A stretch of 57,468 nt of DNA, from positions 1 to 57,468 of the IMG/VR virus record IMGVR_UViG_3300023276_000855; one strand, 5' to 3'. Made by a program: the position numbers and the translations under genes. The notes under the pieces are model-generated. The model was not told where the DNA came from. It saw nothing but the letters and a program-made list of their open reading frames with translations, and made no database searches. This DNA is from a virus. This document shows positions 1-57,468 of the stretch, piece by piece. Each line of letters starts with the position of its first letter. Position 1 is the stretch's first letter.

Positions 1-1
1 A

Positions 2-61
2 CTTCAACTAAAGCAAATTGAAGAACATAAACAAGTTGATGTGACAAATTCAAATAAATAA
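2..61 (+). CDS. 3' end of an unidentified gene
   Basis: Frame 2 is open from the window edge to a TAA at 59-61 and encodes 19 residues rich in Gln, Lys and Glu that look like the end of a helical protein. The start lies outside the window, so no function can be given. The stop is followed by two copies of an ATAATAAATTCG repeat. Confidence 0.4.
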   Translation, partial: LQLKQIEEHKQVDVTNSNK

Positions 62-113
62 TAAATTCGTTTATATAATAAATTCGGATGTATACGCAAA
101 AACCGCAGGTTAT

Positions 114-144
114 GTGACATGTATATGTATTATATACATGTCAC
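114..144. repeat. 13-bp perfect inverted repeat beside a CA-rich tract
   Basis: Arms at 114-126 and 132-144 are perfectly complementary around a GTATT loop. The 145-235 stretch is CA/TG-rich (ACACACACATG-like runs). It lies in the leader of the 272-451 gene and could be a transcriptional or mRNA control element. Confidence 0.6.
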
Positions 145-271
145 AGGAGCACACACACATGTACACACACACATACATGTGCATACATGTATTATGATAC
201 ACGCAAGCGCACAGACGTACACACACACATTTAACAACCAATCACAGTTGACCAATATTAATAATAAAAAT

Positions 272-451
272 ATGTATTACGAAGAAGAACTAAAGGATGG
301 AATATTATGGTGTAGGACTACACCAACAGGTAAATGGAGACAGTGTAGTATGGAGACTATGAGTGAACGTATTGTAAGAATGAAAAAAGAAATTCACTAT
401 TTGAAATTACAAATAGAAAGCAATAAAGAAGAGTTGGATTCGTTAAGATAA
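272..451 (+). CDS. Small helical protein of unknown function
   Basis: 59 aa. I chose the ATG at 272 because an AT-rich TAATAATAAAAAT precedes it, like the other starts here. Extending upstream would translate the CA-repeat tract into His/Thr-rich sequence. The second half (MKKEIHYLKLQIESNKEELD) has a heptad-like pattern and probably forms a coiled coil. The N-terminus has a Trp-Cys-Arg-Thr-Thr-Pro segment. I do not recognise the family. A strong hairpin terminator follows. Confidence 0.65.
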   Translation: MYYEEELKDGILWCRTTPTGKWRQCSMETMSERIVRMKKEIHYLKLQIESNKEELDSLR

Positions 452-492
452 CCGACTCAAACAACAAACAATTTTAGTGTAATGATAATGGT

Positions 493-538
493 CACTCCTT
501 AGATATTAATTATAATGTTATTAATTATCTAAGGAGTG
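493..538 (+). terminator. Hairpin terminator after the 272-451 gene
   Basis: The arms CACTCCTTAGAT and ATCTAAGGAGTG, extended by TTAAT/ATTAA, form a long stem followed by TTATTGTTT. The U-tract is imperfect. Confidence 0.65.
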
Positions 539-634
539 TTATTGTTTATATGTATAATGTTATCTTCATCTATATGTTAATGAATATCTTTATAATTAGT
601 CATCTAGTAAAATGGATATGTGGGGAATGCATCC

Positions 635-650
635 GTAAAACTGTTTTTAC
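635..650 (+). promoter_or_regulatory. Palindromic promoter-like repeat, copy 1 (class A)
   Basis: GTAAAACTGTTTTTAC, followed by TTTCCAGTATG. First of a tandem pair whose starts are 47 bp apart, upstream of the GP88-family gene. Confidence 0.75.
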
Positions 651-681
651 TTTCCAGTATGCCAGATTTCAAATCTCTATT

Positions 682-697
682 GTAAAACTGTTTTTAC
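682..697 (+). promoter_or_regulatory. Palindromic promoter-like repeat, copy 2 (class B)
   Basis: GTAAAACTGTTTTTAC followed by TTTCTGATAAGGTAG. The dyad is GTAAAA-N4-TTTTAC and the downstream TGATAAGG may serve as a -10-like element. Confidence 0.75.
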
Positions 698-831
698 TTT
701 CTGATAAGGTAGAGTTGCGCCCAAACTCTCCCTAATGAGAATAGGGAAAGCGAAAATAAAAATTGACAACTCTCTCTTTATATGAGAGAACTTGATTTCA
801 CCCATAAATTAACACTAATAAACTAATTATT

Positions 832-1560
832 ATGCAATTCCCTAACGTTACCCAAACATTACTCTCTGAAAACACAAAAATTTCTAAGGGTATTAAGACT
901 AAAAATATTCGTACCTTTGGTATTCATTTAGCTCCTGCTGGATTATCAGGTTATCAAGTTTGTGCTCATGCATCGAAAGGTTGTGAAGAATCTTGCCTTA
1001 ATACAAGTGGAAGAGGTGCGCAATCAAATGTGCAAATTGCGCGTATTAAGAAAACTAAAGCTTTGTTTGAACATAAAGCTGAGTTCATGGCTAAGTTGTT
1101 TAAAGAAGTATCTACAAAAATTAAGACTTCAAAAAGAACTGGTGTGCAAGTTTCATTCCGTTTCAATCTTACTTCTGATGTTATGTGGGAAAAGATTAAA
1201 CATAATGGAAAGAACCTTTTCGAGACTTTTCCAGATGTTCAGTTTTATGATTATACAAAAAACTATAATCGTGCAATGGACTTTGTGAATAAGAGATTGC
1301 CTGAAAACTATCATATTACTTTCTCTCGTTCAGAGGAAAATGTAAGTCTCTGTGAAGCTGCATTGAAGTTTGGAGCTAACGTGGCTTATGTATTTATGAG
1401 TAAGCGGGGGGATAAACTTCCAGAAACTTATAAAGGTTATAAAGTTATTGATGGTGATGCTGATGATCTAAGATTCTTAGATGATGCAAACTGTATTGTT
1501 GGACTACGCTCAAAAGGTAAGGCTAACAAAGATGAAACTGGTTTCGCAATCCAACTTTAA
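832..1560 (+). CDS. GP88-family phage protein
   Basis: 242 aa. The N-terminal third carries the hallmark of the phage 'gene product 88' family: a Leu-Ala-Pro-Ala-Gly-Leu-Ser-Gly segment, then CAHASKGCEESCLNTSGRG (about residues 44-62), with several Cys in close spacing that could bind metal. The family is widespread in phages and its biochemical role is not established. The start ATG is preceded by TAAACTAATTATT with no Shine-Dalgarno. Two palindromic promoter repeats lie 135-200 bp upstream. It heads a run of closely packed genes and is probably among the early-expressed set. The family call rests on motif memory, not a search. Confidence 0.75.
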   Translation: MQFPNVTQTLLSENTKISKGIKTKNIRTFGIHLAPAGLSGYQVCAHASKGCEESCLNTSGRGAQSNVQIARIKKTKALFEHKAEFMAKLFKEVSTKIKTSKRTGVQVSFRFNLTSDVMWEKIKHNGKNLFETFPDVQFYDYTKNYNRAMDFVNKRLPENYHITFSRSEENVSLCEAALKFGANVAYVFMSKRGDKLPETYKGYKVIDGDADDLRFLDDANCIVGLRSKGKANKDETGFAIQL

Positions 1561-1572
1561 TAACACATTATT

Positions 1573-1767
1573 ATGATTAACTATAAAGTTGTAGACGAAA
1601 CTGGATTTACATTATTCTTTAATAATAAGAGTGGTATGGGTACGCCTTATCAACAAATGAAAAGGTATATAAGAAATACCACTAAAAAAGTGCGCTTGTA
1701 TTATAAAGATATGTCTAGTGAATTTAATATGGGATGGAAGTTACAAGCTGTAATTAACGACAAATAA
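1573..1767 (+). CDS. Hypothetical protein, 64 aa
   Basis: Starts 12 nt after the GP88-family gene, with ACACATTATTATG before the start. Basic, with aromatic-rich ends; no motif recognised. The next ATG overlaps the end of its TAA by a few bases (TAATATG), suggesting translational coupling within the operon. Confidence 0.65.
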   Translation: MINYKVVDETGFTLFFNNKSGMGTPYQQMKRYIRNTTKKVRLYYKDMSSEFNMGWKLQAVINDK

Positions 1768-1768
1768 T

Positions 1769-1918
1769 ATGTCAACAGAATTAGCTTATACATATTTATC
1801 AGTAGCCGCTATCATGGTAGATAGAGGTTTTTCAATCCAAGAGATTAAAGTATTCTTACGGAGTAATAAAACATCTACTGGATATATTAAACAATCAAAA
1901 ATCCCAACTAAGAAGTAA
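1769..1918 (+). CDS. Hypothetical protein, 49 aa
   Basis: A short gene coupled to its neighbours by TAATATG junctions at both ends. The first 30 residues look helical (STELAYTYLSVAAIMVDRGF) and the C-terminus is Lys/Ser/Thr-rich. It resembles a small helix-turn-helix-sized protein but I cannot assign a family. Confidence 0.6.
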   Translation: MSTELAYTYLSVAAIMVDRGFSIQEIKVFLRSNKTSTGYIKQSKIPTKK

Positions 1919-1919
1919 T

Positions 1920-2303
1920 ATGGAAAAGAAAGTAGTAAGAAATTTTTGGAAAGAACGTCAATCATCTGGTTGTGTAGATTTCATTGCACAAGTTACTAAA
2001 GAATATGGTGTTGATATTGCACATGATGTGAAAGCATATTATGTAATATGTTCCACCACCAAAACTAAACTTAAAGATTTAAAGGAAGGTAATAAAACAT
2101 TTGGGGAAAGAGTAAAGAAGGTATTCAGACGTAGATATTTATACATTGATAAAGGTCATAATAATCAGTGGGATGAATATATAGATGCCATTGAGACAAT
2201 TACTATGTCTAAGCAATGTTGGGAAATAAGTAAATGGAATTTAACAAGCCAAGTTGATCTTCCTAAAACAATTAAAGGAATAACTGGCATAACATTTGAA
2301 TAA
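1920..2303 (+). CDS. Hypothetical protein, 127 aa
   Basis: Starts directly at a TAATATG junction. Basic in the middle (RVKKVFRRRYLYIDKGHNNQWDEY) with mixed alpha/beta character and three Cys. The basic patch could bind nucleic acid, but no known motif is visible. Confidence 0.65.
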   Translation: MEKKVVRNFWKERQSSGCVDFIAQVTKEYGVDIAHDVKAYYVICSTTKTKLKDLKEGNKTFGERVKKVFRRRYLYIDKGHNNQWDEYIDAIETITMSKQCWEISKWNLTSQVDLPKTIKGITGITFE

Positions 2304-2307
2304 TATT

Positions 2308-2742
2308 ATGATTGAAAATACACATAAAGTAGGAGACAAGGTTCATGTAGATCATTATACATGTTTTAATGGGGATGGTATATCATTTAGTGGACATATT
2401 CTTGAATATGTTAAGGATGCTCCCAACTTTGTTATAATCAGAAGTGATGCAGATATTAAACTATATGTTGTTAATGTTGCAGACATTACATCTATGGAAA
2501 ATACACATGGAACCTTTACAGATGTTGAGGAAGGTCAATTCTTCACATATATAGGGCGAATCTATCGTAAGGTTAATATGCATGAGGGTACTGCAATGGC
2601 ATTATGTTTTATTGATGGAACTTTAAAACGCAGTTCTTCAAAAGGTAATCATTTACCTCCTGCAAATTACCTTGTTGAAATACGATGGGATTCAAAAGTT
2701 GATAAAGTATCTAATAATATCAGCGACTTGCTGGAAAACTAG
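2308..2742 (+). CDS. Hypothetical protein, 144 aa
   Basis: I chose the ATG at 2308 (AATAATATTATG context); an upstream TTG at 2296 is in frame but would overlap the previous stop. Rich in beta-strand-like segments with alternating hydrophobics (HKVGDKVHVDHYTCF, FVIIRSDADIKLYVVNVADI), suggesting a small beta-barrel or SH3-like fold. Last gene of this operon; a palindromic promoter repeat follows at 2758. Confidence 0.65.
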   Translation: MIENTHKVGDKVHVDHYTCFNGDGISFSGHILEYVKDAPNFVIIRSDADIKLYVVNVADITSMENTHGTFTDVEEGQFFTYIGRIYRKVNMHEGTAMALCFIDGTLKRSSSKGNHLPPANYLVEIRWDSKVDKVSNNISDLLEN

Positions 2743-2757
2743 CATTAGCTAGAAATT

Positions 2758-2773
2758 GTAAAACTGTTTTTAC
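2758..2773 (+). promoter_or_regulatory. Palindromic promoter-like repeat, copy 3 (class B)
   Basis: GTAAAACTGTTTTTAC then TTTCTGATAAGATAG, placed 117 bp before the gene at 2875. A single copy, with no class A partner seen. Confidence 0.75.
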
Positions 2774-2791
2774 TTTCTGATAAGATAGTAA

Positions 2792-2837
2792 CAAGCCAAG
2801 CTCAAAAGAGCTTTCCAAGCCAAGCTCGAAAGCGAGC
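2792..2837 (+). promoter_or_regulatory. Tandem leader hairpins before the 2875 gene
   Basis: CAAGCCAAGCTC occurs twice (2792-2803 and 2816-2827). Each copy opens a 5-bp hairpin: AGCTC-AAAA-GAGCT and GCTCG-AAAG-CGAGC. In the transcript these would be two small stem-loops in the 5' leader, perhaps protecting the mRNA or binding a regulator. Confidence 0.6.
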
Positions 2838-2874
2838 ATTCAAAACATATAAACACTATTAATAATAAATCATT

Positions 2875-3582
2875 ATGAATAATAATACTAATACTCCATC
2901 CCTCACTGCTGAAAACATTCAAGAGAACATTGAAAATGCAAAAGGCTTTTATGTTAAAGCCGTTTGGAAGTCAGATGTTAAGCCTAAAGCTTCCCTTAAA
3001 GCACATAAGCTTGTTAAAATTACCTCTGCTGTATGTCGTGCTGGTGTAGATTATGCAAATCTTACTTCTGTAAAAGAAGGTATTGCATCTGGTGAGCGTG
3101 GTGAAGTTCAATCCCTTCCGTGGGGTGAGTGGTATAAGTTCCCTACTGTAATTACACATAAAGGTGCATTCTACTATCGCCTATATCCTACTAAGAATAA
3201 AGAGCAACGTCCTAATAGTAAGTTCTTTGTTGATGGTAAGCAAGTTGATAAAGAAACATTTGCAGAGTATCTAACTCCTAGTAATGCAAAGAAACTCATG
3301 CAACCTTCTGAACTTACATGTTTCACTGTTAAAGCAGAAAACATTACTGGTGTGGAAGACTTCGATCAATTTGAACTCTATGTAGATGACATTGTTGAAG
3401 AAACTCCAGTTGTTGAGGAGAAAGAATACTTAGTTGTGCTTTCTCAAGAAATTATTACTTCAATCAAAGTTAAAGCATCTTCACTTGATGAAGCTAATGA
3501 TAAAGTAATGTCTGGTGAGTTTGATGATTCAAATGTTGATGATGTTACTGCCAAAGATTCTGAAATCATCAGCGAGCAATAA
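2875..3582 (+). CDS. Hypothetical phage protein with acidic tail, 235 aa
   Basis: The body (residues 20-165) mixes strands and helices and includes VCRAGVDYANLTSV and LPWGEWYKFPTVITHKGAFYYRLY. The last 70 residues are strongly acidic (DDIVEETPVVEEKEY, then DDSNVDDVTAKDSE). The gene has its own promoter repeat and a structured leader and stands alone, features of an abundantly expressed early protein. An acidic tail is common in DNA mimics and in ssDNA-binding-type proteins, but no function can be assigned. Confidence 0.7.
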   Translation: MNNNTNTPSLTAENIQENIENAKGFYVKAVWKSDVKPKASLKAHKLVKITSAVCRAGVDYANLTSVKEGIASGERGEVQSLPWGEWYKFPTVITHKGAFYYRLYPTKNKEQRPNSKFFVDGKQVDKETFAEYLTPSNAKKLMQPSELTCFTVKAENITGVEDFDQFELYVDDIVEETPVVEEKEYLVVLSQEIITSIKVKASSLDEANDKVMSGEFDDSNVDDVTAKDSEIISEQ

Positions 3583-3666
3583 AACATATTTCATGCTCAG
3601 AGTAAACTGTAAATCTGACTGGTAGGAAAGACTACCTTTAACTTATAACAAATAGAAATTATACAT

Positions 3667-3834
3667 ATGTCAGGACTCAAATCATCTTCAAACTTCGATA
3701 ATGCACCAATTAAGAGTGCAGTGCCTTCATTTACTATTAGTAAGTCTAAGTCTAAGCCTAAACAATTCATTATGCGTAAGGGTAAGGAAGTATATTCAAC
3801 ATCTGTTAAACTTAAACATTCAAACGAATATTAA
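3667..3834 (+). CDS. Small basic protein, 55 aa
   Basis: Ser/Lys-rich (SKSKSKPK) with a net positive charge, which suggests nucleic-acid or membrane-surface binding. Starts after AAATTATACATATG. Its TAA is fused to the next start (TAATATG). No family recognised. Confidence 0.6.
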   Translation: MSGLKSSSNFDNAPIKSAVPSFTISKSKSKPKQFIMRKGKEVYSTSVKLKHSNEY

Positions 3835-3835
3835 T

Positions 3836-4126
3836 ATGACTCAACTACCATTGTATAAAGCTTCCCAACAAATAATGAGTATATGGGGGGAAGGTAAGGA
3901 AGCAAGCGTTTATTCACCTTCCCTTGGTCATAATATTAATATCCAAGCTATTCATGGATGGGATAAATCCACTATGAAGTATTGGGAAGAGTATCAGACT
4001 GAAGACTGGGAAGTGCAACATGATTTCATACTAGTGAGTGTGAAGATTGTAGATGTAAATGAGCAAACATCTATAGAAAAACTTGTTCTACCTAAACATA
4101 CTAGCGTATCAATCGAATACACATAA
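3836..4126 (+). CDS. Hypothetical protein, 96 aa
   Basis: Start taken at the TAATATG junction with the preceding small gene; the longer open frame upstream only overlaps that gene. Contains an SLGHNINIQAIHGWDK stretch and an acidic WEEYQTEDWEVQHDF segment. No family recognised. Closed by a strong intrinsic terminator. Confidence 0.6.
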   Translation: MTQLPLYKASQQIMSIWGEGKEASVYSPSLGHNINIQAIHGWDKSTMKYWEEYQTEDWEVQHDFILVSVKIVDVNEQTSIEKLVLPKHTSVSIEYT

Positions 4127-4134
4127 CCAATAAT

Positions 4135-4164
4135 AACCTAATCATTGAATTGATTAGGTTTTTT
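4135..4164 (+). terminator. Intrinsic terminator fused to a downstream promoter-like leader
   Basis: AACCTAATCA-TTGAAT-TGATTAGGTT followed by TTTT. Immediately downstream is GGGTGAATCCTATAAATA and the SprT-like start, the same terminator-leader arrangement as at 10697. Confidence 0.85.
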
Positions 4165-4171
4165 GGGTGAA

Positions 4172-4195
4172 TCCTATAAATATATTATCCCTATG
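4172..4195 (+). promoter_or_regulatory. CCTATAAATATATTA leader element
   Basis: CCTATAAATATATTATCCCTATG contains a T4-late-like TATAAATA and ends in an ATTA-CCCT-ATG type start. Closely similar sequences precede the starts at 10753, 8344 and 10305. Confidence 0.55.
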
Positions 4196-4750
4196 TCTCA
4201 AATCACAAAATCTCGTATCATTAAAAGCATCCAAACTCGCGTTGAAGAATGTATTGTCCAAGCTGAAAAGTATTACAATAAGTCATTTGAACGTCCAAGA
4301 GCTATCATTTATAAAGAAAATGGTACATGTGGGGGATGGTCTAACTATAGTACAAGGGAACTGATGTTTCAGATTGATCTTATGCGTCTCAACTTTGATG
4401 AATATATGAATGTTATAATTCCCCATGAAGTTGCACACTGGGTTCAAGGTAGTTTATATCCTTATTCCACATCACATGGTCGTGAGTGGAAAAGTATAAT
4501 GGTTAAATGTTTTAACCTTCCACCTGAAAGATGTCATTTCATGGATACTACACAAATCAAGTGTAAACAATATACAAGATTTGAATTGGATTGTTCATGT
4601 GGTCACGTCCATAATCTTACAAAACGCATATCTAAAGTTGTGCTTACTTCATCTACACGTTATCGCATATGTAGTTTATGCAAAACTCGCATCACTAAAC
4701 ATATGTTTAGAATGAGTGATGAATTTATCACATTTGCAGCAACTCTCTAA
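4193..4750 (+). CDS. SprT-like zinc metalloprotease
   Basis: 185 aa. HEVAH at residues 78-82 with a third His at about 95 (SHGREW) matches the zinc site of SprT/Spartan-type proteases. The C-terminal part has a Cys-x-Cys-Gly-His...Cys-x-x-Cys zinc ribbon, also usual for SprT-like proteins. Spartan enzymes cleave proteins cross-linked to DNA; phage versions are uncharacterised. The start at 4193 follows the conserved TATTATCCCT leader; the longer frame reads through the upstream terminator. Confidence 0.85.
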   Translation: MSQITKSRIIKSIQTRVEECIVQAEKYYNKSFERPRAIIYKENGTCGGWSNYSTRELMFQIDLMRLNFDEYMNVIIPHEVAHWVQGSLYPYSTSHGREWKSIMVKCFNLPPERCHFMDTTQIKCKQYTRFELDCSCGHVHNLTKRISKVVLTSSTRYRICSLCKTRITKHMFRMSDEFITFAATL

Positions 4751-4782
4751 CTCTCTATTAACCAATAACTTATATTAATAAT

Positions 4783-5286
4783 ATGAAAACACTCCAAGAA
4801 ATTTATAACTTCATCATTCCTACAATCTTTGAAAAGAATGATCAATGTACCAGCCAAGGCGGCTCATGTGTATATGACAACAAATTGAAAGATAGTCAAT
4901 GTTTAGTTGGACGCTGCATTCTTAAAGAACATAGAGGAACTGAGTATGAAGGGAGTGGACTTATACAAGTCACTGATTGGGATATGAAACATAATGAGAC
5001 TGAGTATAAAGGTTCTCTAAAGGAAGCATTATTCAAGTCAGGTATTGATACAGATGACGAAGATGTATATTCCCTCCTTGAAAACTTTCAATCCTTTCAT
5101 GATGATTATACTTCAGCAGGAGGTATGATGCTTAACTTTGATGAACCTCTTCATTTTGAGCAAGACATTGATTACCTAAAGACGATTGGTATCGAATTCA
5201 ATCTTGATGTATCAATTGTTGATAAATGCATCATTGCTAATACAGATAAGTATAGTGATGCTCTTAAAGAAACTTTCACAAAGTAA
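4783..5286 (+). CDS. Unknown protein, paralogue of the gene at 10753
   Basis: 167 aa. Shares with the 10753 gene a Met-Lys-Thr start, a Cys-rich region leading to CLVGR-x-IL (near residue 40) and a Leu-x-x-Ser-Gly-Ile-Asp-x-Asp-Asp ... FHD segment. The spaced Cys (CTSQGGSC, then C before LVGR) could hold a metal. An acidic helical region lies in the middle. The duplicated family in one small-gene cassette suggests a host-directed function that benefits from divergence. Confidence 0.7.
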   Translation: MKTLQEIYNFIIPTIFEKNDQCTSQGGSCVYDNKLKDSQCLVGRCILKEHRGTEYEGSGLIQVTDWDMKHNETEYKGSLKEALFKSGIDTDDEDVYSLLENFQSFHDDYTSAGGMMLNFDEPLHFEQDIDYLKTIGIEFNLDVSIVDKCIIANTDKYSDALKETFTK

Positions 5287-5290
5287 TAAT

Positions 5291-5572
5291 ATGTTGACTA
5301 ATCTTACAGAAGAATTAAAAAATATCCAATTAGGTAGAGCCTATGGGTTTGAAGAAATGCAATTGGAAGACATAACACATTATAAATCTTACCTTAATAA
5401 GAAGATAGATCGATCAACATATGATGTGCATCTATGGAAATACAATGATCTCCTTCTTGCAGTTGTTAAGTGTAAAGAACCATACATTGAAGTATGTTAT
5501 GATGTGGAAGAACTCATTGTTGCAGGTGTGACTTGGGTGGATTGTTTAAAACGTAACGGGGAATTTAACTAA
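5291..5572 (+). CDS. Hypothetical protein, 93 aa
   Basis: Start at the TAATAATATG junction after the 4783 gene. Acidic, with helix-like N-terminus and strands at the C-terminus. No family recognised. It is followed, again with a TAATATG junction, by the first of the two UGA-interrupted genes. Confidence 0.6.
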   Translation: MLTNLTEELKNIQLGRAYGFEEMQLEDITHYKSYLNKKIDRSTYDVHLWKYNDLLLAVVKCKEPYIEVCYDVEELIVAGVTWVDCLKRNGEFN

Positions 5573-5573
5573 T

Positions 5574-6023
5574 ATGAAAGATTTAATTATTGCATCCATC
5601 AAGAAATGGAAAGATAGCGATGATATTGGCATAATGACAAACATTGAGGTTGAGGGTGTATATATTTGTAAGTATTTAAGAAATGAATATGTAAGTAACC
5701 CAACCAATAGGGCACATTGTATGGTTCATGGATGACCTGCCGTTATTGTATCTACAGTTGTGGATACTGATGAAGAGATGAATGCTGATTATGAAGTCTT
5801 GAATAGTTTTCCATATCAAGCATATCAATATGCCATTCAATATGTTTGGCATAAACACAACCCAATTAAATTGGGGGGAGATAGTATGTACTTTTCCAAC
5901 CTAAGAATTGAGAAAGGTAGAGAAAAGCTTATTAAGTTCTTTGAATCTCTTAATGAGGAAGAGTGGGATTATATTAAGAACGGAAGAAAGAAACTATTAA
6001 AGGATAGAACCGATGGAGAATAA
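5574..6023 (+). CDS. UGA-interrupted gene A, probable readthrough product
   Basis: The first reading segment (5574-5735, 53 aa) ends at UGA (5733-5735). The same frame continues without another stop to the TAA at 6021-6023, giving a 149-residue fusion if UGA is read. The continuation has no nearby ATG (the next is 5778), and begins Pro-Ala-Val right after the UGA. The C-terminal part (KGREKLIKFFESLNEEEW) closely resembles that of the gene at 6574, which has an in-frame UGA at the matching place, GGA-UGA-CCW-GCC. A 7-bp hairpin starts 12 nt after each UGA. Readthrough as Trp (G-W-P-A) is the simplest reading; two separate proteins remain possible. Confidence 0.65.
5748..5767 (+). promoter_or_regulatory. 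Recoding-type hairpin downstream of UGA, gene A
   Basis: GTATCTA-CAGTTG-TGGATAC forms a 7-bp stem with a hexaloop, 12 nt after the UGA at 5733-5735. It has the same loop, stem length and spacing as the hairpin at 6760-6779 but a different stem sequence. Confidence 0.7.
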
Positions 6024-6570
6024 TATTATTAATAATCAAATGAGTCTGCAACAGATTCAAGATATCTTAAATGACCACACCAACATTATTACAATACATA
6101 ATAGTAATGAGGAACTGTTCAAAACTATGCGAGCCAATGATCTAATGGTTTGTGTGAATTCAGGCTATATATATCTAGCAGATCTTGATCTAGATAATAA
6201 ATATCCCATTGATGAATATAGAATTAGTTGGGGATTTACAACAATCAATGCTATTGAATCAGAAAGAAGAGATAGTTATAAACCATCAAGTGAACATTTT
6301 GTATTGGATAAGGAAGCAAGACAATGGAGAATGGTGTCAGGTGGGCATGATTGTGTATCATGTGGTGATATTGATATGGTATGGAAGGCAAACATTAAGA
6401 AAGTTGTCTTTGGTAGCTGGGAATTCACTAGGGATGATATTAATACCATGAAGCTTATGCATGATAGATTTGATATTAGTGTAGAAGACGAAGAACTGGA
6501 AGAACCCTCAACACATAGTGATGGATGCAATTGTACACATGATTGTAATTGTGACGATATACCTTTTTAA
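6013..6570 (+). CDS. Unknown protein with SSB-like C-terminal tip
   Basis: 185 aa, starting inside the end of gene A (ATGGAGAATAA overlap); an alternative ATG lies at 6040. The body is unrecognised and contains VSGGHDCVSCGDIDMVW. The tail is acidic (SVEDEELEEPS), then a Cys-rich stretch (DGCNCTHDCNC), ending in Asp-Asp-Ile-Pro-Phe. That ending is the canonical tip by which bacterial single-stranded DNA-binding protein recruits repair and replication enzymes. The protein is not an evident OB-fold SSB, so it could be a mimic that captures SSB partners. It sits between the two UGA-interrupted genes. Confidence 0.65.
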   Translation: MENNIINNQMSLQQIQDILNDHTNIITIHNSNEELFKTMRANDLMVCVNSGYIYLADLDLDNKYPIDEYRISWGFTTINAIESERRDSYKPSSEHFVLDKEARQWRMVSGGHDCVSCGDIDMVWKANIKKVVFGSWEFTRDDINTMKLMHDRFDISVEDEELEEPSTHSDGCNCTHDCNCDDIPF

Positions 6571-6573
6571 GAT

Positions 6574-7002
6574 ATGGAAAAACTAATAAAAGAAGTAAAG
6601 GAACGTATTAAGAATACACTTGATACATGGACTGATGGTACATATGCAATCATTCGGGATGAAGTATTAACTAAGGAGTTATCAGTTGCAGGTTGCCCCC
6701 TAGGTATAACGCAAGATACAAGGGAATCCATCTTTGAAAAGGGATGACCAGCCATGATTATTCCAGCAGTTGTTGGAATTATGGATATTTCATATGTATC
6801 AAGTAGTTATCAAAATGCTATACAAGATCTATGGGAAGATAAAGGGTATAATGAAAATGATACATATGATGATTTTACATATGATGAGTATTCATACTAC
6901 TTCAGACTAACTACTCCAAAAGGTAGGGAACATCTACAAACATTCTTTGACTCCCTTACAGATGAAGAGTGGGTAACATTAATTAATACAAAGGAAAAAT
7001 AG
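6574..7002 (+). CDS. UGA-interrupted gene B, paralogue of gene A
   Basis: The first segment (57 aa) ends Glu-Lys-Gly-UGA (6745-6747). The same frame continues Pro-Ala-Met-Ile-Ile-Pro-Ala-Val-Val to TAA at 7000-7002, for a 142-residue fusion if UGA is read. The continuation also has an ATG at 6754, so reinitiation is possible here. The C-terminus (PKGREHLQTFFDSLTDEEW) matches gene A. The matching placement of UGA in two diverged paralogues argues against a chance nonsense mutation. Confidence 0.65.
6760..6779 (+). promoter_or_regulatory. Recoding-type hairpin downstream of UGA, gene B
   Basis: ATTCCAG-CAGTTG-TTGGAAT: a 7-bp stem (one G-U) with the CAGTTG loop, 12 nt after UGA. Five of seven base pairs differ from the gene A hairpin yet all still pair. 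Confidence 0.7.
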
Positions 7003-7003
7003 G

Positions 7004-7200
7004 AACTTTCAATTATTACTGAAAGTTTAGAAAGTTCAGGAAGTTTAGTAATAATTGGAAGTATAAATATATTAGGAAGTAATAGCAGGAAGCTATGTAG
7101 AAGCAGGGCTGGGAGTGTTTGGGTGGCTTAGTATTAATAAGAGATTCAAATGCTTTCTAGCCCTATAGAGAGAACGCAAAAGTAGACAGGTAATAAAGTA
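7004..7200 (+). other. Intergenic leader with hairpin and GGAAG repeats
   Basis: An AACTTTCA...TGAAAGTT hairpin just after gene B may attenuate or terminate transcription. It is followed by several GGAAGT repeats between about 7038 and 7095. No gene seen. Confidence 0.5.
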
Positions 7201-7671
7201 ATGGAGAGAAATGAGAGAATTGAAGAATATGAAAAGGAAATTCGTACAGAAAAAGGAATTTCTGATGATGTAGTAATTGATGTACATGAAGTTGCAGAAA
7301 TGCATAGAGATGTATTTGATGCATTCATTGGATGTTTACAAAAGATAAGTGCTATAAAAAGAACTTCAATTACAGATAGAAATGATGGAAAAGATTTTAA
7401 TATACCTAGTTCAGATGTAGTTGTAACTGATACTAAACATGGAATTGGATTAGTTATGGTTGTTGATGAAGTGGAGTTTTTGGATGATACATGGGAAGTT
7501 ACATGTGTAGCTACACACGGAACTACTTTTGAAGTATTAATATCATTGGAAGATGCAGTAATGACAAAGGATTCAGTAATTATACAGACTTATGGAGAAC
7601 ACACAGTTTCTTTTCAGTTAATAGAAGTATTAGATATTGCAGGAGTAAAGGATATTACAGAGGAAGATTGA
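7201..7671 (+). CDS. Acidic hypothetical protein, 156 aa
   Basis: Strongly acidic (about one residue in four is Asp or Glu). The N-terminus is helical (ERNERIEEYEKEIRTEKG) and the C-terminal half consists of beta-like segments (VVVTDTKHGIGLVMVV, TVSFQLIEVLDIAG). No family recognised. It ends with TGA and a long non-coding stretch follows. The acid charge could mean a DNA mimic, which is only a guess. Confidence 0.65.
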   Translation: MERNERIEEYEKEIRTEKGISDDVVIDVHEVAEMHRDVFDAFIGCLQKISAIKRTSITDRNDGKDFNIPSSDVVVTDTKHGIGLVMVVDEVEFLDDTWEVTCVATHGTTFEVLISLEDAVMTKDSVIIQTYGEHTVSFQLIEVLDIAGVKDITEED

Positions 7672-7951
7672 TATTATTTTGCCCTAGAATATATAATTGT
7701 CTAGAAATAATAAACTCGCCTGCCCTCAAAAACGTAGCTATACATAAATATCCCCTCAATATATGTATATTTTCGTTAATGAATAAGGTTGATAGGGAGT
7801 TTTTATTATATGATAGTTCCATATAGGAAGAAAGTTAGTAAACCCTAGGGAGAAAGTGCTTTTAACCTATATGGAATAAGATAATTAGTATTCTAGGGTA
7901 TTATCAATAATTAAGAATTAGGGTATTAAATGGCATAAAAAGGTTACTAAG

Positions 7952-8007
7952 CAGGGGTTAATGTATTGAGTTTTGGTATTCCTCAATATACATTAACCCC
8001 TGTTTTT
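7952..8007 (+). terminator. Strong intrinsic terminator
   Basis: CAGGGGTTAATGTATTGAG pairs with CTCAATATACATTAACCCCTG (small bulge) and is followed by TTTTT. Confidence 0.85.
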
Positions 8008-8227
8008 AATGAATCCTATATGGAATAAGGGAAAAACCAACCTTAAACCCCTAGGAAGAAATGGCTTTTCCAATCAATAATAATGTATTAATTAACAACC
8101 CAACCCTCAACAATACAATGATTAATAACACATCTATATACAATACAACAACTAATAAAACATTTATCTTGTATTCATCTATTAATAATGTAACATCGGG
8201 AAATATACATATGTAGGGAATGCATCG

Positions 8228-8243
8228 GTAAAACTGTTTTTAC
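8228..8243 (+). promoter_or_regulatory. Palindromic promoter-like repeat, copy 4 (class A)
   Basis: GTAAAACTGTTTTTAC followed by TTTTTGGTATGG; first of a pair 47 bp apart. Confidence 0.75.
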
Positions 8244-8274
8244 TTTTTGGTATGGTGAGAATCCCCTATTCCAT

Positions 8275-8290
8275 GTAAAACTGTTTTTAC
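8275..8290 (+). promoter_or_regulatory. Palindromic promoter-like repeat, copy 5 (class B)
   Basis: GTAAAACTGTTTTTAC followed by TTTCTGATAAGGTAGAG. The leader that follows (ATGGCAATAATGCC ... ATTACCCTTATG) is nearly the same as the one at 10267-10305. Confidence 0.75.
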
Positions 8291-8343
8291 TTTCTGATAA
8301 GGTAGAGATGGCAATAATGCCAGAGAAAATACATATTACCCTT

Positions 8344-8958
8344 ATGATTATATCACCTTACAACCTGCCAAGTTCATCTATAAATAATGTTCACACATTT
8401 AACACATTAGGCATAGATGAAGATCTTATTATTACAATAGATCTTACTAATCAAATTATTCAAGCTGAACGAATCGACTTTATAGAAGATGAAAATGGTG
8501 ATGGTGATTGGATTGGTGAAGTCATTCCAGTTACAGAAGAACTCTATGAAGAAATTGGTAGTAAGTTCTTATTCATCATTGGAGATGTTCAATATCACTT
8601 TGAAGAGTTTATGCCAAATAAAGGAAGACTACAATTTGTAGATGCAATCTTACCTCTCACTAATAAAGAACTTTTTCAATTAGTTGGTGGTGTGAAGTAT
8701 GATGAAAAACTTCCTGCATTTGTTTACATTAACGAGAAACGTATTCTCACTGAAGTAACTGTTAAAGAGAAGTCATTACACTTTAAGAAGAACCAGAATG
8801 ATGATTACTTCTTTATATTTGAAACATCTGAAAACATTGAAAACATGTTCTACAATCGTATTGATAAGAACCTAAGAATTCAACTTACAGATTATAAGGA
8901 AGGTAATAAAGCAGATCTAGACTTTACTATTAACTTCCTTTCACAAAAATCCCTCTAA
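8344..8958 (+). CDS. Hypothetical protein, 204 aa
   Basis: I chose the ATG at 8344 because the leader up to it, including CATATTACCCTTATG, is conserved before the unrelated gene at 10305; the upstream in-frame ATGs at 8308 and 8320 belong to that leader. The protein shows repeated strand-like segments and acidic loops (DLIITIDLTNQIIQAERIDF, FEEFMPNKGRLQFVDA). Its start, IITIDLTNQIIQAE, recalls IITIDWRKKHYHIQ of the next gene, hinting at distant relatedness. No known family. Confidence 0.65.
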   Translation: MIISPYNLPSSSINNVHTFNTLGIDEDLIITIDLTNQIIQAERIDFIEDENGDGDWIGEVIPVTEELYEEIGSKFLFIIGDVQYHFEEFMPNKGRLQFVDAILPLTNKELFQLVGGVKYDEKLPAFVYINEKRILTEVTVKEKSLHFKKNQNDDYFFIFETSENIENMFYNRIDKNLRIQLTDYKEGNKADLDFTINFLSQKSL

Positions 8959-8968
8959 ACAACTTATT

Positions 8969-8996
8969 CCCCACTACATAATGTAGTGGGGTTTTT
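8969..8996 (+). terminator. Intrinsic terminator
   Basis: CCCCACTAC-ATAAT-GTAGTGGGG followed by TTTTT. Confidence 0.9.
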
Positions 8997-9017
8997 ACCC
9001 TATAACTTATTACTTAT

Positions 9018-9614
9018 ATGAAAACTTATATTGAACCATTCACTGGCGAACAAGCAATTCAAGACTTCAATGTTTATGAATACAATGTTGATCATCTAAT
9101 CATTACTATTGATTGGAGAAAGAAACATTATCATATTCAAGACTGGAATGATAAAACATATGAAAGTGTTAACTCAGTGGATTATGCAGAACTTCGTTTC
9201 AAACATGATGGTATTGTCTATGACTTTCCTACTATTGCTAAGAACTTTGTATGTATGAATAGAAATGCATACTGGGAAAGCTGGGATATACATAATATTC
9301 GTAAGGCTATTGAACTTAGTCCAGCTTGCATGATTAGTGAATTACCTAATAACTTCATGGAGAGATTAAGTCTTGGTAAGGTTATTAATAAGTCACACAT
9401 TGATCTTGGTGATTATAACATTACTAAAGTTTGTACTACTGGTGATGAATTCTCTGAGTTATCAATACAGTTTACATACAACAATGAAAACATCATTATC
9501 GCCCATGATGAAGTTGTTGAATATGGATTAGTAGATGATATCATTATCATTTGTGCATATGGTAAGAACTATGCAATTCAATGCCTTTCATTTAACAATA
9601 ACCCAATTAAATAA
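9018..9614 (+). CDS. Hypothetical protein, 198 aa
   Basis: Preceded by CCCTATAACTTATTACTTATATG, a variant of the TATAAAYATATTA leader. Contains DHLIITIDWRKKHYHIQDW near the N-terminus, similar to the N-terminal region of the 8344 product, and many aromatic residues. Ends one base before a TAATATG junction with the next gene. No family recognised. Confidence 0.65.
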   Translation: MKTYIEPFTGEQAIQDFNVYEYNVDHLIITIDWRKKHYHIQDWNDKTYESVNSVDYAELRFKHDGIVYDFPTIAKNFVCMNRNAYWESWDIHNIRKAIELSPACMISELPNNFMERLSLGKVINKSHIDLGDYNITKVCTTGDEFSELSIQFTYNNENIIIAHDEVVEYGLVDDIIIICAYGKNYAIQCLSFNNNPIK

Positions 9615-9615
9615 T

Positions 9616-10122
9616 ATGGAACTACCCAAAATTATAGAAATACTAGATATAGACTATGTATTAGTCGACACCTGTGGAACATTAGATACTAAACTATGGA
9701 CATTAGATGAAAAGTGTTCAACTGATAATGTATATCATTACTCTTCAGTTATTAGTGATGTGCAATTGAATGGATACGAAAAACATTCTTCCTTGCGTTA
9801 TATAAATATGGCTGATCTTCCTTTTCATCTTAAAGATGAATGGTATAACACTGTTAATAACTTCATTTCACCCAATTGGTTTGTTACATGTTTGAAAGGT
9901 TGTGCGGCTGTTATTGTTGATGGGAAGACTGCATCTTTGATTATGGTGGATAATACATATATATCATTCTATTATCATTGTATTACCATGCCTACTAGGA
10001 TTAAGATTGATAGTATTAAAAATGTTCGTAGAGTGGATAAAGTAATTCATTTTACAGGTATGGCAGATGATGGAACTGTTGATAATTGGACATTCACACC
10101 TCTTAAACATGGCTTAACATAA
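9616..10122 (+). CDS. Hypothetical protein, 168 aa
   Basis: Start at the TAATATG junction; upstream in-frame codons overlap the preceding gene. Mixed alpha/beta with VDTCGTLDTKLWTLDEKC and WFVTCLKGCAAVIVDGK. Five Cys. No family recognised. Followed by a strong terminator. Confidence 0.65.
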   Translation: MELPKIIEILDIDYVLVDTCGTLDTKLWTLDEKCSTDNVYHYSSVISDVQLNGYEKHSSLRYINMADLPFHLKDEWYNTVNNFISPNWFVTCLKGCAAVIVDGKTASLIMVDNTYISFYYHCITMPTRIKIDSIKNVRRVDKVIHFTGMADDGTVDNWTFTPLKHGLT

Positions 10123-10131
10123 GTTATACAT

Positions 10132-10177
10132 ATACATATCCAACGTACTAAACATATGTTGGATATGTATTTTTTTG
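10132..10177 (+). terminator. Strong intrinsic terminator
   Basis: ATACATATCCAAC and GTTGGATATGTAT form a 13-bp perfect stem, followed by a run of seven T. Confidence 0.9.
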
Positions 10178-10185
10178 ACCTAGTA

Positions 10186-10201
10186 GTAAAACTGTTTTTA
10201 C
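10186..10201 (+). promoter_or_regulatory. Palindromic promoter-like repeat, copy 6 (class A)
   Basis: GTAAAACTGTTTTTAC followed by TTTTTGGTATGG; pair spacing 48 bp. Confidence 0.75.
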
Positions 10202-10233
10202 TTTTTGGTATGGAGATTCCAAGATCTCCCTTG

Positions 10234-10249
10234 GTAAAACTGTTTTTAC
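10234..10249 (+). promoter_or_regulatory. Palindromic promoter-like repeat, copy 7 (class B)
   Basis: GTAAAACTGTTTTTAC followed by TTTCTGATAAGATAGAG, then a leader shared with the 8344 gene. Confidence 0.75.
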
Positions 10250-10304
10250 TTTCTGATAAGATAGAGATGGCAATAATGCCAATAACAAAATACATATTAC
10301 CCTT

Positions 10305-10529
10305 ATGGATAACATTAATAACAAGACAGATCTTGCAAACCTTATTGCAGGACGTGACGACATTACATTTGATGATGCAATGGAAACTGTAGAAGAATGT
10401 CAGCAAGAAATTGATAGTCTGCTAGAGTCTGGTGCAGAACCATATGAATTGCATGATATGGCACAAGATGCTATTCAGAATACGTTAGGTCTTGAGCCTG
10501 ACTACATGTTCATCTTCATTGACTTTTAA
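10305..10529 (+). CDS. Small acidic helical protein, 74 aa
   Basis: Starts at the end of the conserved CATATTACCCTTATG leader. Almost wholly helical and acidic (DAMETVEECQQEIDSLLESG), resembling small regulators or DNA mimics. No family recognised. It is followed after 4 nt by a small basic gene, a possible acid/base pair. Confidence 0.65.
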   Translation: MDNINNKTDLANLIAGRDDITFDDAMETVEECQQEIDSLLESGAEPYELHDMAQDAIQNTLGLEPDYMFIFIDF

Positions 10530-10533
10530 CATT

Positions 10534-10689
10534 ATGTTTGTGGAACATTTTCCAACAAGAAAGGATGCACAAAATGAAATAGAAAGATTATCTAAATGTT
10601 TGTATTTCAGACGTGAACTTAATAAGCCACGTTATAAAGTGCGCAAGGTAGTTCGTAAAGATGCATACTATCTACAAGTCCTAAACTAA
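10534..10689 (+). CDS. Small basic protein, 51 aa
   Basis: Start chosen at ATG 10534 (AACATTATG) rather than upstream codons inside the previous gene. Lys/Arg-rich (KPRYKVRKVVRKDAYY), probably nucleic-acid binding. No family recognised. An intrinsic terminator follows. Confidence 0.6.
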   Translation: MFVEHFPTRKDAQNEIERLSKCLYFRRELNKPRYKVRKVVRKDAYYLQVLN

Positions 10690-10696
10690 TAACTCA

Positions 10697-10725
10697 GCCC
10701 AATCATTAAATTGATTGGGCTTTTT
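10697..10725 (+). terminator. Intrinsic terminator fused to promoter-like leader
   Basis: GCCCAATCA-TTAAAT-TGATTGGGC then TTTTT. Directly followed by GGGTGTAACCTATAAACATATTACCCT and a start codon, matching the arrangement at 4135. Confidence 0.9.
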
Positions 10726-10752
10726 GGGTGTAACCTATAAACATATTACCCT

Positions 10753-11265
10753 ATGAAAACATATAAAGAAATAGCCAACCTTGTACTGCAAGGTATCATT
10801 GATAATAATACTCCTGCGCGTGATCCTGAATCAAAATCATGTTTCTATCGTTATGAAGATGCAGATGGTTGTAAGAATGCATGTCTTGTTGGTCGTCTCA
10901 TTCTAGATGAATGTTATGATAAATCAATTGAAGATAAACCTGCATCATGGTTAAGTTATAAAAGTGATGGTGAAGAAGACTTTAAACAAGTTCTACGCAA
11001 TAGTGGTATTGATGTTGATGATAACATTATTACTGATATCTTAGATGAACTACAAGATTTCCATGATGTTAGTGAAGATACAATTGTGTATAGTAGAGAA
11101 AGACTTTCTCAACTTGCACAAGTCTTTACTAAACAACGTACATTCTTCACTAGAGATACAAAAGGCAATGACAAGGTTATTGTAGTTGAGTTTGATAGAT
11201 CTTTATTGAACGAGATTTCTAAGAAACATCTTAACCTTTCTAACTTAGACTGGAGCCAATTTTAA
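10753..11265 (+). CDS. Unknown protein, paralogue of the gene at 4783
   Basis: 170 aa. Shares Met-Lys-Thr-x-x-Glu-Ile start, Cys-x7-Cys before LVGR-x-IL (residues about 40-57), and Leu-x-x-Ser-Gly-Ile-Asp-Val-Asp-Asp ... LQDFHD with the 4783 product. The two genes also share their terminator-leader arrangement, so the whole module was duplicated. Function unknown. Confidence 0.7.
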   Translation: MKTYKEIANLVLQGIIDNNTPARDPESKSCFYRYEDADGCKNACLVGRLILDECYDKSIEDKPASWLSYKSDGEEDFKQVLRNSGIDVDDNIITDILDELQDFHDVSEDTIVYSRERLSQLAQVFTKQRTFFTRDTKGNDKVIVVEFDRSLLNEISKKHLNLSNLDWSQF

Positions 11266-11266
11266 T

Positions 11267-11545
11267 ATGTGCATGTTCGATAAAATAAGATCCCTTGTGG
11301 AAAAAGTTGAAGCTGGTCAATACGATGACTACTTTGTACAGGAAGATGAGAAATCAATATTCCTCAACAACTGTGCTGAATATCAGACTGACTATGATCT
11401 TAAACTTTCCATAGAGGAAACTGCTGAATATACAGGAGCTGATCTTAATACTAATTCATTCTATGTTAATACTATTGTACCACGTATGAATGAAGCTGGT
11501 GTGGTAATTATGAACTTCCTCCTTACTCATTATGTTTCTGATTAA
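11267..11545 (+). CDS. Acidic hypothetical protein, 92 aa
   Basis: Starts at a TTAATATG junction with the 10753 gene; ATG 11273 is an alternative. Acidic and helical, with NCAEYQTDYDLKLSIEETAEY. Overlaps the next gene by 14 nt. No family recognised. Confidence 0.6.
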   Translation: MCMFDKIRSLVEKVEAGQYDDYFVQEDEKSIFLNNCAEYQTDYDLKLSIEETAEYTGADLNTNSFYVNTIVPRMNEAGVVIMNFLLTHYVSD

Positions 11546-11729
11546 GTTTATTAATGATCCCTCCAAGTTCATACGCATCTTTAATGGTTACGAAGAAAGT
11601 AATCGCACTGATGCACTGAAGTATGATACTTGGGGGGAAGCATTCTATGTTATTGCTAAGATACATATGGATGAAACAAATGAATGGCAGTTTGATATGT
11701 TGGAGGTTTTCGAATCTACAGTAGATTGA
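11532..11729 (+). CDS. Hypothetical protein, 65 aa
   Basis: Starts within the end of the preceding gene (ATGTTTCTGATTAA), so it is translationally coupled. FIRIFNGYEESNRTDALKYDTWGEAF is its central part. No family recognised. It is the last gene before the repeat-rich region. Confidence 0.6.
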   Translation: MFLIKFINDPSKFIRIFNGYEESNRTDALKYDTWGEAFYVIAKIHMDETNEWQFDMLEVFESTVD

Positions 11730-11817
11730 TGTTAACATCTACAATGCCCTAAATATTATTTTTGATTGAATATTGTTTTCGATTAAATCTCATAAACCTT
11801 TTCGTGGGGAAAAACGT

Positions 11818-11907
11818 AGGTATATTGTCTTGGTGCGCTATACATAATAACATGATGTTATTGATGTGTGAGTGATACATATCACTTCAGCACTAGACAA
11901 TATACCT
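11818..11907. ncRNA. Possible structured RNA or DNA cruciform
   Basis: An outer 13-bp perfect stem (11818-11830 with 11895-11907) encloses two hairpins, AATAAC-ATGAT-GTTATT (11846-11862) and AGTGAT-ACAT-ATCACT (11871-11886), which would form a three-way junction. TTTTCTTCTC follows on the plus strand and ACGTTTTTCC on the minus strand, so direction is open. Confidence 0.45.
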
Positions 11908-11958
11908 TTTCTTCTCTCCCATATACAATTTTTTAATAGGGGTATTAAACATGGTGGA

Positions 11959-11996
11959 AGCCACTGGAAGATACATATTCTTCCAGTGGCTTTTTT
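11959..11996 (+). terminator. Strong intrinsic terminator
   Basis: AGCCACTGGAAGA-TACATAT-TCTTCCAGTGGCT followed by TTTTT. Confidence 0.9.
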
Positions 11997-12025
11997 GTAT
12001 TCTATTATAGTCTCCATACCAAAAA

Positions 12026-12041
12026 GTAAAAACAGTTTTAC
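12026..12041 (-). promoter_or_regulatory. Palindromic promoter-like repeat, copy 8, reversed (class A)
   Basis: Read on the minus strand: GTAAAACTGTTTTTAC then TTTTTGGTATGG. The only copy pointing left; it faces the structured element at 11818-11907. Confidence 0.7.
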
Positions 12042-12069
12042 GTTGACCTATCTCGTACCTCCTCCTAAT

Positions 12070-12126
12070 GATATCATTCCAAGATATAGCAAGTGATATC
12101 ATTCCAAGATATAGCAAGTGATATCA
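12070..12126. repeat. Tandem 25-bp repeat, two copies plus partial
   Basis: Units 12070-12094 and 12095-12119 begin GATATCATTCC and end AGCAAGT, followed by a third GATATCA. GATATC is itself a palindrome, so three evenly spaced dyads result. Confidence 0.85.
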
Positions 12127-12154
12127 ATAGATGTTATAATCATCAACAAGTAAT

Positions 12155-12184
12155 ACATTATACATATATACATTATACATATAT
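12155..12184. repeat. Tandem 15-bp AT-rich repeat, two copies
   Basis: ACATTATACATATAT twice in direct succession, an easily melted AT-rich segment between two iteron-like arrays. Confidence 0.85.
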
Positions 12185-12192
12185 ACATACAT

Positions 12193-12273
12193 TAATCATT
12201 AGTAACCTTATCAACTTAGTAATCATTAGTAACCTTATCAACTTAGTAATCATTAGTAACCTTATCAACTTAG
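12193..12273. repeat. Tandem 27-bp iteron-like repeat, three copies
   Basis: Three identical units (12193-12219, 12220-12246, 12247-12273), each beginning TAATCATTAGTAACC and ending TCAACTTAG. Such arrays next to AT-rich DNA are typical of replicon origins. Confidence 0.9.
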
Positions 12274-12286
12274 TAAGGTATAGAAT

Positions 12287-12302
12287 GTAAAACTGTTTTT
12301 AC
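12287..12302 (+). promoter_or_regulatory. Palindromic promoter-like repeat, copy 9
   Basis: GTAAAACTGTTTTTAC followed by TTTTAACTATTCG; the downstream -10-like part is degenerate. Confidence 0.7.
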
Positions 12303-12313
12303 TTTTAACTATT

Positions 12314-12341
12314 CGCGCATGTGTGTGCATGTGTGCGCGCA
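12314..12341. repeat. 28-bp perfectly alternating pyrimidine-purine tract
   Basis: CGCGCATGTGTGTGCATGTG continues to GCGCGCA without one break in alternation, which favours Z-DNA. Very GC-rich for this genome. Confidence 0.8.
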
Positions 12342-12362
12342 TTTTTAATAACCTGCCATAAT

Positions 12363-12378
12363 GTAAAACTGTTTTTAC
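12363..12378 (+). promoter_or_regulatory. Palindromic promoter-like repeat, copy 10 (class B)
   Basis: GTAAAACTGTTTTTAC then TTTCTGATACATTAG and AGTGATACGGAAACGATC, a downstream box repeated after copy 11. Confidence 0.75.
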
Positions 12379-12470
12379 TTTCTGATACATTAGTGATACG
12401 GAAACGATCACGAAAAACATTTCTCCACTATGAGGAAAGCGGTTCTTGCTAGTAGTCAAAATTGACCAGT

Positions 12471-12486
12471 GTAAAACTGTTTTTAC
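12471..12486 (+). promoter_or_regulatory. Palindromic promoter-like repeat, copy 11 (class B)
   Basis: GTAAAACTGTTTTTAC then TTTCTGATAAAGTAG, 65 bp before the ribbon-helix-helix-like gene. Confidence 0.75.
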
Positions 12487-12550
12487 TTTCTGATAAAGTA
12501 GTGATACGGAAATGATCGACAATGAATCGTTTGCGAACCATAAAAACATT

Positions 12551-12922
12551 ATGTCTAAAGAAAATAAAGAAGTTGCAGTTGAAGTTGAAGTTCCAGTCGT
12601 TGCAGTTAAAAAGCAATATGCGGTGACTTGTTCACAAGCCACTAAGGAGATTCTTGATACCATCAAGAAAGATCACGATTTGCGTGGATCTGGTGAAGTG
12701 TTGGAAAACTTGATCGCTCTTGCTGAAAAGCATCCAGTCGATTTCAAAGCTCTTACGGAAGCAATGAACTCAAACCGTGTTAAAGCGGTCAAGGAGGCTA
12801 AAGACGATAAAACCTTGATTGCTGCGGCAGCTCTCATGGGAATGACTGTAGAGGCTCTTAAAGAGCTTCGAGCTGCCAACACGCAAAAAGCGAAAGAGAA
12901 TCCACCAGTCGCCTCTAAGTAG
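12551..12922 (+). CDS. Ribbon-helix-helix-like DNA-binding protein (putative)
   Basis: 123 aa. ATG 12551 (ACATTATG) preferred to 12512. After an acidic/Val-rich N-terminus, residues about 22-56 read as a strand (QYAVTCSQ) followed by two helices separated by a Gly-Ser-Gly turn (LRGSGEVLENLIALAEK), the layout of ribbon-helix-helix repressors. The second half is Ala/Lys-rich and helical. Codon and base use is less AT-rich than its neighbours. Three palindromic promoter repeats precede the gene, so autoregulation by binding those dyads is an attractive but untested idea. A very strong terminator follows. Confidence 0.55.
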   Translation: MSKENKEVAVEVEVPVVAVKKQYAVTCSQATKEILDTIKKDHDLRGSGEVLENLIALAEKHPVDFKALTEAMNSNRVKAVKEAKDDKTLIAAAALMGMTVEALKELRAANTQKAKENPPVASK

Positions 12923-12928
12923 TCTAAC

Positions 12929-12968
12929 AATTCCCTAGCTGAGAAATCAGCTAGGGAATTTTTTTTTT
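12929..12968 (+). terminator. Very strong intrinsic terminator
   Basis: A 14-bp stem AATTCCCTAGCTGA / TCAGCTAGGGAATT with a GAAA tetraloop, then at least eight T. Confidence 0.95.
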
Positions 12969-12978
12969 GTGCTACTAT

Positions 12979-12994
12979 GTAAAACTGTTTTTAC
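12979..12994 (+). promoter_or_regulatory. Palindromic promoter-like repeat, copy 12 (class A)
   Basis: GTAAAACTGTTTTTAC followed by TTTTGTGTATGG; 59 bp before copy 13. Confidence 0.75.
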
Positions 12995-13037
12995 TTTTGT
13001 GTATGGAGGTAAATCGGTTATGCATATTTCTGAGCAC

Positions 13038-13053
13038 GTAAAACTGTTTTTAC
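13038..13053 (+). promoter_or_regulatory. Palindromic promoter-like repeat, copy 13 (class B)
   Basis: GTAAAACTGTTTTTAC followed by TTTCTGATAAGATAAG, only 22 bp before the ATG at 13076, so any transcript start must lie very close to the gene. Confidence 0.75.
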
Positions 13054-13075
13054 TTTCTGATAAGATAAGCATACC

Positions 13076-13228
13076 ATGAATTATAAGACATTAACCAAAT
13101 TGATATTCATCGCCTTTGGGCGGTGCAAGCTGCATCATGTAGAAGAATACATTGTAGATCAAACAGCGTTCAAAGAGTCTGGCAAGAGCTGGATTCAATA
13201 CTGCATAGATCGAACAATCAATGAATAA
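13076..13228 (+). CDS. Small protein, 50 aa
   Basis: Start ATACCATG directly downstream of promoter repeat copy 13. Mixed composition with LTKLIFIAFGRCKLHHVEEY. No family recognised. Its stop overlaps an AATGAATAAG / CTTATTCATT hairpin that probably ends transcription. Confidence 0.55.
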   Translation: MNYKTLTKLIFIAFGRCKLHHVEEYIVDQTAFKESGKSWIQYCIDRTINE

Positions 13229-13246
13229 GTTAGAAAGCTTATTCAT
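13219..13246 (+). terminator. Hairpin overlapping the stop codon of the 13076 gene
   Basis: AATGAATAAG and CTTATTCATT are perfect 10-bp arms; TAA lies in the left arm. The U-tract is weak (TGTTAT). Confidence 0.5.
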
Positions 13247-13300
13247 TGTTATAGGATTAATCTCCACACTTTTGGTGTGGGGATTGACCTTTATCAGAAT

Positions 13301-13316
13301 GTAATTCTGTTTTTAC
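13301..13316 (+). promoter_or_regulatory. Palindromic promoter-like repeat, copy 14, half-site variant
   Basis: GTAATTCTGTTTTTAC: the left half-site is mutated but TTTTTACTTTCTGATAAAGTAG is intact. It lies 20 bp before the ATG at 13336. Confidence 0.7.
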
Positions 13317-13335
13317 TTTCTGATAAAGTAGCAAT

Positions 13336-13512
13336 ATGGAAACTATAAAGAACTTCCTTATTGCTACTATCATTGTCGCCTTGCTCTTGTGGGCTGGCAG
13401 TGATGGCCAGAACAGTCCAGTCGGTCTGATTGAAAGACTGGATTTTGATGTCGATGCTGCTGCATACGACACTATGCAAAGACTTAATAACCTTAATAAC
13501 CTAATAAAATGA
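13336..13512 (+). CDS. Small single-pass membrane protein, 58 aa
   Basis: A hydrophobic N-terminus (residues 7-20, FLIATIIVALLLWA) suggests a signal anchor in the inner membrane. The rest is polar and ends in an Asn/Leu-rich NLNNLNN-like stretch. It overlaps the next gene by ATGA and is driven by promoter copy 14. Function unknown. Confidence 0.6.
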   Translation: METIKNFLIATIIVALLLWAGSDGQNSPVGLIERLDFDVDAAAYDTMQRLNNLNNLIK

Positions 13513-13718
13513 GAATATTCCACTTTGTTCAGACAATTAGACTCAATGAGGATAGTGATCCTTTATTGAATCATGATATAGGGGCAATGATTTGTCCACA
13601 GATTCCTTCTAATAAGGAGGCTATTTCATATAGAGACGGCTACATTTTAGAATGGGTAAGGATAATTGACCTGCCCCCAAGACTCAGACAACACTTCGTT
13701 AGTGTATTTCTTGAGTGA
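13509..13718 (+). CDS. Hypothetical protein, 69 aa
   Basis: Coupled to the preceding membrane protein gene through ATGA. No transmembrane segment. Contains HDIGAMICPQIPSNKEAISY. No family recognised. Ends with TGA, showing that UGA is a normal stop in this genome. A long hairpin follows. Confidence 0.6.
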   Translation: MRIFHFVQTIRLNEDSDPLLNHDIGAMICPQIPSNKEAISYRDGYILEWVRIIDLPPRLRQHFVSVFLE

Positions 13719-13731
13719 TACACTAACACAC

Positions 13732-13772
13732 ATCCACTCTCTAACACCTTCATATGTTAGAGAGTGGATTTC
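13732..13772. terminator. Long hairpin between convergent genes
   Basis: A perfect 15-bp stem ATCCACTCTCTAACA / TGTTAGAGAGTGGAT followed by TTCT, with weaker outer pairing (CACTAACAC / AGTGTTAG). It probably terminates the small-gene cassette. Confidence 0.7.
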
Positions 13773-13890
13773 TACATAGTGTTAGAGTTAGGAATTGTAT
13801 TATATAGAAAGGGAATTTTAGACCCCCCACCTACCATGCCAAATAATAATTTAAAAAAAATATTTTTCTAAAAATCGTAAACCTTTTTCC

Positions 13891-14367
13891 CTACTTTTTT
13901 TCGTTCCTAAGTTCTTCTTCCCTAATTTTTGATAAACTGGCAAAGGTATCTTCAGCAGTATAGAGTTCTGGTATATCGGTTAATTTGGTTAACCAAACAT
14001 CTTCCCAGTTAATACCTAAACAATAATCAAAAAACTCTATAGGGTCTATAGGTTTCATATAGTCTTCTCTTCGTATCCTTATTCTAGGATCTCTTATGTC
14101 CAAGTCTGATATAGATATTTTTGAGATTACACCAACTCCTGCTGTCTTCCCCCGCTTGGGTATATGGTATTCTTTTGTAACCCTCACTTTCCCATTAATC
14201 ACATCAATTAGGAACCATAGGTTTTGTCTCATATGAAATTTTGCATACCAATTATTTTTATCATATTTATATCCTTCATAGCCACCAACACAACAATCCC
14301 CCTTGTGAGTCTTCCTGTGCCTTTTAACTACTTCAATATAATCTGCCACCAGTCCATCGTCTATCAT
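13891..14367 (-). CDS. Hypothetical protein, 158 aa
   Basis: A lone minus-strand gene between two plus-strand blocks. N-terminal HRKTHKGDCCVGGYEGYKYDKNNWYAKF followed by a beta-rich middle and an acidic, helical C-terminus. The YxxxxxNWYAKF pattern is reminiscent of small phage HNH-type or AP2-like domains but no catalytic motif can be pointed to. Start ATG at 14367, with no Shine-Dalgarno. Confidence 0.65.
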   Translation of the reverse strand: MIDDGLVADYIEVVKRHRKTHKGDCCVGGYEGYKYDKNNWYAKFHMRQNLWFLIDVINGKVRVTKEYHIPKRGKTAGVGVISKISISDLDIRDPRIRIRREDYMKPIDPIEFFDYCLGINWEDVWLTKLTDIPELYTAEDTFASLSKIREEELRNEKK

Positions 14368-14442
14368 GTCCCTAGTCTACCCAAGGAGGTCGGAAAGTCA
14401 ACCTTTTTCCCCTCTTTTTCTTGCCCCCTCCCCCCATTAATA

Positions 14443-14450
14443 CTAAATAC
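14443..14450 (+). promoter_or_regulatory. T4-like late promoter
   Basis: CTAAATAC, five bases before the ATG at 14455. The same CTAAATACCTTTATG occurs before the next two genes. Confidence 0.7.
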
Positions 14451-14454
14451 CTTT

Positions 14455-15756
14455 ATGAAAAGTTTTCGAGAATTTGTTAATATCAAACTCATCAATGAGG
14501 TCAAACTCACTAAGAATAATGTGAAGACTTATTTTAGGGTTTATAGGGACGAGAAGTTGGATGATGTTGGTGCAAAGGATTCTCTAAAGGAAGTATCTAA
14601 AATTTTTGACGCTTTTAATAAACGTCAAGCCTCTCTCCGCAAGAAGGATATATTTGGATATAATAATGAAGCAGAATTAATGTCTGCTCTCAAGAAGATC
14701 CCCAATGCATTATCAGATATTGGGGACTCTGAACTTATCTTGGATGACGAAGATGTGTTAATGTATCATGTGAAGTCTCATGAGGGTGCTGTGCGTCTTG
14801 CACATGGTAAGGATGCAGGTTGTTACGGTAAGTGGTGTATTGCTCATGAGAAGCTTGGGCGTGATGGATTTCCAATGGGGGTTCAATTCTTTAAAGATTA
14901 TAATGAGGATTCAGATATCTTCTTCGTTCTTAATAAAGAAGATGGGGATAAGGATGCTATTGTTAGGGATAGGGAAACAGGTGTGTTCACCATCTTTGAT
15001 AAAAATGATGACACCCCTAATAGATATTTATTCCAACTTAAATATCCATCCATCGCAAAACATTTTGGGGAATCTTTGAAAGATTTTGAAATTAGCGAAA
15101 CAGATATGGATGGAATTATTAAAATTAAGTCTGGTGAGTATAACGATGTAGAGTATCGGGCAATCAATGAATATGTATATATCAATGATAGAGAAGGTAG
15201 AATTGCAAACGAGACTGAACTTGATGGTAAATATTCCATTGAACGAAAACTTCACGATATTGATAATGGGAATAAATATGATGAATATGTTTGGTATAAT
15301 GAGCAAGGGGAAGCCTATAAACATGCTGCTGATGAACAGGGTACTACATTGACTAGGTGGGAGGATCAAGGTACTAAGGTGGAGGTCATGTATCTTGCTT
15401 CTGGAGCAATAGGTAGTCGTCTATCATCACTCATAGCAGGAAGTGATGGAGATGGAACAAAATTTCATTCTATTGATGATGAACCTGCCAACCATGAATA
15501 TGCAAGTCGTAATGGGGATGTTCATTCTAGTTGGTATAAGAATGGATTACTACATAGGGATGGGGGAAGACCTTCTGCTATATATCTAGATAATGTTTCA
15601 GGTGTTGAGGAAATGTCATGGAAGAAGAATGGAAATTTTTATAGAGATGGAGATAAGCCAACCAAAGTTATTACTTATCATATGGATGGATATAGTGAAC
15701 TGCAATGGCACGGACCCGATAATAAGGTTATTCGAAGAGAAACAGAAAACCTATAA
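14455..15756 (+). CDS. Putative packaged effector with C-terminal W-x-x-x-G repeats
   Basis: 433 aa. ATG 14455 follows a late promoter; the longer open frame upstream overlaps the minus-strand gene. The N-terminus MKSFREFVNIKLINE resembles the capsid-targeting peptide of T4 internal proteins (MKTYQEFIAE), which gp21 cleaves after Glu. The middle is acidic alpha/beta (residues about 130-200, AHGKDAGCYGKWCIAHEKLG). The C-terminal 90 residues hold repeats of the type Trp-x-Lys-Asn-Gly-x-x-x-Arg-Asp-Gly, related to MORN/YwqK-like repeats that often sit in secreted or injected proteins. Function unknown. Confidence 0.65.
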   Translation: MKSFREFVNIKLINEVKLTKNNVKTYFRVYRDEKLDDVGAKDSLKEVSKIFDAFNKRQASLRKKDIFGYNNEAELMSALKKIPNALSDIGDSELILDDEDVLMYHVKSHEGAVRLAHGKDAGCYGKWCIAHEKLGRDGFPMGVQFFKDYNEDSDIFFVLNKEDGDKDAIVRDRETGVFTIFDKNDDTPNRYLFQLKYPSIAKHFGESLKDFEISETDMDGIIKIKSGEYNDVEYRAINEYVYINDREGRIANETELDGKYSIERKLHDIDNGNKYDEYVWYNEQGEAYKHAADEQGTTLTRWEDQGTKVEVMYLASGAIGSRLSSLIAGSDGDGTKFHSIDDEPANHEYASRNGDVHSSWYKNGLLHRDGGRPSAIYLDNVSGVEEMSWKKNGNFYRDGDKPTKVITYHMDGYSELQWHGPDNKVIRRETENL

Positions 15757-15759
15757 ACA

Positions 15760-15767
15760 CTAAATAC
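15760..15767 (+). promoter_or_regulatory. T4-like late promoter
   Basis: CTAAATAC before CTTTATG at 15772. Confidence 0.7.
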
Positions 15768-15771
15768 CTTT

Positions 15772-17100
15772 ATGAAGAAGTTCATCAGTTTTGTAGTAGA
15801 AAAGAAGAAGTTTGGAAAGAGGAAAGATATTATACCCCTTTTCAAGTTCCCTATGTTTTCTGTATATGGAGATCGTAACCTTTCAGATGAGGAAGTCAAT
15901 GATATTCTCGCTGATGAAGAGAAATATAAAACCCTCTTTGCAAAGGCAAGAACTGCTATTGGTAAACTTGGATTCACTAAGATGCACGCCAACGTAGTTC
16001 TCAAAAACCTTTCAGAGAGTGTTAATAGGCTTACAGGTAAGAAGAATGGTGTTGGTGGATATGCATCAAGGAATGGTAAGTACATGACCCTAGCTACTAA
16101 CCACCTTCACCTAGATGAGAATATGATGAAGTCAGTAGAAGTTATTGTTCATGAATGGGCACACCTCTGGATGTTTAATAATAGTAAGTCGTTTAAGGAA
16201 GCTGTGAAGGAGGTGTTTGAGAAAGTCTTTGGGGGTCATTATAGTGAAACTAAATATAAAGAAGGAGATGAGCATGATGCAGAATCATTTTCTGATAAAG
16301 ATAGAAAGTTTGAAAACTTCTATAATAGTATTCTTGGTGATGAGATGACTACAAAGATCTACGATAATCTTATGTATGTTGCTGTGCAAGCCTTTGCAAC
16401 TAATGCTGATGCTCTTTGGGATGCATCTGACTTTGAAAGTTCGCCTTCTATCATATCGCAGGAAGAATTTGATGCCCTTGATGTGGTAAAACTTAAAGAG
16501 CTTGTCGTTCAGCAATTGGATCAATCTTTTAAAGAGTTTAATAGGAAGTTTGATGCAGAGATGCGAGGAAAAAGATACGCTCCTAAAAATGATGTTCCTT
16601 GGGAATTACCTAATCTTACAGTGGAAACTATGAAGACTGATGGTGATCCTGATATGAATAAGATCGTTAATGATATTGTAGAGAACCTACATTATGTTAT
16701 TGGTAATGTTGTAGGTGATTCTGAAAGCCATAAGCAGGATGCGAAATGGGCAGAGAATGATGGAGAGGAATATCCTCCAATTGATGTAGATGATATCATG
16801 ACTACTCAGATGCAGGATAACTCTGCATACAGAGGTGCGTATGGCGATAACATATATAATCTACAATACGCCATGTATCATTCCTATAGAGATGCATGGG
16901 CGAAATATGATGCTATTGAAAACAACTCTGATCCATATAAAACCAAAAAGAAAGGTCATCTTGCAAAACTTTACGATTGGCAAGGGGGAGGATATGGTCT
17001 ATCTAACTCAGATGAATTTTGGGCAACTGCCATTGATTCATTTATTAAGATGAAACCTGCCTATAAGAAAGAGATCATTAAGTTGATGCGACAACGATAA
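15772..17100 (+). CDS. Putative packaged zinc metallopeptidase-like effector
   Basis: 442 aa. N-terminus MKKFISFVVE is again capsid-targeting-like. HEWAH at residues 127-131 within IVHEWAHLWMF is a zincin motif (HExxH). A distal NSDEFWATAIDSF near residue 420 could give the third ligand (Glu), as in gluzincin-type toxins. The region between is acidic and helical. Own late promoter; lies between two other genes with the same start signature. Substrate unknown; a host protein is inferred because packaged T4 proteins act on the host at injection. Confidence 0.7.
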   Translation: MKKFISFVVEKKKFGKRKDIIPLFKFPMFSVYGDRNLSDEEVNDILADEEKYKTLFAKARTAIGKLGFTKMHANVVLKNLSESVNRLTGKKNGVGGYASRNGKYMTLATNHLHLDENMMKSVEVIVHEWAHLWMFNNSKSFKEAVKEVFEKVFGGHYSETKYKEGDEHDAESFSDKDRKFENFYNSILGDEMTTKIYDNLMYVAVQAFATNADALWDASDFESSPSIISQEEFDALDVVKLKELVVQQLDQSFKEFNRKFDAEMRGKRYAPKNDVPWELPNLTVETMKTDGDPDMNKIVNDIVENLHYVIGNVVGDSESHKQDAKWAENDGEEYPPIDVDDIMTTQMQDNSAYRGAYGDNIYNLQYAMYHSYRDAWAKYDAIENNSDPYKTKKKGHLAKLYDWQGGGYGLSNSDEFWATAIDSFIKMKPAYKKEIIKLMRQR

Positions 17101-17102
17101 TA

Positions 17103-17110
17103 CTAAATAC
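17103..17110 (+). promoter_or_regulatory. T4-like late promoter
   Basis: CTAAATAC before CTTTATG at 17115. Confidence 0.7.
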
Positions 17111-17114
17111 CTTT

Positions 17115-17957
17115 ATGAAAAGTTTTAGGAATTTCTTGCTAGAGAAACATCTACCTTCAGAAGTATATCATGCGACTGGGCTGGATGTGATTGCACGTAT
17201 ATTGAAGACAGGGGAAATAATGTTATCCCCTTCTGTTGGTATGGATAATAGGCACGATGAAGATTATTATCTAAGTGTGTCACGCACTCCCCACAATTCT
17301 TTTCGTACTAATAAACCTGTAATGATTATGGATGGTACTGCTATCTCTCAGCGTTATAAAGTCTCTCCAATTAATTACTGGTCTAACACCTCTAGGAATA
17401 ATCCAAATGGAGCTGGCAGCGAAGCAGAGGAGCGAATCCTTTCTAATAATAATACAATCCCCAATGGCTTTATCAAGGAGATTCATTTTATGGAGGAACA
17501 GAAAATGTATGATCCTCGATACGCTGCGATTGCAAATATTTTTAAAGACAGTAAGATTCCTGTATATGTATATAAGGCACGAAGTGCTTTCAAGAATTTG
17601 AATAAAGAGAAGGCAGCTCTTATGAGTTCAGATGAAGTACCTCAAAGAGATGACCAATCTAAGAATGATGAAAAGATGTTATCCAAGATTGAATCTGATT
17701 ATGATGCTCCCATGTTGCAGAAGAAACTGCTTCAGATCATTAAAGATATAAAACAGAACCTTTCTAATATAACTCAGTACGACCTCGACAAATGGTTATC
17801 TCAAAGTCATGGTGTTGTTATTGATATGTCTCAATCGCGTGATCCTGATTCAAGAGCTGTGATGAAATCATATCTTCAAACCCTTCGTAGATCTCCTCAC
17901 AAAGATTTGGCATCGCTTGTTAAGGATGTTAAGAGTCAATACGACTGGAGTTACTAA
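17115..17957 (+). CDS. Putative packaged ADP-ribosyltransferase-like effector
   Basis: 280 aa. Starts MKSFRNFLLEKHLPSE, a capsid-targeting-like peptide. Then VYHATGLDVIARILKTGEIMLS, a hallmark of ADP-ribosyltransferase-fold phage proteins (His/Arg strand plus the helix that folds under NAD), YYLSVSRTPH (Ser-containing second motif) and GSEAEERILSN, an Glu-x-Glu-type catalytic loop. The C-terminal 120 residues are helical. T4 injects Alt, an ADP-ribosyltransferase, with its DNA; this may play the same role. The call is by motif only. Confidence 0.65.
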   Translation: MKSFRNFLLEKHLPSEVYHATGLDVIARILKTGEIMLSPSVGMDNRHDEDYYLSVSRTPHNSFRTNKPVMIMDGTAISQRYKVSPINYWSNTSRNNPNGAGSEAEERILSNNNTIPNGFIKEIHFMEEQKMYDPRYAAIANIFKDSKIPVYVYKARSAFKNLNKEKAALMSSDEVPQRDDQSKNDEKMLSKIESDYDAPMLQKKLLQIIKDIKQNLSNITQYDLDKWLSQSHGVVIDMSQSRDPDSRAVMKSYLQTLRRSPHKDLASLVKDVKSQYDWSY

Positions 17958-17991
17958 TAAAAAAGCCCGATTAATTAATCGGGCTTTTTTT
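17958..17991. terminator. Bidirectional terminator between convergent operons
   Basis: GCCCGATTA...TAATCGGGC flanked by AAAAAA on the left and TTTTTTT on the right, serving both the effector genes and the minus-strand operon. Confidence 0.95.
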
Positions 17992-17993
17992 AT

Positions 17994-18191
17994 TTATTCT
18001 AATACGGTTGTCGCCCCTTCTTGGTCTACTTGTATTAAGCGATACTCGCATCCATGATCATGTTCTTTCAGTTTGTATATCTCGTAATCCGCTTGGGCTT
18101 CTGTGAGAATATCCCAGTCCAATTCATCGCTCCAAATTCCTTCGGACCATTCTTCATATCTATATTGTAGGTAGTATTTTGTATTACTCAT
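17994..18191 (-). CDS. Hypothetical protein, 65 aa
   Basis: Last gene of the long leftward operon. Acidic and aromatic-rich (YYLQYRYEEWSEGIWSDELDW). Overlaps the upstream gene by 8 nt. No family recognised. Confidence 0.6.
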   Translation of the reverse strand: MSNTKYYLQYRYEEWSEGIWSDELDWDILTEAQADYEIYKLKEHDHGCEYRLIQVDQEGATTVLE

Positions 18192-18375
18192 AATCTTTTA
18201 TCGGTTGTAGATCGCTTGCATTACATACATAAACATCACCATCTGTTCCTGCGTCTCTAATGGAATGTTCCCCTGCTTTGTTTAGATAAATTGTTTCCCC
18301 TTGGTTTGTATATAGAACTAAATTTGATCCTCGTTGATATACATCTCCGTTTTTAACTTTTATATTGTCTTTCAT
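18184..18375 (-). CDS. Hypothetical protein, 63 aa
   Basis: Strand-rich small protein (KVKNGDVYQRGSNLVLYT). Overlaps both neighbours by a few bases, so it is translationally coupled. No family recognised. Confidence 0.6.
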   Translation of the reverse strand: MKDNIKVKNGDVYQRGSNLVLYTNQGETIYLNKAGEHSIRDAGTDGDVYVCNASDLQPIKDYE

Positions 18376-18598
18376 ACATTGCTTTTAAATAATCCCAAAC
18401 ACCTTTTCTATCTTCTTTAGTGGCTTCTCCCTTCATCATGGATGTTGCCTTCTTTAATATCTCTTCCTGCTCCCTGTGGTATTTATCTTTCAATACACGT
18501 TCCCAAGCCCTTCCACAGAATTCGCAGGTGTCATGACTTTTTCTCAATGGAGAAAAACTGCATTCACACATCCACATTGGTTTATCGTAAATTTTCAT
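18353..18598 (-). CDS. Small zinc-finger-like protein, 81 aa
   Basis: Start at 18598 chosen because TAATG fuses it to the upstream stop; the longer frame overlaps that gene. Residues about 10-32 contain Cys-x-Cys ... Cys-x-x-Cys (MCECSFSP, CEFCGRAW), a probable zinc knuckle, followed by a basic helical tail. Role unknown. Confidence 0.6.
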   Translation of the reverse strand: MKIYDKPMWMCECSFSPLRKSHDTCEFCGRAWERVLKDKYHREQEEILKKATSMMKGEATKEDRKGVWDYLKAMYERQYKS

Positions 18599-19311
18599 TA
18601 CTTTATTTTTCTGTTTGGATGTAAAGAGAAGTGTGTAATTACCAATTTTGCATTCTTTGCATAGTATTCCGCCCACCCTTTAGATATTATACTATCTTCA
18701 ATACGATTATTAATCCCATCTATAGTAGTAATTTCAATGTCATTGATATCAACACCTACAATATCAATATAATCTCCCACCATTTTCGGGAACCCATGTG
18801 GTCCTGCTAAATAAACTTGGGCTGTACTTGGATCAACAGGGATATTCGTATAGGGACATATAATCATAGGCGATTGTTCAAATTGTTCTTTCTTGAATTG
18901 TTGTTTTATGTCTGATATTTCGGATCTCATTGCGTTCATAACACTATCCTCTCTACATTTCGCCTGTTGCTCTTTGCGAACCTCTGGACTGATTTCACCC
19001 TCTACTACGAGAGGTATAGTTTTTGCATAGGAAAAGTCTATATTAGTGCCATCCGTTCTATATAATTGAAAGTGTGGATATAGATTACCTCTACCCCATT
19101 CTATACTATCATGTATTTCTATGTTGATGTGATCTACTCCTGTACCAACCTTATCTAATGCGTTTGGATGATAATACAGTAGAGCTAATACATGTGCCTT
19201 ATCATCTTCACTTATAGTACACCCATCATCGTACTTATATAGGATATCTTTAAAGAACATTTTCATGGCTTTTTTTGTAGGGTATACTCGACCGTTTAAT
19301 TCTACTCTCAT
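18598..19311 (-). CDS. DUF3223-like protein
   Basis: 237 aa, start at 19311 where ATGA overlaps the upstream stop. The first 95 residues match the DUF3223 (DCL-type) pattern: a helix with FFKDILYKYDDG, Ile-Ser-Glu-Asp-Asp, LLYYHPNALDKVGTGVDHI and a closing Arg-Thr-Asp-Gly-Thr-Asn-Ile-Asp-Phe-Ser-Tyr-Ala-Lys. In plants this domain takes part in rRNA processing; in phages its role is unknown. The C-terminal half is unrecognised. Confidence 0.6.
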   Translation of the reverse strand: MRVELNGRVYPTKKAMKMFFKDILYKYDDGCTISEDDKAHVLALLYYHPNALDKVGTGVDHINIEIHDSIEWGRGNLYPHFQLYRTDGTNIDFSYAKTIPLVVEGEISPEVRKEQQAKCREDSVMNAMRSEISDIKQQFKKEQFEQSPMIICPYTNIPVDPSTAQVYLAGPHGFPKMVGDYIDIVGVDINDIEITTIDGINNRIEDSIISKGWAEYYAKNAKLVITHFSLHPNRKIK

Positions 19312-19505
19312 GTTTGTTGATCGTTTCCGCACAGTCTATCTACATAGAATGATACTTGACTTGTATTCAGTTTAGTTCCTCCTTCTCCTTCATCTTCACC
19401 ACCCCATACCAGTGTGAAATCTTCCACTTTACAATGGGCAATTACTTTAACTTCTGCATCAGGGTTGAAGCCATACAATTTGTTTATTAGTTGTTCTACT
19501 GTCAT
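19308..19505 (-). CDS. Hypothetical protein, 65 aa
   Basis: MTVEQLINKLYGFNPDAEV resembles the start of a small phage family in which the N-terminal helix is followed by a 'xxPdaEV' turn and two strands. Overlaps its neighbours by 4 nt on each side. Function unknown. Confidence 0.65.
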   Translation of the reverse strand: MTVEQLINKLYGFNPDAEVKVIAHCKVEDFTLVWGGEDEGEGGTKLNTSQVSFYVDRLCGNDQQT

Positions 19506-19819
19506 ATTCTATTTTCCAATACCTCTCCTAAGCATGTTCCTCCATTATAGAACATTGTTGTGAATTCGTAAACCCCTTCTTCAACTTGTCGCACTTCAGT
19601 GATATCCATATATTCATCTTCCTTGGCATCCAACTTATATACCACGTTTTTAATGATTACATATTCCTCATAATATTCATCCAGAATTGCTTCTTGTATC
19701 GCTTCTTCTTCATAATCAACATCTTCTTTTTCCCACTCCAATTTGTGTTTAGTTGCAAACTCTCTTGGTGTAAGTTTAGTGGATGTAATCCTACCTTTCC
19801 ATATTTCCATTCTACTCAT
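19502..19819 (-). CDS. Acidic hypothetical protein, 105 aa
   Basis: Very acidic centre (WEKEDVDYEEEAIQEAILDE). An alternative start is Met4. Coupled by ATGA to the next gene. No family recognised. Confidence 0.6.
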   Translation of the reverse strand: MSRMEIWKGRITSTKLTPREFATKHKLEWEKEDVDYEEEAIQEAILDEYYEEYVIIKNVVYKLDAKEDEYMDITEVRQVEEGVYEFTTMFYNGGTCLGEVLENRI

Positions 19820-19820
19820 A

Positions 19821-20036
19821 TTAATTTTCTTTTATTACATAATCTCCTGAAATGACTACCTTTTTATCCTCGTTATCCACGAACGAGGCTAACCCCTGTT
19901 CGTAGTATGGGTCGGTTACATCATGCCAGTATTTGATTGTGTTTCCACTACCACCAGCACAAAACATAACATCATATGTTTTCGTAATCACTGCCCCCTT
20001 TGGAGGGTCTATTGGTCTTGTTGGTATGTGTGGCAT
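19821..20036 (-). CDS. Hypothetical protein, 71 aa
   Basis: Pro-rich N-terminus (HIPTRPIDPPKGAV) and a Gly-Gly-Ser-Gly loop (FCAGGSGNTIKYWHDV). No family recognised. Confidence 0.55.
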   Translation of the reverse strand: MPHIPTRPIDPPKGAVITKTYDVMFCAGGSGNTIKYWHDVTDPYYEQGLASFVDNEDKKVVISGDYVIKEN

Positions 20037-20653
20037 TATTCTTCTAATATTTTAAGTTTTTCTGTGAATAGTAATGCTTTTCGTGCTTTCATTAATGCAT
20101 TACCTAAATGATTTTCGCCTCTACCCCTAGCATCCCTAGCTTGAATTGGCGAACCTTTATGGTCAGGATTTTCCACTCTTGCATCATACAACTGAGAATA
20201 GAATGAATTAATATCCACTCCCCAAAAATCATCTCCCCAATGATTGACTTCTCGTAGTTCCCTTGTACCAGTTTCGATAAGCTTCTCACTAATGTCTGGA
20301 TTTCTAAAGAATTTCTCTCTAACAATGTTTTCCATAACACTTACTTTAACTCTACCCCAATCTTCCCTTAGAGGACATGTTTGTCCCCATCGTTTAACTT
20401 GAGCAGGAGTCATTGCAAATACTTCTCTGTAAAGAGCATCTCCAAACTTTGGACTGTATGCATATTCAAGAGGAAGCTTCCCCCACATATATGCATGTTC
20501 ACTCGTAATCCAACTTCTTCCCATGTATCTGAAGTGGTTACTACAGATGTGGAAGTTGGAAAGGTATCTATGTTCTTCAAAGAAACCATTGACAAATTCA
20601 TCTGTCACTTCATAGTATTCTTTGGGGCTTGTGTATATTGTTGTATCTAACAT
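20036..20653 (-). CDS. NADAR-family (YbiA-like) protein
   Basis: 205 aa. The family pattern is clear: FFEEHRYLSNFH near the N-terminus, Ser-Glu-His-Ala-Tyr-Met-Trp-Gly-Lys, LREDWGRVKVSVMENIVREKF, LIETGTRELREVNHWGDDFWG and a final GxNHLGNALMKAR. NADAR proteins act on NAD/ADP-ribose chemistry; members act as N-glycosidases on riboflavin intermediates or remove ADP-ribose from nucleic acid bases. In a phage encoding an ADP-ribosyltransferase-like effector it could reverse or protect against ADP-ribosylation or NAD-based defence; that link is inference. Confidence 0.85.
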   Translation of the reverse strand: MLDTTIYTSPKEYYEVTDEFVNGFFEEHRYLSNFHICSNHFRYMGRSWITSEHAYMWGKLPLEYAYSPKFGDALYREVFAMTPAQVKRWGQTCPLREDWGRVKVSVMENIVREKFFRNPDISEKLIETGTRELREVNHWGDDFWGVDINSFYSQLYDARVENPDHKGSPIQARDARGRGENHLGNALMKARKALLFTEKLKILEE

Positions 20654-20889
20654 TATTTATATTTTTTATAGTTTGTTAAGTATTCTCCTAGTTCTTCTGT
20701 GGAATGCCATGTCCAATCACATTCAGGACATTGTAGATGTGTGGAATTAAAAGATCCGTTCGGTAACACAACTATTTCAGTCTTTAATATGAATTCGGAA
20801 ATAGAAGCTCCACACGACATACATTCTGGCGGCTTCTTTCTCTCTACCCTTGGTCGATTACTGCTGCGTGGTCTTCTCTTCTCGCTCAT
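20653..20889 (-). CDS. Zinc-ribbon-like protein, 78 aa
   Basis: Basic N-terminus (EKRRPRSSNRPRVERKK), then CMSCG and CPECDW, a four-Cys zinc ribbon. Likely nucleic-acid binding. Overlaps the upstream membrane protein gene by 4 nt. Confidence 0.65.
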   Translation of the reverse strand: MSEKRRPRSSNRPRVERKKPPECMSCGASISEFILKTEIVVLPNGSFNSTHLQCPECDWTWHSTEELGEYLTNYKKYK

Positions 20890-21107
20890 GACAGGATCAT
20901 AGCCAAGACTGCGCCAATAGCAAGAAGAAACGGTAGAGCAATGAAGATATTTTTTCGAATTCTCATTCTCCTAAACTCCCTAGCGATTTCATTGGTCATG
21001 TCTATAGCCAATATATCTTCTGATATTTCATGCGTCCAATCATCTTCCAACTTTCGAACACCTTCAGTCACTTGGTGTCGTTCAATTTTAATATCTATAT
21101 TGTCCAT
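20886..21107 (-). CDS. Tail-anchored membrane protein, 73 aa
   Basis: A soluble acidic N-terminal 48 residues and one C-terminal transmembrane helix (IFIALPFLLAIGAVLAMIL). Topology predicts a cytoplasmic domain held at the inner membrane. Function unknown. Confidence 0.65.
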   Translation of the reverse strand: MDNIDIKIERHQVTEGVRKLEDDWTHEISEDILAIDMTNEIAREFRRMRIRKNIFIALPFLLAIGAVLAMILS

Positions 21108-21464
21108 TTAGCTCTGGTGTATATTTCCAACTATTAATGGTTCGCCATCATTACCACCCAACCTATTAGTTAACCTGAATGCAGGATCATTATCTTCAGT
21201 GTCGTATGTATAACGTACTTCGATTGGATTTTCATCTTCTCTATCATATGTAATGATATCTCCAATATAAATCATATTATCCTCCTTATCAAGTTTCCCT
21301 GTAGAATTTTCATAAATGTTATCTTTATGGTTGATCAACTCACACAATACTTGGTCAGTTCCACAAGCAAGTATTATTGAAGCAGTTGTGGTGTTTTCTA
21401 CTATATATCTTTTTTCTGAAGGACTCCACACTCGTATTGTCCCCCATCTGTCATTATGTCTCAT
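21108..21464 (-). CDS. YopX-like phage protein
   Basis: 118 aa. The second half has the signature of YopX-family phage proteins: MIYIGDIITYDRED...VRYTYD... and a C-terminal EPLIVGNIHQS (family ending 'vIGNIye'). Members are small beta proteins found in many phages and of unknown function. The N-terminal half also looks beta-rich. Confidence 0.6.
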   Translation of the reverse strand: MRHNDRWGTIRVWSPSEKRYIVENTTTASIILACGTDQVLCELINHKDNIYENSTGKLDKEDNMIYIGDIITYDREDENPIEVRYTYDTEDNDPAFRLTNRLGGNDGEPLIVGNIHQS

Positions 21465-21808
21465 TATTTTAAGTGGCTTGTTGGGTTAATAAATTTATCG
21501 TGTAGATTCTTAGACAATGGCGAACCATATCCCCGAACATTTGTAATATCCATAACCACATAATCTGAAGTTATCTCTCCCTTATGTAGGACACTGTTGT
21601 GTAGTGTGATTGATCCTGAAGTGTATACATCTTTCTCCACACTTCTAGTTATAGAACCTTGAGCTTCATATTCTTCTCCAAAATCTTTAAGGCTCCACAT
21701 ATAATTTTTTCTAACTTTCAACTTTCGCCCTAGTGTTGGGTGGAATGTTACATATCCCATCTCTTTCCTTATAACTCTTTTGAAGCTTCTTTTATCTCTG
21801 TTTGTCAT
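21464..21808 (-). CDS. Hypothetical protein, 114 aa
   Basis: Basic N-terminus (NRDKRSFKRVIRKEMGYVTF) and beta-rich remainder. Lies directly after the ClpP gene with a one-base overlap. No family recognised. Confidence 0.6.
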   Translation of the reverse strand: MTNRDKRSFKRVIRKEMGYVTFHPTLGRKLKVRKNYMWSLKDFGEEYEAQGSITRSVEKDVYTSGSITLHNSVLHKGEITSDYVVMDITNVRGYGSPLSKNLHDKFINPTSHLK

Positions 21809-22392
21809 TATAATACACTATCTACGATCCCATACTTAACAGATTCCTCTGCGTCCATGTATGTATCTCTATCCATTGAAGTTTTTGTTGCTTTTAATGT
21901 CTTACCGCAGTTCTTTGAAAGAATCTTAGTAAGTCTATCATTCAACTTATACATAAATCCAATTGTGCGCTCCACATCAGCAGCAGTTCCCTGTGCTCCA
22001 CCCGATACTTGGTGTACCATAACATGCGCGTTCGGTAGACATGCCCTGCTACCCTTTGAACCATTACTAAGGATCATTGCGCCCATTGATGCACAGATGC
22101 CCATACAGACAGTGTGGATGGGTGTAGTCCTTTTAATAAGATCCATTGTATCCATGATGGCAAGTCCTGCTGTTACAGAACCACCACCAGTATTAACATA
22201 CATCTGAATTGGTTTGTCTGGATCTTGCATCTGTAGGAATAGAAGCTGTGCAACAATTGCATTAGCCATTCCATCTTCAACTTGTCCTTGAACCATAATG
22301 ATTCTGTCTTTCATCAAGCGAGAATAGATATCATAAGCTCTTTCTCCTTGTCCGTCATTTTCGATTACCGTTGGTATCATGTAGTTATTCAT
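21808..22392 (-). CDS. clpP: ClpP-type protease subunit
   Basis: 194 aa, the normal ClpP length. [21 protein letters not shown] and the 'D-R-I-I' strand match bacterial ClpP. The catalytic triad is present: Ser102 (CASMGAM), His127 (VMVHQ) and Asp176 (DRDTYM). It probably assembles with host or own ATPases to degrade host or scaffold proteins; no Clp ATPase is seen in the window. Starts at an ATGA junction with a tiny membrane protein gene. Confidence 0.95.
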
Positions 22393-22499
22393 GTTAAAAA
22401 TATTCCTCCTAAAATTATTAGTGTGATAGCCACTAAGGACACTAAGCCTTTCAGAGCATCCATATTACCATTCCATGCGTATTGTTTATTTTGTTTCAT
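22389..22499 (-). CDS. Tiny membrane protein, 36 aa
   Basis: Start with AAATAATATG context. The C-terminal two-thirds ([17 protein letters not shown]) is one transmembrane helix. ATGA overlap with clpP suggests coupled translation. Role unknown. Confidence 0.55.
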
Positions 22500-22500
22500 A

Positions 22501-23133
22501 TTATTTTATAAATTTGTCCCACACTTCTTCATAACTCTTATCAAATATAATTCCATTGACTGGTTTTGTTGGTTTGATGCGAAGAACTAATGGAGGTTCC
22601 ATTTCTTCTGGAGTCCTATCACTCTTTACACTATTAAGTAGTCTTTCACAAGTTACCATATTTTCCCATGTATTTGGTCCACCTCTAGAAGTGGGAATAA
22701 CGTGATCAATGCTTAATTCATGTTTAGATAATCTCTTTCCTGTATAAGCACATGTATAGTTATCTCTTTCCCAAATATTCTTTTTGGATGGAAACATTAT
22801 TTTCTTGAAAGGAATAGTTTCGCAGTTAACATTGATTACAATCTTTGGAATAATGAATACCCCATGAGGAGTGTTTATGTAGTTTTCGTCAGATCTTGGT
22901 GTTAATTTCTTCCACTCTTCAATATTTTTATACATTGTGAAGTCGGAAAGTTCTCCATTCTCCTCTGTAATTCTGCAAGGTACTGCCCCTCCACTAAAAA
23001 GAGCGGGAATCACTGATTTCCACTCTGTTACTGCCAACGGCATCCAATTTTTATTAAGCTTTAATATTTTATATGTACTGCCTTCTTTCAACCCTTTACT
23101 AAATTGGTTATGTCTTTTGTTCAGTGTTTTCAT
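22501..23133 (-). CDS. HNH endonuclease-like protein with degenerate zinc site
   Basis: 210 aa. The N-terminal part resembles the family whose members begin with a 'vLnxxwxPlxv...W+xai' module. The C-terminal HNH core reads RDNYTCAYTGKRLSKHELSIDHVIPTSRGG-x-x-TWENMV, with the catalytic His-Asp-His intact. Two of the four usual zinc Cys are replaced (CAYT for CxxC, and CERL for CxxC), so structural zinc may be lost. Could be a homing-type or packaging-related nuclease. Starts inside the end of the upstream gene. Confidence 0.75.
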   Translation of the reverse strand: MKTLNKRHNQFSKGLKEGSTYKILKLNKNWMPLAVTEWKSVIPALFSGGAVPCRITEENGELSDFTMYKNIEEWKKLTPRSDENYINTPHGVFIIPKIVINVNCETIPFKKIMFPSKKNIWERDNYTCAYTGKRLSKHELSIDHVIPTSRGGPNTWENMVTCERLLNSVKSDRTPEEMEPPLVLRIKPTKPVNGIIFDKSYEEVWDKFIK

Positions 23134-23998
23134 ATTCTTTGATTTTCTCTCCTAACTCTTTGCCAGAATATCCCTCCTTCATCAATTTGTCAACGATTAT
23201 CTTCCGCTTTACTCTTAATTCTCTGTTTTTTGCAATATTCCCTTCGATTTCATGCATCTGCATCTCCATTTCGTGATGATTAACCATCCAAGTGTAAGGA
23301 AATCCACAATCTTTATCTTCAGTTCCGTGTTTAGTTAGATATTCAAGCAGTCTCATGTACTGGGGACGCTTTTTATTACGAATTCTATCACTTGCACGAA
23401 TGTTATCTAAGGAATACATAGAAGGTTTAGACAGGTCCCAGTCTAATATGAACTTGAATAGATCTTCTTCTGAGTCGAAACCTCTAGAAATCTTGGTATG
23501 ATCCAATCTAAGTATCTGACAGATATCTTCTGGATCAGTAGACATACAAATTCTATGAGTATTTCCATCACTAGCCTTATATAATTCATAAAGTCCATGA
23601 TGTGTGAACGTCATATTGTAACGACGAGCTACTTTTCCAATCATATTTCCCAAATCACCATTGTCATAGAACAATTTTGTTGTTGCCCACTCATGATAAG
23701 GTGTTTTGATGAAGTCGATCTGTAAGTCTTGGTCTTTTCCCCAAGGCGTATGGATCATTTTACCGTTCTTTACATGTCTTTTCAACCCTAATGCTTCAAC
23801 TAAGTTGATATTAGGGTGTGAATAATACACATCTAAGTCGCCATGATCCTCTTTATCTAAGATGCCTTTAGGAAACCACACTTCTGTACATCCTACATCT
23901 TCCAATAATTGTTTTATTTCAACCTGTGTTGCTGCAAGTTCTTCATTAGAGAATCTTCTTACTGTGATTCCTAGTGGCAATAATGCTCGTCCTCCCAT
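23108..23998 (-). CDS. Nucleotidyltransferase-like phage protein
   Basis: 296 aa. KEDHGDLDVYYSH (Asp-x-Asp after a His-Gly) and a later LQIDFIKTP give the pattern of metal-binding Asp residues in the polymerase-beta-type nucleotidyltransferase fold. The C-terminus is basic and helical (RELRVKRKIIVDKLMKEG). Related phage proteins are common in T4-like genomes without a known substrate. A second, different member of the fold seems to be encoded at 26986. Confidence 0.6.
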   Translation of the reverse strand: MGGRALLPLGITVRRFSNEELAATQVEIKQLLEDVGCTEVWFPKGILDKEDHGDLDVYYSHPNINLVEALGLKRHVKNGKMIHTPWGKDQDLQIDFIKTPYHEWATTKLFYDNGDLGNMIGKVARRYNMTFTHHGLYELYKASDGNTHRICMSTDPEDICQILRLDHTKISRGFDSEEDLFKFILDWDLSKPSMYSLDNIRASDRIRNKKRPQYMRLLEYLTKHGTEDKDCGFPYTWMVNHHEMEMQMHEIEGNIAKNRELRVKRKIIVDKLMKEGYSGKELGEKIKEYENTEQKT

Positions 23999-24233
23999 AA
24001 TTTTTATTTTTTATTGTTTTGATTAATCTCGTCGTTACCTGTTCTGCATCGAAATCTCCTTCATTATAATTATATTCGGTTAAGAAATCGTGTATGATAC
24101 TGGTTGTAATATCTAAGTGTCGTTTAAGCTTTCTCATATTTTTTATTCTATGACATAAGCTATAACTAGACTGGAACCCTTCTCTTATAAGAAAATGTTC
24201 TAAATATTTTTCTAGTCTATCATCCCTCAACAT
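23946..24233 (-). CDS. Hypothetical protein, 95 aa
   Basis: Helical and basic; overlaps the start of the nucleotidyltransferase-like gene by 53 nt and the upstream gene by 7 nt. The long overlap lowers confidence that the full length is used. No family recognised. Confidence 0.45.
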   Translation of the reverse strand: MLRDDRLEKYLEHFLIREGFQSSYSLCHRIKNMRKLKRHLDITTSIIHDFLTEYNYNEGDFDAEQVTTRLIKTIKNKNYGRTSIIATRNHSKKIL

Positions 24234-24472
24234 AATGGTTGGTTGAAGTCGGTGACTTGATATGTTGGTTGAAATAGAGATGGTTTTGTTAGGTGTTCAC
24301 GATATGTTGGTTCTTCTTGTTTCGGTTCTCTATCTGGAGTAACCTTCTTAAAAACTAAGTCAAGATGGTCAGCAATCATTTCTGCCTGCCTTTTATCTAT
24401 ATTAATTTCTCCATCTTTCCATGATAATTCTATAAAGCCCTGTAACCAGTAGCAAAATTCTCTTTCTGTCAT
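24227..24472 (-). CDS. Small phage protein with FCYWLQG motif, 81 aa
   Basis: REFCYWLQGFIEL at the N-terminus marks a small protein family frequent in phages, followed by a helix and a Pro-rich tail. No biochemical role is known. Start ATG with TAATTATG-like context. Confidence 0.65.
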   Translation of the reverse strand: MTEREFCYWLQGFIELSWKDGEINIDKRQAEMIADHLDLVFKKVTPDREPKQEEPTYREHLTKPSLFQPTYQVTDFNQPLC

Positions 24473-24475
24473 AAT

Positions 24476-24934
24476 TTATTTATCTCCATATTCGTGTTGA
24501 ATTTCCATCCATTCAGATTTCCCCATGATGATAGATTTCAATTCTGTTTCTTCAAAATTTTCCAGATTTCTATCATCTTCCACCCAAATAAATTCATCTT
24601 TTGATACGGGAAATGATGGAGAAAAACTGGTTTGTGTCATCATTTCACAATACAATACAAACTCAATTTTATATCTATTTTCTCCAATGGTGTCCGTGAC
24701 ACGCATTTTATCAATTCTATATTTACCAACAAAACTATTTGAAATAGTTTTTAGATTTTGTAATGTGTTCTCGACACTAAATTCTTGACTGCTCATGCGT
24801 GGTGTTTGTATAATAAGATTTTCAGTTTGTTCTGTTAATATTTTTAGCTGCGTCATCACCCTCTTGAAATGACTACTATCTTTAATCTTGGAGGAATCTT
24901 CGCAAAGTGAGGGTATTGAATCTATAATAAACAT
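24476..24934 (-). CDS. Hypothetical protein, 152 aa
   Basis: A helical first half (HFKRVMTQLKILTEQTENLI) and a strand-rich, acidic second half. One-base stop/start overlap with the upstream gene. No family recognised. Confidence 0.6.
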   Translation of the reverse strand: MFIIDSIPSLCEDSSKIKDSSHFKRVMTQLKILTEQTENLIIQTPRMSSQEFSVENTLQNLKTISNSFVGKYRIDKMRVTDTIGENRYKIEFVLYCEMMTQTSFSPSFPVSKDEFIWVEDDRNLENFEETELKSIIMGKSEWMEIQHEYGDK

Positions 24935-25260
24935 TAATCTACCACATATTCAAGATTGAAATGTTCTGCCACTGACTGAAATAATTCCATCACCATTGTA
25001 TCTGCGTCAGAACCTTCTTCATGTTGAACTCTATCTTCCCATCGTCCACCAATAGTGTTGATTTCGTTAATAGCAGTGCCGAATACAATCTTATCTGCAT
25101 CAGTTTTAAGCTTCTCGTATGTAATAGTAAATGCAGTAATATCTACAGAAGGTTTAATCTCTACATATCGTGTCGCTGCATTAGCTCCAGCATGTTCATT
25201 TACATAGATCTCCACCGTAATAATATTTTCGTTGTGTTCATCTCTTAAAAAATGTATCAT
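24934..25260 (-). CDS. Hypothetical protein, 108 aa
   Basis: Strand-rich N-terminus (NIITVEIYVNEHAGANA) and acidic C-terminus. Four-base overlap (ATGA-type) with the upstream gene. No family recognised. Confidence 0.6.
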   Translation of the reverse strand: MIHFLRDEHNENIITVEIYVNEHAGANAATRYVEIKPSVDITAFTITYEKLKTDADKIVFGTAINEINTIGGRWEDRVQHEEGSDADTMVMELFQSVAEHFNLEYVVD

Positions 25261-25517
25261 ACTAAGTTATTTTCTTTTAAAATGTCTTCAATGATCTTGG
25301 GGATAGCGTCAACTCTCTCAGATAGCTCTTTTAGATCCTCTGAGTCGCCTAGAGTGACCTCAACGTACTTTTGTAGACACTGACTCAATCTGGCGTAATA
25401 AGAAGGCTCAAGGTGTGTGTAGGCTTCTCCAGTCTTCTGATGGACTCTCTCAGTTGCTTTACTGATTATCCACCCATACTTATCTTTCTCTAATTTGTAG
25501 TTTTTGTCTATGTCCAT
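25257..25517 (-). CDS. Hypothetical protein, 86 aa
   Basis: LEKDKYGWIISKATERVHQKTGE at the N-terminus, followed by amphipathic helices. Resembles small helical adaptor-like phage proteins, but no family can be named. A 187-bp gap without a clear gene precedes it. Confidence 0.6.
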   Translation of the reverse strand: MDIDKNYKLEKDKYGWIISKATERVHQKTGEAYTHLEPSYYARLSQCLQKYVEVTLGDSEDLKELSERVDAIPKIIEDILKENNLV

Positions 25518-25704
25518 AATATCTCTTGTTGAGTAGATCCTACCAAAGCTGTCCCTATAGTCAAGATCTTTCTACTATTATTTGAATTAAAGAGGCTTTC
25601 CACCTCTATTGTCGGGTTTAAGTAATTTCAGATTGACTGGGCATTAGTAATCACCGAACTATTTCCATTATCCAACTCTAGGCTTCAAGTGGATCAATAT
25701 TTGT

Positions 25705-26037
25705 CTATACATCCTTTACGAATGTCCCATCAACCATCTTACCTGTGCGCTTAGTAATAACACCAAGTGCGTCAAATAGACATTGATTAAGATCTTTCCC
25801 TGCAAATTCTGCAACATTAATTAATGTTACTAGAATGTCACCAAGATCATCTTCCAATGCATCCAAATCCATCCTCGCAACATTATCACACGCTTCCCCC
25901 ACTTCTGACACCATTTTAAGTGTCTGTGTTTTGAGATCGCTATTATCTAGGATTCCCTTATTCTTACTCCAAACGAGGACTTGTTCTTTAAGATCTTCGA
26001 ATGTTTCAGTGTGTTCTACTATTCTAGTTGTATTCAT
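25705..26037 (-). CDS. MazG-like nucleotide pyrophosphohydrolase
   Basis: 110 aa. SEVGEACDNVARMD followed by EDDLGDILVTLINVAEFAG gives the Glu-x-x-Glu and Glu-x-x-Asp metal-binding pairs of all-alpha NTP pyrophosphatases, and KRTGKMVDGTFVKD the typical C-terminal loop. Phage MazG proteins hydrolyse (d)NTPs or alarmone-type nucleotides, affecting the host nucleotide pool. The length fits single-domain phage members. Confidence 0.9.
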   Translation of the reverse strand: MNTTRIVEHTETFEDLKEQVLVWSKNKGILDNSDLKTQTLKMVSEVGEACDNVARMDLDALEDDLGDILVTLINVAEFAGKDLNQCLFDALGVITKRTGKMVDGTFVKDV

Positions 26038-26288
26038 ATAAATATTTTAATTAAATGGTGGAATCCATTAATAGTCCATACAACGGTTCCTATTATTGTC
26101 CCCACCAACATAATAAAGACTTTTACTTTATATGTTCTTGTTTTCTTTGTGGTTGTATCACAATTTAATAACCATATTAATAATCCCCCACTCAACCATG
26201 CACATAAATTTGCAGTTGAAAATGAGCAGAGTGTTATTAATAATTCATTCAAAATTACGCTAACTCCTGTGAGTGATGGTCTGGACAT
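26034..26288 (-). CDS. Two-helix membrane protein, 84 aa
   Basis: Two hydrophobic segments (about residues 10-41 and 57-72) separated by a Thr/Lys-rich loop. Ends by ATGA overlap with the MazG-like gene. Its first 34 nt overlap the upstream gene. Function unknown. Confidence 0.55.
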   Translation of the reverse strand: MSRPSLTGVSVILNELLITLCSFSTANLCAWLSGGLLIWLLNCDTTTKKTRTYKVKVFIMLVGTIIGTVVWTINGFHHLIKIFI

Positions 26289-26446
26289 TCAACTTCGTCA
26301 AATGGACAGTCTTCTAGAATGAAACCGTCAACAGTTTCAATCTTTAACAACAGACATGTGTTGATAACATTAAGTCTGTCCGTATCACCCTGTAGTTGAT
26401 ACGGACATTCATCACACTTATCGACATATTTGATTACTTTAACCAT
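26255..26446 (-). CDS. Cys-rich small protein, 63 aa
   Basis: Cys at CDECPY and later single Cys (NTC, EDCPFDEVEC) could bind zinc or an Fe-S centre. Acidic C-terminus. Starts one base after the upstream stop. No family recognised. Confidence 0.55.
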   Translation of the reverse strand: MVKVIKYVDKCDECPYQLQGDTDRLNVINTCLLLKIETVDGFILEDCPFDEVECPDHHSQELA

Positions 26447-26989
26447 CTACTGCCACTCTGTTCTAGTAACTTGTACAGGTTTAACTTCAGTGATATACTC
26501 AAGTTCTCCACCCGCATGTGATGCATACCAACCATAAATCTTCCAATATGTTTTTCTTGTTGGGCTGTCTGCATTATGGATAGAGAATACGAACCAATAA
26601 TCATCGCCCTGACCTTCCCCCCCATATTCTTCTTTATTTTCGATAATATACTTTCCAATCTGAACACTATTATTAACTTCACCCATGAAACAGGATGGAG
26701 AGTCTTTTCTAATTCCCCATTTCTTTCGATCATCTGGATAGTCTTCTGGATAGATATCAACCCAAAGGTCAGTATCATACTCTTGTGAGTCCCAATTCTG
26801 AAAGAAATCATCCATGTCCTCTTTAGTAGGTCTATCAACAAAATCAAAGATATCGGTTTTAGCTTTCTCTTCTTCAAGTTTTACAACTTCTTGCCAATAG
26901 GAGATTTCCATTTCAGTGATTGCTTCGGGAAAGAAACCAAGTTCTTTTAGTTTCAAATATTCTTCTGTGTCTTTTAGTATGTTATTCAT
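26447..26989 (-). CDS. Acidic hypothetical protein, 180 aa
   Basis: An acidic, aromatic middle (TKEDMDDFFQNWDSQEYDTD, then WVDIYPEDYPDD) and a beta-rich C-terminus with YWKIYGWYASHAGGELEYITEVKPV. The C-terminal pattern recalls small phage proteins of unknown function. Overlaps its upstream neighbour by 4 nt. Confidence 0.65.
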   Translation of the reverse strand: MNNILKDTEEYLKLKELGFFPEAITEMEISYWQEVVKLEEEKAKTDIFDFVDRPTKEDMDDFFQNWDSQEYDTDLWVDIYPEDYPDDRKKWGIRKDSPSCFMGEVNNSVQIGKYIIENKEEYGGEGQGDDYWFVFSIHNADSPTRKTYWKIYGWYASHAGGELEYITEVKPVQVTRTEWQ

Positions 26990-27774
26990 AATTTAATTAA
27001 TTTGTCTTTGTTTGACTCCAACAAGGTAACGTAATCGTCTGATTTGTCAAACACTAAATCAGAGTAATTTTCGATCAAAAAGAGAGACATCCAACCGCTT
27101 GACATGGTTGTGACGAATTTCTTGAGGGATTGCATGTAAGCACGACCTTTTGAATAAGGAGGCTTTCCATTTACTTGCGCAGGAATGATATATCGTTCTA
27201 GAGCTGTTACAAAGATTTCTTCCTTTGCCATTTTAACTCTATCTTCTAAAGACATTTCATTAAACTTTTCTTCAGAACACATAACACTTCCACTTTCAGG
27301 ATCAGTTAATGTTCTTTCAAATAGAGGGCGATCATAATAAGCTACTGCTTCATGAATACTATCATGATTATAATGTCTATGTACTGCGTCTTCAAAGAAT
27401 GTCTTAGAATCCTTTCCTCTTAATGGAGCTGATTCTTTTCCATGAATCTTTCTCCAACCTTTAACAAGTAGTTTATATAAAGGAACATTGATTTCATGTC
27501 CCTTTGATTGTAGAAATAAAATATCATTGATAGTCTTCTCCCAATGAATATTCCAATTTGCGTGTGCCGCTTTAAGCGTAAGCATACAATCTGGATCTAA
27601 GCAGTCAAATCCTCTATTAACCTTCAACAATTCTTCAAATTCTGGAATCCAATAACATTGAACTTCTGGAGTCATAGTATCATCATTCTCACAAATGTAA
27701 TCTAAGTCCTTTGGTTCTCTGAAGTCTGGATAGAATTGCTTAATTGCATGACTACCAATGATAATTTTTTTCAT
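26986..27774 (-). CDS. Nucleotidyltransferase-like phage protein (GSHAIK type)
   Basis: 262 aa. IIGSHAIKQFYPDFREPKDLDYI carries the Gly-Ser and Asp-x-Asp of the polymerase-beta-type nucleotidyltransferase fold, and a central LTLKAAHANWNIHWEKTINDI is typical of this phage family. Substrate unknown. Coupled by short overlaps to both neighbours. Confidence 0.65.
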   Translation of the reverse strand: MKKIIIGSHAIKQFYPDFREPKDLDYICENDDTMTPEVQCYWIPEFEELLKVNRGFDCLDPDCMLTLKAAHANWNIHWEKTINDILFLQSKGHEINVPLYKLLVKGWRKIHGKESAPLRGKDSKTFFEDAVHRHYNHDSIHEAVAYYDRPLFERTLTDPESGSVMCSEEKFNEMSLEDRVKMAKEEIFVTALERYIIPAQVNGKPPYSKGRAYMQSLKKFVTTMSSGWMSLFLIENYSDLVFDKSDDYVTLLESNKDKLIKL

Positions 27775-28031
27775 GATTTATTTGAGATGTGTTTTTGTAC
27801 TAACCAATTTCTCTCACTCCAGAATGATGCAAGAGATCCAACGTCATGTGTTGACACAGGAAACCATTGTTTATCACCTGTAGCTTTCATTCGGTCAGAT
27901 TTTTTAAGTTTGTAGTTTGTATCAGTAACTTCTTCAAAGTTTTCGCTATTTTGTGCTTCCAGTATTGTCATTTGATTTTTTAATTCCTTCTCGGCTAATA
28001 TATGTAGGTTCTGAAGTGAGTTTTGGTCCAT
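27771..28031 (-). CDS. Hypothetical protein, 86 aa (start uncertain)
   Basis: The start at 28031 gives an 86-nt overlap with the upstream gene; ATG 27971 would cut this to 26 nt and give 66 aa. The shared part (ATGDKQWFPVSTHDVGSLASFWSERNWLV) is the most protein-like. No family recognised. Confidence 0.5.
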   Translation of the reverse strand: MDQNSLQNLHILAEKELKNQMTILEAQNSENFEEVTDTNYKLKKSDRMKATGDKQWFPVSTHDVGSLASFWSERNWLVQKHISNKS

Positions 28032-28218
28032 AATGTTCTAATCCAGTGGTTTCCATAAACCTTTCTGGTTCTCCATCTCTGAATGTTAGATGCACTTGCC
28101 ATTGATCTTCTTCAGTAATATACTTTGCATCTTCAGTTGCGACCCATGCTTCTTCCATTGTATCTCTACAATAGAGCTTATCTCCCTTTTTTATATCTTT
28201 TATCGCTTTACTACTCAT
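27946..28218 (-). CDS. Hypothetical protein, 90 aa
   Basis: IKDIKKGDKLYCRDTMEEAWVATEDAKY suggests a beta-rich domain similar to other phage proteins with a 'kkGDkl' turn. The last 20 residues lie in the overlap with the next gene and are low-complexity. Function unknown. Confidence 0.55.
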   Translation of the reverse strand: MSSKAIKDIKKGDKLYCRDTMEEAWVATEDAKYITEEDQWQVHLTFRDGEPERFMETTGLEHYGPKLTSEPTYISREGIKKSNDNTGSTK

Positions 28219-28538
28219 ATTAATTGTTTGTTAAGTTCTGATTCTGTCAGAATTGGTGGAATGTTTGGAGGTCTTAAATGTTCCCACCCATGTAGCCAAA
28301 TTGTTGCTCTATCATACGCCTCTCCTTCATCCATTGCTGCCATGTTGAATACGTTAATGATCCTCCATGCTTCCATGATGGCTTCTTTATATTCGCATTC
28401 GTCAGTTTGGTCAAGGAGAATCTGATTTGATCTCATTCTTTTTGAGCCACATTCAAATATATCAGTATAATCATCCCCTCCATTGGAGATGGTTTCGTAT
28501 CGATCACTATTACAGTTTGGACAATTTTCGTAATTCAT
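28215..28538 (-). CDS. Zinc-ribbon protein, 107 aa
   Basis: Starts ENCPNCNSDRYE, a Cys-x-x-Cys of the kind that opens treble-clef or ribbon domains; a later FECGS may complete the site. The rest is helical (EAIMEAWRIINVFNMAAMDEG). Overlaps the upstream gene by 29 nt. Confidence 0.6.
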   Translation of the reverse strand: MNYENCPNCNSDRYETISNGGDDYTDIFECGSKRMRSNQILLDQTDECEYKEAIMEAWRIINVFNMAAMDEGEAYDRATIWLHGWEHLRPPNIPPILTESELNKQLI

Positions 28539-28833
28539 CTAATTTATTCTTTGATAAAACATATCTATCAAACATGTTTTGTATTTTAACTTTTCTATCT
28601 AGGATATATACCTCAGTCAATCTATCCCACCCATATGCTGCTTTAGCCTCACAATCCATACAAAGGAATCTTCTCTTATATCCATTGAATACGTTGTCGC
28701 ATTTATGACATACATTCATATACCAACCATTCTCATGTTCCAAATCCTCAACTGCATCTCTTATAGATGGAGGACTGAACAATAATTTGGTTTTGGCAAT
28801 AATGTCAGTGTCTAAGTCGTCTATATTTTTCAT
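28510..28833 (-). CDS. Zinc-finger protein, 107 aa
   Basis: Residues about 42-62 contain CHKCDN...RFLCMDCEAKAAYGW, a Cys-x-x-Cys ... Cys-x-x-Cys zinc finger. The flanks are helical. Probably nucleic-acid or protein binding. No family recognised. Confidence 0.6.
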   Translation of the reverse strand: MKNIDDLDTDIIAKTKLLFSPPSIRDAVEDLEHENGWYMNVCHKCDNVFNGYKRRFLCMDCEAKAAYGWDRLTEVYILDRKVKIQNMFDRYVLSKNKLDELRKLSKL

Positions 28834-28844
28834 ATTTAAAGTGG

Positions 28845-29075
28845 TTATCTTCTGGATTGAAGTGCTTCAGCTTCCTTTTTATACTTTTGTAATATCTCGC
28901 AGAATGTGTCAATATCAGCATAATTGAGATCTATCTCAATTTGATCATCATAACTCTCCACACACAATCCAACAGTGTAAATGCGTGGACAATCCTTATC
29001 ATCTAGGGTTTTACTGTTTACTTGCACTCTAATCTCTGACTGGTCGTTGTCTCGAAAGCTTGTACTTGTCTTCAT
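28845..29075 (-). CDS. Hypothetical protein, 76 aa; first gene of the leftward operon
   Basis: Small alpha/beta protein with acidic centre (VESYDDQIEIDLNYADID). Its start abuts a divergent plus-strand gene, and the region 29076-29130 must hold promoters for both directions if the plus gene begins at 29131. Confidence 0.6.
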   Translation of the reverse strand: MKTSTSFRDNDQSEIRVQVNSKTLDDKDCPRIYTVGLCVESYDDQIEIDLNYADIDTFCEILQKYKKEAEALQSRR

Positions 29076-29130
29076 GCCAAAAGACTACCCTTTCTGCTCA
29101 GATTGTCAACCTAAAACGTTAAATAATATC

Positions 29131-29523
29131 ATGAGAGTAGTAGAAAGCGATGGTGCAACCTTACCAAAACCTGTTAGAAGAACAATTGAATGGCTTTATC
29201 CAACATGGGTCATCGAGGCTATTGATGATTCTGGTATTACTCATGATTGGGACACACAAAAAGATAAGAATGTGTGGGTTGCTAGACAGAGATTTAACAT
29301 CAATCTTTACCGTTATGGCATTTGTAAACGCCCCGATCTCGCCATTCTGAGACGTGTGATCGTTGGAGGACTCTTTGTGTATGACATCACACCAAACTTC
29401 ATTAAAAAGCTCCTGAAGGGTTCAGCAGAAGGTAAGAGAACCCTTCAAGAAGTACCGACTCATAGAAGAAGATTGAAATCTATGAATCGTATGGATGGTA
29501 TTTCTAAAAGACGAAATAGTTAG
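29131..29523 (+). CDS. Basic hypothetical protein, 130 aa
   Basis: ATG 29131 has the typical GTTAAATAATATCATG context, including a late-promoter-like TTAAATA, so I prefer it to ATG 29074, which overlaps the divergent gene and would add a CSDCQ-containing stretch. The C-terminal 40 residues are strongly basic (THRRRLKSMNRMDGISKRR), suggesting nucleic-acid binding. Isolated plus-strand gene inside minus-strand territory. No family recognised. Confidence 0.6.
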   Translation: MRVVESDGATLPKPVRRTIEWLYPTWVIEAIDDSGITHDWDTQKDKNVWVARQRFNINLYRYGICKRPDLAILRRVIVGGLFVYDITPNFIKKLLKGSAEGKRTLQEVPTHRRRLKSMNRMDGISKRRNS

Positions 29524-29966
29524 CGTCTCATTGGAGTTAAGGTTTCCATTGCTTTTGGAATAAAATCTCCCTGTATAGTCAAAGCCAAAAAGATCTTGTC
29601 GCAGATTTGTTTAGCTATTTTATTAAAGATGTGTTCTCTCAGAGACTCAATACTTTTAACATTAACATTACGTAATTCGAAGTCTTCTGAATATGTGAAC
29701 GATTTTCCATTGATAATATAATATGCACTCACTCTCAGAAATACTGCAAAGTTATCAGCAGAAGATAATTTTGTGACTACCCATTCCGCAGAAGTATTAA
29801 ATTCAGGAATGTGTTGAATATGTCTATCAATAATTGAATTGGTTGCTTTATTTTGCATCTCCCCCAATAACTTCAAACTTTCGTCCGTTGGTGCTTTCTG
29901 CTCTATGATAGTCTTATTACCTTCATGATAATGTACGTCTGTATTGTTATTTGTTGTATTCCACAT
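29520..29966 (-). CDS. Hypothetical protein, 148 aa
   Basis: N-terminal low-complexity segment (NTTNNNTDVHYHEGNK), a helical middle, and a strand-rich part (FAVFLRVSAYYIINGKSFTYSEDFEL). Convergent with, and overlapping by 4 nt, the plus-strand gene. The structured RNA candidate lies just upstream, so its transcript may carry that structure as a leader. No family recognised. Confidence 0.6.
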   Translation of the reverse strand: MWNTTNNNTDVHYHEGNKTIIEQKAPTDESLKLLGEMQNKATNSIIDRHIQHIPEFNTSAEWVVTKLSSADNFAVFLRVSAYYIINGKSFTYSEDFELRNVNVKSIESLREHIFNKIAKQICDKIFLALTIQGDFIPKAMETLTPMRR

Positions 29967-29978
29967 AATTAAAAATTT

Positions 29979-30220
29979 GCTGGGGTTTTGGTTCTCGGTT
30001 CTATAACCTCACTTACCCCGAAGGGTCTGGTAATTTAATCCAGCATGAGAGCATCACCCCCCAGCTCGGAGCGACTTGCTTTTTGATACAGGAATATCCA
30101 CAATAAAGTGCCTGTAATTTTACTCAAGAGCTAGTTTCGTATATGCCTTATGGGTGTTGTGCCTCACACTGCTATTACTCTGATCCTCAACCTTGATTGG
30201 GTATATCATACCTAGCTTAT
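29979..30220 (-). ncRNA. Candidate structured RNA, about 240 nt
   Basis: A gene-free, GC-richer segment with dense pairing: GCTGGGG (29979) with CCCCAGC (30059) enclosing GGTT-CTAT-AACC, ACCC-CGAA-GGGT (a UUCG tetraloop on the minus strand) and CTGG...CCAG; TACAGG (30087) with CCTGTA (30111) enclosing CAC-AATAAA-GTG; GGTAT-ATC-ATACC (30200); and AGCTAG (30129) with CTAGCT (30212). Strand is inferred as minus from the UUCG loop and neighbouring genes. No match to tmRNA, RNase P RNA or a tRNA could be seen. Confidence 0.55.
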
Positions 30221-30232
30221 AGGGATTGTCAA

Positions 30233-30574
30233 CTAAAAAGGGAGTTGATCGAGGTTATTTATTTCCCAGTCGTTAATCCCTCGACCATTGAAGCTTAGAT
30301 TTGGTTGTATATAGATTGGAAATCTTTGTTCAGTTTTTCCGTCAACTATCTTATATTTTTGTTTAAGATAATGTCCCAACTTTCTATGAGAATAAGATTC
30401 TCCACACCCATAACAATATGCTCTCCCTTCACTAACTCTTAATGAGGGTGTTCTTTCGATATGATTACAACATAAAATGTAAATGTCATTTGCTACATGA
30501 TATCCTATAGAATGTGGCGTATTATAGAATCCTGATCTAGTCTTAGATATAGTATACTTTTTAAGAAATTTCAT
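30233..30574 (-). CDS. CHC2 zinc-finger (primase-type) protein with SSB-like tail
   Basis: 113 aa; ATG 30574 preferred over 30601. Residues about 36-60 read CCNHIERTPSLRVSEGRAYCYGCGES, the Cys-x-x-His ... Cys-x-x-Cys with Thr-Pro-Ser of the DnaG-type primase zinc-binding domain, here without primase or helicase domains. The protein ends Leu-Asp-Gln-Leu-Pro-Phe, like the tip of single-stranded DNA-binding proteins. Could act in primer synthesis regulation or recruit replication proteins. Located between the structured RNA and the tRNA cluster. Confidence 0.65.
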   Translation of the reverse strand: MKFLKKYTISKTRSGFYNTPHSIGYHVANDIYILCCNHIERTPSLRVSEGRAYCYGCGESYSHRKLGHYLKQKYKIVDGKTEQRFPIYIQPNLSFNGRGINDWEINNLDQLPF

Positions 30575-30617
30575 GACGGATACTACCACCTCGACAATCA
30601 AGTGTCAAGGATTTAAA

Positions 30618-30691
30618 TGGAAACCTCGCTCAGAATCGAACTGAGAATTATGGAGTCAAATTCCATTGTTTTTCCGTTAAACTACAAGGCT
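30618..30691 (-). tRNA. tRNA-Gln(UUG)
   Basis: Complete cloverleaf: 7-bp acceptor (AGCCTTG/CGAGGTT with wobbles), D-stem GTTT/AAAC, anticodon loop ATTTGAC with anticodon TTG, T-arm CTCAG-TTCGATT-CTGAG, and encoded CCA. Confidence 0.9.
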
Positions 30692-30701
30692 ATTTATTAA
30701 T

Positions 30702-30792
30702 TGGCGAAAAGAAGAGGGTTCGAACCCCAAGGCATATTATACCTCCCTTTGATTAGCAATCAATGACAAACACCAAGTCTGCATTTCTTTCC
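30702..30792 (-). tRNA. tRNA-Ser(GCU)
   Basis: Class II tRNA: acceptor GGAAAGA/TCTTTTC, anticodon loop TTGCTAA (anticodon GCT), long variable arm AGGTAT...ATGCCT, T-loop TTCGAAC, discriminator G, encoded CCA. Confidence 0.9.
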
Positions 30793-30801
30793 TTATATTG
30801 T

Positions 30802-30890
30802 TGGAAGAAGGCGGGGCTACGATTCCCAAGGCATATCATACCTCCATCTGGTTTCAAAGCAGAGACAACCACTAAGTTGCATCACCTTCC
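30802..30890 (-). tRNA. tRNA-Ser(UGA)
   Basis: Class II: acceptor GGAAGGT/GCCTTCT, loop TTTGAAA (anticodon TGA, reads UCN), long variable arm, encoded CCA. The T-loop (ATCGTAG) deviates from TTCRA and the closing anticodon pair is a C-C mismatch. Confidence 0.85.
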
Positions 30891-30909
30891 ATTTTATTTA
30901 TATTAGTTG

Positions 30910-30980
30910 AGATGCTGGTGAGAATCGAACTCACTTACATGGGTTTGCAATCCATTGTATAACCATTCTACCACAGCATC
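30910..30980 (-). tRNA. tRNA-Cys(GCA)
   Basis: Acceptor GATGCTG/CAGCATC, anticodon loop TTGCAAA (GCA), T-arm GTGAG-TTCGATT-CTCAC, discriminator U as expected for Cys. CCA is not encoded. Confidence 0.9.
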
Positions 30981-30985
30981 TTTAT

Positions 30986-31074
30986 TGGCGAAATATAGAG
31001 GTCTTGATCCCCAAGGCTATAAAACCTCCATCTAATTTCCAATTAGAGATAGTCACTTAACTATTTTATATTTC
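30986..31074 (-). tRNA. tRNA-Ser(GGA)
   Basis: Class II: perfect acceptor GAAATAT/ATATTTC, anticodon stem TCTAA/TTAGA around TTGGAAA (anticodon GGA), long variable arm, encoded CCA with discriminator G. Confidence 0.9.
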
Positions 31075-31077
31075 TTT

Positions 31078-31151
31078 TGGCAAGTTGTCTCAGGTTCGAA
31101 CTGAGGATAAAAGTTTTGGAGACTTTTGTGTTACCGCTACACTAACAACTT
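31078..31151 (-). tRNA. tRNA-Trp(CCA)
   Basis: Perfect acceptor AAGTTGT/ACAACTT, D-stem GTGT/ACAC, anticodon loop CTCCAAA (anticodon CCA), T-arm CTCAG-TTCGAAC-CTGAG, discriminator G, encoded CCA. Position 24 is A (pairing U11), the base that in Escherichia coli turns tRNA-Trp into a UGA suppressor. Confidence 0.95.
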
Positions 31152-31159
31152 AATTTGTA

Positions 31160-31327
31160 TTATTCTTCTGGACAGTACCATTCCATAGCCATATCATACT
31201 CATAATCAGCAAGAGCTTTCTCTGCATCAGATTTTGTATCATATGGATAGCTAGTAGTTCCTTTACTATCCCAAAAATACCATTGGTCGTTGATTAGTTC
31301 TACTGTAAATTTTTTACCTTTTTTCAT
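31160..31327 (-). CDS. Small protein encoded within the tRNA cluster, 55 aa
   Basis: Begins MKKGKKFTVELINDQWYFW and ends in an acidic, aromatic tail (YDMAMEWYCPEE). The YFWDSKGTTSYPY pattern and following helix (SDAEKALADYEY) look like a real small alpha/beta protein. It is flanked by tRNA-Trp and tRNA-Tyr on the same strand, so transcript processing of the tRNAs would trim its mRNA. Function unknown. Confidence 0.6.
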   Translation of the reverse strand: MKKGKKFTVELINDQWYFWDSKGTTSYPYDTKSDAEKALADYEYDMAMEWYCPEE

Positions 31328-31355
31328 TTCTCTATTTTATTTTATTATTTGTTGA

Positions 31356-31441
31356 TGGTGTGCAGGGTGGAACTCGAATCCACATGCCGATAAAGGAGTA
31401 ATTTTACAGATTACCGAGCCAACCAATTGCTCAACCCACAC
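31356..31441 (-). tRNA. tRNA-Tyr(GUA)
   Basis: Class II tRNA with acceptor GTGTGGG/CCTGCAC, D-stem GAGC/GCTC, perfect anticodon stem GTAAT/ATTAC around CTGTAAA (GTA), long variable arm, discriminator A, encoded CCA. Confidence 0.9.
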
Positions 31442-31456
31442 ATTATTTTTTGCAAT

Positions 31457-31485
31457 AAAAAAGCCCAGTTTGTTTAGAACTGGGC
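31457..31485 (-). terminator. Intrinsic terminator upstream of tRNA-Tyr
   Basis: On the minus strand: GCCCAGTT-CTAAACA-AACTGGGC followed by TTTTTT. It separates the two CAU tRNAs from the rest of the cluster, implying a separate promoter for the latter. Confidence 0.85.
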
Positions 31486-31677
31486 GACGAATTATTGCTT
31501 TGTTATATACACATTAATCTATCACCTCAGACTTGAGGAGCATTGCGACCATTGATATGTATAACTGTTTGTCATTGTTCTTATTTAGTGTTTATTGATT
31601 CATTATTAATCATTTAGTTATCAAATTACTTTGATATGCAGCAACCACTACGTGCAAGTAGATTAATGTCGGTTGCC
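31486..31677 (-). other. Hairpin-rich spacer in the tRNA cluster
   Basis: No clear gene. On the minus strand it holds GCAACC...GGTTGC enclosing CTAC...GTAG (about 31640-31676), ATCAAA-GTAA-TTTGAT, and CCTCA...TGAGG. A CTAAATA late promoter at 31582-31588 precedes a 17-codon open frame (31522-31575), which I do not call as a gene. Confidence 0.5.
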
Positions 31678-31753
31678 TTACGGAGGAAGAAGTCGAATCT
31701 TCAACGATTATTGCTTATGAGACAATTTCAGCACCACTACTGACTGCTCCGTG
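31678..31753 (-). tRNA. tRNA with CAU anticodon, initiator-like mismatch
   Basis: Anticodon loop CTCATAA. Acceptor CACGGAG/CTCCGTA leaves a C1-A72 mismatch, a hallmark of bacterial initiator tRNA, but the three G-C pairs of the initiator anticodon stem are absent (ATTGT/GCAAT). T-arm GAAGA-TTCGACT-TCTTC. Could be Met or lysidine-modified Ile. CCA not encoded. Confidence 0.75.
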
Positions 31754-31883
31754 ATTTATATTGTTTTTGTTGGTTCTAGATGTTGTAATGTGATGGGCGA
31801 GCCACCTTTTGATACTCGTTAAAGTATCATTATCCGTTCTTTAGTTTGATTTAAGTAGTTTAATAATTGCTGTTCACATCTAA

Positions 31884-31959
31884 TGGTAGAACAGGTGGGA
31901 TTCGAACCCACGATATTTAGCTTATGATGCTAATGGCTTAACCGCTTACCTACTGTTCA
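31884..31959 (-). tRNA. tRNA with CAU anticodon (Met or Ile2)
   Basis: Anticodon stem TTAGC/GCTAA around ATCATAA (CAT). Acceptor GAACAG/CTGTTC, closed or flanked by T-T. T-arm GTGGG-TTCGAAT-CCCAC, encoded CCA. Confidence 0.85.
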
Positions 31960-32018
31960 GTTTCTCTTAACTTCCTGTATTTAATCAGAAAATTCTGATT
32001 TGTCAAATTAAAAGTGAT

Positions 32019-32312
32019 TTAATCTTCAATTTTCTCAATAGACTCCTCAGAAGCCCAACCAACAACCATTTCATTTTCAAAGAAAGTTTCTTCTTCAATT
32101 AGATCATCAGTAACAAAAGCTATTGTAAATTCTGCCCATCTTTTCTTTTGACGGTTACTCCAAGGAGTTCTAAGTGATTTGATATAACCTTCTCTACCCG
32201 AAAATTCAGTTTTCTTCTTGGTGATAGTTACTCTGTCTCCAGCGTCCATATCATACCATCTCGGTTTTCTTGGTTTGTATGTAGATTTCTTCTTAATTGG
32301 TGTGCTTGTCAT
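32019..32312 (-). CDS. Basic protein with SH3/KOW-like segment, 97 aa
   Basis: A basic N-terminus (TPIKKKSTYKPRKPRWYDM), then GDRVTITKKKTEFSGREGYIKSL, the pattern of a KOW/SH3-like beta domain (GDxVxI ... GxxGxI), and an acidic C-terminus. KOW-like proteins bind RNA or ribosomal components, but there is no proof of this here. Confidence 0.6.
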   Translation of the reverse strand: MTSTPIKKKSTYKPRKPRWYDMDAGDRVTITKKKTEFSGREGYIKSLRTPWSNRQKKRWAEFTIAFVTDDLIEEETFFENEMVVGWASEESIEKIED

Positions 32313-32355
32313 TGGGAATATCCTAACTATTTAGCCTGATTAGTCAAGATCTTTC

Positions 32356-32730
32356 TCAGATAATGTCGATTCCGTTGCAGCGCATCCACCCAGCACGAAA
32401 CCCATCCTCGAAATTCTCTCTATTTGAGCCTTGTAAGCGGAAAGAGGTATCATCTTTATATTGGCGCAAGGCTTTTTCATAACCCTCTTCTTTATATAAT
32501 TGAACCATGTCCTTATAATTGTCTGCTACTAATCTCCCAGTCCCCTTATTATGGACGCTGAATGTAGTGTAGATTTTCTTGCTCTCAGGTAGAGTTACAT
32601 ATTCTACGATAAATGTCAAATCATCTTTATGATAATTCCATCGTTTAACATATCCTCCATCTAATTCTTCCACATCTCCCAAACAAGCATTGACCCAATC
32701 TAACTGCTCTTTCTCAATATTATCCTTCAT
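32356..32730 (-). CDS. Hypothetical protein, 124 aa
   Basis: Start at ATG 32730; the upstream in-frame TTG overlaps the previous stop. Acidic N-terminus, beta-rich middle (YVKRWNYHKDDLTFIVEYVTL), and a FEDGFRAGWMRC segment. No family recognised. Confidence 0.6.
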   Translation of the reverse strand: MKDNIEKEQLDWVNACLGDVEELDGGYVKRWNYHKDDLTFIVEYVTLPESKKIYTTFSVHNKGTGRLVADNYKDMVQLYKEEGYEKALRQYKDDTSFRLQGSNRENFEDGFRAGWMRCNGIDII

Positions 32731-32732
32731 AA

Positions 32733-33248
32733 TCAAATCTGTTTAAATGGTTCATCTAATAAGAGATCTACAAAGAATTTAATATCTTTATAACACTTAG
32801 ATTGTAGAGTGAAGTTGAATCTAGATGCAGCATCCGTTTTTATCCAATCCCTCAACCCTGTTCCTTTTTCTTTAGATCTAGCAGACCAATCACAAACCAT
32901 TTCTGCAATTTGCTCTCTACTCATATCCTTGATTCCGTTGACATGAAATTCTGGATGGTGATCGTTAGTCTTTCTATGTTGATCTACGGAACTAATAAGC
33001 TCTTTATCTTTAAAGTCTTTTTTGTGAAGATTATCAAACTCAATCCCAGTAAATTTGCTGGCATCGTGTATGGACGCTCTCTTTGCTAATTTCTGAGCTA
33101 ATGCTAATTCCCCAACATCACATAAACGTTTCCATAAAACTTCAGCAGTCTGTCTTACCAATGTAATATGATTCCAATGTAACTCTATTCGCTCTTTGAA
33201 TAGACGATTTTCTTCCTCGTTTAAAGGTGGTTTCTTTTCAGTATCCAT
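32733..33248 (-). CDS. DUF5662-like (HD-type) protein
   Basis: 171 aa with ATG 33248 (the longer frame begins with GTG inside a hairpin). The pattern RASIHDASKFTGIEF ... HRKTNDHHPEFHVNGIKDMS matches DUF5662, a phage/bacterial family with a His-Asp pair and a His-His-Pro-Glu motif that looks metal-binding. The enzymatic role is not known. Confidence 0.75.
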   Translation of the reverse strand: MDTEKKPPLNEEENRLFKERIELHWNHITLVRQTAEVLWKRLCDVGELALAQKLAKRASIHDASKFTGIEFDNLHKKDFKDKELISSVDQHRKTNDHHPEFHVNGIKDMSREQIAEMVCDWSARSKEKGTGLRDWIKTDAASRFNFTLQSKCYKDIKFFVDLLLDEPFKQI

Positions 33249-33257
33249 AACAAATTT

Positions 33258-33277
33258 GGAGGTCACGAATGACCTCC
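33258..33277 (-). terminator. Short hairpin before the DUF5662-like gene
   Basis: GGAGGTCA-TTCG-TGACCTCC on the minus strand: an 8-bp stem with a UUCG tetraloop. No T-run follows, so it may be a processing or stability element rather than a terminator. Confidence 0.5.
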
Positions 33278-33309
33278 TTATGTATCATTATTTAATTGTT
33301 TGGTGTTTA

Positions 33310-33744
33310 TTATTTAGAAAGTTCTTGTTTAACCATCGTAGATAATCTCTGTCCAGAGACAACCACACCACTCTCTTTAATATTATTCATAATTTTTCCC
33401 ATATCTTTCATGGATGTTGCATTAAAATGTCTAATCACTCCCTTAACCATCTCCCGAAGACCTAATTCATCAATTTCCTTTGGTAAGAATTCTTCTAGAA
33501 TAGATATTTCATATTTCTCTTTATCAGCTAGTTCAATACGACCAACATCACGAAATTGTTTCTCTGAGTCGTTTCCCTGCTTCACAAGCTTTCTGATGAC
33601 ATTGGGGTAGGCATCTCCTTCCACAGACGCGCCAGACTTCTCTAGGTTCGTCATAGCGGTCTTTGCTGCTCGTAGCGGAATCAATTTACTCTTATCCTTA
33701 GCCAACATTGCTTCTTTGATTGATTTTTCGATTTCCTGTTTCAT
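33310..33744 (-). CDS. GatB/YqeY-domain protein
   Basis: 144 aa, ATG 33744. MKQEIEKSIKEAMLAKDKSKLIPLRAAKTAMTNLE and the C-terminal MKDMGKIMNNIKESG...VSGQRLSTMVKQEL follow the YqeY family throughout, including its typical length. YqeY resembles the tail domain of GatB, which recognises tRNA; its place near the tRNA cluster is suggestive. Confidence 0.85.
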   Translation of the reverse strand: MKQEIEKSIKEAMLAKDKSKLIPLRAAKTAMTNLEKSGASVEGDAYPNVIRKLVKQGNDSEKQFRDVGRIELADKEKYEISILEEFLPKEIDELGLREMVKGVIRHFNATSMKDMGKIMNNIKESGVVVSGQRLSTMVKQELSK

Positions 33745-33823
33745 TTCGACCAAGGTTTATCACTTGGGATCGGAACTGTCAATAACTTCTTGACTATTTC
33801 GGGATTTTTGTTAAATTTCCTAC

Positions 33824-34012
33824 ATGAGCGAAGAGATAACATATTGGTGGGTGGAATTCCGAGAGTGGGATAAATGGTTTCGTCACGGAATGGATTATGA
33901 GGATGAAATAAAAGCTCTTAGAGCTGCGTCATATGCAGCATCCCATAATGGCGAAGAGTGTATTAGAGTCATGAAACAAGTCGGAGATAACCCTAAAGAG
34001 GAAGTATTATAG
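33824..34012 (+). CDS. Hypothetical protein, 62 aa
   Basis: WWVEFREWDKWFRHGMDYEDEIKALRAASYAASHNGEE reads as a strand followed by a helix. No family recognised. A divergent promoter region of about 80 bp separates it from the YqeY gene. Confidence 0.6.
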   Translation: MSEEITYWWVEFREWDKWFRHGMDYEDEIKALRAASYAASHNGEECIRVMKQVGDNPKEEVL

Positions 34013-34020
34013 TTAAATAC
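34013..34020 (+). promoter_or_regulatory. T4-like late promoter
   Basis: TTAAATAC, seven bases before the ATG at 34028. Confidence 0.6.
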
Positions 34021-34027
34021 ATACAGT

Positions 34028-34501
34028 ATGGACTTTAATGAATTACATGATGACATCATCCAAAACAGAACACAAAAGTTAATAAAAGAATCAATGAGAA
34101 ATGACGACACATTAAAACCTATATTAAGAGCATTGGCTACATATGGATATACGATAGTTCCAAAGAGGGATAGATTAGTTCCGATGAAAATGAAGGTCAA
34201 GAATCCTCGCAAACCTGATTATATGGAACTCGAAAATCTATTTAAAATGATGTATAATCGAGCACAAAATTTACCCGATGCACTATCATTCACTAATATG
34301 ACTAGAGATAATGATCATATTATGGAATTTGGTAAAGTAATTGATACTCTGGTGGAAACCAAAAAAACTGTTCCACGCGAATACATGAAACAGTTTATTA
34401 AATGGTCTTCTGGTATTTATAAACCAGCTATGCAAAAAGGTTTTCCTTATAATAAGTATAGAGATATTGTAGTCAATATGCGCAACTTAAATAAGAGATA
34501 A
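34028..34501 (+). CDS. Hypothetical late protein, 157 aa
   Basis: Basic and helical, with repeated Met and Arg residues (KRDRLVPMKMKVKNPRKPDY). The late promoter suggests a virion or assembly role. Ends at the stop of a convergent gene with no spacer. No family recognised. Confidence 0.6.
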   Translation: MDFNELHDDIIQNRTQKLIKESMRNDDTLKPILRALATYGYTIVPKRDRLVPMKMKVKNPRKPDYMELENLFKMMYNRAQNLPDALSFTNMTRDNDHIMEFGKVIDTLVETKKTVPREYMKQFIKWSSGIYKPAMQKGFPYNKYRDIVVNMRNLNKR

Positions 34502-34837
34502 TTAGTCAATAGTCACACTACCATCATCATTAACAGTATGGTCTTGTACTTTAGCAACTAATCCCATAATAACACCAAGTTCATTGTCGCGCTTACCTGT
34601 AAGTTCACCTGCTAGGAAAGCAACTGTGTTTGTGTTAAGTTCAAAAAGCTCCTGTGCATCTGTTCCTAGTGCATCAAGTACATCTTGGGGATTTTCATCT
34701 TCCCAAATTGCAGATAGACTAGATACAACTCCTTGAATCAGAGCGTCAGTGCTTTGCTTTGCAGAACGTTTAATTCTGTTTGCCTTCTGTTCAGCTTGTG
34801 TAAGCTCTTGTCTTGGTTGTTCGTTTAGTACGCTCAT
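34502..34837 (-). CDS. Hypothetical late protein, 111 aa
   Basis: Helical with NEQPRQELTQAEQKANRIKRS at the N-terminus and an acidic end. CTAAATA lies 7 bases before the start. It may be a small virion or tail-fibre-associated protein. No family recognised. Confidence 0.6.
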   Translation of the reverse strand: MSVLNEQPRQELTQAEQKANRIKRSAKQSTDALIQGVVSSLSAIWEDENPQDVLDALGTDAQELFELNTNTVAFLAGELTGKRDNELGVIMGLVAKVQDHTVNDDGSVTID

Positions 34838-34842
34838 AATAA

Positions 34843-35544
34843 TTATTTAGTAATTGTCGGCTTTAATTTGTGGCTACCGAATATGCCATAATGTGAATCG
34901 TCTTCTTCAACACTTTTAACAATGTTGTTAGGATCAATTTCAAAATTTGCTATTTCAAGGTGTGCAAATACCTTATTCATTGTCTGGACTGGCTTTGCTA
35001 CAAGATCGTCATACTCCACATACATAATCCTGCTGTCCTGTCCTTTGCGTTGTCGCTCATTAATTCTATTCAAGGCTAGACCAAGCGGTACATTATTCAT
35101 GAAATACTGCATTCTTGGTTCTAAGTTGATTGGAATGTTGCGTGTCTCTGGGTGTCCAATATTAGCTTGATAGATTTTCTCTAGGCTGGCTAGAATGTCA
35201 TCAACTGGTCTAACCATAGTAACCATTTTAGACTCTGGATATAGATTCCAAAGTAGTTCTCCATGCTCCAACCATCCTCTTGATTTATCTACAATAACTG
35301 GTTTATCAGTTAGTGCTTTGTAATACCCATCAATACCAGATCGCATAAACCCATCCATTGCATCTTTCATCAATGTTGGGTCTTGGCTTTTTACTTCTGC
35401 TAGTCCGAAATTAGCTAATGCTCCATAGCAATATTCTAAAGCTGGACTGGTTGCACTTGCATACACTTCGGGGTGTTGTCCTAAGAGTGCTTGCATAAGT
35501 TCGCTACCTGCTCTTGGTAGACTACTGTTGACGTGTAAGTTCAT
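34843..35544 (-). CDS. Sulfotransferase-family protein
   Basis: 233 aa. SSLPRAGSELMQALLGQHPEVYAS is the 5' phosphosulfate-binding loop of PAPS-dependent sulfotransferases, and MVRPVDDILASLEKIY the 3' phosphate-binding helix (Arg...Ser). Similar small sulfotransferases occur in T4-like marine phages, where the acceptor is unknown. Encoded next to the fibre gene with its own late promoter, it might modify a surface glycan or a virion protein. Confidence 0.85.
   Translation of the reverse strand: MNLHVNSSLPRAGSELMQALLGQHPEVYASATSPALEYCYGALANFGLAEVKSQDPTLMKDAMDGFMRSGIDGYYKALTDKPVIVDKSRGWLEHGELLWNLYPESKMVTMVRPVDDILASLEKIYQANIGHPETRNIPINLEPRMQYFMNNVPLGLALNRINERQRKGQDSRIMYVEYDDLVAKPVQTMNKVFAHLEIANFEIDPNNIVKSVEEDDSHYGIFGSHKLKPTITK
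34844..34850 (-). promoter_or_regulatory. T4-like late promoter
   Basis: CTAAATA on the minus strand, upstream of the start at 34837. Confidence 0.65.
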
Positions 35545-35549
35545 GTAAG

Positions 35550-35557
35550 TATTTATA
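35550..35557 (-). promoter_or_regulatory. T4-like late promoter
   Basis: TATAAATA on the minus strand (a perfect T4 late core), six bases upstream of the sulfotransferase start. Confidence 0.75.
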
Positions 35558-35583
35558 TATCTATTTTAATGTTACAAGCGGTT

Positions 35584-37539
35584 TTACACTAGGTTGCCTA
35601 ATGATAGAGTCTTAATAGTACCTGCATCATTGTAATCCATGTATACTGCAACTCCATCAACTCGGAAGGATTTCATCCCAACTGCTAATGTTCCATCAAC
35701 TTCATAACCTGCCGCCAATGCACTTGCTGTTGGTGCTGTTGCAGTGTCTTTGACTGTCTCTGCTACCATACCATCACCATGAATACGAACTGATCCACCA
35801 CGAACAGTGGTGCTTGACCAGTAACCATGCTCTTGACAGTTATTGATAGCTACTTGGATGCTTCTTCCTCCTGCTACTGAATAATCACCACTAACTGTAG
35901 AAGCTTTACCACTAGCTGTAGAATAATTACCACTAGCTGTAGAACCACTACCACTAGCTGTAGAATAAGTACCACTAGCTGTAGAACTATAACCACTAGC
36001 TGTAGAATAATTACCAATAGCTGTAGAATAATAACCACTAGCTGTAGAATAATTACCAATAGTTAAAGAACTTTGACCACTAGATGTGGAAAAAATACCA
36101 CTAGCTGTAGCACCAGCACCACTAGCTAAAGAATAATCACCACTAGCTACGGAACCATAACCACTAGCTGTAGAATAATTACCACTAGCTGTAGAAGCTT
36201 TACCACTAGCTACAGAATAATTTCCCCAAGCTTTTGAATCTTTACCACTAGCCACTGCATGGTCACCCTTTTCAACTGTTGGGTTTGCTGGGTTGTGTGT
36301 TACTGCGCCATCACCACTAGCTATAGAATGATAACCACTAGCTGTAGAAGCTTTACCACTAGCTGTAGAATGCTCACCGATTGCATCAGAACCACTACCA
36401 CTAGCTGTAGAATAAGTACCACTAGCTGTAGAACTATAACCACTAGCTGTAGAATAATTACCAATAGTTAAAGAACTTTGACCACTAGATGTGGAAAAAA
36501 TACCACTAGCTGTAGCACCAGCACCACTAGCTAAAGAATAATCACCACTAGCTACGGAACCATAACCACTAGCTGTAGAATAATTACCACTAGCTGTAGA
36601 AGCTTTACCACTAGCTACAGAATAATTTCCCCAAGCTTTTGAATCTTTACCACTAGCCACTGCATGGTCACCCTTTTCAACTGTTGGGTTTGCTGGGTTG
36701 TGTGTTACTGCGCCATCACCACTAGCTATAGAATGATAACCACTAGCTGTAGAAGCTTTACCACTAGCTGTAGAATAAACACCACTAGCTGTTGAGGCAC
36801 TACCACTAGCTGTAGATTCATCGCCAATAGCATTAGAACCCCAACCACTAGCTACAGAATGAAAACCACTGGCTGTGGAACCATTACCACTGGCTGTAGC
36901 ATAATTCTGACTAGCTGTAGAGCCAAGACCACTAGCTATAGAAGCAGTGCCACTAGCTGTACCACCGAATACTGACACACCATTATTAGTTGCGTCCCAT
37001 ACATCACCTGTGTTAGTGCCACTTGTGTTAGCTAGTCGATTCTCATCAGCGAGTGGATAAGATCTTTTTGCGGTGTTTAAACCTATGGCAGAGTTTTGTG
37101 TGGTCTGCTCCGATTGTAGATCACCTACATCGGTTCCAAGTTGCCCAATGTCCCCTTCGATGGCTGATAAATCTTGATCGCCTGTGTTAGTACCACTTTG
37201 ATTACTTAAATTTGTTTTTTCACTATCTGTGAATGCATTAGTGTTAGCATTATTTTCATAAGCTGTTTTGATTTGTGCGTCTGTTTGATCACCAGTAGCA
37301 CCAGATTCAATGGTGTCTAGTTTGGTCTTATCCCCATCTTGAAATGCACCTTCTGAAGGCTTTACTTGTAGTGCTGAGAGGTCTTGATCGCCTGTGTTAG
37401 TACCAGATTGATTAGCTACTACTGCGGTATTTGCAGAAACCTCTGATATAATAGTACCTAAATCAATACCCTCCCTAAACTCTTGTCGCTGAGATGCGCT
37501 TAGGGATGGAAGATATTCCGTTATGAAGAATTTGGACAT
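35584..37539 (-). CDS. Tail fibre / adhesin with YadA-head-like repeats
   Basis: 651 aa. An N-terminal part with QSGTNTGDQDLS repeats (residues about 43-200) is typical of phage fibre shafts. Residues about 200-560 consist of about 30 seven-residue-step repeats of the type 'Ser-x-Ala-Ser-Gly-x-Tyr', the left-handed beta-roll of YadA/Hia head domains, which form trimeric host-binding surfaces. The C-terminus (SVRIHGDGMV...VDGVAVYMDYNDAGTIKTLSLGNL) is likely the trimerisation tip. A block of about 340 bp is duplicated almost exactly within the gene. Late promoter CTAAATA upstream. Confidence 0.85.
   Translation of the reverse strand: MSKFFITEYLPSLSASQRQEFREGIDLGTIISEVSANTAVVANQSGTNTGDQDLSALQVKPSEGAFQDGDKTKLDTIESGATGDQTDAQIKTAYENNANTNAFTDSEKTNLSNQSGTNTGDQDLSAIEGDIGQLGTDVGDLQSEQTTQNSAIGLNTAKRSYPLADENRLANTSGTNTGDVWDATNNGVSVFGGTASGTASIASGLGSTASQNYATASGNGSTASGFHSVASGWGSNAIGDESTASGSASTASGVYSTASGKASTASGYHSIASGDGAVTHNPANPTVEKGDHAVASGKDSKAWGNYSVASGKASTASGNYSTASGYGSVASGDYSLASGAGATASGIFSTSSGQSSLTIGNYSTASGYSSTASGTYSTASGSGSDAIGEHSTASGKASTASGYHSIASGDGAVTHNPANPTVEKGDHAVASGKDSKAWGNYSVASGKASTASGNYSTASGYGSVASGDYSLASGAGATASGIFSTSSGQSSLTIGNYSTASGYYSTAIGNYSTASGYSSTASGTYSTASGSGSTASGNYSTASGKASTVSGDYSVAGGRSIQVAINNCQEHGYWSSTTVRGGSVRIHGDGMVAETVKDTATAPTASALAAGYEVDGTLAVGMKSFRVDGVAVYMDYNDAGTIKTLSLGNLV
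36031..36371. repeat. Intragenic direct repeat, copy 1
   Basis: Nearly identical to 36436-36776, offset 405 bp (135 codons, in frame). Recombination between copies would remove or add 135 residues without a frameshift. Confidence 0.85.
36436..36776. repeat. Intragenic direct repeat, copy 2
   Basis: Second copy of the 36031-36371 block. Both include the distinctive non-repeat insert with THNPANPTVEKGDHAVASG. Confidence 0.85.
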
Positions 37540-37544
37540 GCATA

Positions 37545-37551
37545 TATTTAG
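37545..37551 (-). promoter_or_regulatory. T4-like late promoter
   Basis: CTAAATA on the minus strand, 5 bases before the fibre gene start. Confidence 0.65.
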
Positions 37552-38252
37552 TATCCTAGAGGTTGTAATTCATCGATATCGAGACATATATATCGAAATG
37601 GTAAATTCTCCCCAATATCTAAATGAATATGAAAATGTCCACCTATTACCAATGATGGGGTAACGTCTTCTACAATCTGATCTATTAATAGTCTCTCATT
37701 GATTAAATCTTGTAATAGGGCAGCATCATTATCTATGAAGTGTTTAATATTATCCCCATCACTACCATAGTTTACATAACTTGGTGCAGAATGTAGGATT
37801 AAAATATCATAATGTTCTTTAACCTGTCTATATATTAATGCTTCATCTTCCCAATAATTAACGAACGGAGTATTATATCTCCTATCCACAGACACTGCGC
37901 CACCCACGAACAATACAGATTTATCATTTATAGTCCCAGTAGTATAATCTTGCACCATGTGTATATTGGGGTAATTCTTTTCAATCTCTGTTTTACCCTC
38001 ATCAGACCAACAATATGGATTATCGTGATTTCCTCTAATGGCATAGAATTGAATATCGAATTCTTCACAAACTCTCTGAGTCTTTTCTAAGATTTCAGAT
38101 TTTGTGCTATATGCTCCAAAATCACCCACCTGAATAATACTAGTGTTGTTCTGGAAAGTATCAATCTTATTCCACCTCTTCCAAAGCTTGTTTATGTATC
38201 GACCACTGCCATGAATATCACCAAGCAGTATTATATTTCCCTCTATTTTCAT
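37548..38252 (-). CDS. Calcineurin-like metallophosphoesterase
   Basis: 234 aa, ATG 38252. All motifs of the family are present in order: GDIHG (residues about 11-15), GDFG, GNHD and GGHFH near the C-terminus, binding two metals. Phage relatives of T4-like and lambda types hydrolyse phosphoproteins, cyclic nucleotides or RNA 2',3'-cyclic phosphates; the substrate here is unknown. Confidence 0.9.
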   Translation of the reverse strand: MKIEGNIILLGDIHGSGRYINKLWKRWNKIDTFQNNTSIIQVGDFGAYSTKSEILEKTQRVCEEFDIQFYAIRGNHDNPYCWSDEGKTEIEKNYPNIHMVQDYTTGTINDKSVLFVGGAVSVDRRYNTPFVNYWEDEALIYRQVKEHYDILILHSAPSYVNYGSDGDNIKHFIDNDAALLQDLINERLLIDQIVEDVTPSLVIGGHFHIHLDIGENLPFRYICLDIDELQPLGY

Positions 38253-38253
38253 T

Positions 38254-38442
38254 CTAAATATCTTTAATAAGTTTTGCGAAGTTCTTAATAACTTCTTTAT
38301 TTGCAATAAGTTTATATATTAGTATAGAGTCTTCTACTTGACCAGCCTCTAACGCTCTAATAATATATGCATCATATCTCTTCTTGATTACTGCATCTTG
38401 ATTGACAGTTCTATTTTCTCTCTCATCGTCGTAATGGCTCAT
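38254..38442 (-). CDS. Hypothetical protein, 62 aa
   Basis: Helical, charged protein (DERENRTVNQDAVIKKRYDAY). Fits between RNase H and the phosphoesterase with gaps of one base. No family recognised. Confidence 0.6.
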   Translation of the reverse strand: MSHYDDERENRTVNQDAVIKKRYDAYIIRALEAGQVEDSILIYKLIANKEVIKNFAKLIKDI

Positions 38443-38443
38443 A

Positions 38444-38953
38444 TTAGTATAGGTCGAAGTTTCTCGGCATTCTATTAATCATATTTTGTTTAGCTGCCAC
38501 TGCTAACTTGTCTGCAAGTTCATTGTATTCATTTCCTGCATGACCTTTTACCCAATCGATAGTAACGTCCATAACATGGGACATATTCTCATAATAATTA
38601 ACACATTTCTTAATAAAATCTAAATTCTTGACAGGTTTATGGGATGCTGTCCTCCATCCTTTCTTTCTCCATCCATCAGCCCAAACTGTAATCGAGTTCA
38701 ATGCATATTGACTATCTGTAATAATTCTTACTTTAACATCTGGATTGGGTTGAACTATACACATTGCTGCATACACACCAGCTAATTCCATTTCGTTGTT
38801 TGTTGTAGCGTCTTTATATCCATATAATTCAACACTTTTCTTTAAGTCGCCTTTGGATTCATCTTCATATATATTAACTACACATGACCACCCACCCACA
38901 GCACCAGTTCGCCCATTCGAACTCCCATCTGTATATATTTCTATGTATTTCAT
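38444..38953 (-). CDS. rnhA: Ribonuclease HI
   Basis: 169 aa. Catalytic residues are visible: Asp9 (YTDGSS), Glu56 (NNEMEL), Asp80 (ITDSQY) and Asp148 (NELAD), with His138 in the KGHAGN loop. Length and order match bacterial RNase HI. It removes RNA from RNA-DNA hybrids, such as replication primers. A terminator lies upstream, separating it from the 39001 gene. Confidence 0.95.
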   Translation of the reverse strand: MKYIEIYTDGSSNGRTGAVGGWSCVVNIYEDESKGDLKKSVELYGYKDATTNNEMELAGVYAAMCIVQPNPDVKVRIITDSQYALNSITVWADGWRKKGWRTASHKPVKNLDFIKKCVNYYENMSHVMDVTIDWVKGHAGNEYNELADKLAVAAKQNMINRMPRNFDLY

Positions 38954-38956
38954 AAT

Positions 38957-38987
38957 AAAAGGGTGGAGGATCTATCAACCTCCACCC
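38957..38987 (-). terminator. Intrinsic terminator
   Basis: Minus strand: GGGTGGAGG-TTGATAGAT-CCTCCACCC followed by TTTTATT. Confidence 0.85.
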
Positions 38988-39000
38988 ATTACATTATTGT

Positions 39001-39225
39001 CTAACCAAACATCTGTGTTTCGCCTTGAGTAGTAATACTCGCAACAGAATTTTTATTAATCTTTCGCTCAGTTTTAGAGGATCGATCATAAATTGTCACA
39101 TAGCAATTACTGATTCCGCGAAGCTGCGCATTAACTTTGTCGCCTTGTGTGGTTGTGATGCCGAAGAAACGACCTTTAGTTGAATTAAGGGTTTCTGTCA
39201 TTAGTTTCATTTTTGTCTTTGTCAT
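39001..39225 (-). CDS. Small basic beta-rich protein, 74 aa
   Basis: Start ATG 39225 with the TTTAAATAATAATATTATG context; the longer frame begins in a poor context. GRFFGITTTQGDKVNAQLRG followed by YVTIYDRSSKTERKINKNSVASI resembles a small RNA- or DNA-binding SH3-like fold often found in phages. Function unknown. Confidence 0.6.
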   Translation of the reverse strand: MTKTKMKLMTETLNSTKGRFFGITTTQGDKVNAQLRGISNCYVTIYDRSSKTERKINKNSVASITTQGETQMFG

Positions 39226-39274
39226 AATATTATTATTTAAATTGAGTGTTTGTGCATACCTCACTCACAGGTTT

Positions 39275-39315
39275 AGAGGATCGTTCCTCTGAAAAGAGAT
39301 TATCAGATAATCTCG
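39275..39315 (-). terminator. Terminator with a second hairpin after the thymidylate-synthase-family gene
   Basis: Minus strand: GAGATTATC-T-GATAATCTC followed by TTTTC, then AGAGGA-ACGA-TCCTCT. Confidence 0.7.
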
Positions 39316-39329
39316 GAGTTGTCAAGGAG

Positions 39330-40256
39330 TTAAATGGCTACTAGGGGATATTTTAATTTTCCCCCATGCTCATAACCTTCGAGGGTGTAGCAGTCACTAG
39401 TCCAGTCGAATATAGTCTCAAATTTCCAATCAGTCAACTTAATTGTGGGTAATTTGAAAGTTTCTTGGGTCAATTGTTCCCTAACAGTATCTACTTGATT
39501 CTCATAAATATGTACATTCTCATAACTTGGAATTAGGTATCTAGGGATCAAACCACCTTCATTCGCAAGCAAGGTAAGTAGCATTGAGTAGTTGTGGATA
39601 TTATGACCAAGAGCTAGGTCACACGACCTCTGATTCCATTTCAGGTCTAAGTATGTCTTACAAGGACTGATGTGGCATGTGAAGGAGTAGTGACATGGAA
39701 CTAATGCCATTGCATGTAGAGCTAATGGATTCCATGCAGAAACAATCAAACGTCGATCATCTTCTTTCTTACGAATCTTATCTACAAGAATCTGCAATTG
39801 ATCGATGCCAAGACTAGGTATGCGAGCATTATATGGATCTCCTTCTCCTAGAGTATACTGTCCAACTCTAGGATCATGACAATTTCTCCATTGCGCACCA
39901 TAAATCTCACCTAATTGCATTTCTGCTTGAAGTTTCTTCTTAGTTTCTTCGTCAGTAGCGTAAGGAATAATACGAGGATCTGCCCAATAATCCCAAAATT
40001 TGCATCCACCTGCCTGATACCAAGCTTTATCTGTAATACCTTTAATAAAACCTTCCAGCTCTTTCATTGCTGATTTAATAGGAGTGAATCGTGATGTGGG
40101 GATAGCAAATCCCTTTCGCATATCGAAACATAACTGTCTGCCAAATAGACATTTTAGGCGCACTCCTGTCCTACTATCTTGCCAATCACCCATTTCTAAA
40201 ATCTCTTCAAATAGAGACAAATATTGTTGATCGACTTCGTTATTTGCTTGAATCAT
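39330..40256 (-). CDS. Thymidylate synthase / pyrimidine hydroxymethylase family enzyme
   Basis: 308 aa. Clear ThyA-family features: DSRTG, FGRQLCFDM, LGEIYGAQWR, DDRRLIVSAWNP, the catalytic Cys in ALVPCHYSF, QRSCDLALG, and a C-terminal PLVAI. The motif after QRSCDLALG normally reads x-PFNIASY; here it is HNIHNYSML, one residue shorter, changing the region that holds the pyrimidine-selecting Asn. So it could make dTMP or a hydroxymethyl pyrimidine. It is encoded next to two glycosyltransferase genes, as in phages that hypermodify DNA. Confidence 0.85.
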   Translation of the reverse strand: MIQANNEVDQQYLSLFEEILEMGDWQDSRTGVRLKCLFGRQLCFDMRKGFAIPTSRFTPIKSAMKELEGFIKGITDKAWYQAGGCKFWDYWADPRIIPYATDEETKKKLQAEMQLGEIYGAQWRNCHDPRVGQYTLGEGDPYNARIPSLGIDQLQILVDKIRKKEDDRRLIVSAWNPLALHAMALVPCHYSFTCHISPCKTYLDLKWNQRSCDLALGHNIHNYSMLLTLLANEGGLIPRYLIPSYENVHIYENQVDTVREQLTQETFKLPTIKLTDWKFETIFDWTSDCYTLEGYEHGGKLKYPLVAI

Positions 40257-40294
40257 GGAGTGACCATATCACGACAGGTAGATGTGTCAATATT

Positions 40295-41044
40295 TTAAGT
40301 AATTATTTGTATAAAATTCTCAGTGTTTGGCAATTCGCTCTCGAAATTATTGGCAAACCATTTGTCGGGGGAGTAAATGATATCACATTTTACCCCTAAC
40401 TGGGTAGCCCACCAACTAAATGAGGAATTAGATATGATGACCTTCCTATAATTGGCTAATTTATTGAAAGCATCTAGATCGTTGTTACATTCCACAAACT
40501 TCATATTATACTTATCCATATCAAATTCCTTCGCTACAAAACTCTCATCATCTGTAATTATATGAAATTCTGTATTTGGAAAATTAGACATACATTTCAG
40601 GTAGTATTCAGTATCACACACTAAATGTATACTAGATACTCTCAGGTAATCACCTCTCCTTATATGTATTGCTACTACATTGTCTGACGTGTCATATGCG
40701 GGGACCTCTAAAACATCTCTCATCTGTTGAATATCAACATATTCTATACATTGCCAATAACCATCTATGATAATATTACCTTCTATGATCGGGATTTCGC
40801 TATACACTGTTTCATCATAAGCGAATCTATCAAAATCTCCATATATTGTTTGAGAGATTTTGATATTTTTGAAGATAGTGTCTGTGTATGTTGATGGAGA
40901 GTTCCCTTGACCAGCACCCCAACAACCACTATATGCTACAAATTCTTTATCGTGTAATTTTGCATACTTGAGTCCTGCCGCGATCTGAAATATTTGATTT
41001 CCAAGACCCCCCTTTAAATTTGAATATATTGTCGTATTATGCAT
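40295..41044 (-). CDS. GT11-family (alpha-1,2-fucosyltransferase-like) glycosyltransferase
   Basis: 249 aa. LKGGLGNQIFQIAAGLKYA at the N-terminus, VAIHIRRGDYL in the middle (GDP-sugar binding) and ISNSSFSWWATQLG near the C-terminus are the signature motifs of family 11. Such enzymes add fucose from GDP-fucose to glycans. Acceptor unknown: host-like glycans, virion protein or modified DNA are possible. Overlaps the upstream glycosyltransferase by 8 nt. Confidence 0.85.
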   Translation of the reverse strand: MHNTTIYSNLKGGLGNQIFQIAAGLKYAKLHDKEFVAYSGCWGAGQGNSPSTYTDTIFKNIKISQTIYGDFDRFAYDETVYSEIPIIEGNIIIDGYWQCIEYVDIQQMRDVLEVPAYDTSDNVVAIHIRRGDYLRVSSIHLVCDTEYYLKCMSNFPNTEFHIITDDESFVAKEFDMDKYNMKFVECNNDLDAFNKLANYRKVIISNSSFSWWATQLGVKCDIIYSPDKWFANNFESELPNTENFIQIIT

Positions 41045-41795
41045 TCATTGAAATGTTTATATTTTCTGTGATGTCAGGATTTTGATCACGTATAGCAAAA
41101 TGTTCAAGATGCCACATTATGGCATTGTCTATATTGATGATGCCAATCCTATTCGAACTCTTCATTGATATGAAATAATTATTATCATCCTCATAACCCC
41201 ACCCACTAAAAGTCTCGTTAAATTTTCCAATATTATTATATCCAGTTTTATTCATTAGGAACATACCACCCTTTGAACGATTGTGTACTATATTCATGTT
41301 TTCGTTCTCCCAAAAAAGTTTTCTAGTTGATATCTGCGAAACTAATTCTGTAAAGTTGAATGTTGGTAAGAATTCCTCAAAATATTCTTTCTTAATATTA
41401 ATAAACCATCCATTATACGGATATATATGTTCACACTCCCCATTATGTAGTGCTGTGGTTGCCCTACTCATATATTTCGGGTCTATTAATGCATCAGTAT
41501 CTACAAACCCATATACATTATATTTTGCGATAGCTGTTCCGATATTGAAACAATTATTTTTCTTCCAATTATCGGAATTTTTGAAGAAATGTATTGTTAT
41601 TAAATCAGACTCTTTAAATACATTCAGCTCTGTGTCCTCCTCAGAATCATCATTTACTATAATAATCTCATATCCAGTAAAAGATTGTTCGTAATACCTC
41701 AAAATTTGACTTAAATTGAAAAACCTGTCATCAGAGTCCTTCCTATAGTGAATTATAAAGGAAACTCCTCCCAAATCAATAGTATCATCGTTCAT
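41037..41795 (-). CDS. GT-A glycosyltransferase
   Basis: 252 aa, ATG 41795 after a GTAAATAC late promoter. GGVSFIIHYRKDSDDR and EIIIVNDDSEED are the nucleotide-sugar half, DTDALIDP is the metal-binding Asp-x-Asp, and FSGWGYEDDNNYF matches the C-terminal Gly-Trp-Gly-x-Glu-Asp of galactosyltransferase-type enzymes. Forms an operon with the GT11 and thymidylate-synthase-family genes. Confidence 0.85.
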   Translation of the reverse strand: MNDDTIDLGGVSFIIHYRKDSDDRFFNLSQILRYYEQSFTGYEIIIVNDDSEEDTELNVFKESDLITIHFFKNSDNWKKNNCFNIGTAIAKYNVYGFVDTDALIDPKYMSRATTALHNGECEHIYPYNGWFINIKKEYFEEFLPTFNFTELVSQISTRKLFWENENMNIVHNRSKGGMFLMNKTGYNNIGKFNETFSGWGYEDDNNYFISMKSSNRIGIINIDNAIMWHLEHFAIRDQNPDITENINISMNA

Positions 41796-41801
41796 ACCCA
41801 A

Positions 41802-41809
41802 GTATTTAC
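41802..41809 (-). promoter_or_regulatory. T4-like late promoter
   Basis: GTAAATAC on the minus strand, 6 bases before the start at 41795. Confidence 0.6.
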
Positions 41810-41856
41810 CACACAAAATGATAAAATCCAAGTGTTTTTTTTTTTTATCATTTTAA

Positions 41857-41885
41857 TTGACAGATGATAAATCCCATGACATACT
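41857..41885 (+). promoter_or_regulatory. Possible sigma-70-type promoter
   Basis: TTGACA, 17-bp spacer, CATACT, just before the ATG at 41892. If real, the transcript would be almost leaderless. Confidence 0.4.
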
Positions 41886-41891
41886 AATATC

Positions 41892-42134
41892 ATGGATTAC
41901 GAGGTTAAAAAAGAAATGGAATTAGATAAATATAGTCTTATCAAAGGTGATAAATTAAGAGTATATTATATATGTAATAAAGTATCTTTATTAAAGATTA
42001 TATATAAAGACGATAGATCCGATAAAATCATATGGACTGATATAGCCAATATTGATGATAATCAGAAACTATTAAAAGTAATTGACGATACACATATTCC
42101 ACAAAGAAGAAAATTAAGTAAGGGGTTAACCTAA
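41892..42134 (+). CDS. Hypothetical protein, 80 aa
   Basis: Charged alpha/beta protein (KLRVYYICNKVSLLKIIYKDD). Overlaps the convergent small gene by 9 nt. No family recognised. Confidence 0.6.
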   Translation: MDYEVKKEMELDKYSLIKGDKLRVYYICNKVSLLKIIYKDDRSDKIIWTDIANIDDNQKLLKVIDDTHIPQRRKLSKGLT

Positions 42135-42299
42135 AATAATTCTATGTTCATTAGTAATCTTTAATCCGTCAGATAGTAACGCAGCTTCCGTCTTCTTTAA
42201 ACGAATTTTATTACCTTCTGAATCAATGATTTCCACATAATCGTCGTCAAGACTTCTTAGGATTGCTGGATTAACTTTTTGTAATTTTTGATCAGACAT
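42126..42299 (-). CDS. Small hypothetical protein, 57 aa
   Basis: MSDQKLQKVNPAILRSLDDD then YVEIIDSEGNKIRLKKTEA is a plausible alpha/beta protein. It is divergent from the spanin gene and shares the palindromic late promoter CTAAATATTTAA. No family recognised. Confidence 0.6.
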   Translation of the reverse strand: MSDQKLQKVNPAILRSLDDDYVEIIDSEGNKIRLKKTEAALLSDGLKITNEHRIILG

Positions 42300-42301
42300 C
42301 A

Positions 42302-42313
42302 CTAAATATTTAA
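42302..42313. promoter_or_regulatory. Divergent palindromic late promoter
   Basis: CTAAATATTTAA reads as a late core on both strands and lies 3 nt from one start and 7 nt from the other. Confidence 0.55.
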
Positions 42314-42319
42314 TGTAAT

Positions 42320-42949
42320 ATGAAAAACTTTTTAAAATATATCGCGTTAATAGTTTGTTGTGTGTCTATGACTGCGTGTTTCCCCCCCTTCGTAAAAAGA
42401 GAAGTTCCCATTCCAATCCCAGCGGAAACTGTTGGTTCTAGCGATAATATCCGAAATATCGGAACCAACCATAGAGGTATCGGAAATTCTATAGACAAAC
42501 AAAGCAGTCTAATTACATCACAAAGCATTAAAATTACTAATCTACAAAATCAATTGAATGATATGAAGTTGAAAATGGATAATGGATCTACAGTGAGTCA
42601 AACAGAGTTGGATTTCATTATAGATGAACTGAAGTCTATAAAACAAGATAATGAATTTCTCAACAATGAGAACACAATTCTTATCGATAAATTGGAGAAA
42701 CAAGCAATTGAAATATCTACAGCTTTAACAAATGCTACTAAGAAGGAATCTGAATCTAAGGAATTGCGAAATCAACTCAACGCAGCAAATAATAATAATA
42801 TTAAATTATCTTCAAAGTTAGACAAAGCATCTAAGAAAGCTGCAACTGCATCAGTTTATAAGAATTGGGTAATGGGATTGGCTGGATTATTATTCCTATA
42901 TGTTGTGATTAATGCGGCAATGCGTTACTATACACCAAAATTTGGATAA
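42320..42949 (+). CDS. Putative unimolecular spanin
   Basis: 209 aa. An N-terminal lipoprotein signal with lipobox Ser-Met-Thr-Ala-Cys (Cys20) would anchor it in the outer membrane. A long coiled-coil region (about residues 60-175) follows, then a C-terminal transmembrane helix (about 184-202, GLAGLLFLYVVINAAM) in the inner membrane. This topology is that of unimolecular spanins such as T1 gp11, which fuse the two membranes in the last step of lysis. It is followed directly by holin-like and lysozyme genes. Confidence 0.8.
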   Translation: MKNFLKYIALIVCCVSMTACFPPFVKREVPIPIPAETVGSSDNIRNIGTNHRGIGNSIDKQSSLITSQSIKITNLQNQLNDMKLKMDNGSTVSQTELDFIIDELKSIKQDNEFLNNENTILIDKLEKQAIEISTALTNATKKESESKELRNQLNAANNNNIKLSSKLDKASKKAATASVYKNWVMGLAGLLFLYVVINAAMRYYTPKFG

Positions 42950-42966
42950 TAGAGATAAATAATACT

Positions 42967-43308
42967 ATGAAAGATAAAGAAGACCTATCAATCAAATCAG
43001 ATATTAAGTTTGCAGGTATCACAATTGCAGCATTCTTTGTAGTATTGTACCTAGCAAATGTATTAAACGCTATTTTTCCTGCTCTAGCACCGTTAAATAT
43101 TGTGGATTTTGCAGTAACAATATCTAAAATTGGTGTAGCATCAGCATCAGCTTGGCTATTAATCAAAATGGCATTCAAAAACACCATTGGAAGATCAATT
43201 GGTAAAGTATTTGATGCTGGTTGGGAACTATTAAGTTCCGAAGAAAAAGCTAGGTGGTGTATTGGAGCATTTTTGGCTCTATTTCTATCTATTGCAATCA
43301 TGTCTTAA
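42967..43308 (+). CDS. Holin-like membrane protein
   Basis: 113 aa with three hydrophobic segments (about 16-40, 46-67 and 96-112) and charged loops. Starts after GATAAATAATACTATG. Its place between the spanin-like and lysozyme genes, with TAATG coupling to the latter, supports a holin role. Confidence 0.7.
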   Translation: MKDKEDLSIKSDIKFAGITIAAFFVVLYLANVLNAIFPALAPLNIVDFAVTISKIGVASASAWLLIKMAFKNTIGRSIGKVFDAGWELLSSEEKARWCIGAFLALFLSIAIMS

Positions 43309-44045
43309 TGAATATATTCATAATAGCATTAATATCATTGTTGGGAATGAGTCATTTAAATGTTCCGACGAAACCTATCAACAAACCATCTGGTCAAGAT
43401 GTTGGTTCGTTGGTGATGTCCCCCGAATCTCTACAAGATTTGATCATTTATTATGAGGTAACCAGCAAATCCAACTATAATAAGAAATTTACAAAACCTA
43501 TTGTACCTGCATGGCAATCAACAGCATCAGGTGTTACAGTTGGAATTGGTGTGGATGTTGGACATATGTCTAGATCCTCAGTCGATTGGACGTTCAGAGG
43601 AAAACTACCAGACAATCAAGTTGAATTACTTAAAAATGCATCTGGAAAGAAGGGTAGAGATGCATATTATAATGCACTTCCTGCGGTAAAATACAATGTT
43701 TCCGTTAAATGGGACACTGCTTATGACATTTTAACGGAAAAGACACTCCCAACGTACTCAAAACGCACCAAAGATGCCTTTAAGATTACTAAAACTCAAC
43801 TAGATCCACACCTAAATGGGGCATTAATAAGCCTTGTATATAATAGAGGTGGTAGCATGTCCTCCAAATCATCCAGAAATGAGATGAGATATATTAGAGA
43901 TGATATTGCTAAAGGTACATATGAAAATATTCCTCAATATATAAGGGATATGAAGAGGTTGTGGAGCTATAAGAAGCTTAGGGGGTTACATCTCAGACGA
44001 GACAAAGAAGCAGTCTTTGCTCAGAAGGGAATTGATCGAATGTGA
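43308..44045 (+). CDS. Phage lysozyme (GH24-like) with signal anchor
   Basis: 245 aa. The N-terminal 15 residues (NIFIIALISLLG) are hydrophobic, as in signal-anchor-release or signal-peptide endolysins. Glu50 in LIIYYEVTS is the likely catalytic residue, followed by VTVGIGVDVGH (the T-I-G-x-G-H motif of lysozymes) and ALISLVYNRGG near the C-terminus. It degrades peptidoglycan. Gram-negative architecture of the cassette. Confidence 0.8.
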   Translation: MNIFIIALISLLGMSHLNVPTKPINKPSGQDVGSLVMSPESLQDLIIYYEVTSKSNYNKKFTKPIVPAWQSTASGVTVGIGVDVGHMSRSSVDWTFRGKLPDNQVELLKNASGKKGRDAYYNALPAVKYNVSVKWDTAYDILTEKTLPTYSKRTKDAFKITKTQLDPHLNGALISLVYNRGGSMSSKSSRNEMRYIRDDIAKGTYENIPQYIRDMKRLWSYKKLRGLHLRRDKEAVFAQKGIDRM

Positions 44046-44396
44046 TCAATTCTTCTTTACAAATTGTTTCAATTCTGCAAGACTAGCGATGGCTGAGAGA
44101 TCAAGCTGGTTCTTGGAGTTAAGATCATTCAACAGGGATTCTATTTTAGATAGAATCCCTTTTTTTGAGACTAAAGATTCGACAACCTCTTCCTCTTGCT
44201 CAAATGGATTCCCGAAAGCAACACCGTTTGCTTTTGACATTTCATGCTCGTTTGGTTGAGTGACACCAATCTTATTATTCTTATATGATTGGCGATCTTC
44301 CCTAGCCTGACTTCCTCTACGGACAGTAGGTGAATCTGATGGGAATCTAATTGTACCTTCCATAAGGAGTGCTATATCTTGTAACCAGTTATGCAT
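44046..44396 (-). CDS. Hypothetical late protein, 116 aa
   Basis: ATG 44396 follows GAGTAAATAATCAT, a late-promoter context; the longer frame reads through the divergent promoter. N-terminus HNWLQDIALLMEG, a charged middle and helical C-terminus. Perhaps a virion or assembly protein. Convergent with the lysozyme gene. Confidence 0.6.
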   Translation of the reverse strand: MHNWLQDIALLMEGTIRFPSDSPTVRRGSQAREDRQSYKNNKIGVTQPNEHEMSKANGVAFGNPFEQEEEVVESLVSKKGILSKIESLLNDLNSKNQLDLSAIASLAELKQFVKKN

Positions 44397-44437
44397 ATGA
44401 TTATTTACTCGAAAAGTGACAAAAAATCCCAAATGGG

Positions 44438-44471
44438 CGAATATTTACTGCAATGGCGGGGTAAATATTCG
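44438..44471. promoter_or_regulatory. Inverted repeat containing divergent late promoters
   Basis: CGAATATTTAC (44438-44448) and GTAAATATTCG (44461-44471) are perfect 11-bp arms, each with a GTAAATA core pointing outward or inward between the minus gene and nrdB. A further CTAAATA lies at 44494. Confidence 0.55.
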
Positions 44472-44550
44472 TCCCCAAAAAACTTTAATTTCGCCCTAAA
44501 TAATGCTTGTAACTCGCTAGAAAGAGGTTACTATATTAAAACAATTTATT

Positions 44551-45546
44551 ATGATATTCGAAGAACAAATTAGCAGACACCCCGACCAATATCCTTGGGC
44601 AAACAAATTCATGGATAGTATGTGGGACAGTTTTTGGACAGTGAGAAAGTTTGATTTCAAGAGCGACATCATCCAATTCCACACTGTATTGACAGATGAA
44701 GAACGTGGTATGGTTATACGCTCTCTGAGTGCGATAGGACAGATTGAAATCGCAGTTAAGACATTCTGGTCTAAGTTAGGTGACAACCTCCCACACCCCT
44801 CTCTACAGGACTTAGGGATGGTGATGGCAAACGTTGAGGTCATCCACAATAAAGCATATGAGGAATTAATCAAGAAATTAGATCTTGAGCATGTATTTGA
44901 GGAGAACTTGAAATTGGAATTCATTAAAGATCGCGTATCCTATCTGAAGAAATATACTCATCGATATTACAAGAATTCCAAAAAGCAGTATCTATACGCA
45001 ATCACACTATTCACTCTCTTTGTGGAGAACGTGTCTCTATTTTCTCAATTTTATGTCATTAATTGGATGGCTAGATGTAAGAATGTCTTGAAGGATACAG
45101 ATCAACAGATTAAATACACTCGCAACGAAGAGAACGTACATGCATTGGTCGGGATGAAGATTATCAATACTATTAGATTGGAGTATCCAGATCTGTTTGA
45201 TGATGAACTTGAGGATAAGATTATCCATGAAGCAATTGAAGCAGCAAAAGCTGAATTTGTTATTGTTGATTGGATGGTAGGTAATTTTGATGAAGTTGGT
45301 CATAAGGGAGAAACACTCAACGCTCCAACACTCAAAGCATGGATCAAGCAGCGTATCAATGAATCTCTAGCTGAGATTGGATATAGAGCAGCGTTCGAAT
45401 TAACACCCGAAGAAATTGTATTATTGGATGGTACTGAATGGTTCACTGAAGAATTACTTGGTACTAATATGACAGATTTCTTTCACGGTACACCAGTTGA
45501 ATATGCAAAGGCAAATCAATCCTTCTCAGCAGATTCTCTATTTTAA
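44551..45546 (+). CDS. nrdB: Ribonucleotide reductase class I small subunit
   Basis: 331 aa. Iron-site and radical motifs are visible: VEVIHNKAYEEL (Glu, His, radical Tyr region), LFVENVSLFSQF, and RNEENVHALVGMKII (Glu-x-x-His). The C-terminus (ANQSFSADSLF) gives the peptide that binds the large subunit. It reduces ribonucleotides with NrdA, encoded 6 nt downstream, to supply dNTPs. No Shine-Dalgarno (CAATTTATTATG). Confidence 0.95.
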   Translation: MIFEEQISRHPDQYPWANKFMDSMWDSFWTVRKFDFKSDIIQFHTVLTDEERGMVIRSLSAIGQIEIAVKTFWSKLGDNLPHPSLQDLGMVMANVEVIHNKAYEELIKKLDLEHVFEENLKLEFIKDRVSYLKKYTHRYYKNSKKQYLYAITLFTLFVENVSLFSQFYVINWMARCKNVLKDTDQQIKYTRNEENVHALVGMKIINTIRLEYPDLFDDELEDKIIHEAIEAAKAEFVIVDWMVGNFDEVGHKGETLNAPTLKAWIKQRINESLAEIGYRAAFELTPEEIVLLDGTEWFTEELLGTNMTDFFHGTPVEYAKANQSFSADSLF

Positions 45547-45552
45547 ATTTTT

Positions 45553-47262
45553 ATGGAAACATTAGTTAAAGACACAACAAAAACACCGTCAGAATACGGT
45601 TGGGTCAACGAAGACTCAGAAAAATACCTATATAGTGGGTATATCACAGAAGATGAAACACCAGAGGGGAGATTTGATGAAATAGCAGAAGCTTCTGAAT
45701 ATAACTTAGGCGACGACCCAGCATTCAAAGGATTTGCTGAGAGGTTTAAGAAATATATGAAGAAGGGGTATTATGCCCTTTCTTCTCCAGTGATTTCTAA
45801 TTTTGGCAAACCAAGAGGATATCCAATTTCATGTTTCGGATCTTATATTGGAGATAGTATCTCTGATATTGGAGATGGGTTTAATGAAATGTTGATGATG
45901 TCTAAAATGGGTGGAGGTACTTCAGGTTATTGGGGGGCTGTTCGTGGCATGGGTGCAGAGTTTGGAGAAGATGGTGGAGTTACAAATGGACCCATTTCAT
46001 TCATGAAGATGTATGATACTGGCATTAATGGAGTATCACAAGGTTCAGTTCGTCGCGGAGCATATGCAACATACCTAGACATTGATCATTCTGATGTTGA
46101 AGAATTTCTAAAGATTAAAGCTGAAGGAAATGATATTCAGAACCTCAATTTTGGACTATGTGTTCCTGATTACTGGATGAAAGAAATGATTGCAGGAGAT
46201 CGCCACAAACAAACTCTTTGGGGTAAAGTCATTCAGAAGAAATTTGAGACAGGATTTCCATATATCTTCTTCTCTGGAAATGCAAATAAGACAGCACCCC
46301 AAGTTTATAAAGATAAGGGGATGACTATTTGGGCATCTAATCTTTGTACTGAGATTATGCTTGCTACGAGTAAGGAGGAATCGTTTGTTTGCGACTTAGG
46401 TCATATCAACCTATCTAAATGGAATGAAATTAAATCGGAACCACTTGGACTAGATGATGTATTTGAGGTTCTGTCTTGGCATTTAGATGCTGTAATGACT
46501 GAATTCATTAGAAAATCAGAAGGTTGTCATCAACTGGATAAGGCTAGGAGATTTGCAATTAACCAACGTGCAATTGGTGTTGGTGTAGTTGGATATCATT
46601 CATACTTACAACAGGAGAATATTGCATATGAGTCTATGGAAGCTAAGTTTATCAATAAAGAGATCTTCAGTACCATGAGGAAATCCCTTGATAAATCTTC
46701 TAGAAAATTGGCAGCTATTCTTGGTGAACCACCACTACTTAAGGGGTATGGTATTCGATGGGTTACTAACATGACTATCGCACCAACAACTTCTTCGAGT
46801 TTCATCCTTGGACAAATTACACCTGCGGCAGATCCATCTATGTCAAACTACTTTACTAAGGATCTCGCGAAGGGAAAGTTTACTTTCAAGAGTCCTACCC
46901 TCACAAAGGTTCTCAAGTCGTATGGTAAAGATACAAAGGATGTGTGGAAATCAATTTTAACACATGGTGGAAGTGCTCAACATCTAGATTTCTTAACTCA
47001 ACACGAACGAAACGTATATAAGACCTGTCAAGAGATTTCTCAAATGGAGATTGTAGTTCAAGCGGCTCAACGCCAACCTGATATTGATCAAGGACAAAGC
47101 CTAAACCTAGTGTTTGCTTCAGATACGCCAGCAAGAGAGGTAAATAAAGTCTTGATTTATGGATGGGAACATGGTATAAAGAGTTTCTACTATCAGAGAG
47201 GTACAAATCCAGCACAAGAGATTGCAAGGAATATTTCATCTTGTGCATCTTGCGAAGGGTAG
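45553..47262 (+). CDS. nrdA: Ribonucleotide reductase class I large subunit
   Basis: 569 aa, shorter than the Escherichia coli enzyme because the N-terminal ATP-cone is lacking, so activity regulation by dATP may be absent. PISCFGSY and FVCDLGHINLSKW give the redox Cys pair, ASNLCTEIML the radical Cys with Asn and Glu. The C-terminus SSCASCEG is the swinging Cys-x-x-Cys for thioredoxin-type reductants. Operon with nrdB. Confidence 0.95.
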   Translation: METLVKDTTKTPSEYGWVNEDSEKYLYSGYITEDETPEGRFDEIAEASEYNLGDDPAFKGFAERFKKYMKKGYYALSSPVISNFGKPRGYPISCFGSYIGDSISDIGDGFNEMLMMSKMGGGTSGYWGAVRGMGAEFGEDGGVTNGPISFMKMYDTGINGVSQGSVRRGAYATYLDIDHSDVEEFLKIKAEGNDIQNLNFGLCVPDYWMKEMIAGDRHKQTLWGKVIQKKFETGFPYIFFSGNANKTAPQVYKDKGMTIWASNLCTEIMLATSKEESFVCDLGHINLSKWNEIKSEPLGLDDVFEVLSWHLDAVMTEFIRKSEGCHQLDKARRFAINQRAIGVGVVGYHSYLQQENIAYESMEAKFINKEIFSTMRKSLDKSSRKLAAILGEPPLLKGYGIRWVTNMTIAPTTSSSFILGQITPAADPSMSNYFTKDLAKGKFTFKSPTLTKVLKSYGKDTKDVWKSILTHGGSAQHLDFLTQHERNVYKTCQEISQMEIVVQAAQRQPDIDQGQSLNLVFASDTPAREVNKVLIYGWEHGIKSFYYQRGTNPAQEIARNISSCASCEG

Positions 47263-47274
47263 ATAATTAATATT

Positions 47275-47871
47275 ATGGAAGAAGAAGAAGAAATCGTACA
47301 ATATGCAATGCCAATGAACAATGATCCAGTTACCGTGTCTAATAACCACGTATACTTTTATGGAAACTTTGATAGGGATTCAGTAAAACATCTAAATAGA
47401 ATTTTTAATGAATTAGATGATAGTCTAATTACTAATTTAACCAATTCTGCTTATTTTGATACAGACCAGAATCCTATTATTCATCTACATCTATCAACAG
47501 ATGGTGGAGAATATTTCTCAGCAATTTCGGTAATTGAAACCATCAAGAAACTTAAATGTGATGTACATGTTTATGTTGAAGGATTGGTAGCCAGTGCTGG
47601 CACATTAGTTATGTGTGTTTGCGCGAAACGAATGATGGGACCATATAGTAAAATGTTGGTTCATCAACTCCGAGGAGGACACACTGGGACATATACAGAT
47701 ATGGAAGATAATATGGAAAATTGTCAATCTATGATGTCAGATATTAAAAGTATCTACATGGATCATACAGATTTTCCAGAAGATAGTCTTGATAATCTCC
47801 TAAAAAGAGAGAAATATCTTTCTGCTGAAAGATGTTTGGAGTATGGGTTGGTCGATGTAATTACCCCCTAA
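47275..47871 (+). CDS. Second ClpP-like serine protease
   Basis: 198 aa. Diverged from the 21808 ClpP: N-terminal acidic segment (EEEEEIVQ), LHLSTDGGEYFSAISVIETIK, Ser107 in LVASAGTLVM, His130 in MLVHQLRGG. The usual catalytic Asp seems replaced by Glu (KREKYLSAERC). Follows nrdA by 12 nt. Two ClpP paralogues could form a mixed ring or serve different stages. A bidirectional terminator follows. Confidence 0.85.
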   Translation: MEEEEEIVQYAMPMNNDPVTVSNNHVYFYGNFDRDSVKHLNRIFNELDDSLITNLTNSAYFDTDQNPIIHLHLSTDGGEYFSAISVIETIKKLKCDVHVYVEGLVASAGTLVMCVCAKRMMGPYSKMLVHQLRGGHTGTYTDMEDNMENCQSMMSDIKSIYMDHTDFPEDSLDNLLKREKYLSAERCLEYGLVDVITP

Positions 47872-47875
47872 TATC

Positions 47876-47909
47876 AAAAGCCGCATGAATTACTTCATGC
47901 GGCTTTTTT
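47876..47909. terminator. Bidirectional terminator
   Basis: AGCCGCATGAA-TTAC-TTCATGCGGCT flanked by AAAA and TTTTTT, between convergent nrd and baseplate genes. Confidence 0.95.
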
Positions 47910-47919
47910 GTGTATTTAT

Positions 47920-49524
47920 TTAATTAGCATTCTTACGCTCATGATATTGACTTTGTGCTGCCACCATAGCACCATGAATATTAATACCTTCTTTATGCGC
48001 AATATTTCGCACACCTTTATTCTCAGCCATTAATCTAATTGGTATATTATTGAAATGGTGGCTGTGTGGATACGTGACTATTAAGTCGTCGTTAGGAAAT
48101 GCAAATACTGGTTTCCATGATCCAGAGTGATCACAAAATGTCTCGCCTATAACTAGACTTTTGCGAGTATCAGTATTGAATTTGCCAAGAAGTATAGTAT
48201 CTTCAGTTTGTTGAACTTCTAAAGGTGCTGTTACATGATGCAAATATGTCTCACCTTCTGTGTATGTTGATGATCCGACTATTAAATTTTTATGTATGCC
48301 CATACTTCCTTGTATATATACCTGTTTATTGGTTCTAATTTGGATTGATTCCTTAGAGGATATTTCGACACCAGCATCACCAGATATATGCATATTATGC
48401 GCCCCCGATATTTTAACATCTTTGCCTGATATATCTACCGAAGTTCCTACCATCAATACACCTCCAGTAGATCGTACGGAAAATCCGCCAGATCCAACCT
48501 TTATATTATATCGATTACCAACAACAACTGTTTTGTCTCCACAGGGAAACGCTGAGTCGTTATCAACTTTCTCGATAACAGGTATGGAATCATAGTTTTG
48601 ATAAGAACCAGATTCAGCCACCAACTGTTCAATTGGTTGAGATCTTCCTTCTGGATCTATTCGTATAGATGGAAAGTCATTAAATATAGTCCCTACAACT
48701 TCAAGAGAATTCCCCTTCTGGAAATCAATCTTATTGCCACTATCTCCCATTAGGGATTCAATATCATTCAATTCATCCTCTTGGAGCTTCTTAATGGTGT
48801 CTGAGAGTTCTTGCTTGTCTGAATTAGTGTCCCATGTACCCTTCTCAGTTGCAGCACTCTTATCCCCACCATACGCAGCCACACCAGCAGCAGCACTACC
48901 AGTTGGACCCGCAGTAAGTTCAATTTCTTCCTTCGTGGGGGATTGTTTCTTAGCTGATCCTATATTAGCCACTACTGGGACATATGCATCAACTTCATTT
49001 GAAGAAGATGTAATTAGTGGTGTTTTAATGTATGCTATAAATGTATTATCTAATGATAGGGTTTCATCTTTAAGTGTTGGGTTATCTGCCCTATCTCCAG
49101 ATTGGGTTAATTCAACACCATTAGAATCACTGACCCCTCCTCGTTGTATGTTGAACCCACTATTTACTTCCGCAATTGATCTCCACGCAGATTTCCATGA
49201 TTCATATGCAGCTAATTCCGATTCTCCATTATATCCATTATAGGAATAGGTATCTCCAGCAGTTCGATGAAAACTCTTCCCCCCAATAAACACAGAATTG
49301 TCTCTACCAGATGTAAAAAATGCGTCACCAGTTACGTTGACTTGCTTATTATTAGATGCGAATTCAGACACTACTACATTAGTAAAGTTTATATTTGAAC
49401 CGCTCCTATGTGATAATTGAATCGCTTCAGCGTCAGTGGTATTTATGATACGCAAACTACCTCCTCTTTGATTTAAGAGGTATTCGTTAGTGTATTCAAA
49501 TTCTTCAGGTGTTTCAGTGGACAT
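47920..49524 (-). CDS. Baseplate spike / needle-like structural protein
   Basis: 534 aa. The central part (about residues 335-420) is repetitive beta (VDISGKDVKISGAHNMHISG, SKESIQIRTNKQVYIQG), like the beta-helix of gp5/VgrG-type spikes. N-terminal residues read LRIINTTDAEAIQLSHRSGSNINF, also a structural beta pattern. The C-terminus has PHSHHF, which could bind metal at a spike tip. It follows the gp5-like OB gene with one base of overlap, so the T4 gp5 function seems split over two genes. Confidence 0.75.
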   Translation of the reverse strand: MSTETPEEFEYTNEYLLNQRGGSLRIINTTDAEAIQLSHRSGSNINFTNVVVSEFASNNKQVNVTGDAFFTSGRDNSVFIGGKSFHRTAGDTYSYNGYNGESELAAYESWKSAWRSIAEVNSGFNIQRGGVSDSNGVELTQSGDRADNPTLKDETLSLDNTFIAYIKTPLITSSSNEVDAYVPVVANIGSAKKQSPTKEEIELTAGPTGSAAAGVAAYGGDKSAATEKGTWDTNSDKQELSDTIKKLQEDELNDIESLMGDSGNKIDFQKGNSLEVVGTIFNDFPSIRIDPEGRSQPIEQLVAESGSYQNYDSIPVIEKVDNDSAFPCGDKTVVVGNRYNIKVGSGGFSVRSTGGVLMVGTSVDISGKDVKISGAHNMHISGDAGVEISSKESIQIRTNKQVYIQGSMGIHKNLIVGSSTYTEGETYLHHVTAPLEVQQTEDTILLGKFNTDTRKSLVIGETFCDHSGSWKPVFAFPNDDLIVTYPHSHHFNNIPIRLMAENKGVRNIAHKEGINIHGAMVAAQSQYHERKNAN

Positions 49525-50267
49525 TAGTTTTCAAATTTAGAGGTTTTTAGATCGTCACCATTGACATTATCTACATTATTAATTGGAATCATCTCTCGCG
49601 TATCGCGATATGTTCCGAAATATACAGGATAGTCATAGTCTCCACCCTCAAAGAATATCCAAACCTTGGAACCGACTTCTGGCGTAGAGAAACTACCTTT
49701 AGCCATATTGACACTCTTATTTGGATGATATCCTATTCCATAAGGATTGCATTTACCATGTTCAGATCCTATTAAATATGCATCTCGTATGTTATAATCG
49801 TTTAGATCATACAAAAGCGCAGGTGCGAATGAACCGTCTTCAACACTAAATCCTCCCTTTAAAACATCTCCCTCTTTTGTAAGTTCTAGAGATTCAAACG
49901 ATTCAGGATAATTTGAATCAGATATGGTAGCTTTTTCAAGCCCTTTATTATATCGCCCATGACCAGACTCACCCATAATTGGATGACAAGCTTCTGCCCA
50001 TATAGATAATGCTGCAATTTCTTCAAATATTTCTGTATCTTTAAAGTTGCAGAAATCAAAATTAGTACCTGCAATCTTAGTTTTAATTATTTCAAATTCT
50101 TCAAACCAATCATCGTTTGGTTGGTTTGTTACATCGGGGATGAAAACCTTCACCCTATTACGAGAAAGGGGATCGTAGTTCTTGACTACGACTCCCCTGT
50201 AAAAGCTTCTACCAGCATTTCTTGGTGAAGTTTGTTTTCTATGATTATTAGATCCGCTTGGGTTCAT
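49524..50267 (-). CDS. gp5-like baseplate hub protein, OB-fold part
   Basis: 247 aa, ATG 50267. YRGVVVKNYDPLSRNRVKVFIPDVT opens an OB domain as in T4 gp5 N-terminus, and TPEVGSKVWIFFEGGDYDYPVYFGTYRD closes it. The insert in between is phage-specific. No lysozyme domain is visible, unlike T4 gp5. Late promoter CTAAATA just upstream. Confidence 0.8.
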   Translation of the reverse strand: MNPSGSNNHRKQTSPRNAGRSFYRGVVVKNYDPLSRNRVKVFIPDVTNQPNDDWFEEFEIIKTKIAGTNFDFCNFKDTEIFEEIAALSIWAEACHPIMGESGHGRYNKGLEKATISDSNYPESFESLELTKEGDVLKGGFSVEDGSFAPALLYDLNDYNIRDAYLIGSEHGKCNPYGIGYHPNKSVNMAKGSFSTPEVGSKVWIFFEGGDYDYPVYFGTYRDTREMIPINNVDNVNGDDLKTSKFEN

Positions 50268-50273
50268 CAATCA

Positions 50274-50280
50274 TATTTAG
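50274..50280 (-). promoter_or_regulatory. T4-like late promoter
   Basis: CTAAATA on the minus strand, 6 bases before the gp5-like start. Confidence 0.65.
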
Positions 50281-50283
50281 TTA

Positions 50284-50649
50284 CTAGATGTAACCAAGTA
50301 AATACTTTCTTCTTGTTTCTGGTGTGGATACTGCTGCTACTTCAAGATCCACTGCTGCGATAGTGCCACTAAGTGCATCAGAAAAGTTTCCAGCGAGATA
50401 TGTACCATCTGCACTAACTACTGCGAAATCATCTACCAGATATGCTGTGTCAATTACGAACACCCCAACATCTTCAATAGTGAGTGCTAATGTCGAAGCA
50501 TCTGGAGTTTTTGCATCAAATGCCAACCCAGCAACACCTGCTTCTAATGAAGTAATAGTATTGCCCCCAGCAGTACTGACAGCATTTTGTAATTCAGGTG
50601 TATACACCGTACCGTCTTGGATAATTGTATCGAAATTTTTCTGTACCAT
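50284..50649 (-). CDS. Putative small virion protein, 121 aa
   Basis: Ala/Val/Thr-rich beta pattern (GGNTITSLEAGVAGLAFDAK, DLEVAAVSTPETRRKYLLGYI), with no charged clusters. Encoded between capsid and baseplate genes under a late promoter. It could be a capsid decoration or fibre protein; this is inferred from position and composition only. Confidence 0.6.
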   Translation of the reverse strand: MVQKNFDTIIQDGTVYTPELQNAVSTAGGNTITSLEAGVAGLAFDAKTPDASTLALTIEDVGVFVIDTAYLVDDFAVVSADGTYLAGNFSDALSGTIAAVDLEVAAVSTPETRRKYLLGYI

Positions 50650-50654
50650 ATTAC

Positions 50655-50661
50655 TATTTAG
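50655..50661 (-). promoter_or_regulatory. T4-like late promoter
   Basis: CTAAATA on the minus strand before the start at 50649. Confidence 0.65.
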
Positions 50662-50673
50662 TAAAAGTAGACT

Positions 50674-50701
50674 AAAAAAGGGGAATGGTTTCCCATTCCC
50701 C
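50674..50701 (-). terminator. Terminator of the major capsid gene
   Basis: Minus strand: GGGGAATGG-GAAA-CCATTCCCC followed by TTTTTT. A GNRA-loop terminator. Confidence 0.95.
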
Positions 50702-50748
50702 TTAAAGTTTTTAGTTTATTAAGTTTTTGTTACTTACTAGTATTAATA

Positions 50749-52209
50749 CTAGAGGTAAACACTTACAGTTCCTGGGGTAAATGCTTCTCCGAGGTTCTTA
50801 ACAAGTACCAAGTGGTAGTAAAGATCAGATCCGAAGATGTTTGATACAATACCGTAACGTGTAAGCATTCCTACGCGAGGAGCAAAATCGTTAGGTCCGA
50901 TTGTACGTTGTACCATAAGTGGGATGTACGGACAATAGATAATACCAGTATCATAGTACTCAGCACCTTTGTAACCAAGTAGAGCGTACTCAATCTTAGT
51001 TGCAGGAGCGTTGTTATAATAGTTAGGCTTGTAGTAAGTAGAATCTTGTACTTCTGTTCTTGTATCACGGTATACTGTGAAACGTGAACCAACTGTACCT
51101 ACTTTAGTAATACCAACAGAGTTAGTAGTTACATTACCATTAACCTTGAATGTTTCAAAGTCAGGAAGTAGTTCAAGGATAGTACATACTCTAGGAGTAG
51201 CTACTACGAAGTTTGCAGGTCCTCTACGGTTACGTGCAGCAAGGCGACCAGACTCAACCATGAGCTTCTGGAAGAATGTGTGGTTACGTTCAGCAGTCCA
51301 ACGACCATCAGAACTTACAGGACTCCAGAAAGAATAACCTGTGTTGATTCCACCATTGATTGCGGATTGGATCATGCGCATTACAACTTCACGGTCAATC
51401 TCAGCTTGAATTTCGTAACTCATTGCGTTAGTCAATTCTGCATCGAGGTCGATACCGTTCATGTTTTTAATGTCCTGCTCAAGTTCAATACTCCAGCGTG
51501 TACCAAGTCTACGAGTACCAGCGGTAACTGATGTCTTTTCGAACTTTAGTTCTACCTGTGGAATGTCTCCTGAGAGTTCATAATCACCAAGTAGTGCTGC
51601 AATACCAGTATCTTCGTCTGCAAAAGTCCAGTCTGCATTACCAGAAAGGAAGCCAGATGAAGTACCTGTGAAGCGTGAGTCTAGGTATTGATAACCTAGT
51701 TCAGATGCAGGAAGGTTTCCTGCTCCACTTAATGCTGGGTTTACACCACCATTAGGGCTGTTTGCACCTGCTTGTGTTTCAAGAGGTGGAGTTTTTCCGT
51801 CAATTCCTGTACCGAGTGTTTCATTTTGGTAAGCGAAACGCATTGCGAACGCAAGACCAACTGGTCCACCCATTGGCTGAACACCACAGATTTCGTTTGC
51901 TACCAACTCTGGGAAGGTACGACGAATCATAGGAATTAGGATTTGTGGGAGACGTTGATCTCCTGCTGCATAGTTATCGCCATTAGCGATACCATTTCCA
52001 CCCGCTGAAGCTGCGCCAAATACGCCTCCTGAGCTGTTGGATTCATTGAGGTAACTACGTTGGTTCTCAAGTAGTCGAGCTGTAGAGCGATAAACATGTT
52101 CGTTCTGAATTTCAGGTACAGTCTCGTCTGAATAGTCGAGTACTTTTTCCCATCGTTTCACAATCGCGTCCATTTCTGCGCCCTTTGTGTTGTCTTGGAT
52201 ATTTTCCAT
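50749..52209 (-). CDS. Major capsid protein (gp23-like)
   Basis: 486 aa. The HK97-fold T4-type capsid protein is recognisable by LPQILIPMIRRTFPELVANEI followed by GVQPMGGPVGLAFAMRF, a hallmark of gp23. Later segments (GTRWSIELEQDIKNMNGIDL, LLGYKGAEYYDTGIIYCPYIPL) also fit. In T4 the N-terminal about 65 residues are removed by the gp21 protease; here a Leu-x-x-Glu near residue 47 or 55 could be the site. The gene is more GC-rich than its neighbours, as usual for highly expressed capsid genes. Confidence 0.95.
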   Translation of the reverse strand: MENIQDNTKGAEMDAIVKRWEKVLDYSDETVPEIQNEHVYRSTARLLENQRSYLNESNSSGGVFGAASAGGNGIANGDNYAAGDQRLPQILIPMIRRTFPELVANEICGVQPMGGPVGLAFAMRFAYQNETLGTGIDGKTPPLETQAGANSPNGGVNPALSGAGNLPASELGYQYLDSRFTGTSSGFLSGNADWTFADEDTGIAALLGDYELSGDIPQVELKFEKTSVTAGTRRLGTRWSIELEQDIKNMNGIDLDAELTNAMSYEIQAEIDREVVMRMIQSAINGGINTGYSFWSPVSSDGRWTAERNHTFFQKLMVESGRLAARNRRGPANFVVATPRVCTILELLPDFETFKVNGNVTTNSVGITKVGTVGSRFTVYRDTRTEVQDSTYYKPNYYNNAPATKIEYALLGYKGAEYYDTGIIYCPYIPLMVQRTIGPNDFAPRVGMLTRYGIVSNIFGSDLYYHLVLVKNLGEAFTPGTVSVYL

Positions 52210-52300
52210 AATATTTTTATATTTTATAATCTCACTCTATTGTTAAGGCAAGTAAGCATCCTTATATTTTTGTTTATCGTTCAAGCTTTCGCTTCATTTA

Positions 52301-53182
52301 TTAAAATTTGTTACGATTCATCACATTGATGTACTGAGACATCTCTGGATCAATTGTATCACTAGTAGTATTTACAACATTTTCTTCAATTATTTCAGAT
52401 TGAAGTGAATCAATTACTGTTTCTCTGTTGTTAAAGGCTTCATTCTTCAAAGCTTTCTCTGCTTCTTTATCTCTCTTATCAAAAAGATTGGATACGAATT
52501 CAAAGTTTTCTTTAACATACTTTACTGACTTATCACCAAGAACCTTAGTAACATAATCTGATTTAGATTTATCGAAGTCTCCGCAGCTTTCAGCAAGGAA
52601 TGCTTTCTTTTCGAAAGATTCAATGAGGTTAGTTTGCTTCTTGGACTCACGCACAAGTTTCTCATTCTTAGATTGTAGGTTGTCAATTTTTGACTTACCA
52701 TCGATGATTGCATCTTGTACTGACTCTTTCATCATTACAGAATCAACTGCAAGAACTTGACGTAGGTTCTCAAGAACATTCATTGCACTCTTATTTCGAA
52801 CTGCTTCAGAAATTTCTTTCTTAGGTAGTACGTCTTCGAGAACAACAACATCTAGATATTCACTAATGTCATCATAAAGGGTATTCTTAAAGATCTTTGC
52901 ATTTTCAGAAATCTCTTGTTCGTAGCGTTTAACGATAGTGACAAGCTTCTTAGAGCGATCAGCATCAACTGCTTCAAGAACTCTTTTAAGTTTGACTCCA
53001 TACGAACCATCAATGCGTTCCATCAAACTCTCAAGTTTAATAGCGTATTCATTATCCTGCATCTCTAACGCTGATTCAACTGAGAGAGTAACTTTATTTT
53101 CAAAAGCTGTTTGAATAGCCTCCAAAGATTCATCTCCTAGTACTGATCGCACTTCTTCGTTTAGTAGTTTCTTAATATTCAT
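52301..53182 (-). CDS. Prohead scaffolding core protein (gp22-like)
   Basis: 293 aa, almost entirely helical and charged, directly upstream of the capsid gene and downstream of the protease, the T4 gp22 position. NIKKLLNEEVRSVLGDESLEAIQ at the N-terminus and acidic repeated helices fit a scaffold that is proteolysed in maturation. Multiple Leu/Ile-x-x-Glu sites are present. Confidence 0.85.
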   Translation of the reverse strand: MNIKKLLNEEVRSVLGDESLEAIQTAFENKVTLSVESALEMQDNEYAIKLESLMERIDGSYGVKLKRVLEAVDADRSKKLVTIVKRYEQEISENAKIFKNTLYDDISEYLDVVVLEDVLPKKEISEAVRNKSAMNVLENLRQVLAVDSVMMKESVQDAIIDGKSKIDNLQSKNEKLVRESKKQTNLIESFEKKAFLAESCGDFDKSKSDYVTKVLGDKSVKYVKENFEFVSNLFDKRDKEAEKALKNEAFNNRETVIDSLQSEIIEENVVNTTSDTIDPEMSQYINVMNRNKF

Positions 53183-53184
53183 AA

Positions 53185-53367
53185 TTAAAATATTGGGTTA
53201 TCCATTTCCTCTTTGATTCGTTTCTCCAACTTTTTGGACAATACGCTTTCAAGAAATTTTGTTGCTTTACTATAGTCCTTTGAGGCAATAGCTGTAATCA
53301 TTCTAGAAATCTTAGCTTTCTCACTAAGATCTTCGATGTTTTTAGTTTTTGTAGATTTTTTAATCAT
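53185..53367 (-). CDS. Small prohead core protein (gp67/68-like)
   Basis: 60 aa with ATG 53367. Lys/Glu-rich helical peptide (DLSEKAKISRMITAIASKDY, then FLESVLSKKLEKRIKEEM) between the scaffold and protease genes, matching the position and character of T4 gp68. Call mainly by synteny. Confidence 0.6.
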   Translation of the reverse strand: MIKKSTKTKNIEDLSEKAKISRMITAIASKDYSKATKFLESVLSKKLEKRIKEEMDNPIF

Positions 53368-53380
53368 TGCTTTGTTATAT

Positions 53381-54070
53381 TTATTTAATTGCTGCAATGA
53401 ATTTGATTATTTCATCACGTAAATAAGATTCTACATTTTTTGTAGGTAATTTACTGATCTTCTTCTCAAAATCTTCATAGATGGATTCAAACCCACCATT
53501 AAGATCAAGAACATATGATTTGGATTCTAAAATCCCATTAACAAATGCTTTTGGGAAACTTGGATCTGCGACTGCATCAATGGCAACCAATCTCATGTTG
53601 CGAACAATGTTATGTCCTGACCCACTCTCTTCAAGAGAACCCAATGCTCTCGTTGACATTCCAATTTGTACTCCGTCTTCAATAAGGGACTTTAAAACTA
53701 ATCCTGTGGGCGTACTTAAAACTTTACTTCTTCCCATATATGTATCACCTTCCAATTTGAGGTCTGTTACAATATGACAAGCTCTTTCTAAATCTACTTC
53801 TGCTGATTGGGGATGATTTAACTCCCCCATTGCTCTCTTAGGAGCTACCATCTCGTTAATATATCTATCGACTTCCGACTTGGTATCATCAAGATCATAC
53901 ATTCTATTATTTCTATTAACAGAATTGCAACCAATCATTGGTCCACTTATATATAGGGATGGCGTTGATGCTTCGCTCAAGTTCCTCTGTTCCTCTACAT
54001 ATGACACTTCAAAACCTTCAAACATTTCTGGATTAGGATTCTCTGCAATCAATTTCAGTTTCACGGACAT
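53381..54070 (-). CDS. Prohead protease (gp21-like)
   Basis: 229 aa. GELNHP (His86) and GMSTRALGSL (Ser139) are the catalytic His and Ser motifs of herpes/T4-type maturation proteases. It should cleave capsid, scaffold and packaged proteins after Leu/Ile-x-Glu. This enzyme is the expected processor of the capsid-targeting-like N-termini found at 14455, 15772, 17115 and 55198 (this window's packaged effector candidates). A perfect TATAAATA precedes the start. Confidence 0.95.
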   Translation of the reverse strand: MSVKLKLIAENPNPEMFEGFEVSYVEEQRNLSEASTPSLYISGPMIGCNSVNRNNRMYDLDDTKSEVDRYINEMVAPKRAMGELNHPQSAEVDLERACHIVTDLKLEGDTYMGRSKVLSTPTGLVLKSLIEDGVQIGMSTRALGSLEESGSGHNIVRNMRLVAIDAVADPSFPKAFVNGILESKSYVLDLNGGFESIYEDFEKKISKLPTKNVESYLRDEIIKFIAAIK

Positions 54071-54075
54071 ATCAA

Positions 54076-54083
54076 TATTTATA
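54076..54083 (-). promoter_or_regulatory. T4-like late promoter
   Basis: TATAAATA on the minus strand, 5 bases before the protease start. Confidence 0.75.
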
Positions 54084-54112
54084 GTAAATGCATATATTTT
54101 ATGCTTTTATTT

Positions 54113-54574
54113 CTATTTTAAATGCTTTTCCGTAAGAATTAAGAATTTCATATCCCACTTTTCACAGAAATGTTTTGCTGCGTCCCATTTACGAAGGTTC
54201 TTATCCCACTCAGTACATTCGTAGATGAATGTAGATTTCTTTTGTTTCTTCTTAATAGGCTTCTTGGTCTGTTTATGTGGTTTCACTTCAATGAGATATT
54301 TAGACACTACATCTCCTTCCTTCATCATAACGTATCCATCTACATAGTAAGTATGCATCTTTCCATCATGTCCCTTATAAGGAATACGAATAGATTCACT
54401 GCCCCAATGTATAATATTAGGGTTGGAATCGCAGAACTTAAAGAACTTTAATTCAAGTCCAGATCTATATATAGCACGATCTCCATCAAACTTATCCTTA
54501 TGTTTTGGGTAAAAATACCCTTGACGATATTTAGAATTCATCTTCAAGGGTAGTTCTTTTCTAGCTTTCCTCAT
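54113..54574 (-). CDS. Head completion nuclease (gp4-like)
   Basis: 153 aa, ATG 54574. AIYRSGLELKFFKFCDSNPNI, WGSESIRIPY, YYVDGYV and KYLIEVKPHKQT give the restriction-endonuclease-like (TnsA/gp4) core: Glu, Asp and Glu-x-Lys. T4 gp4 (also called gp50/4) is needed for tail attachment to the head and probably trims packaged DNA. The basic middle suits DNA binding. Confidence 0.85.
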   Translation of the reverse strand: MRKARKELPLKMNSKYRQGYFYPKHKDKFDGDRAIYRSGLELKFFKFCDSNPNIIHWGSESIRIPYKGHDGKMHTYYVDGYVMMKEGDVVSKYLIEVKPHKQTKKPIKKKQKKSTFIYECTEWDKNLRKWDAAKHFCEKWDMKFLILTEKHLK

Positions 54575-54580
54575 AATCAA

Positions 54581-55198
54581 TTATTGTACATCGAATACTA
54601 CATAGTCATAACTACCATCTTCGTTGTGGCGTATACCTATATTCTCACAGTGAGAATCTGTATGTGCGACTCCAATATTACCTAGTTCACTAAGACCCCA
54701 AGAAATATCATCAGCAAACTTTAACTCTTCGTCATCTAACCCATCCTCTTCCTGATCATAATAATTATCACGCCAATCGGGTGATTTTTCCGACAATGAT
54801 TGTTCAATGGTGCATATATCCTCAGTAATATCTAATAATTCGGTCACATATGCATTATGTTCCTCTGACACATCAAATATATTGGCTACATTGGCAAATT
54901 TTCTCCTAGACTCTCTAATCTTAATTGCTGAATACATTTCCTCGTCAGAACTCGTCAATTTAACAACATAATCCTTTCCTCCAAAATTCACTAAGAATGC
55001 TGTACCCCAATGTCCACTTCCTATATCGGAAGCTCCTTCATAATCCATTTCAAAATCGTCATATTCTTCGTCAGACATAGCATCCACTTTGCCTTTAATA
55101 TTTTCATCAGCAATACCTAATTTAGCAAGAACCTCTAATTCATGCTTTACTGAATCGAATTCCCTATACTCGAATATATATTTCTTAAATGATTTCAT
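54581..55198 (-). CDS. Protein-kinase-like protein with capsid-targeting-like start
   Basis: 205 aa. N-terminus MKSFKKYIFEYREFDSVKHE resembles the T4 internal-protein targeting peptide. IGSGHWGTAFLV (residues 59-70) is a glycine-rich loop, Lys80 in YVVKL the ATP-anchoring Lys, HTDSHCENIG (179-188) the catalytic His-x-Asp-x4-Asn, and FDV (202-204) a DFG-like metal site. The protein ends right there, so the usual C-lobe helices are absent. It may be a minimal kinase injected with the DNA, phosphorylating host proteins as T7 gp0.7 does in another phage; activity is unproven. Confidence 0.65.
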   Translation of the reverse strand: MKSFKKYIFEYREFDSVKHELEVLAKLGIADENIKGKVDAMSDEEYDDFEMDYEGASDIGSGHWGTAFLVNFGGKDYVVKLTSSDEEMYSAIKIRESRRKFANVANIFDVSEEHNAYVTELLDITEDICTIEQSLSEKSPDWRDNYYDQEEDGLDDEELKFADDISWGLSELGNIGVAHTDSHCENIGIRHNEDGSYDYVVFDVQ

Positions 55199-56373
55199 TA
55201 TCCTACGAAAATCCCGATAGGTTCTGAATCACCAAATCCAGCACTTGGACCATCTAGCATTAATTCTTCTAATCTTTCCTTCTCTTGCAAACCTTCATTA
55301 AGTACAAGTTCACCATTTAAAGTTCCAGATCCTGGCAAAGATACATTTGAAATCTTTGTAAGTATGCGACCCCAAGTAATCTTAGTAAGAGCTAATGCAT
55401 ATTGATATACCCAAGGTTCTTTAATAATATCTCTAATTGGTCTTTCAACATAACATGAAATTACTCCCCAATATCTTGTATCTTTTGGTTGTGGATAGAG
55501 TTTTAAGTATTGAGTTCTCTGATCAAAATGTGTTTCTTTCTTGAGGGCAAGCACTTTTTCTCGTGTTTCTTGCCACTCTTTCATAGTATTCCACGATACT
55601 AGATCAAATCCAAAATTACCCATTGCATGACTGAAGAATGTTTGTTGAGCCATTGATTGCTCCATTGTGAATAGCGTATTAATACCTGTTGTAGATCCTT
55701 CATCAAACTCTTTAACTGCAATAACCTTTCTATATTCCATTGTATCGTAGTCAAATGCATTATTATATACCTCTACATCTTCCGCAACAGCACCTTCTTT
55801 AGTAATAGTTGTTTGTCCTGCCTTCTGGAAGCTGGCTGATAATGCTGGTAGATATTCAGTGATGTCTGTATAAACATCTCCTCCAATAATATCCATTTTA
55901 GGTATACCATTCTCTGGAATCACAGCACTTAGGGCTGAACTAGCAGTAAAGTCGCTATATTCGATAGGAGTTGTCACAACATACACTTCATTGGTATTAT
56001 CAATGGAAAAGTCGGGATTATTGCGAATTGTGGGGTCTTTTGCTAGTCTTTGGGCTGGTGTGAACCCAGTATTGGCTACTGTGAATAGGTGATCTAAACG
56101 AATTCCTCTATTCTTTTCATATAAATTACTATCAAATACTAAGTATTCCTCAGTATACCCTGCAAATTTAGTAAAAAATTCCATAGAAATACTAATATTT
56201 TCATACAATCCTTCAGGGTGTACCTCTACATTAATGGATGGATGTCCCAAACTATACAAAATTCGTTGTCCAAGGGCTTGAAAACTCTCAATTTTTGAGT
56301 TTAAGTTTGTGGATTGGAATGCGCTTATAGGTTTTACTTCGCACAGGTTACTATCATGAAGACTCATATGCAT
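55198..56373 (-). CDS. Conserved T4-like virion structural protein
   Basis: 391 aa. YVERPIRDIIKEPWVYQYALALTKITWGRILTKI then LPGSGTLNGELVLNEGLQEKERLEELM is a pattern I associate with a structural protein of T4-like marine and jumbo phages, near head and neck genes. ATG 56373 or 56367 (MSLHD). Precise place in the virion unknown. A CTAAATA late core lies directly upstream. Confidence 0.65.
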   Translation of the reverse strand: MHMSLHDSNLCEVKPISAFQSTNLNSKIESFQALGQRILYSLGHPSINVEVHPEGLYENISISMEFFTKFAGYTEEYLVFDSNLYEKNRGIRLDHLFTVANTGFTPAQRLAKDPTIRNNPDFSIDNTNEVYVVTTPIEYSDFTASSALSAVIPENGIPKMDIIGGDVYTDITEYLPALSASFQKAGQTTITKEGAVAEDVEVYNNAFDYDTMEYRKVIAVKEFDEGSTTGINTLFTMEQSMAQQTFFSHAMGNFGFDLVSWNTMKEWQETREKVLALKKETHFDQRTQYLKLYPQPKDTRYWGVISCYVERPIRDIIKEPWVYQYALALTKITWGRILTKISNVSLPGSGTLNGELVLNEGLQEKERLEELMLDGPSAGFGDSEPIGIFVG

Positions 56374-56380
56374 TATTTAG
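56374..56380 (-). promoter_or_regulatory. T4-like late promoter
   Basis: CTAAATA immediately before the start at 56373, which favours ATG 56367 as the translated start. Confidence 0.6.
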
Positions 56381-56438
56381 CATTTTACACTCACAACATC
56401 AAGTGATAGCTATTAAATAGTATTAATAACATCACACC

Positions 56439-57149
56439 ATGAATATAATCTATGTAAAAAATATGCTAGAGATATGTGCTATTGTAGCAGGACTAACTGT
56501 TACTTTGATACCAACATATCGCTGGATGAAAAACCGCATAAGGCGTAAGGAAGAGGAAGAAGAGGCTAAGGAAGATGAGAGAAAGACTCACAAAGCTATA
56601 TCTGAACAAACTCTAGAATCTATTAAAGGAATAGATATACGTTTAAAGAATGTGGAGGAGGAGATTACATTAAGTGATGGGTCTATAAAGAATTTTGTAC
56701 ACGTCATTAAAGCTGAAATTGATACCTCGAATTGGTTGAACCCTAGACCTATGTTTAGGACAACCACTTCTGGATTAAATATATTTGTAAATGAGGCATA
56801 TTGTCAAATCTGTAAATGTAAGTCTGAAGATCTCATCAATTTGGGATGGATGAATTTCCTCATATCCACCGAGATGGCAGACTCTATACATCGAAGATGG
56901 ATGTCTTTCGCACACGAACTGACTCAATATAATGATGTAATGCATTTTGTCACAAATGATGGGGAGGATAGAGGTAATTGGAATGTAGTTATCAAACCAT
57001 TGGGACCAACCACTTTACAAAAAAATGTACTATCTGACGATAGAACTATTATTAAAGAAGATGTGCATGAATATATATGGCACGGAACATTCAAACCAAA
57101 AGACGATATTGCTAAGAAAATTGCTGACAATCTGGGAATTCCATACTAA
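56439..57149 (+). CDS. Membrane-anchored PAS-domain protein
   Basis: 236 aa. A transmembrane helix (about residues 9-26, LEICAIVAGLTVTLIPTY), a charged coiled coil (about 30-85), then residues about 95-190 fitting a PAS domain: RPMFRTTTSGLNIFVNEAYCQICKCKSEDLINLGWMNFL and later strands. The C-terminus carries WHGTFKPK. PAS domains sense ligands or mediate dimers; here there is no histidine kinase or output domain. Located on the opposite strand to head genes, 27 nt after a TTAAATAG late core. Its role, perhaps in host membrane sensing or superinfection, is open. Confidence 0.65.
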   Translation: MNIIYVKNMLEICAIVAGLTVTLIPTYRWMKNRIRRKEEEEEAKEDERKTHKAISEQTLESIKGIDIRLKNVEEEITLSDGSIKNFVHVIKAEIDTSNWLNPRPMFRTTTSGLNIFVNEAYCQICKCKSEDLINLGWMNFLISTEMADSIHRRWMSFAHELTQYNDVMHFVTNDGEDRGNWNVVIKPLGPTTLQKNVLSDDRTIIKEDVHEYIWHGTFKPKDDIAKKIADNLGIPY

Positions 57150-57153
57150 ATAG
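57146..57153 (+). promoter_or_regulatory. T4-like late promoter
   Basis: CTAAATAG overlapping the stop of the PAS gene, 4 bases before the start at 57158. Confidence 0.6.
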
Positions 57154-57157
57154 ATGC

Positions 57158-57319
57158 ATGAGATATACACCCCCAACCAAATTAGCCATGCGTATAACTT
57201 ACGGTCTTTTAATAGGATCTATTATATTCACCATGTTTGATTATAATAGATTTTCTAATGTATGTTCCGTGATATCGACCTGTAATCTATTGGCAGCTAT
57301 TCAATTCAAAAAATATTAA
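57158..57319 (+). CDS. Small membrane protein, 53 aa
   Basis: MRYTPPTKLAMRITYGLLIG then SIIFTMF make a basic N-terminus and one transmembrane helix (about 14-27). A second hydrophobic stretch (VCSVISTCNLLAAI) follows. Late promoter directly upstream. Function unknown. Confidence 0.55.
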   Translation: MRYTPPTKLAMRITYGLLIGSIIFTMFDYNRFSNVCSVISTCNLLAAIQFKKY

Positions 57320-57335
57320 TTGAAAAAATAAAGAC

Positions 57336-57371
57336 AAAAAAAGCGAGGTAATTATACCTCGCTTTTTTTTT
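57336..57371. terminator. Bidirectional terminator
   Basis: GCGAGGTA-ATTA-TACCTCGC flanked by AAAAAAA and TTTTTTTTT. Confidence 0.95.
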
Positions 57372-57378
57372 ATATTTA

Positions 57379-57468
57379 TTATTCTATAGGAGCTTCGCCA
57401 CCAGCCTCCATTGGGGCTTCCTCGCCACCGATTGGCATTTCCTCTGCCATATCGCCCCCAGCAGCAGC
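57379..57468 (-). CDS. C-terminal end of a minus-strand gene (possibly portal)
   Basis: 29 codons open to the window edge, ending Glu-TAA; Ala/Gly/Glu/Pro/Met-rich (GGEEAPMEAGGEAPIE), a flexible acidic tail. In T4-like order the portal gene precedes the core and protease genes, so this may be the portal protein end, but there is no direct sequence evidence. Confidence 0.45.
   Translation of the reverse strand, partial: AAAGGDMAEEMPIGGEEAPMEAGGEAPIE

Follow-up and report, generated by a model that had tools for sequence, protein, structure and literature searches.

Two neighboring genes of an uncultivated phage each contain an in-frame UGA at the same place, which raises the question of whether this codon is a genuine stop or is translated and, if translated, as which amino acid. 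The window (the whole stretch of DNA analyzed) is a 57,468-base IMG/VR record. It encodes a T4-type major head protein, a scaffold protein and a class I ribonucleotide reductase, which mark it as part of the genome of a T4-like phage. By its major head protein the window is closest to uncultivated phages, and identity to cultured T4-like phages is ~32%.

Both genes lie on the plus strand. In copy 1 (5574–6023), 53 codons with frame 0 as the best coding score end at a UGA (5574–5735, UGA at 5733–5735), and a further 95 codons follow up to a TAA stop (5736–6023); this end overlaps the following gene, which starts at 6013. Copy 2 (6574–7002) has 57 codons up to its UGA (6574–6747, UGA at 6745–6747) and 84 codons beyond it, ending in TAG (6748–7002). 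The original prediction had noted the context GGA-UGA-CC(T/A)-GCC in both genes and a frame that stays open to a common C-terminal part. Both points hold: the contexts are GGA-UGA-CCU-GCC and GGA-UGA-CCA-GCC, respectively, and the parts after the UGA match each other at E about 1e-8. With the UGA translated, the full-length products would have 149 and 142 residues.

The gene between the copies (6013–6570, plus strand, 185 aa) is unrelated to them, carries a Cys-rich tail (CNCTHDCNC) and has no detected homologue. Another neighboring gene, at 4783–5286, was considered as possible kin of the UGA genes, and no kinship was found. About 1 kb upstream of copy 1, the gene at 4163–4750 encodes an SprT-like metallopeptidase, judging from an HEVAHW motif read in the sequence.

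Evidence for translation through the in-frame UGA

A DNA pattern encoding the C-terminal motif GRExLxxFFxxLxx[DE]xW, from which the UGA was left out, was run against IMG/VR, and a single contig answered (IMGVR_UViG_3300038299_000184, 127,787 bases; hereafter L164). Its gene (L164:7936–8364) encodes 142 residues with one in-frame UGA in the context GGA-UGA-CCU-GCG, and the protein matches that of copy 2 before as well as after the UGA (E about 1e-18, 38% identity). The L164 phage is also T4-like, with a head protein 43% identical to that of the window. A further contig from the same sample as the third homologue (IMGVR_UViG_3300038299_000180) encodes a head protein identical to the window's over the part present (402 residues), which places close kin of both phages in one habitat. 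Peptide repeats of the Ser-Thr-Ala-Ser-Gly type, encoded by short DNA repeats in a window gene at 35907–36816, recur at L164:8429–8476; there they form the start of a gene for a Ser/Thr-kinase-like protein directly downstream of the third homologue.

The UGA, its flanks, the spacing and the loop of the downstream hairpin are kept between the two copies and L164 at about 40% protein identity. An alignment of homologues had been proposed together with the original prediction as a way to see whether the UGA is replaced by a sense codon; in L164 it is kept. Unrelated proteins on either side of the UGA had been named as one outcome that would speak against the prediction, and instead homology extends over both sides, L164 included. 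The case for a translated UGA, weak on two paralogues alone, is stronger with an independent homologue that keeps UGA, spacing, loop and predicted pairing.

No further family members were found in profile searches covering about 100 records of related phages, in a covariance-model search of 50 records, or in INPHARED, PLSDB plasmids and cultured T4-like phages, and single-protein and two-sequence scans of IMG/VR returned no homologue; the family is rare or poorly sampled. Several apparent matches were set aside. With a DNA pattern combining UGA and loop, one hit in a GC-rich phage (L083) was a chance match, and four matches in genome contigs were without homology to the family. Weak covariance-model matches in four relatives (G009, G022, G028 and G034) showed no homology by protein profile searches and apparently lie in another reading frame, and weak fold matches in three cultured phages were not borne out when their whole records were searched with a profile.

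Translation through the UGA is very likely in these genes, judging from their coding signal and conservation. In each of the three genes, coding statistics rank frame 0 first before as well as after the UGA, and the frame stays open for 95 (copy 1), 84 (copy 2) and 79 (L164) codons. Elsewhere in the window UGA is a normal stop: 17 of the 103 called ORFs end in it, with open extensions of at most 23 codons, and when the window was screened for UGAs flanked by coding signal before and after, exactly two sites emerged, 5733–5735 and 6745–6747. These counts show no genome-wide reassignment of UGA to sense. Three ORFs had originally been cited as examples of normal UGA termination; two of them (7201–7671 and 13509–13718) do end in TGA, whereas the one ending at 43308 stops at TAA.

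Were the UGA a real stop, each locus would consist of two ordinary genes, the downstream part starting anew by translational coupling (ATG 6754 in copy 2, GTG 5760 in copy 1). Copy 2 does have this in-frame ATG three codons past the UGA, preceded by AAGGG. In L164, however, no ATG, GTG or TTG occurs until codon 51, yet conserved residues begin directly after the UGA, and the first start in copy 1, at codon 9, lies within the 3′ arm of the hairpin, behind most of the conserved block. This block, G-U-P-A-x-[IV]-[IV]-x-[TA]-V-V, begins at the UGA itself, so reinitiation cannot account for its conservation. The N- and C-terminal parts also remain joined in all three genes, and we consider separate genes highly improbable. 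Still less credible is that the UGAs are mutations in degenerate genes or assembly mistakes: all the sequences are metagenome assemblies, but three genes that have diverged from one another, in two phages, share the position of the UGA, and past it both the coding signal and the homology continue. Frameshifting at the UGA was rejected, the +1 and -1 frames, read in the sequence, closing within about 3–21 codons.

The hairpin downstream of the UGA

The predicted hairpins, which had been placed 12 nt after each UGA with a CAGUUG loop, were recovered at 5748–5767 (copy 1, stem GUAUCUAC/GUGGAUAC) and 6760–6779 (copy 2, stem AUUCCAGC/GUUGGAAU), both on the plus strand. As also predicted, five of the seven stem pairs differ between the copies and all still pair; four of them differ on both sides. 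In the minimum free energy (MFE) fold of all three sites, the stem gains an eighth pair, an invariant C-G, that leaves AGUU as a tetraloop; in copy 1 this loop starts 20 nt after the UGA. In L164, the CAGUUG loop starts 19 nt after the UGA on a CCCAA/UUGGG stem.

In the three-way alignment (n = 3), 95.8% of pair cells hold standard pairs, compared with 33–58% after the partners are shifted. Both sides have changed in four of the eight stem pairs, and one column pair (21–36) reads A-U, U-A and C-G in the three sequences. The stem changes alter the encoded amino acids (VSTVVDT, IPAVVGI and IPTVVGG), so the pairing is not explained by protein conservation. A stem of at least 6 bp with the same offset and loop length in all three copies arose in 5e-5 of dinucleotide shuffles. 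Folding energies of the 44-nt stretches are modestly low overall (z of -3.0 and -3.8, and -0.95 in L164, which is not low). The evidence for the presumed selection on the hairpin is covariation, not stability. None of the 13 natural UGA stops tested has a hairpin of this SECIS-like kind downstream.

Candidate residues at the UGA

On balance, we favor the reading of this UGA as selenocysteine by means of a bacterial-type SECIS, which on present sequence comparisons appears likelier than leaky readthrough. The published bSECIS model (PMC13188914) comprises a loop of 3–9 nt, a stem of 4–16 bp, a UGA-to-loop distance of 16–37 nt, an MFE of -7.5 kcal/mol or lower and a G in the first two loop positions. 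All three sites fall within every one of these bounds (loop 4 nt, stem 6–8 bp, distance 20 nt, and -11.7, -13.8 and -11.9 kcal/mol), as do 4.6% of all 2,426 UGA triplets in the window versus none of the 13 natural UGA stops. With the same code, E. coli fdnG and fdoG pass, and fdhF fails the strict version owing to an interrupted stem. In the MFE structure, AGUU has its G where the model places it; with an open C-G pair, the CAGUUG hexaloop has its G in third position, outside the model. A SelB site would be expected to have a conserved loop with G-U, and by this analogy we regard the present one as putative.

The protein points the same way. The UGA residue stands within one of the most conserved blocks, with G-U-P-A invariant, while the segment upstream varies freely. 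Two fold models were obtained (mean pLDDT 64–67), and the better one (mean pLDDT 67, pTM 0.71; moderate confidence) places the UGA at the junction of two helices within one fold. Conservation at the UGA, its position inside a fold and the conserved loop together suggest a needed residue over a regulated extension, and hence selenocysteine over leaky tryptophan insertion.

Several of the usual accompaniments of selenoproteins were not seen. A Cys-containing homologue, the usual selenoprotein hallmark, was not found in phage, plasmid and IMG/VR searches, nor was a Trp-coding one in the same searches; all detected homologues carry the UGA. The three proteins have no conserved neighboring Cys (CxxU or UxxC). 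No tRNA-Sec scores above the Rfam cut-off in either phage record, so host selenocysteine machinery must be assumed. Rfam gave no SECIS family match up to E = 10 and no family convincingly matching the region, and protein family, PDB and fold searches returned no match and no known selenoprotein fold for the UGA genes. A suspected resemblance to NinX proteins ("WPII") was unsupported by Pfam. Relative to E. coli, the loop G and U are displaced by 2 nt away from the UGA, which counts against selenocysteine, and the case is built on only three sequences.

The original prediction favored programmed stop-codon readthrough of a leaky UGA-C, with a short form of 53 or 57 aa and a long form. In this rival reading, a near-cognate tRNA, most likely tRNA-Trp of host or phage, would decode the UGA at some frequency, helped by the 3′ hairpin; the major product would be the short form (53, 57 or 62 aa), and the long form, minor, would contain Trp. 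The weak stop context UGA-C is present here together with open extensions of 95, 84 and 79 codons; the A1 protein of phage Q-beta offers a precedent. Both gene-carrying phages also encode a tRNA-Trp(CCA) with A24, the base found in the Hirsh UGA suppressor of E. coli, paired as U11-A24 in the window (31078–31151, minus strand); that of the L164 phage has C9 as well. The substitutions G24A and A9C make E. coli tRNA-Trp better at reading UGA (PMC13092985). The two phage tRNAs (31078–31151 and L170:6245–6318) share U43 in addition to U11-A24, bases that, like C9, are tied to UGA decoding by the E. coli tRNA. However, A24 is common in natural tRNA-Trp and a tRNA-Trp is also carried by relatives that yielded no copy of the gene, so suppressor-type bases are only suggestive of an alternative decoder. 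Readthrough also leaves the loop conservation and the fit to all bSECIS criteria unexplained, and the short form would be a single predicted helix followed by low-confidence residues (21–53), poorly conserved. What stands of the original reading is programmed translation through the UGA with a probably selected hairpin; leaky Trp readthrough with functional short and long forms is not the best fit, and Trp insertion, though less likely than selenocysteine, is its main rival.

Hairpin-driven translation might also proceed by another route (a phage factor, another tRNA or RF2 exclusion), inserting a residue that is neither selenocysteine nor tryptophan. The conserved RNA element leaves room for this; on the other hand, no candidate factor was found and the hairpin-dependent UGA redefinition known in bacteria is that of selenocysteine, so such a route seems unlikely.

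In the favored selenocysteine model, the two genes would be translated in full, into 149 and 142 residues, with the UGA redefined, and the SECIS hairpin inside the coding sequence, 12 nt downstream of the UGA, would be the redefinition signal. During infection, the AGUU loop would serve as the docking site for host SelB loaded with host Sec-tRNA, which would supply selenocysteine when the UGA occupies the A site. The small, mostly helical protein (motif [HK]-G-U-P-A-x-[IV]-[IV]) might use this residue for redox chemistry or metal binding. We infer selenocysteine as the residue, the host machinery and the use of selenocysteine by the protein alike.

A second, unrelated UGA-C gene was noted in the L164 phage (L175:1885–2340; record G051, 101885–102340), with 73 and 77 codons before and after the UGA, a frame-0 coding signal in both parts, a stretch of 52 codons past the UGA free of starts and a SECIS-like hairpin (loop GUCA, 21 nt after the UGA). 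No homologues were found, and as a recoded gene it is a candidate only, since the same screen gives a few false positives with UAA.

Comparison with known recoding systems

Together, these observations incline us to the view that T4-like phages of uncultivated bacteria have a phage-specific selenoprotein family, duplicated in the window, with its own bacterial-type SECIS recruiting host SelB and Sec-tRNA, and that selenoprotein genes may not have been described in phages before. A literature search, thin on subscription journals and without preprints and so not proof of novelty, found no report of a phage selenoprotein gene. If the residue is selenocysteine, phages encode selenoproteins, infection would depend on the selenium status of the host, and such genes escape viral gene finders in which UGA can mean nothing but a stop or Trp. 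If it is tryptophan, the locus would be a case of hairpin-stimulated programmed readthrough in a dsDNA phage. Either way, annotation mis-splits the gene, and the RNA element would be a compact recoding signal.

Phages with reassigned stop codons exist, and they likewise read a stop codon as sense; here, in contrast, UGA is a normal stop for many genes and single sites are recoded. The bacterial SECIS genes E. coli fdnG, fdoG and fdhF resemble the phage genes in having an in-frame UGA followed by C and a hairpin just downstream within the coding sequence with a small G-U apical loop. The UGA-to-loop distance is 19 nt in fdnG and fdoG and 20 nt here, and the stretch downstream folds with a similar energy, -12 to -14 kcal/mol. 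The present candidates differ from them in being phage genes, in a protein family without match or detected Cys homologue, and in an AGUU loop closed by C-G.

The original statement that no such phage example was known needs a slight correction, as UGA readthrough was first found in the RNA phage Q-beta (PMC8310308). The A1 coat readthrough protein of Q-beta is likewise a phage gene product with an in-frame UGA and a coding extension. Q-beta is, however, an RNA phage, and its extension is added to a complete, abundant coat protein, whereas here the upstream part is short and poorly conserved and a conserved, covarying hairpin lies downstream.

Viral selenoproteins are known in poxviruses (PMC8310308). 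The fowlpox GPx4 selenoprotein is, like the candidates here, a viral gene product using host selenocysteine machinery with a SECIS within the coding sequence (PMC8310308), but its SECIS is of the eukaryotic type and the protein is a recognizable enzyme acquired from the host. Basilisk-like Bacillus phages encode a tRNA-Sec, in its authors' words the first such gene in phages, and the excerpted report names no selenoprotein gene (PMC6145125); the present phages, conversely, have candidate selenoprotein genes and no detected phage tRNA-Sec. Common to both are a link between a phage and selenocysteine decoding and a tRNA-Trp.
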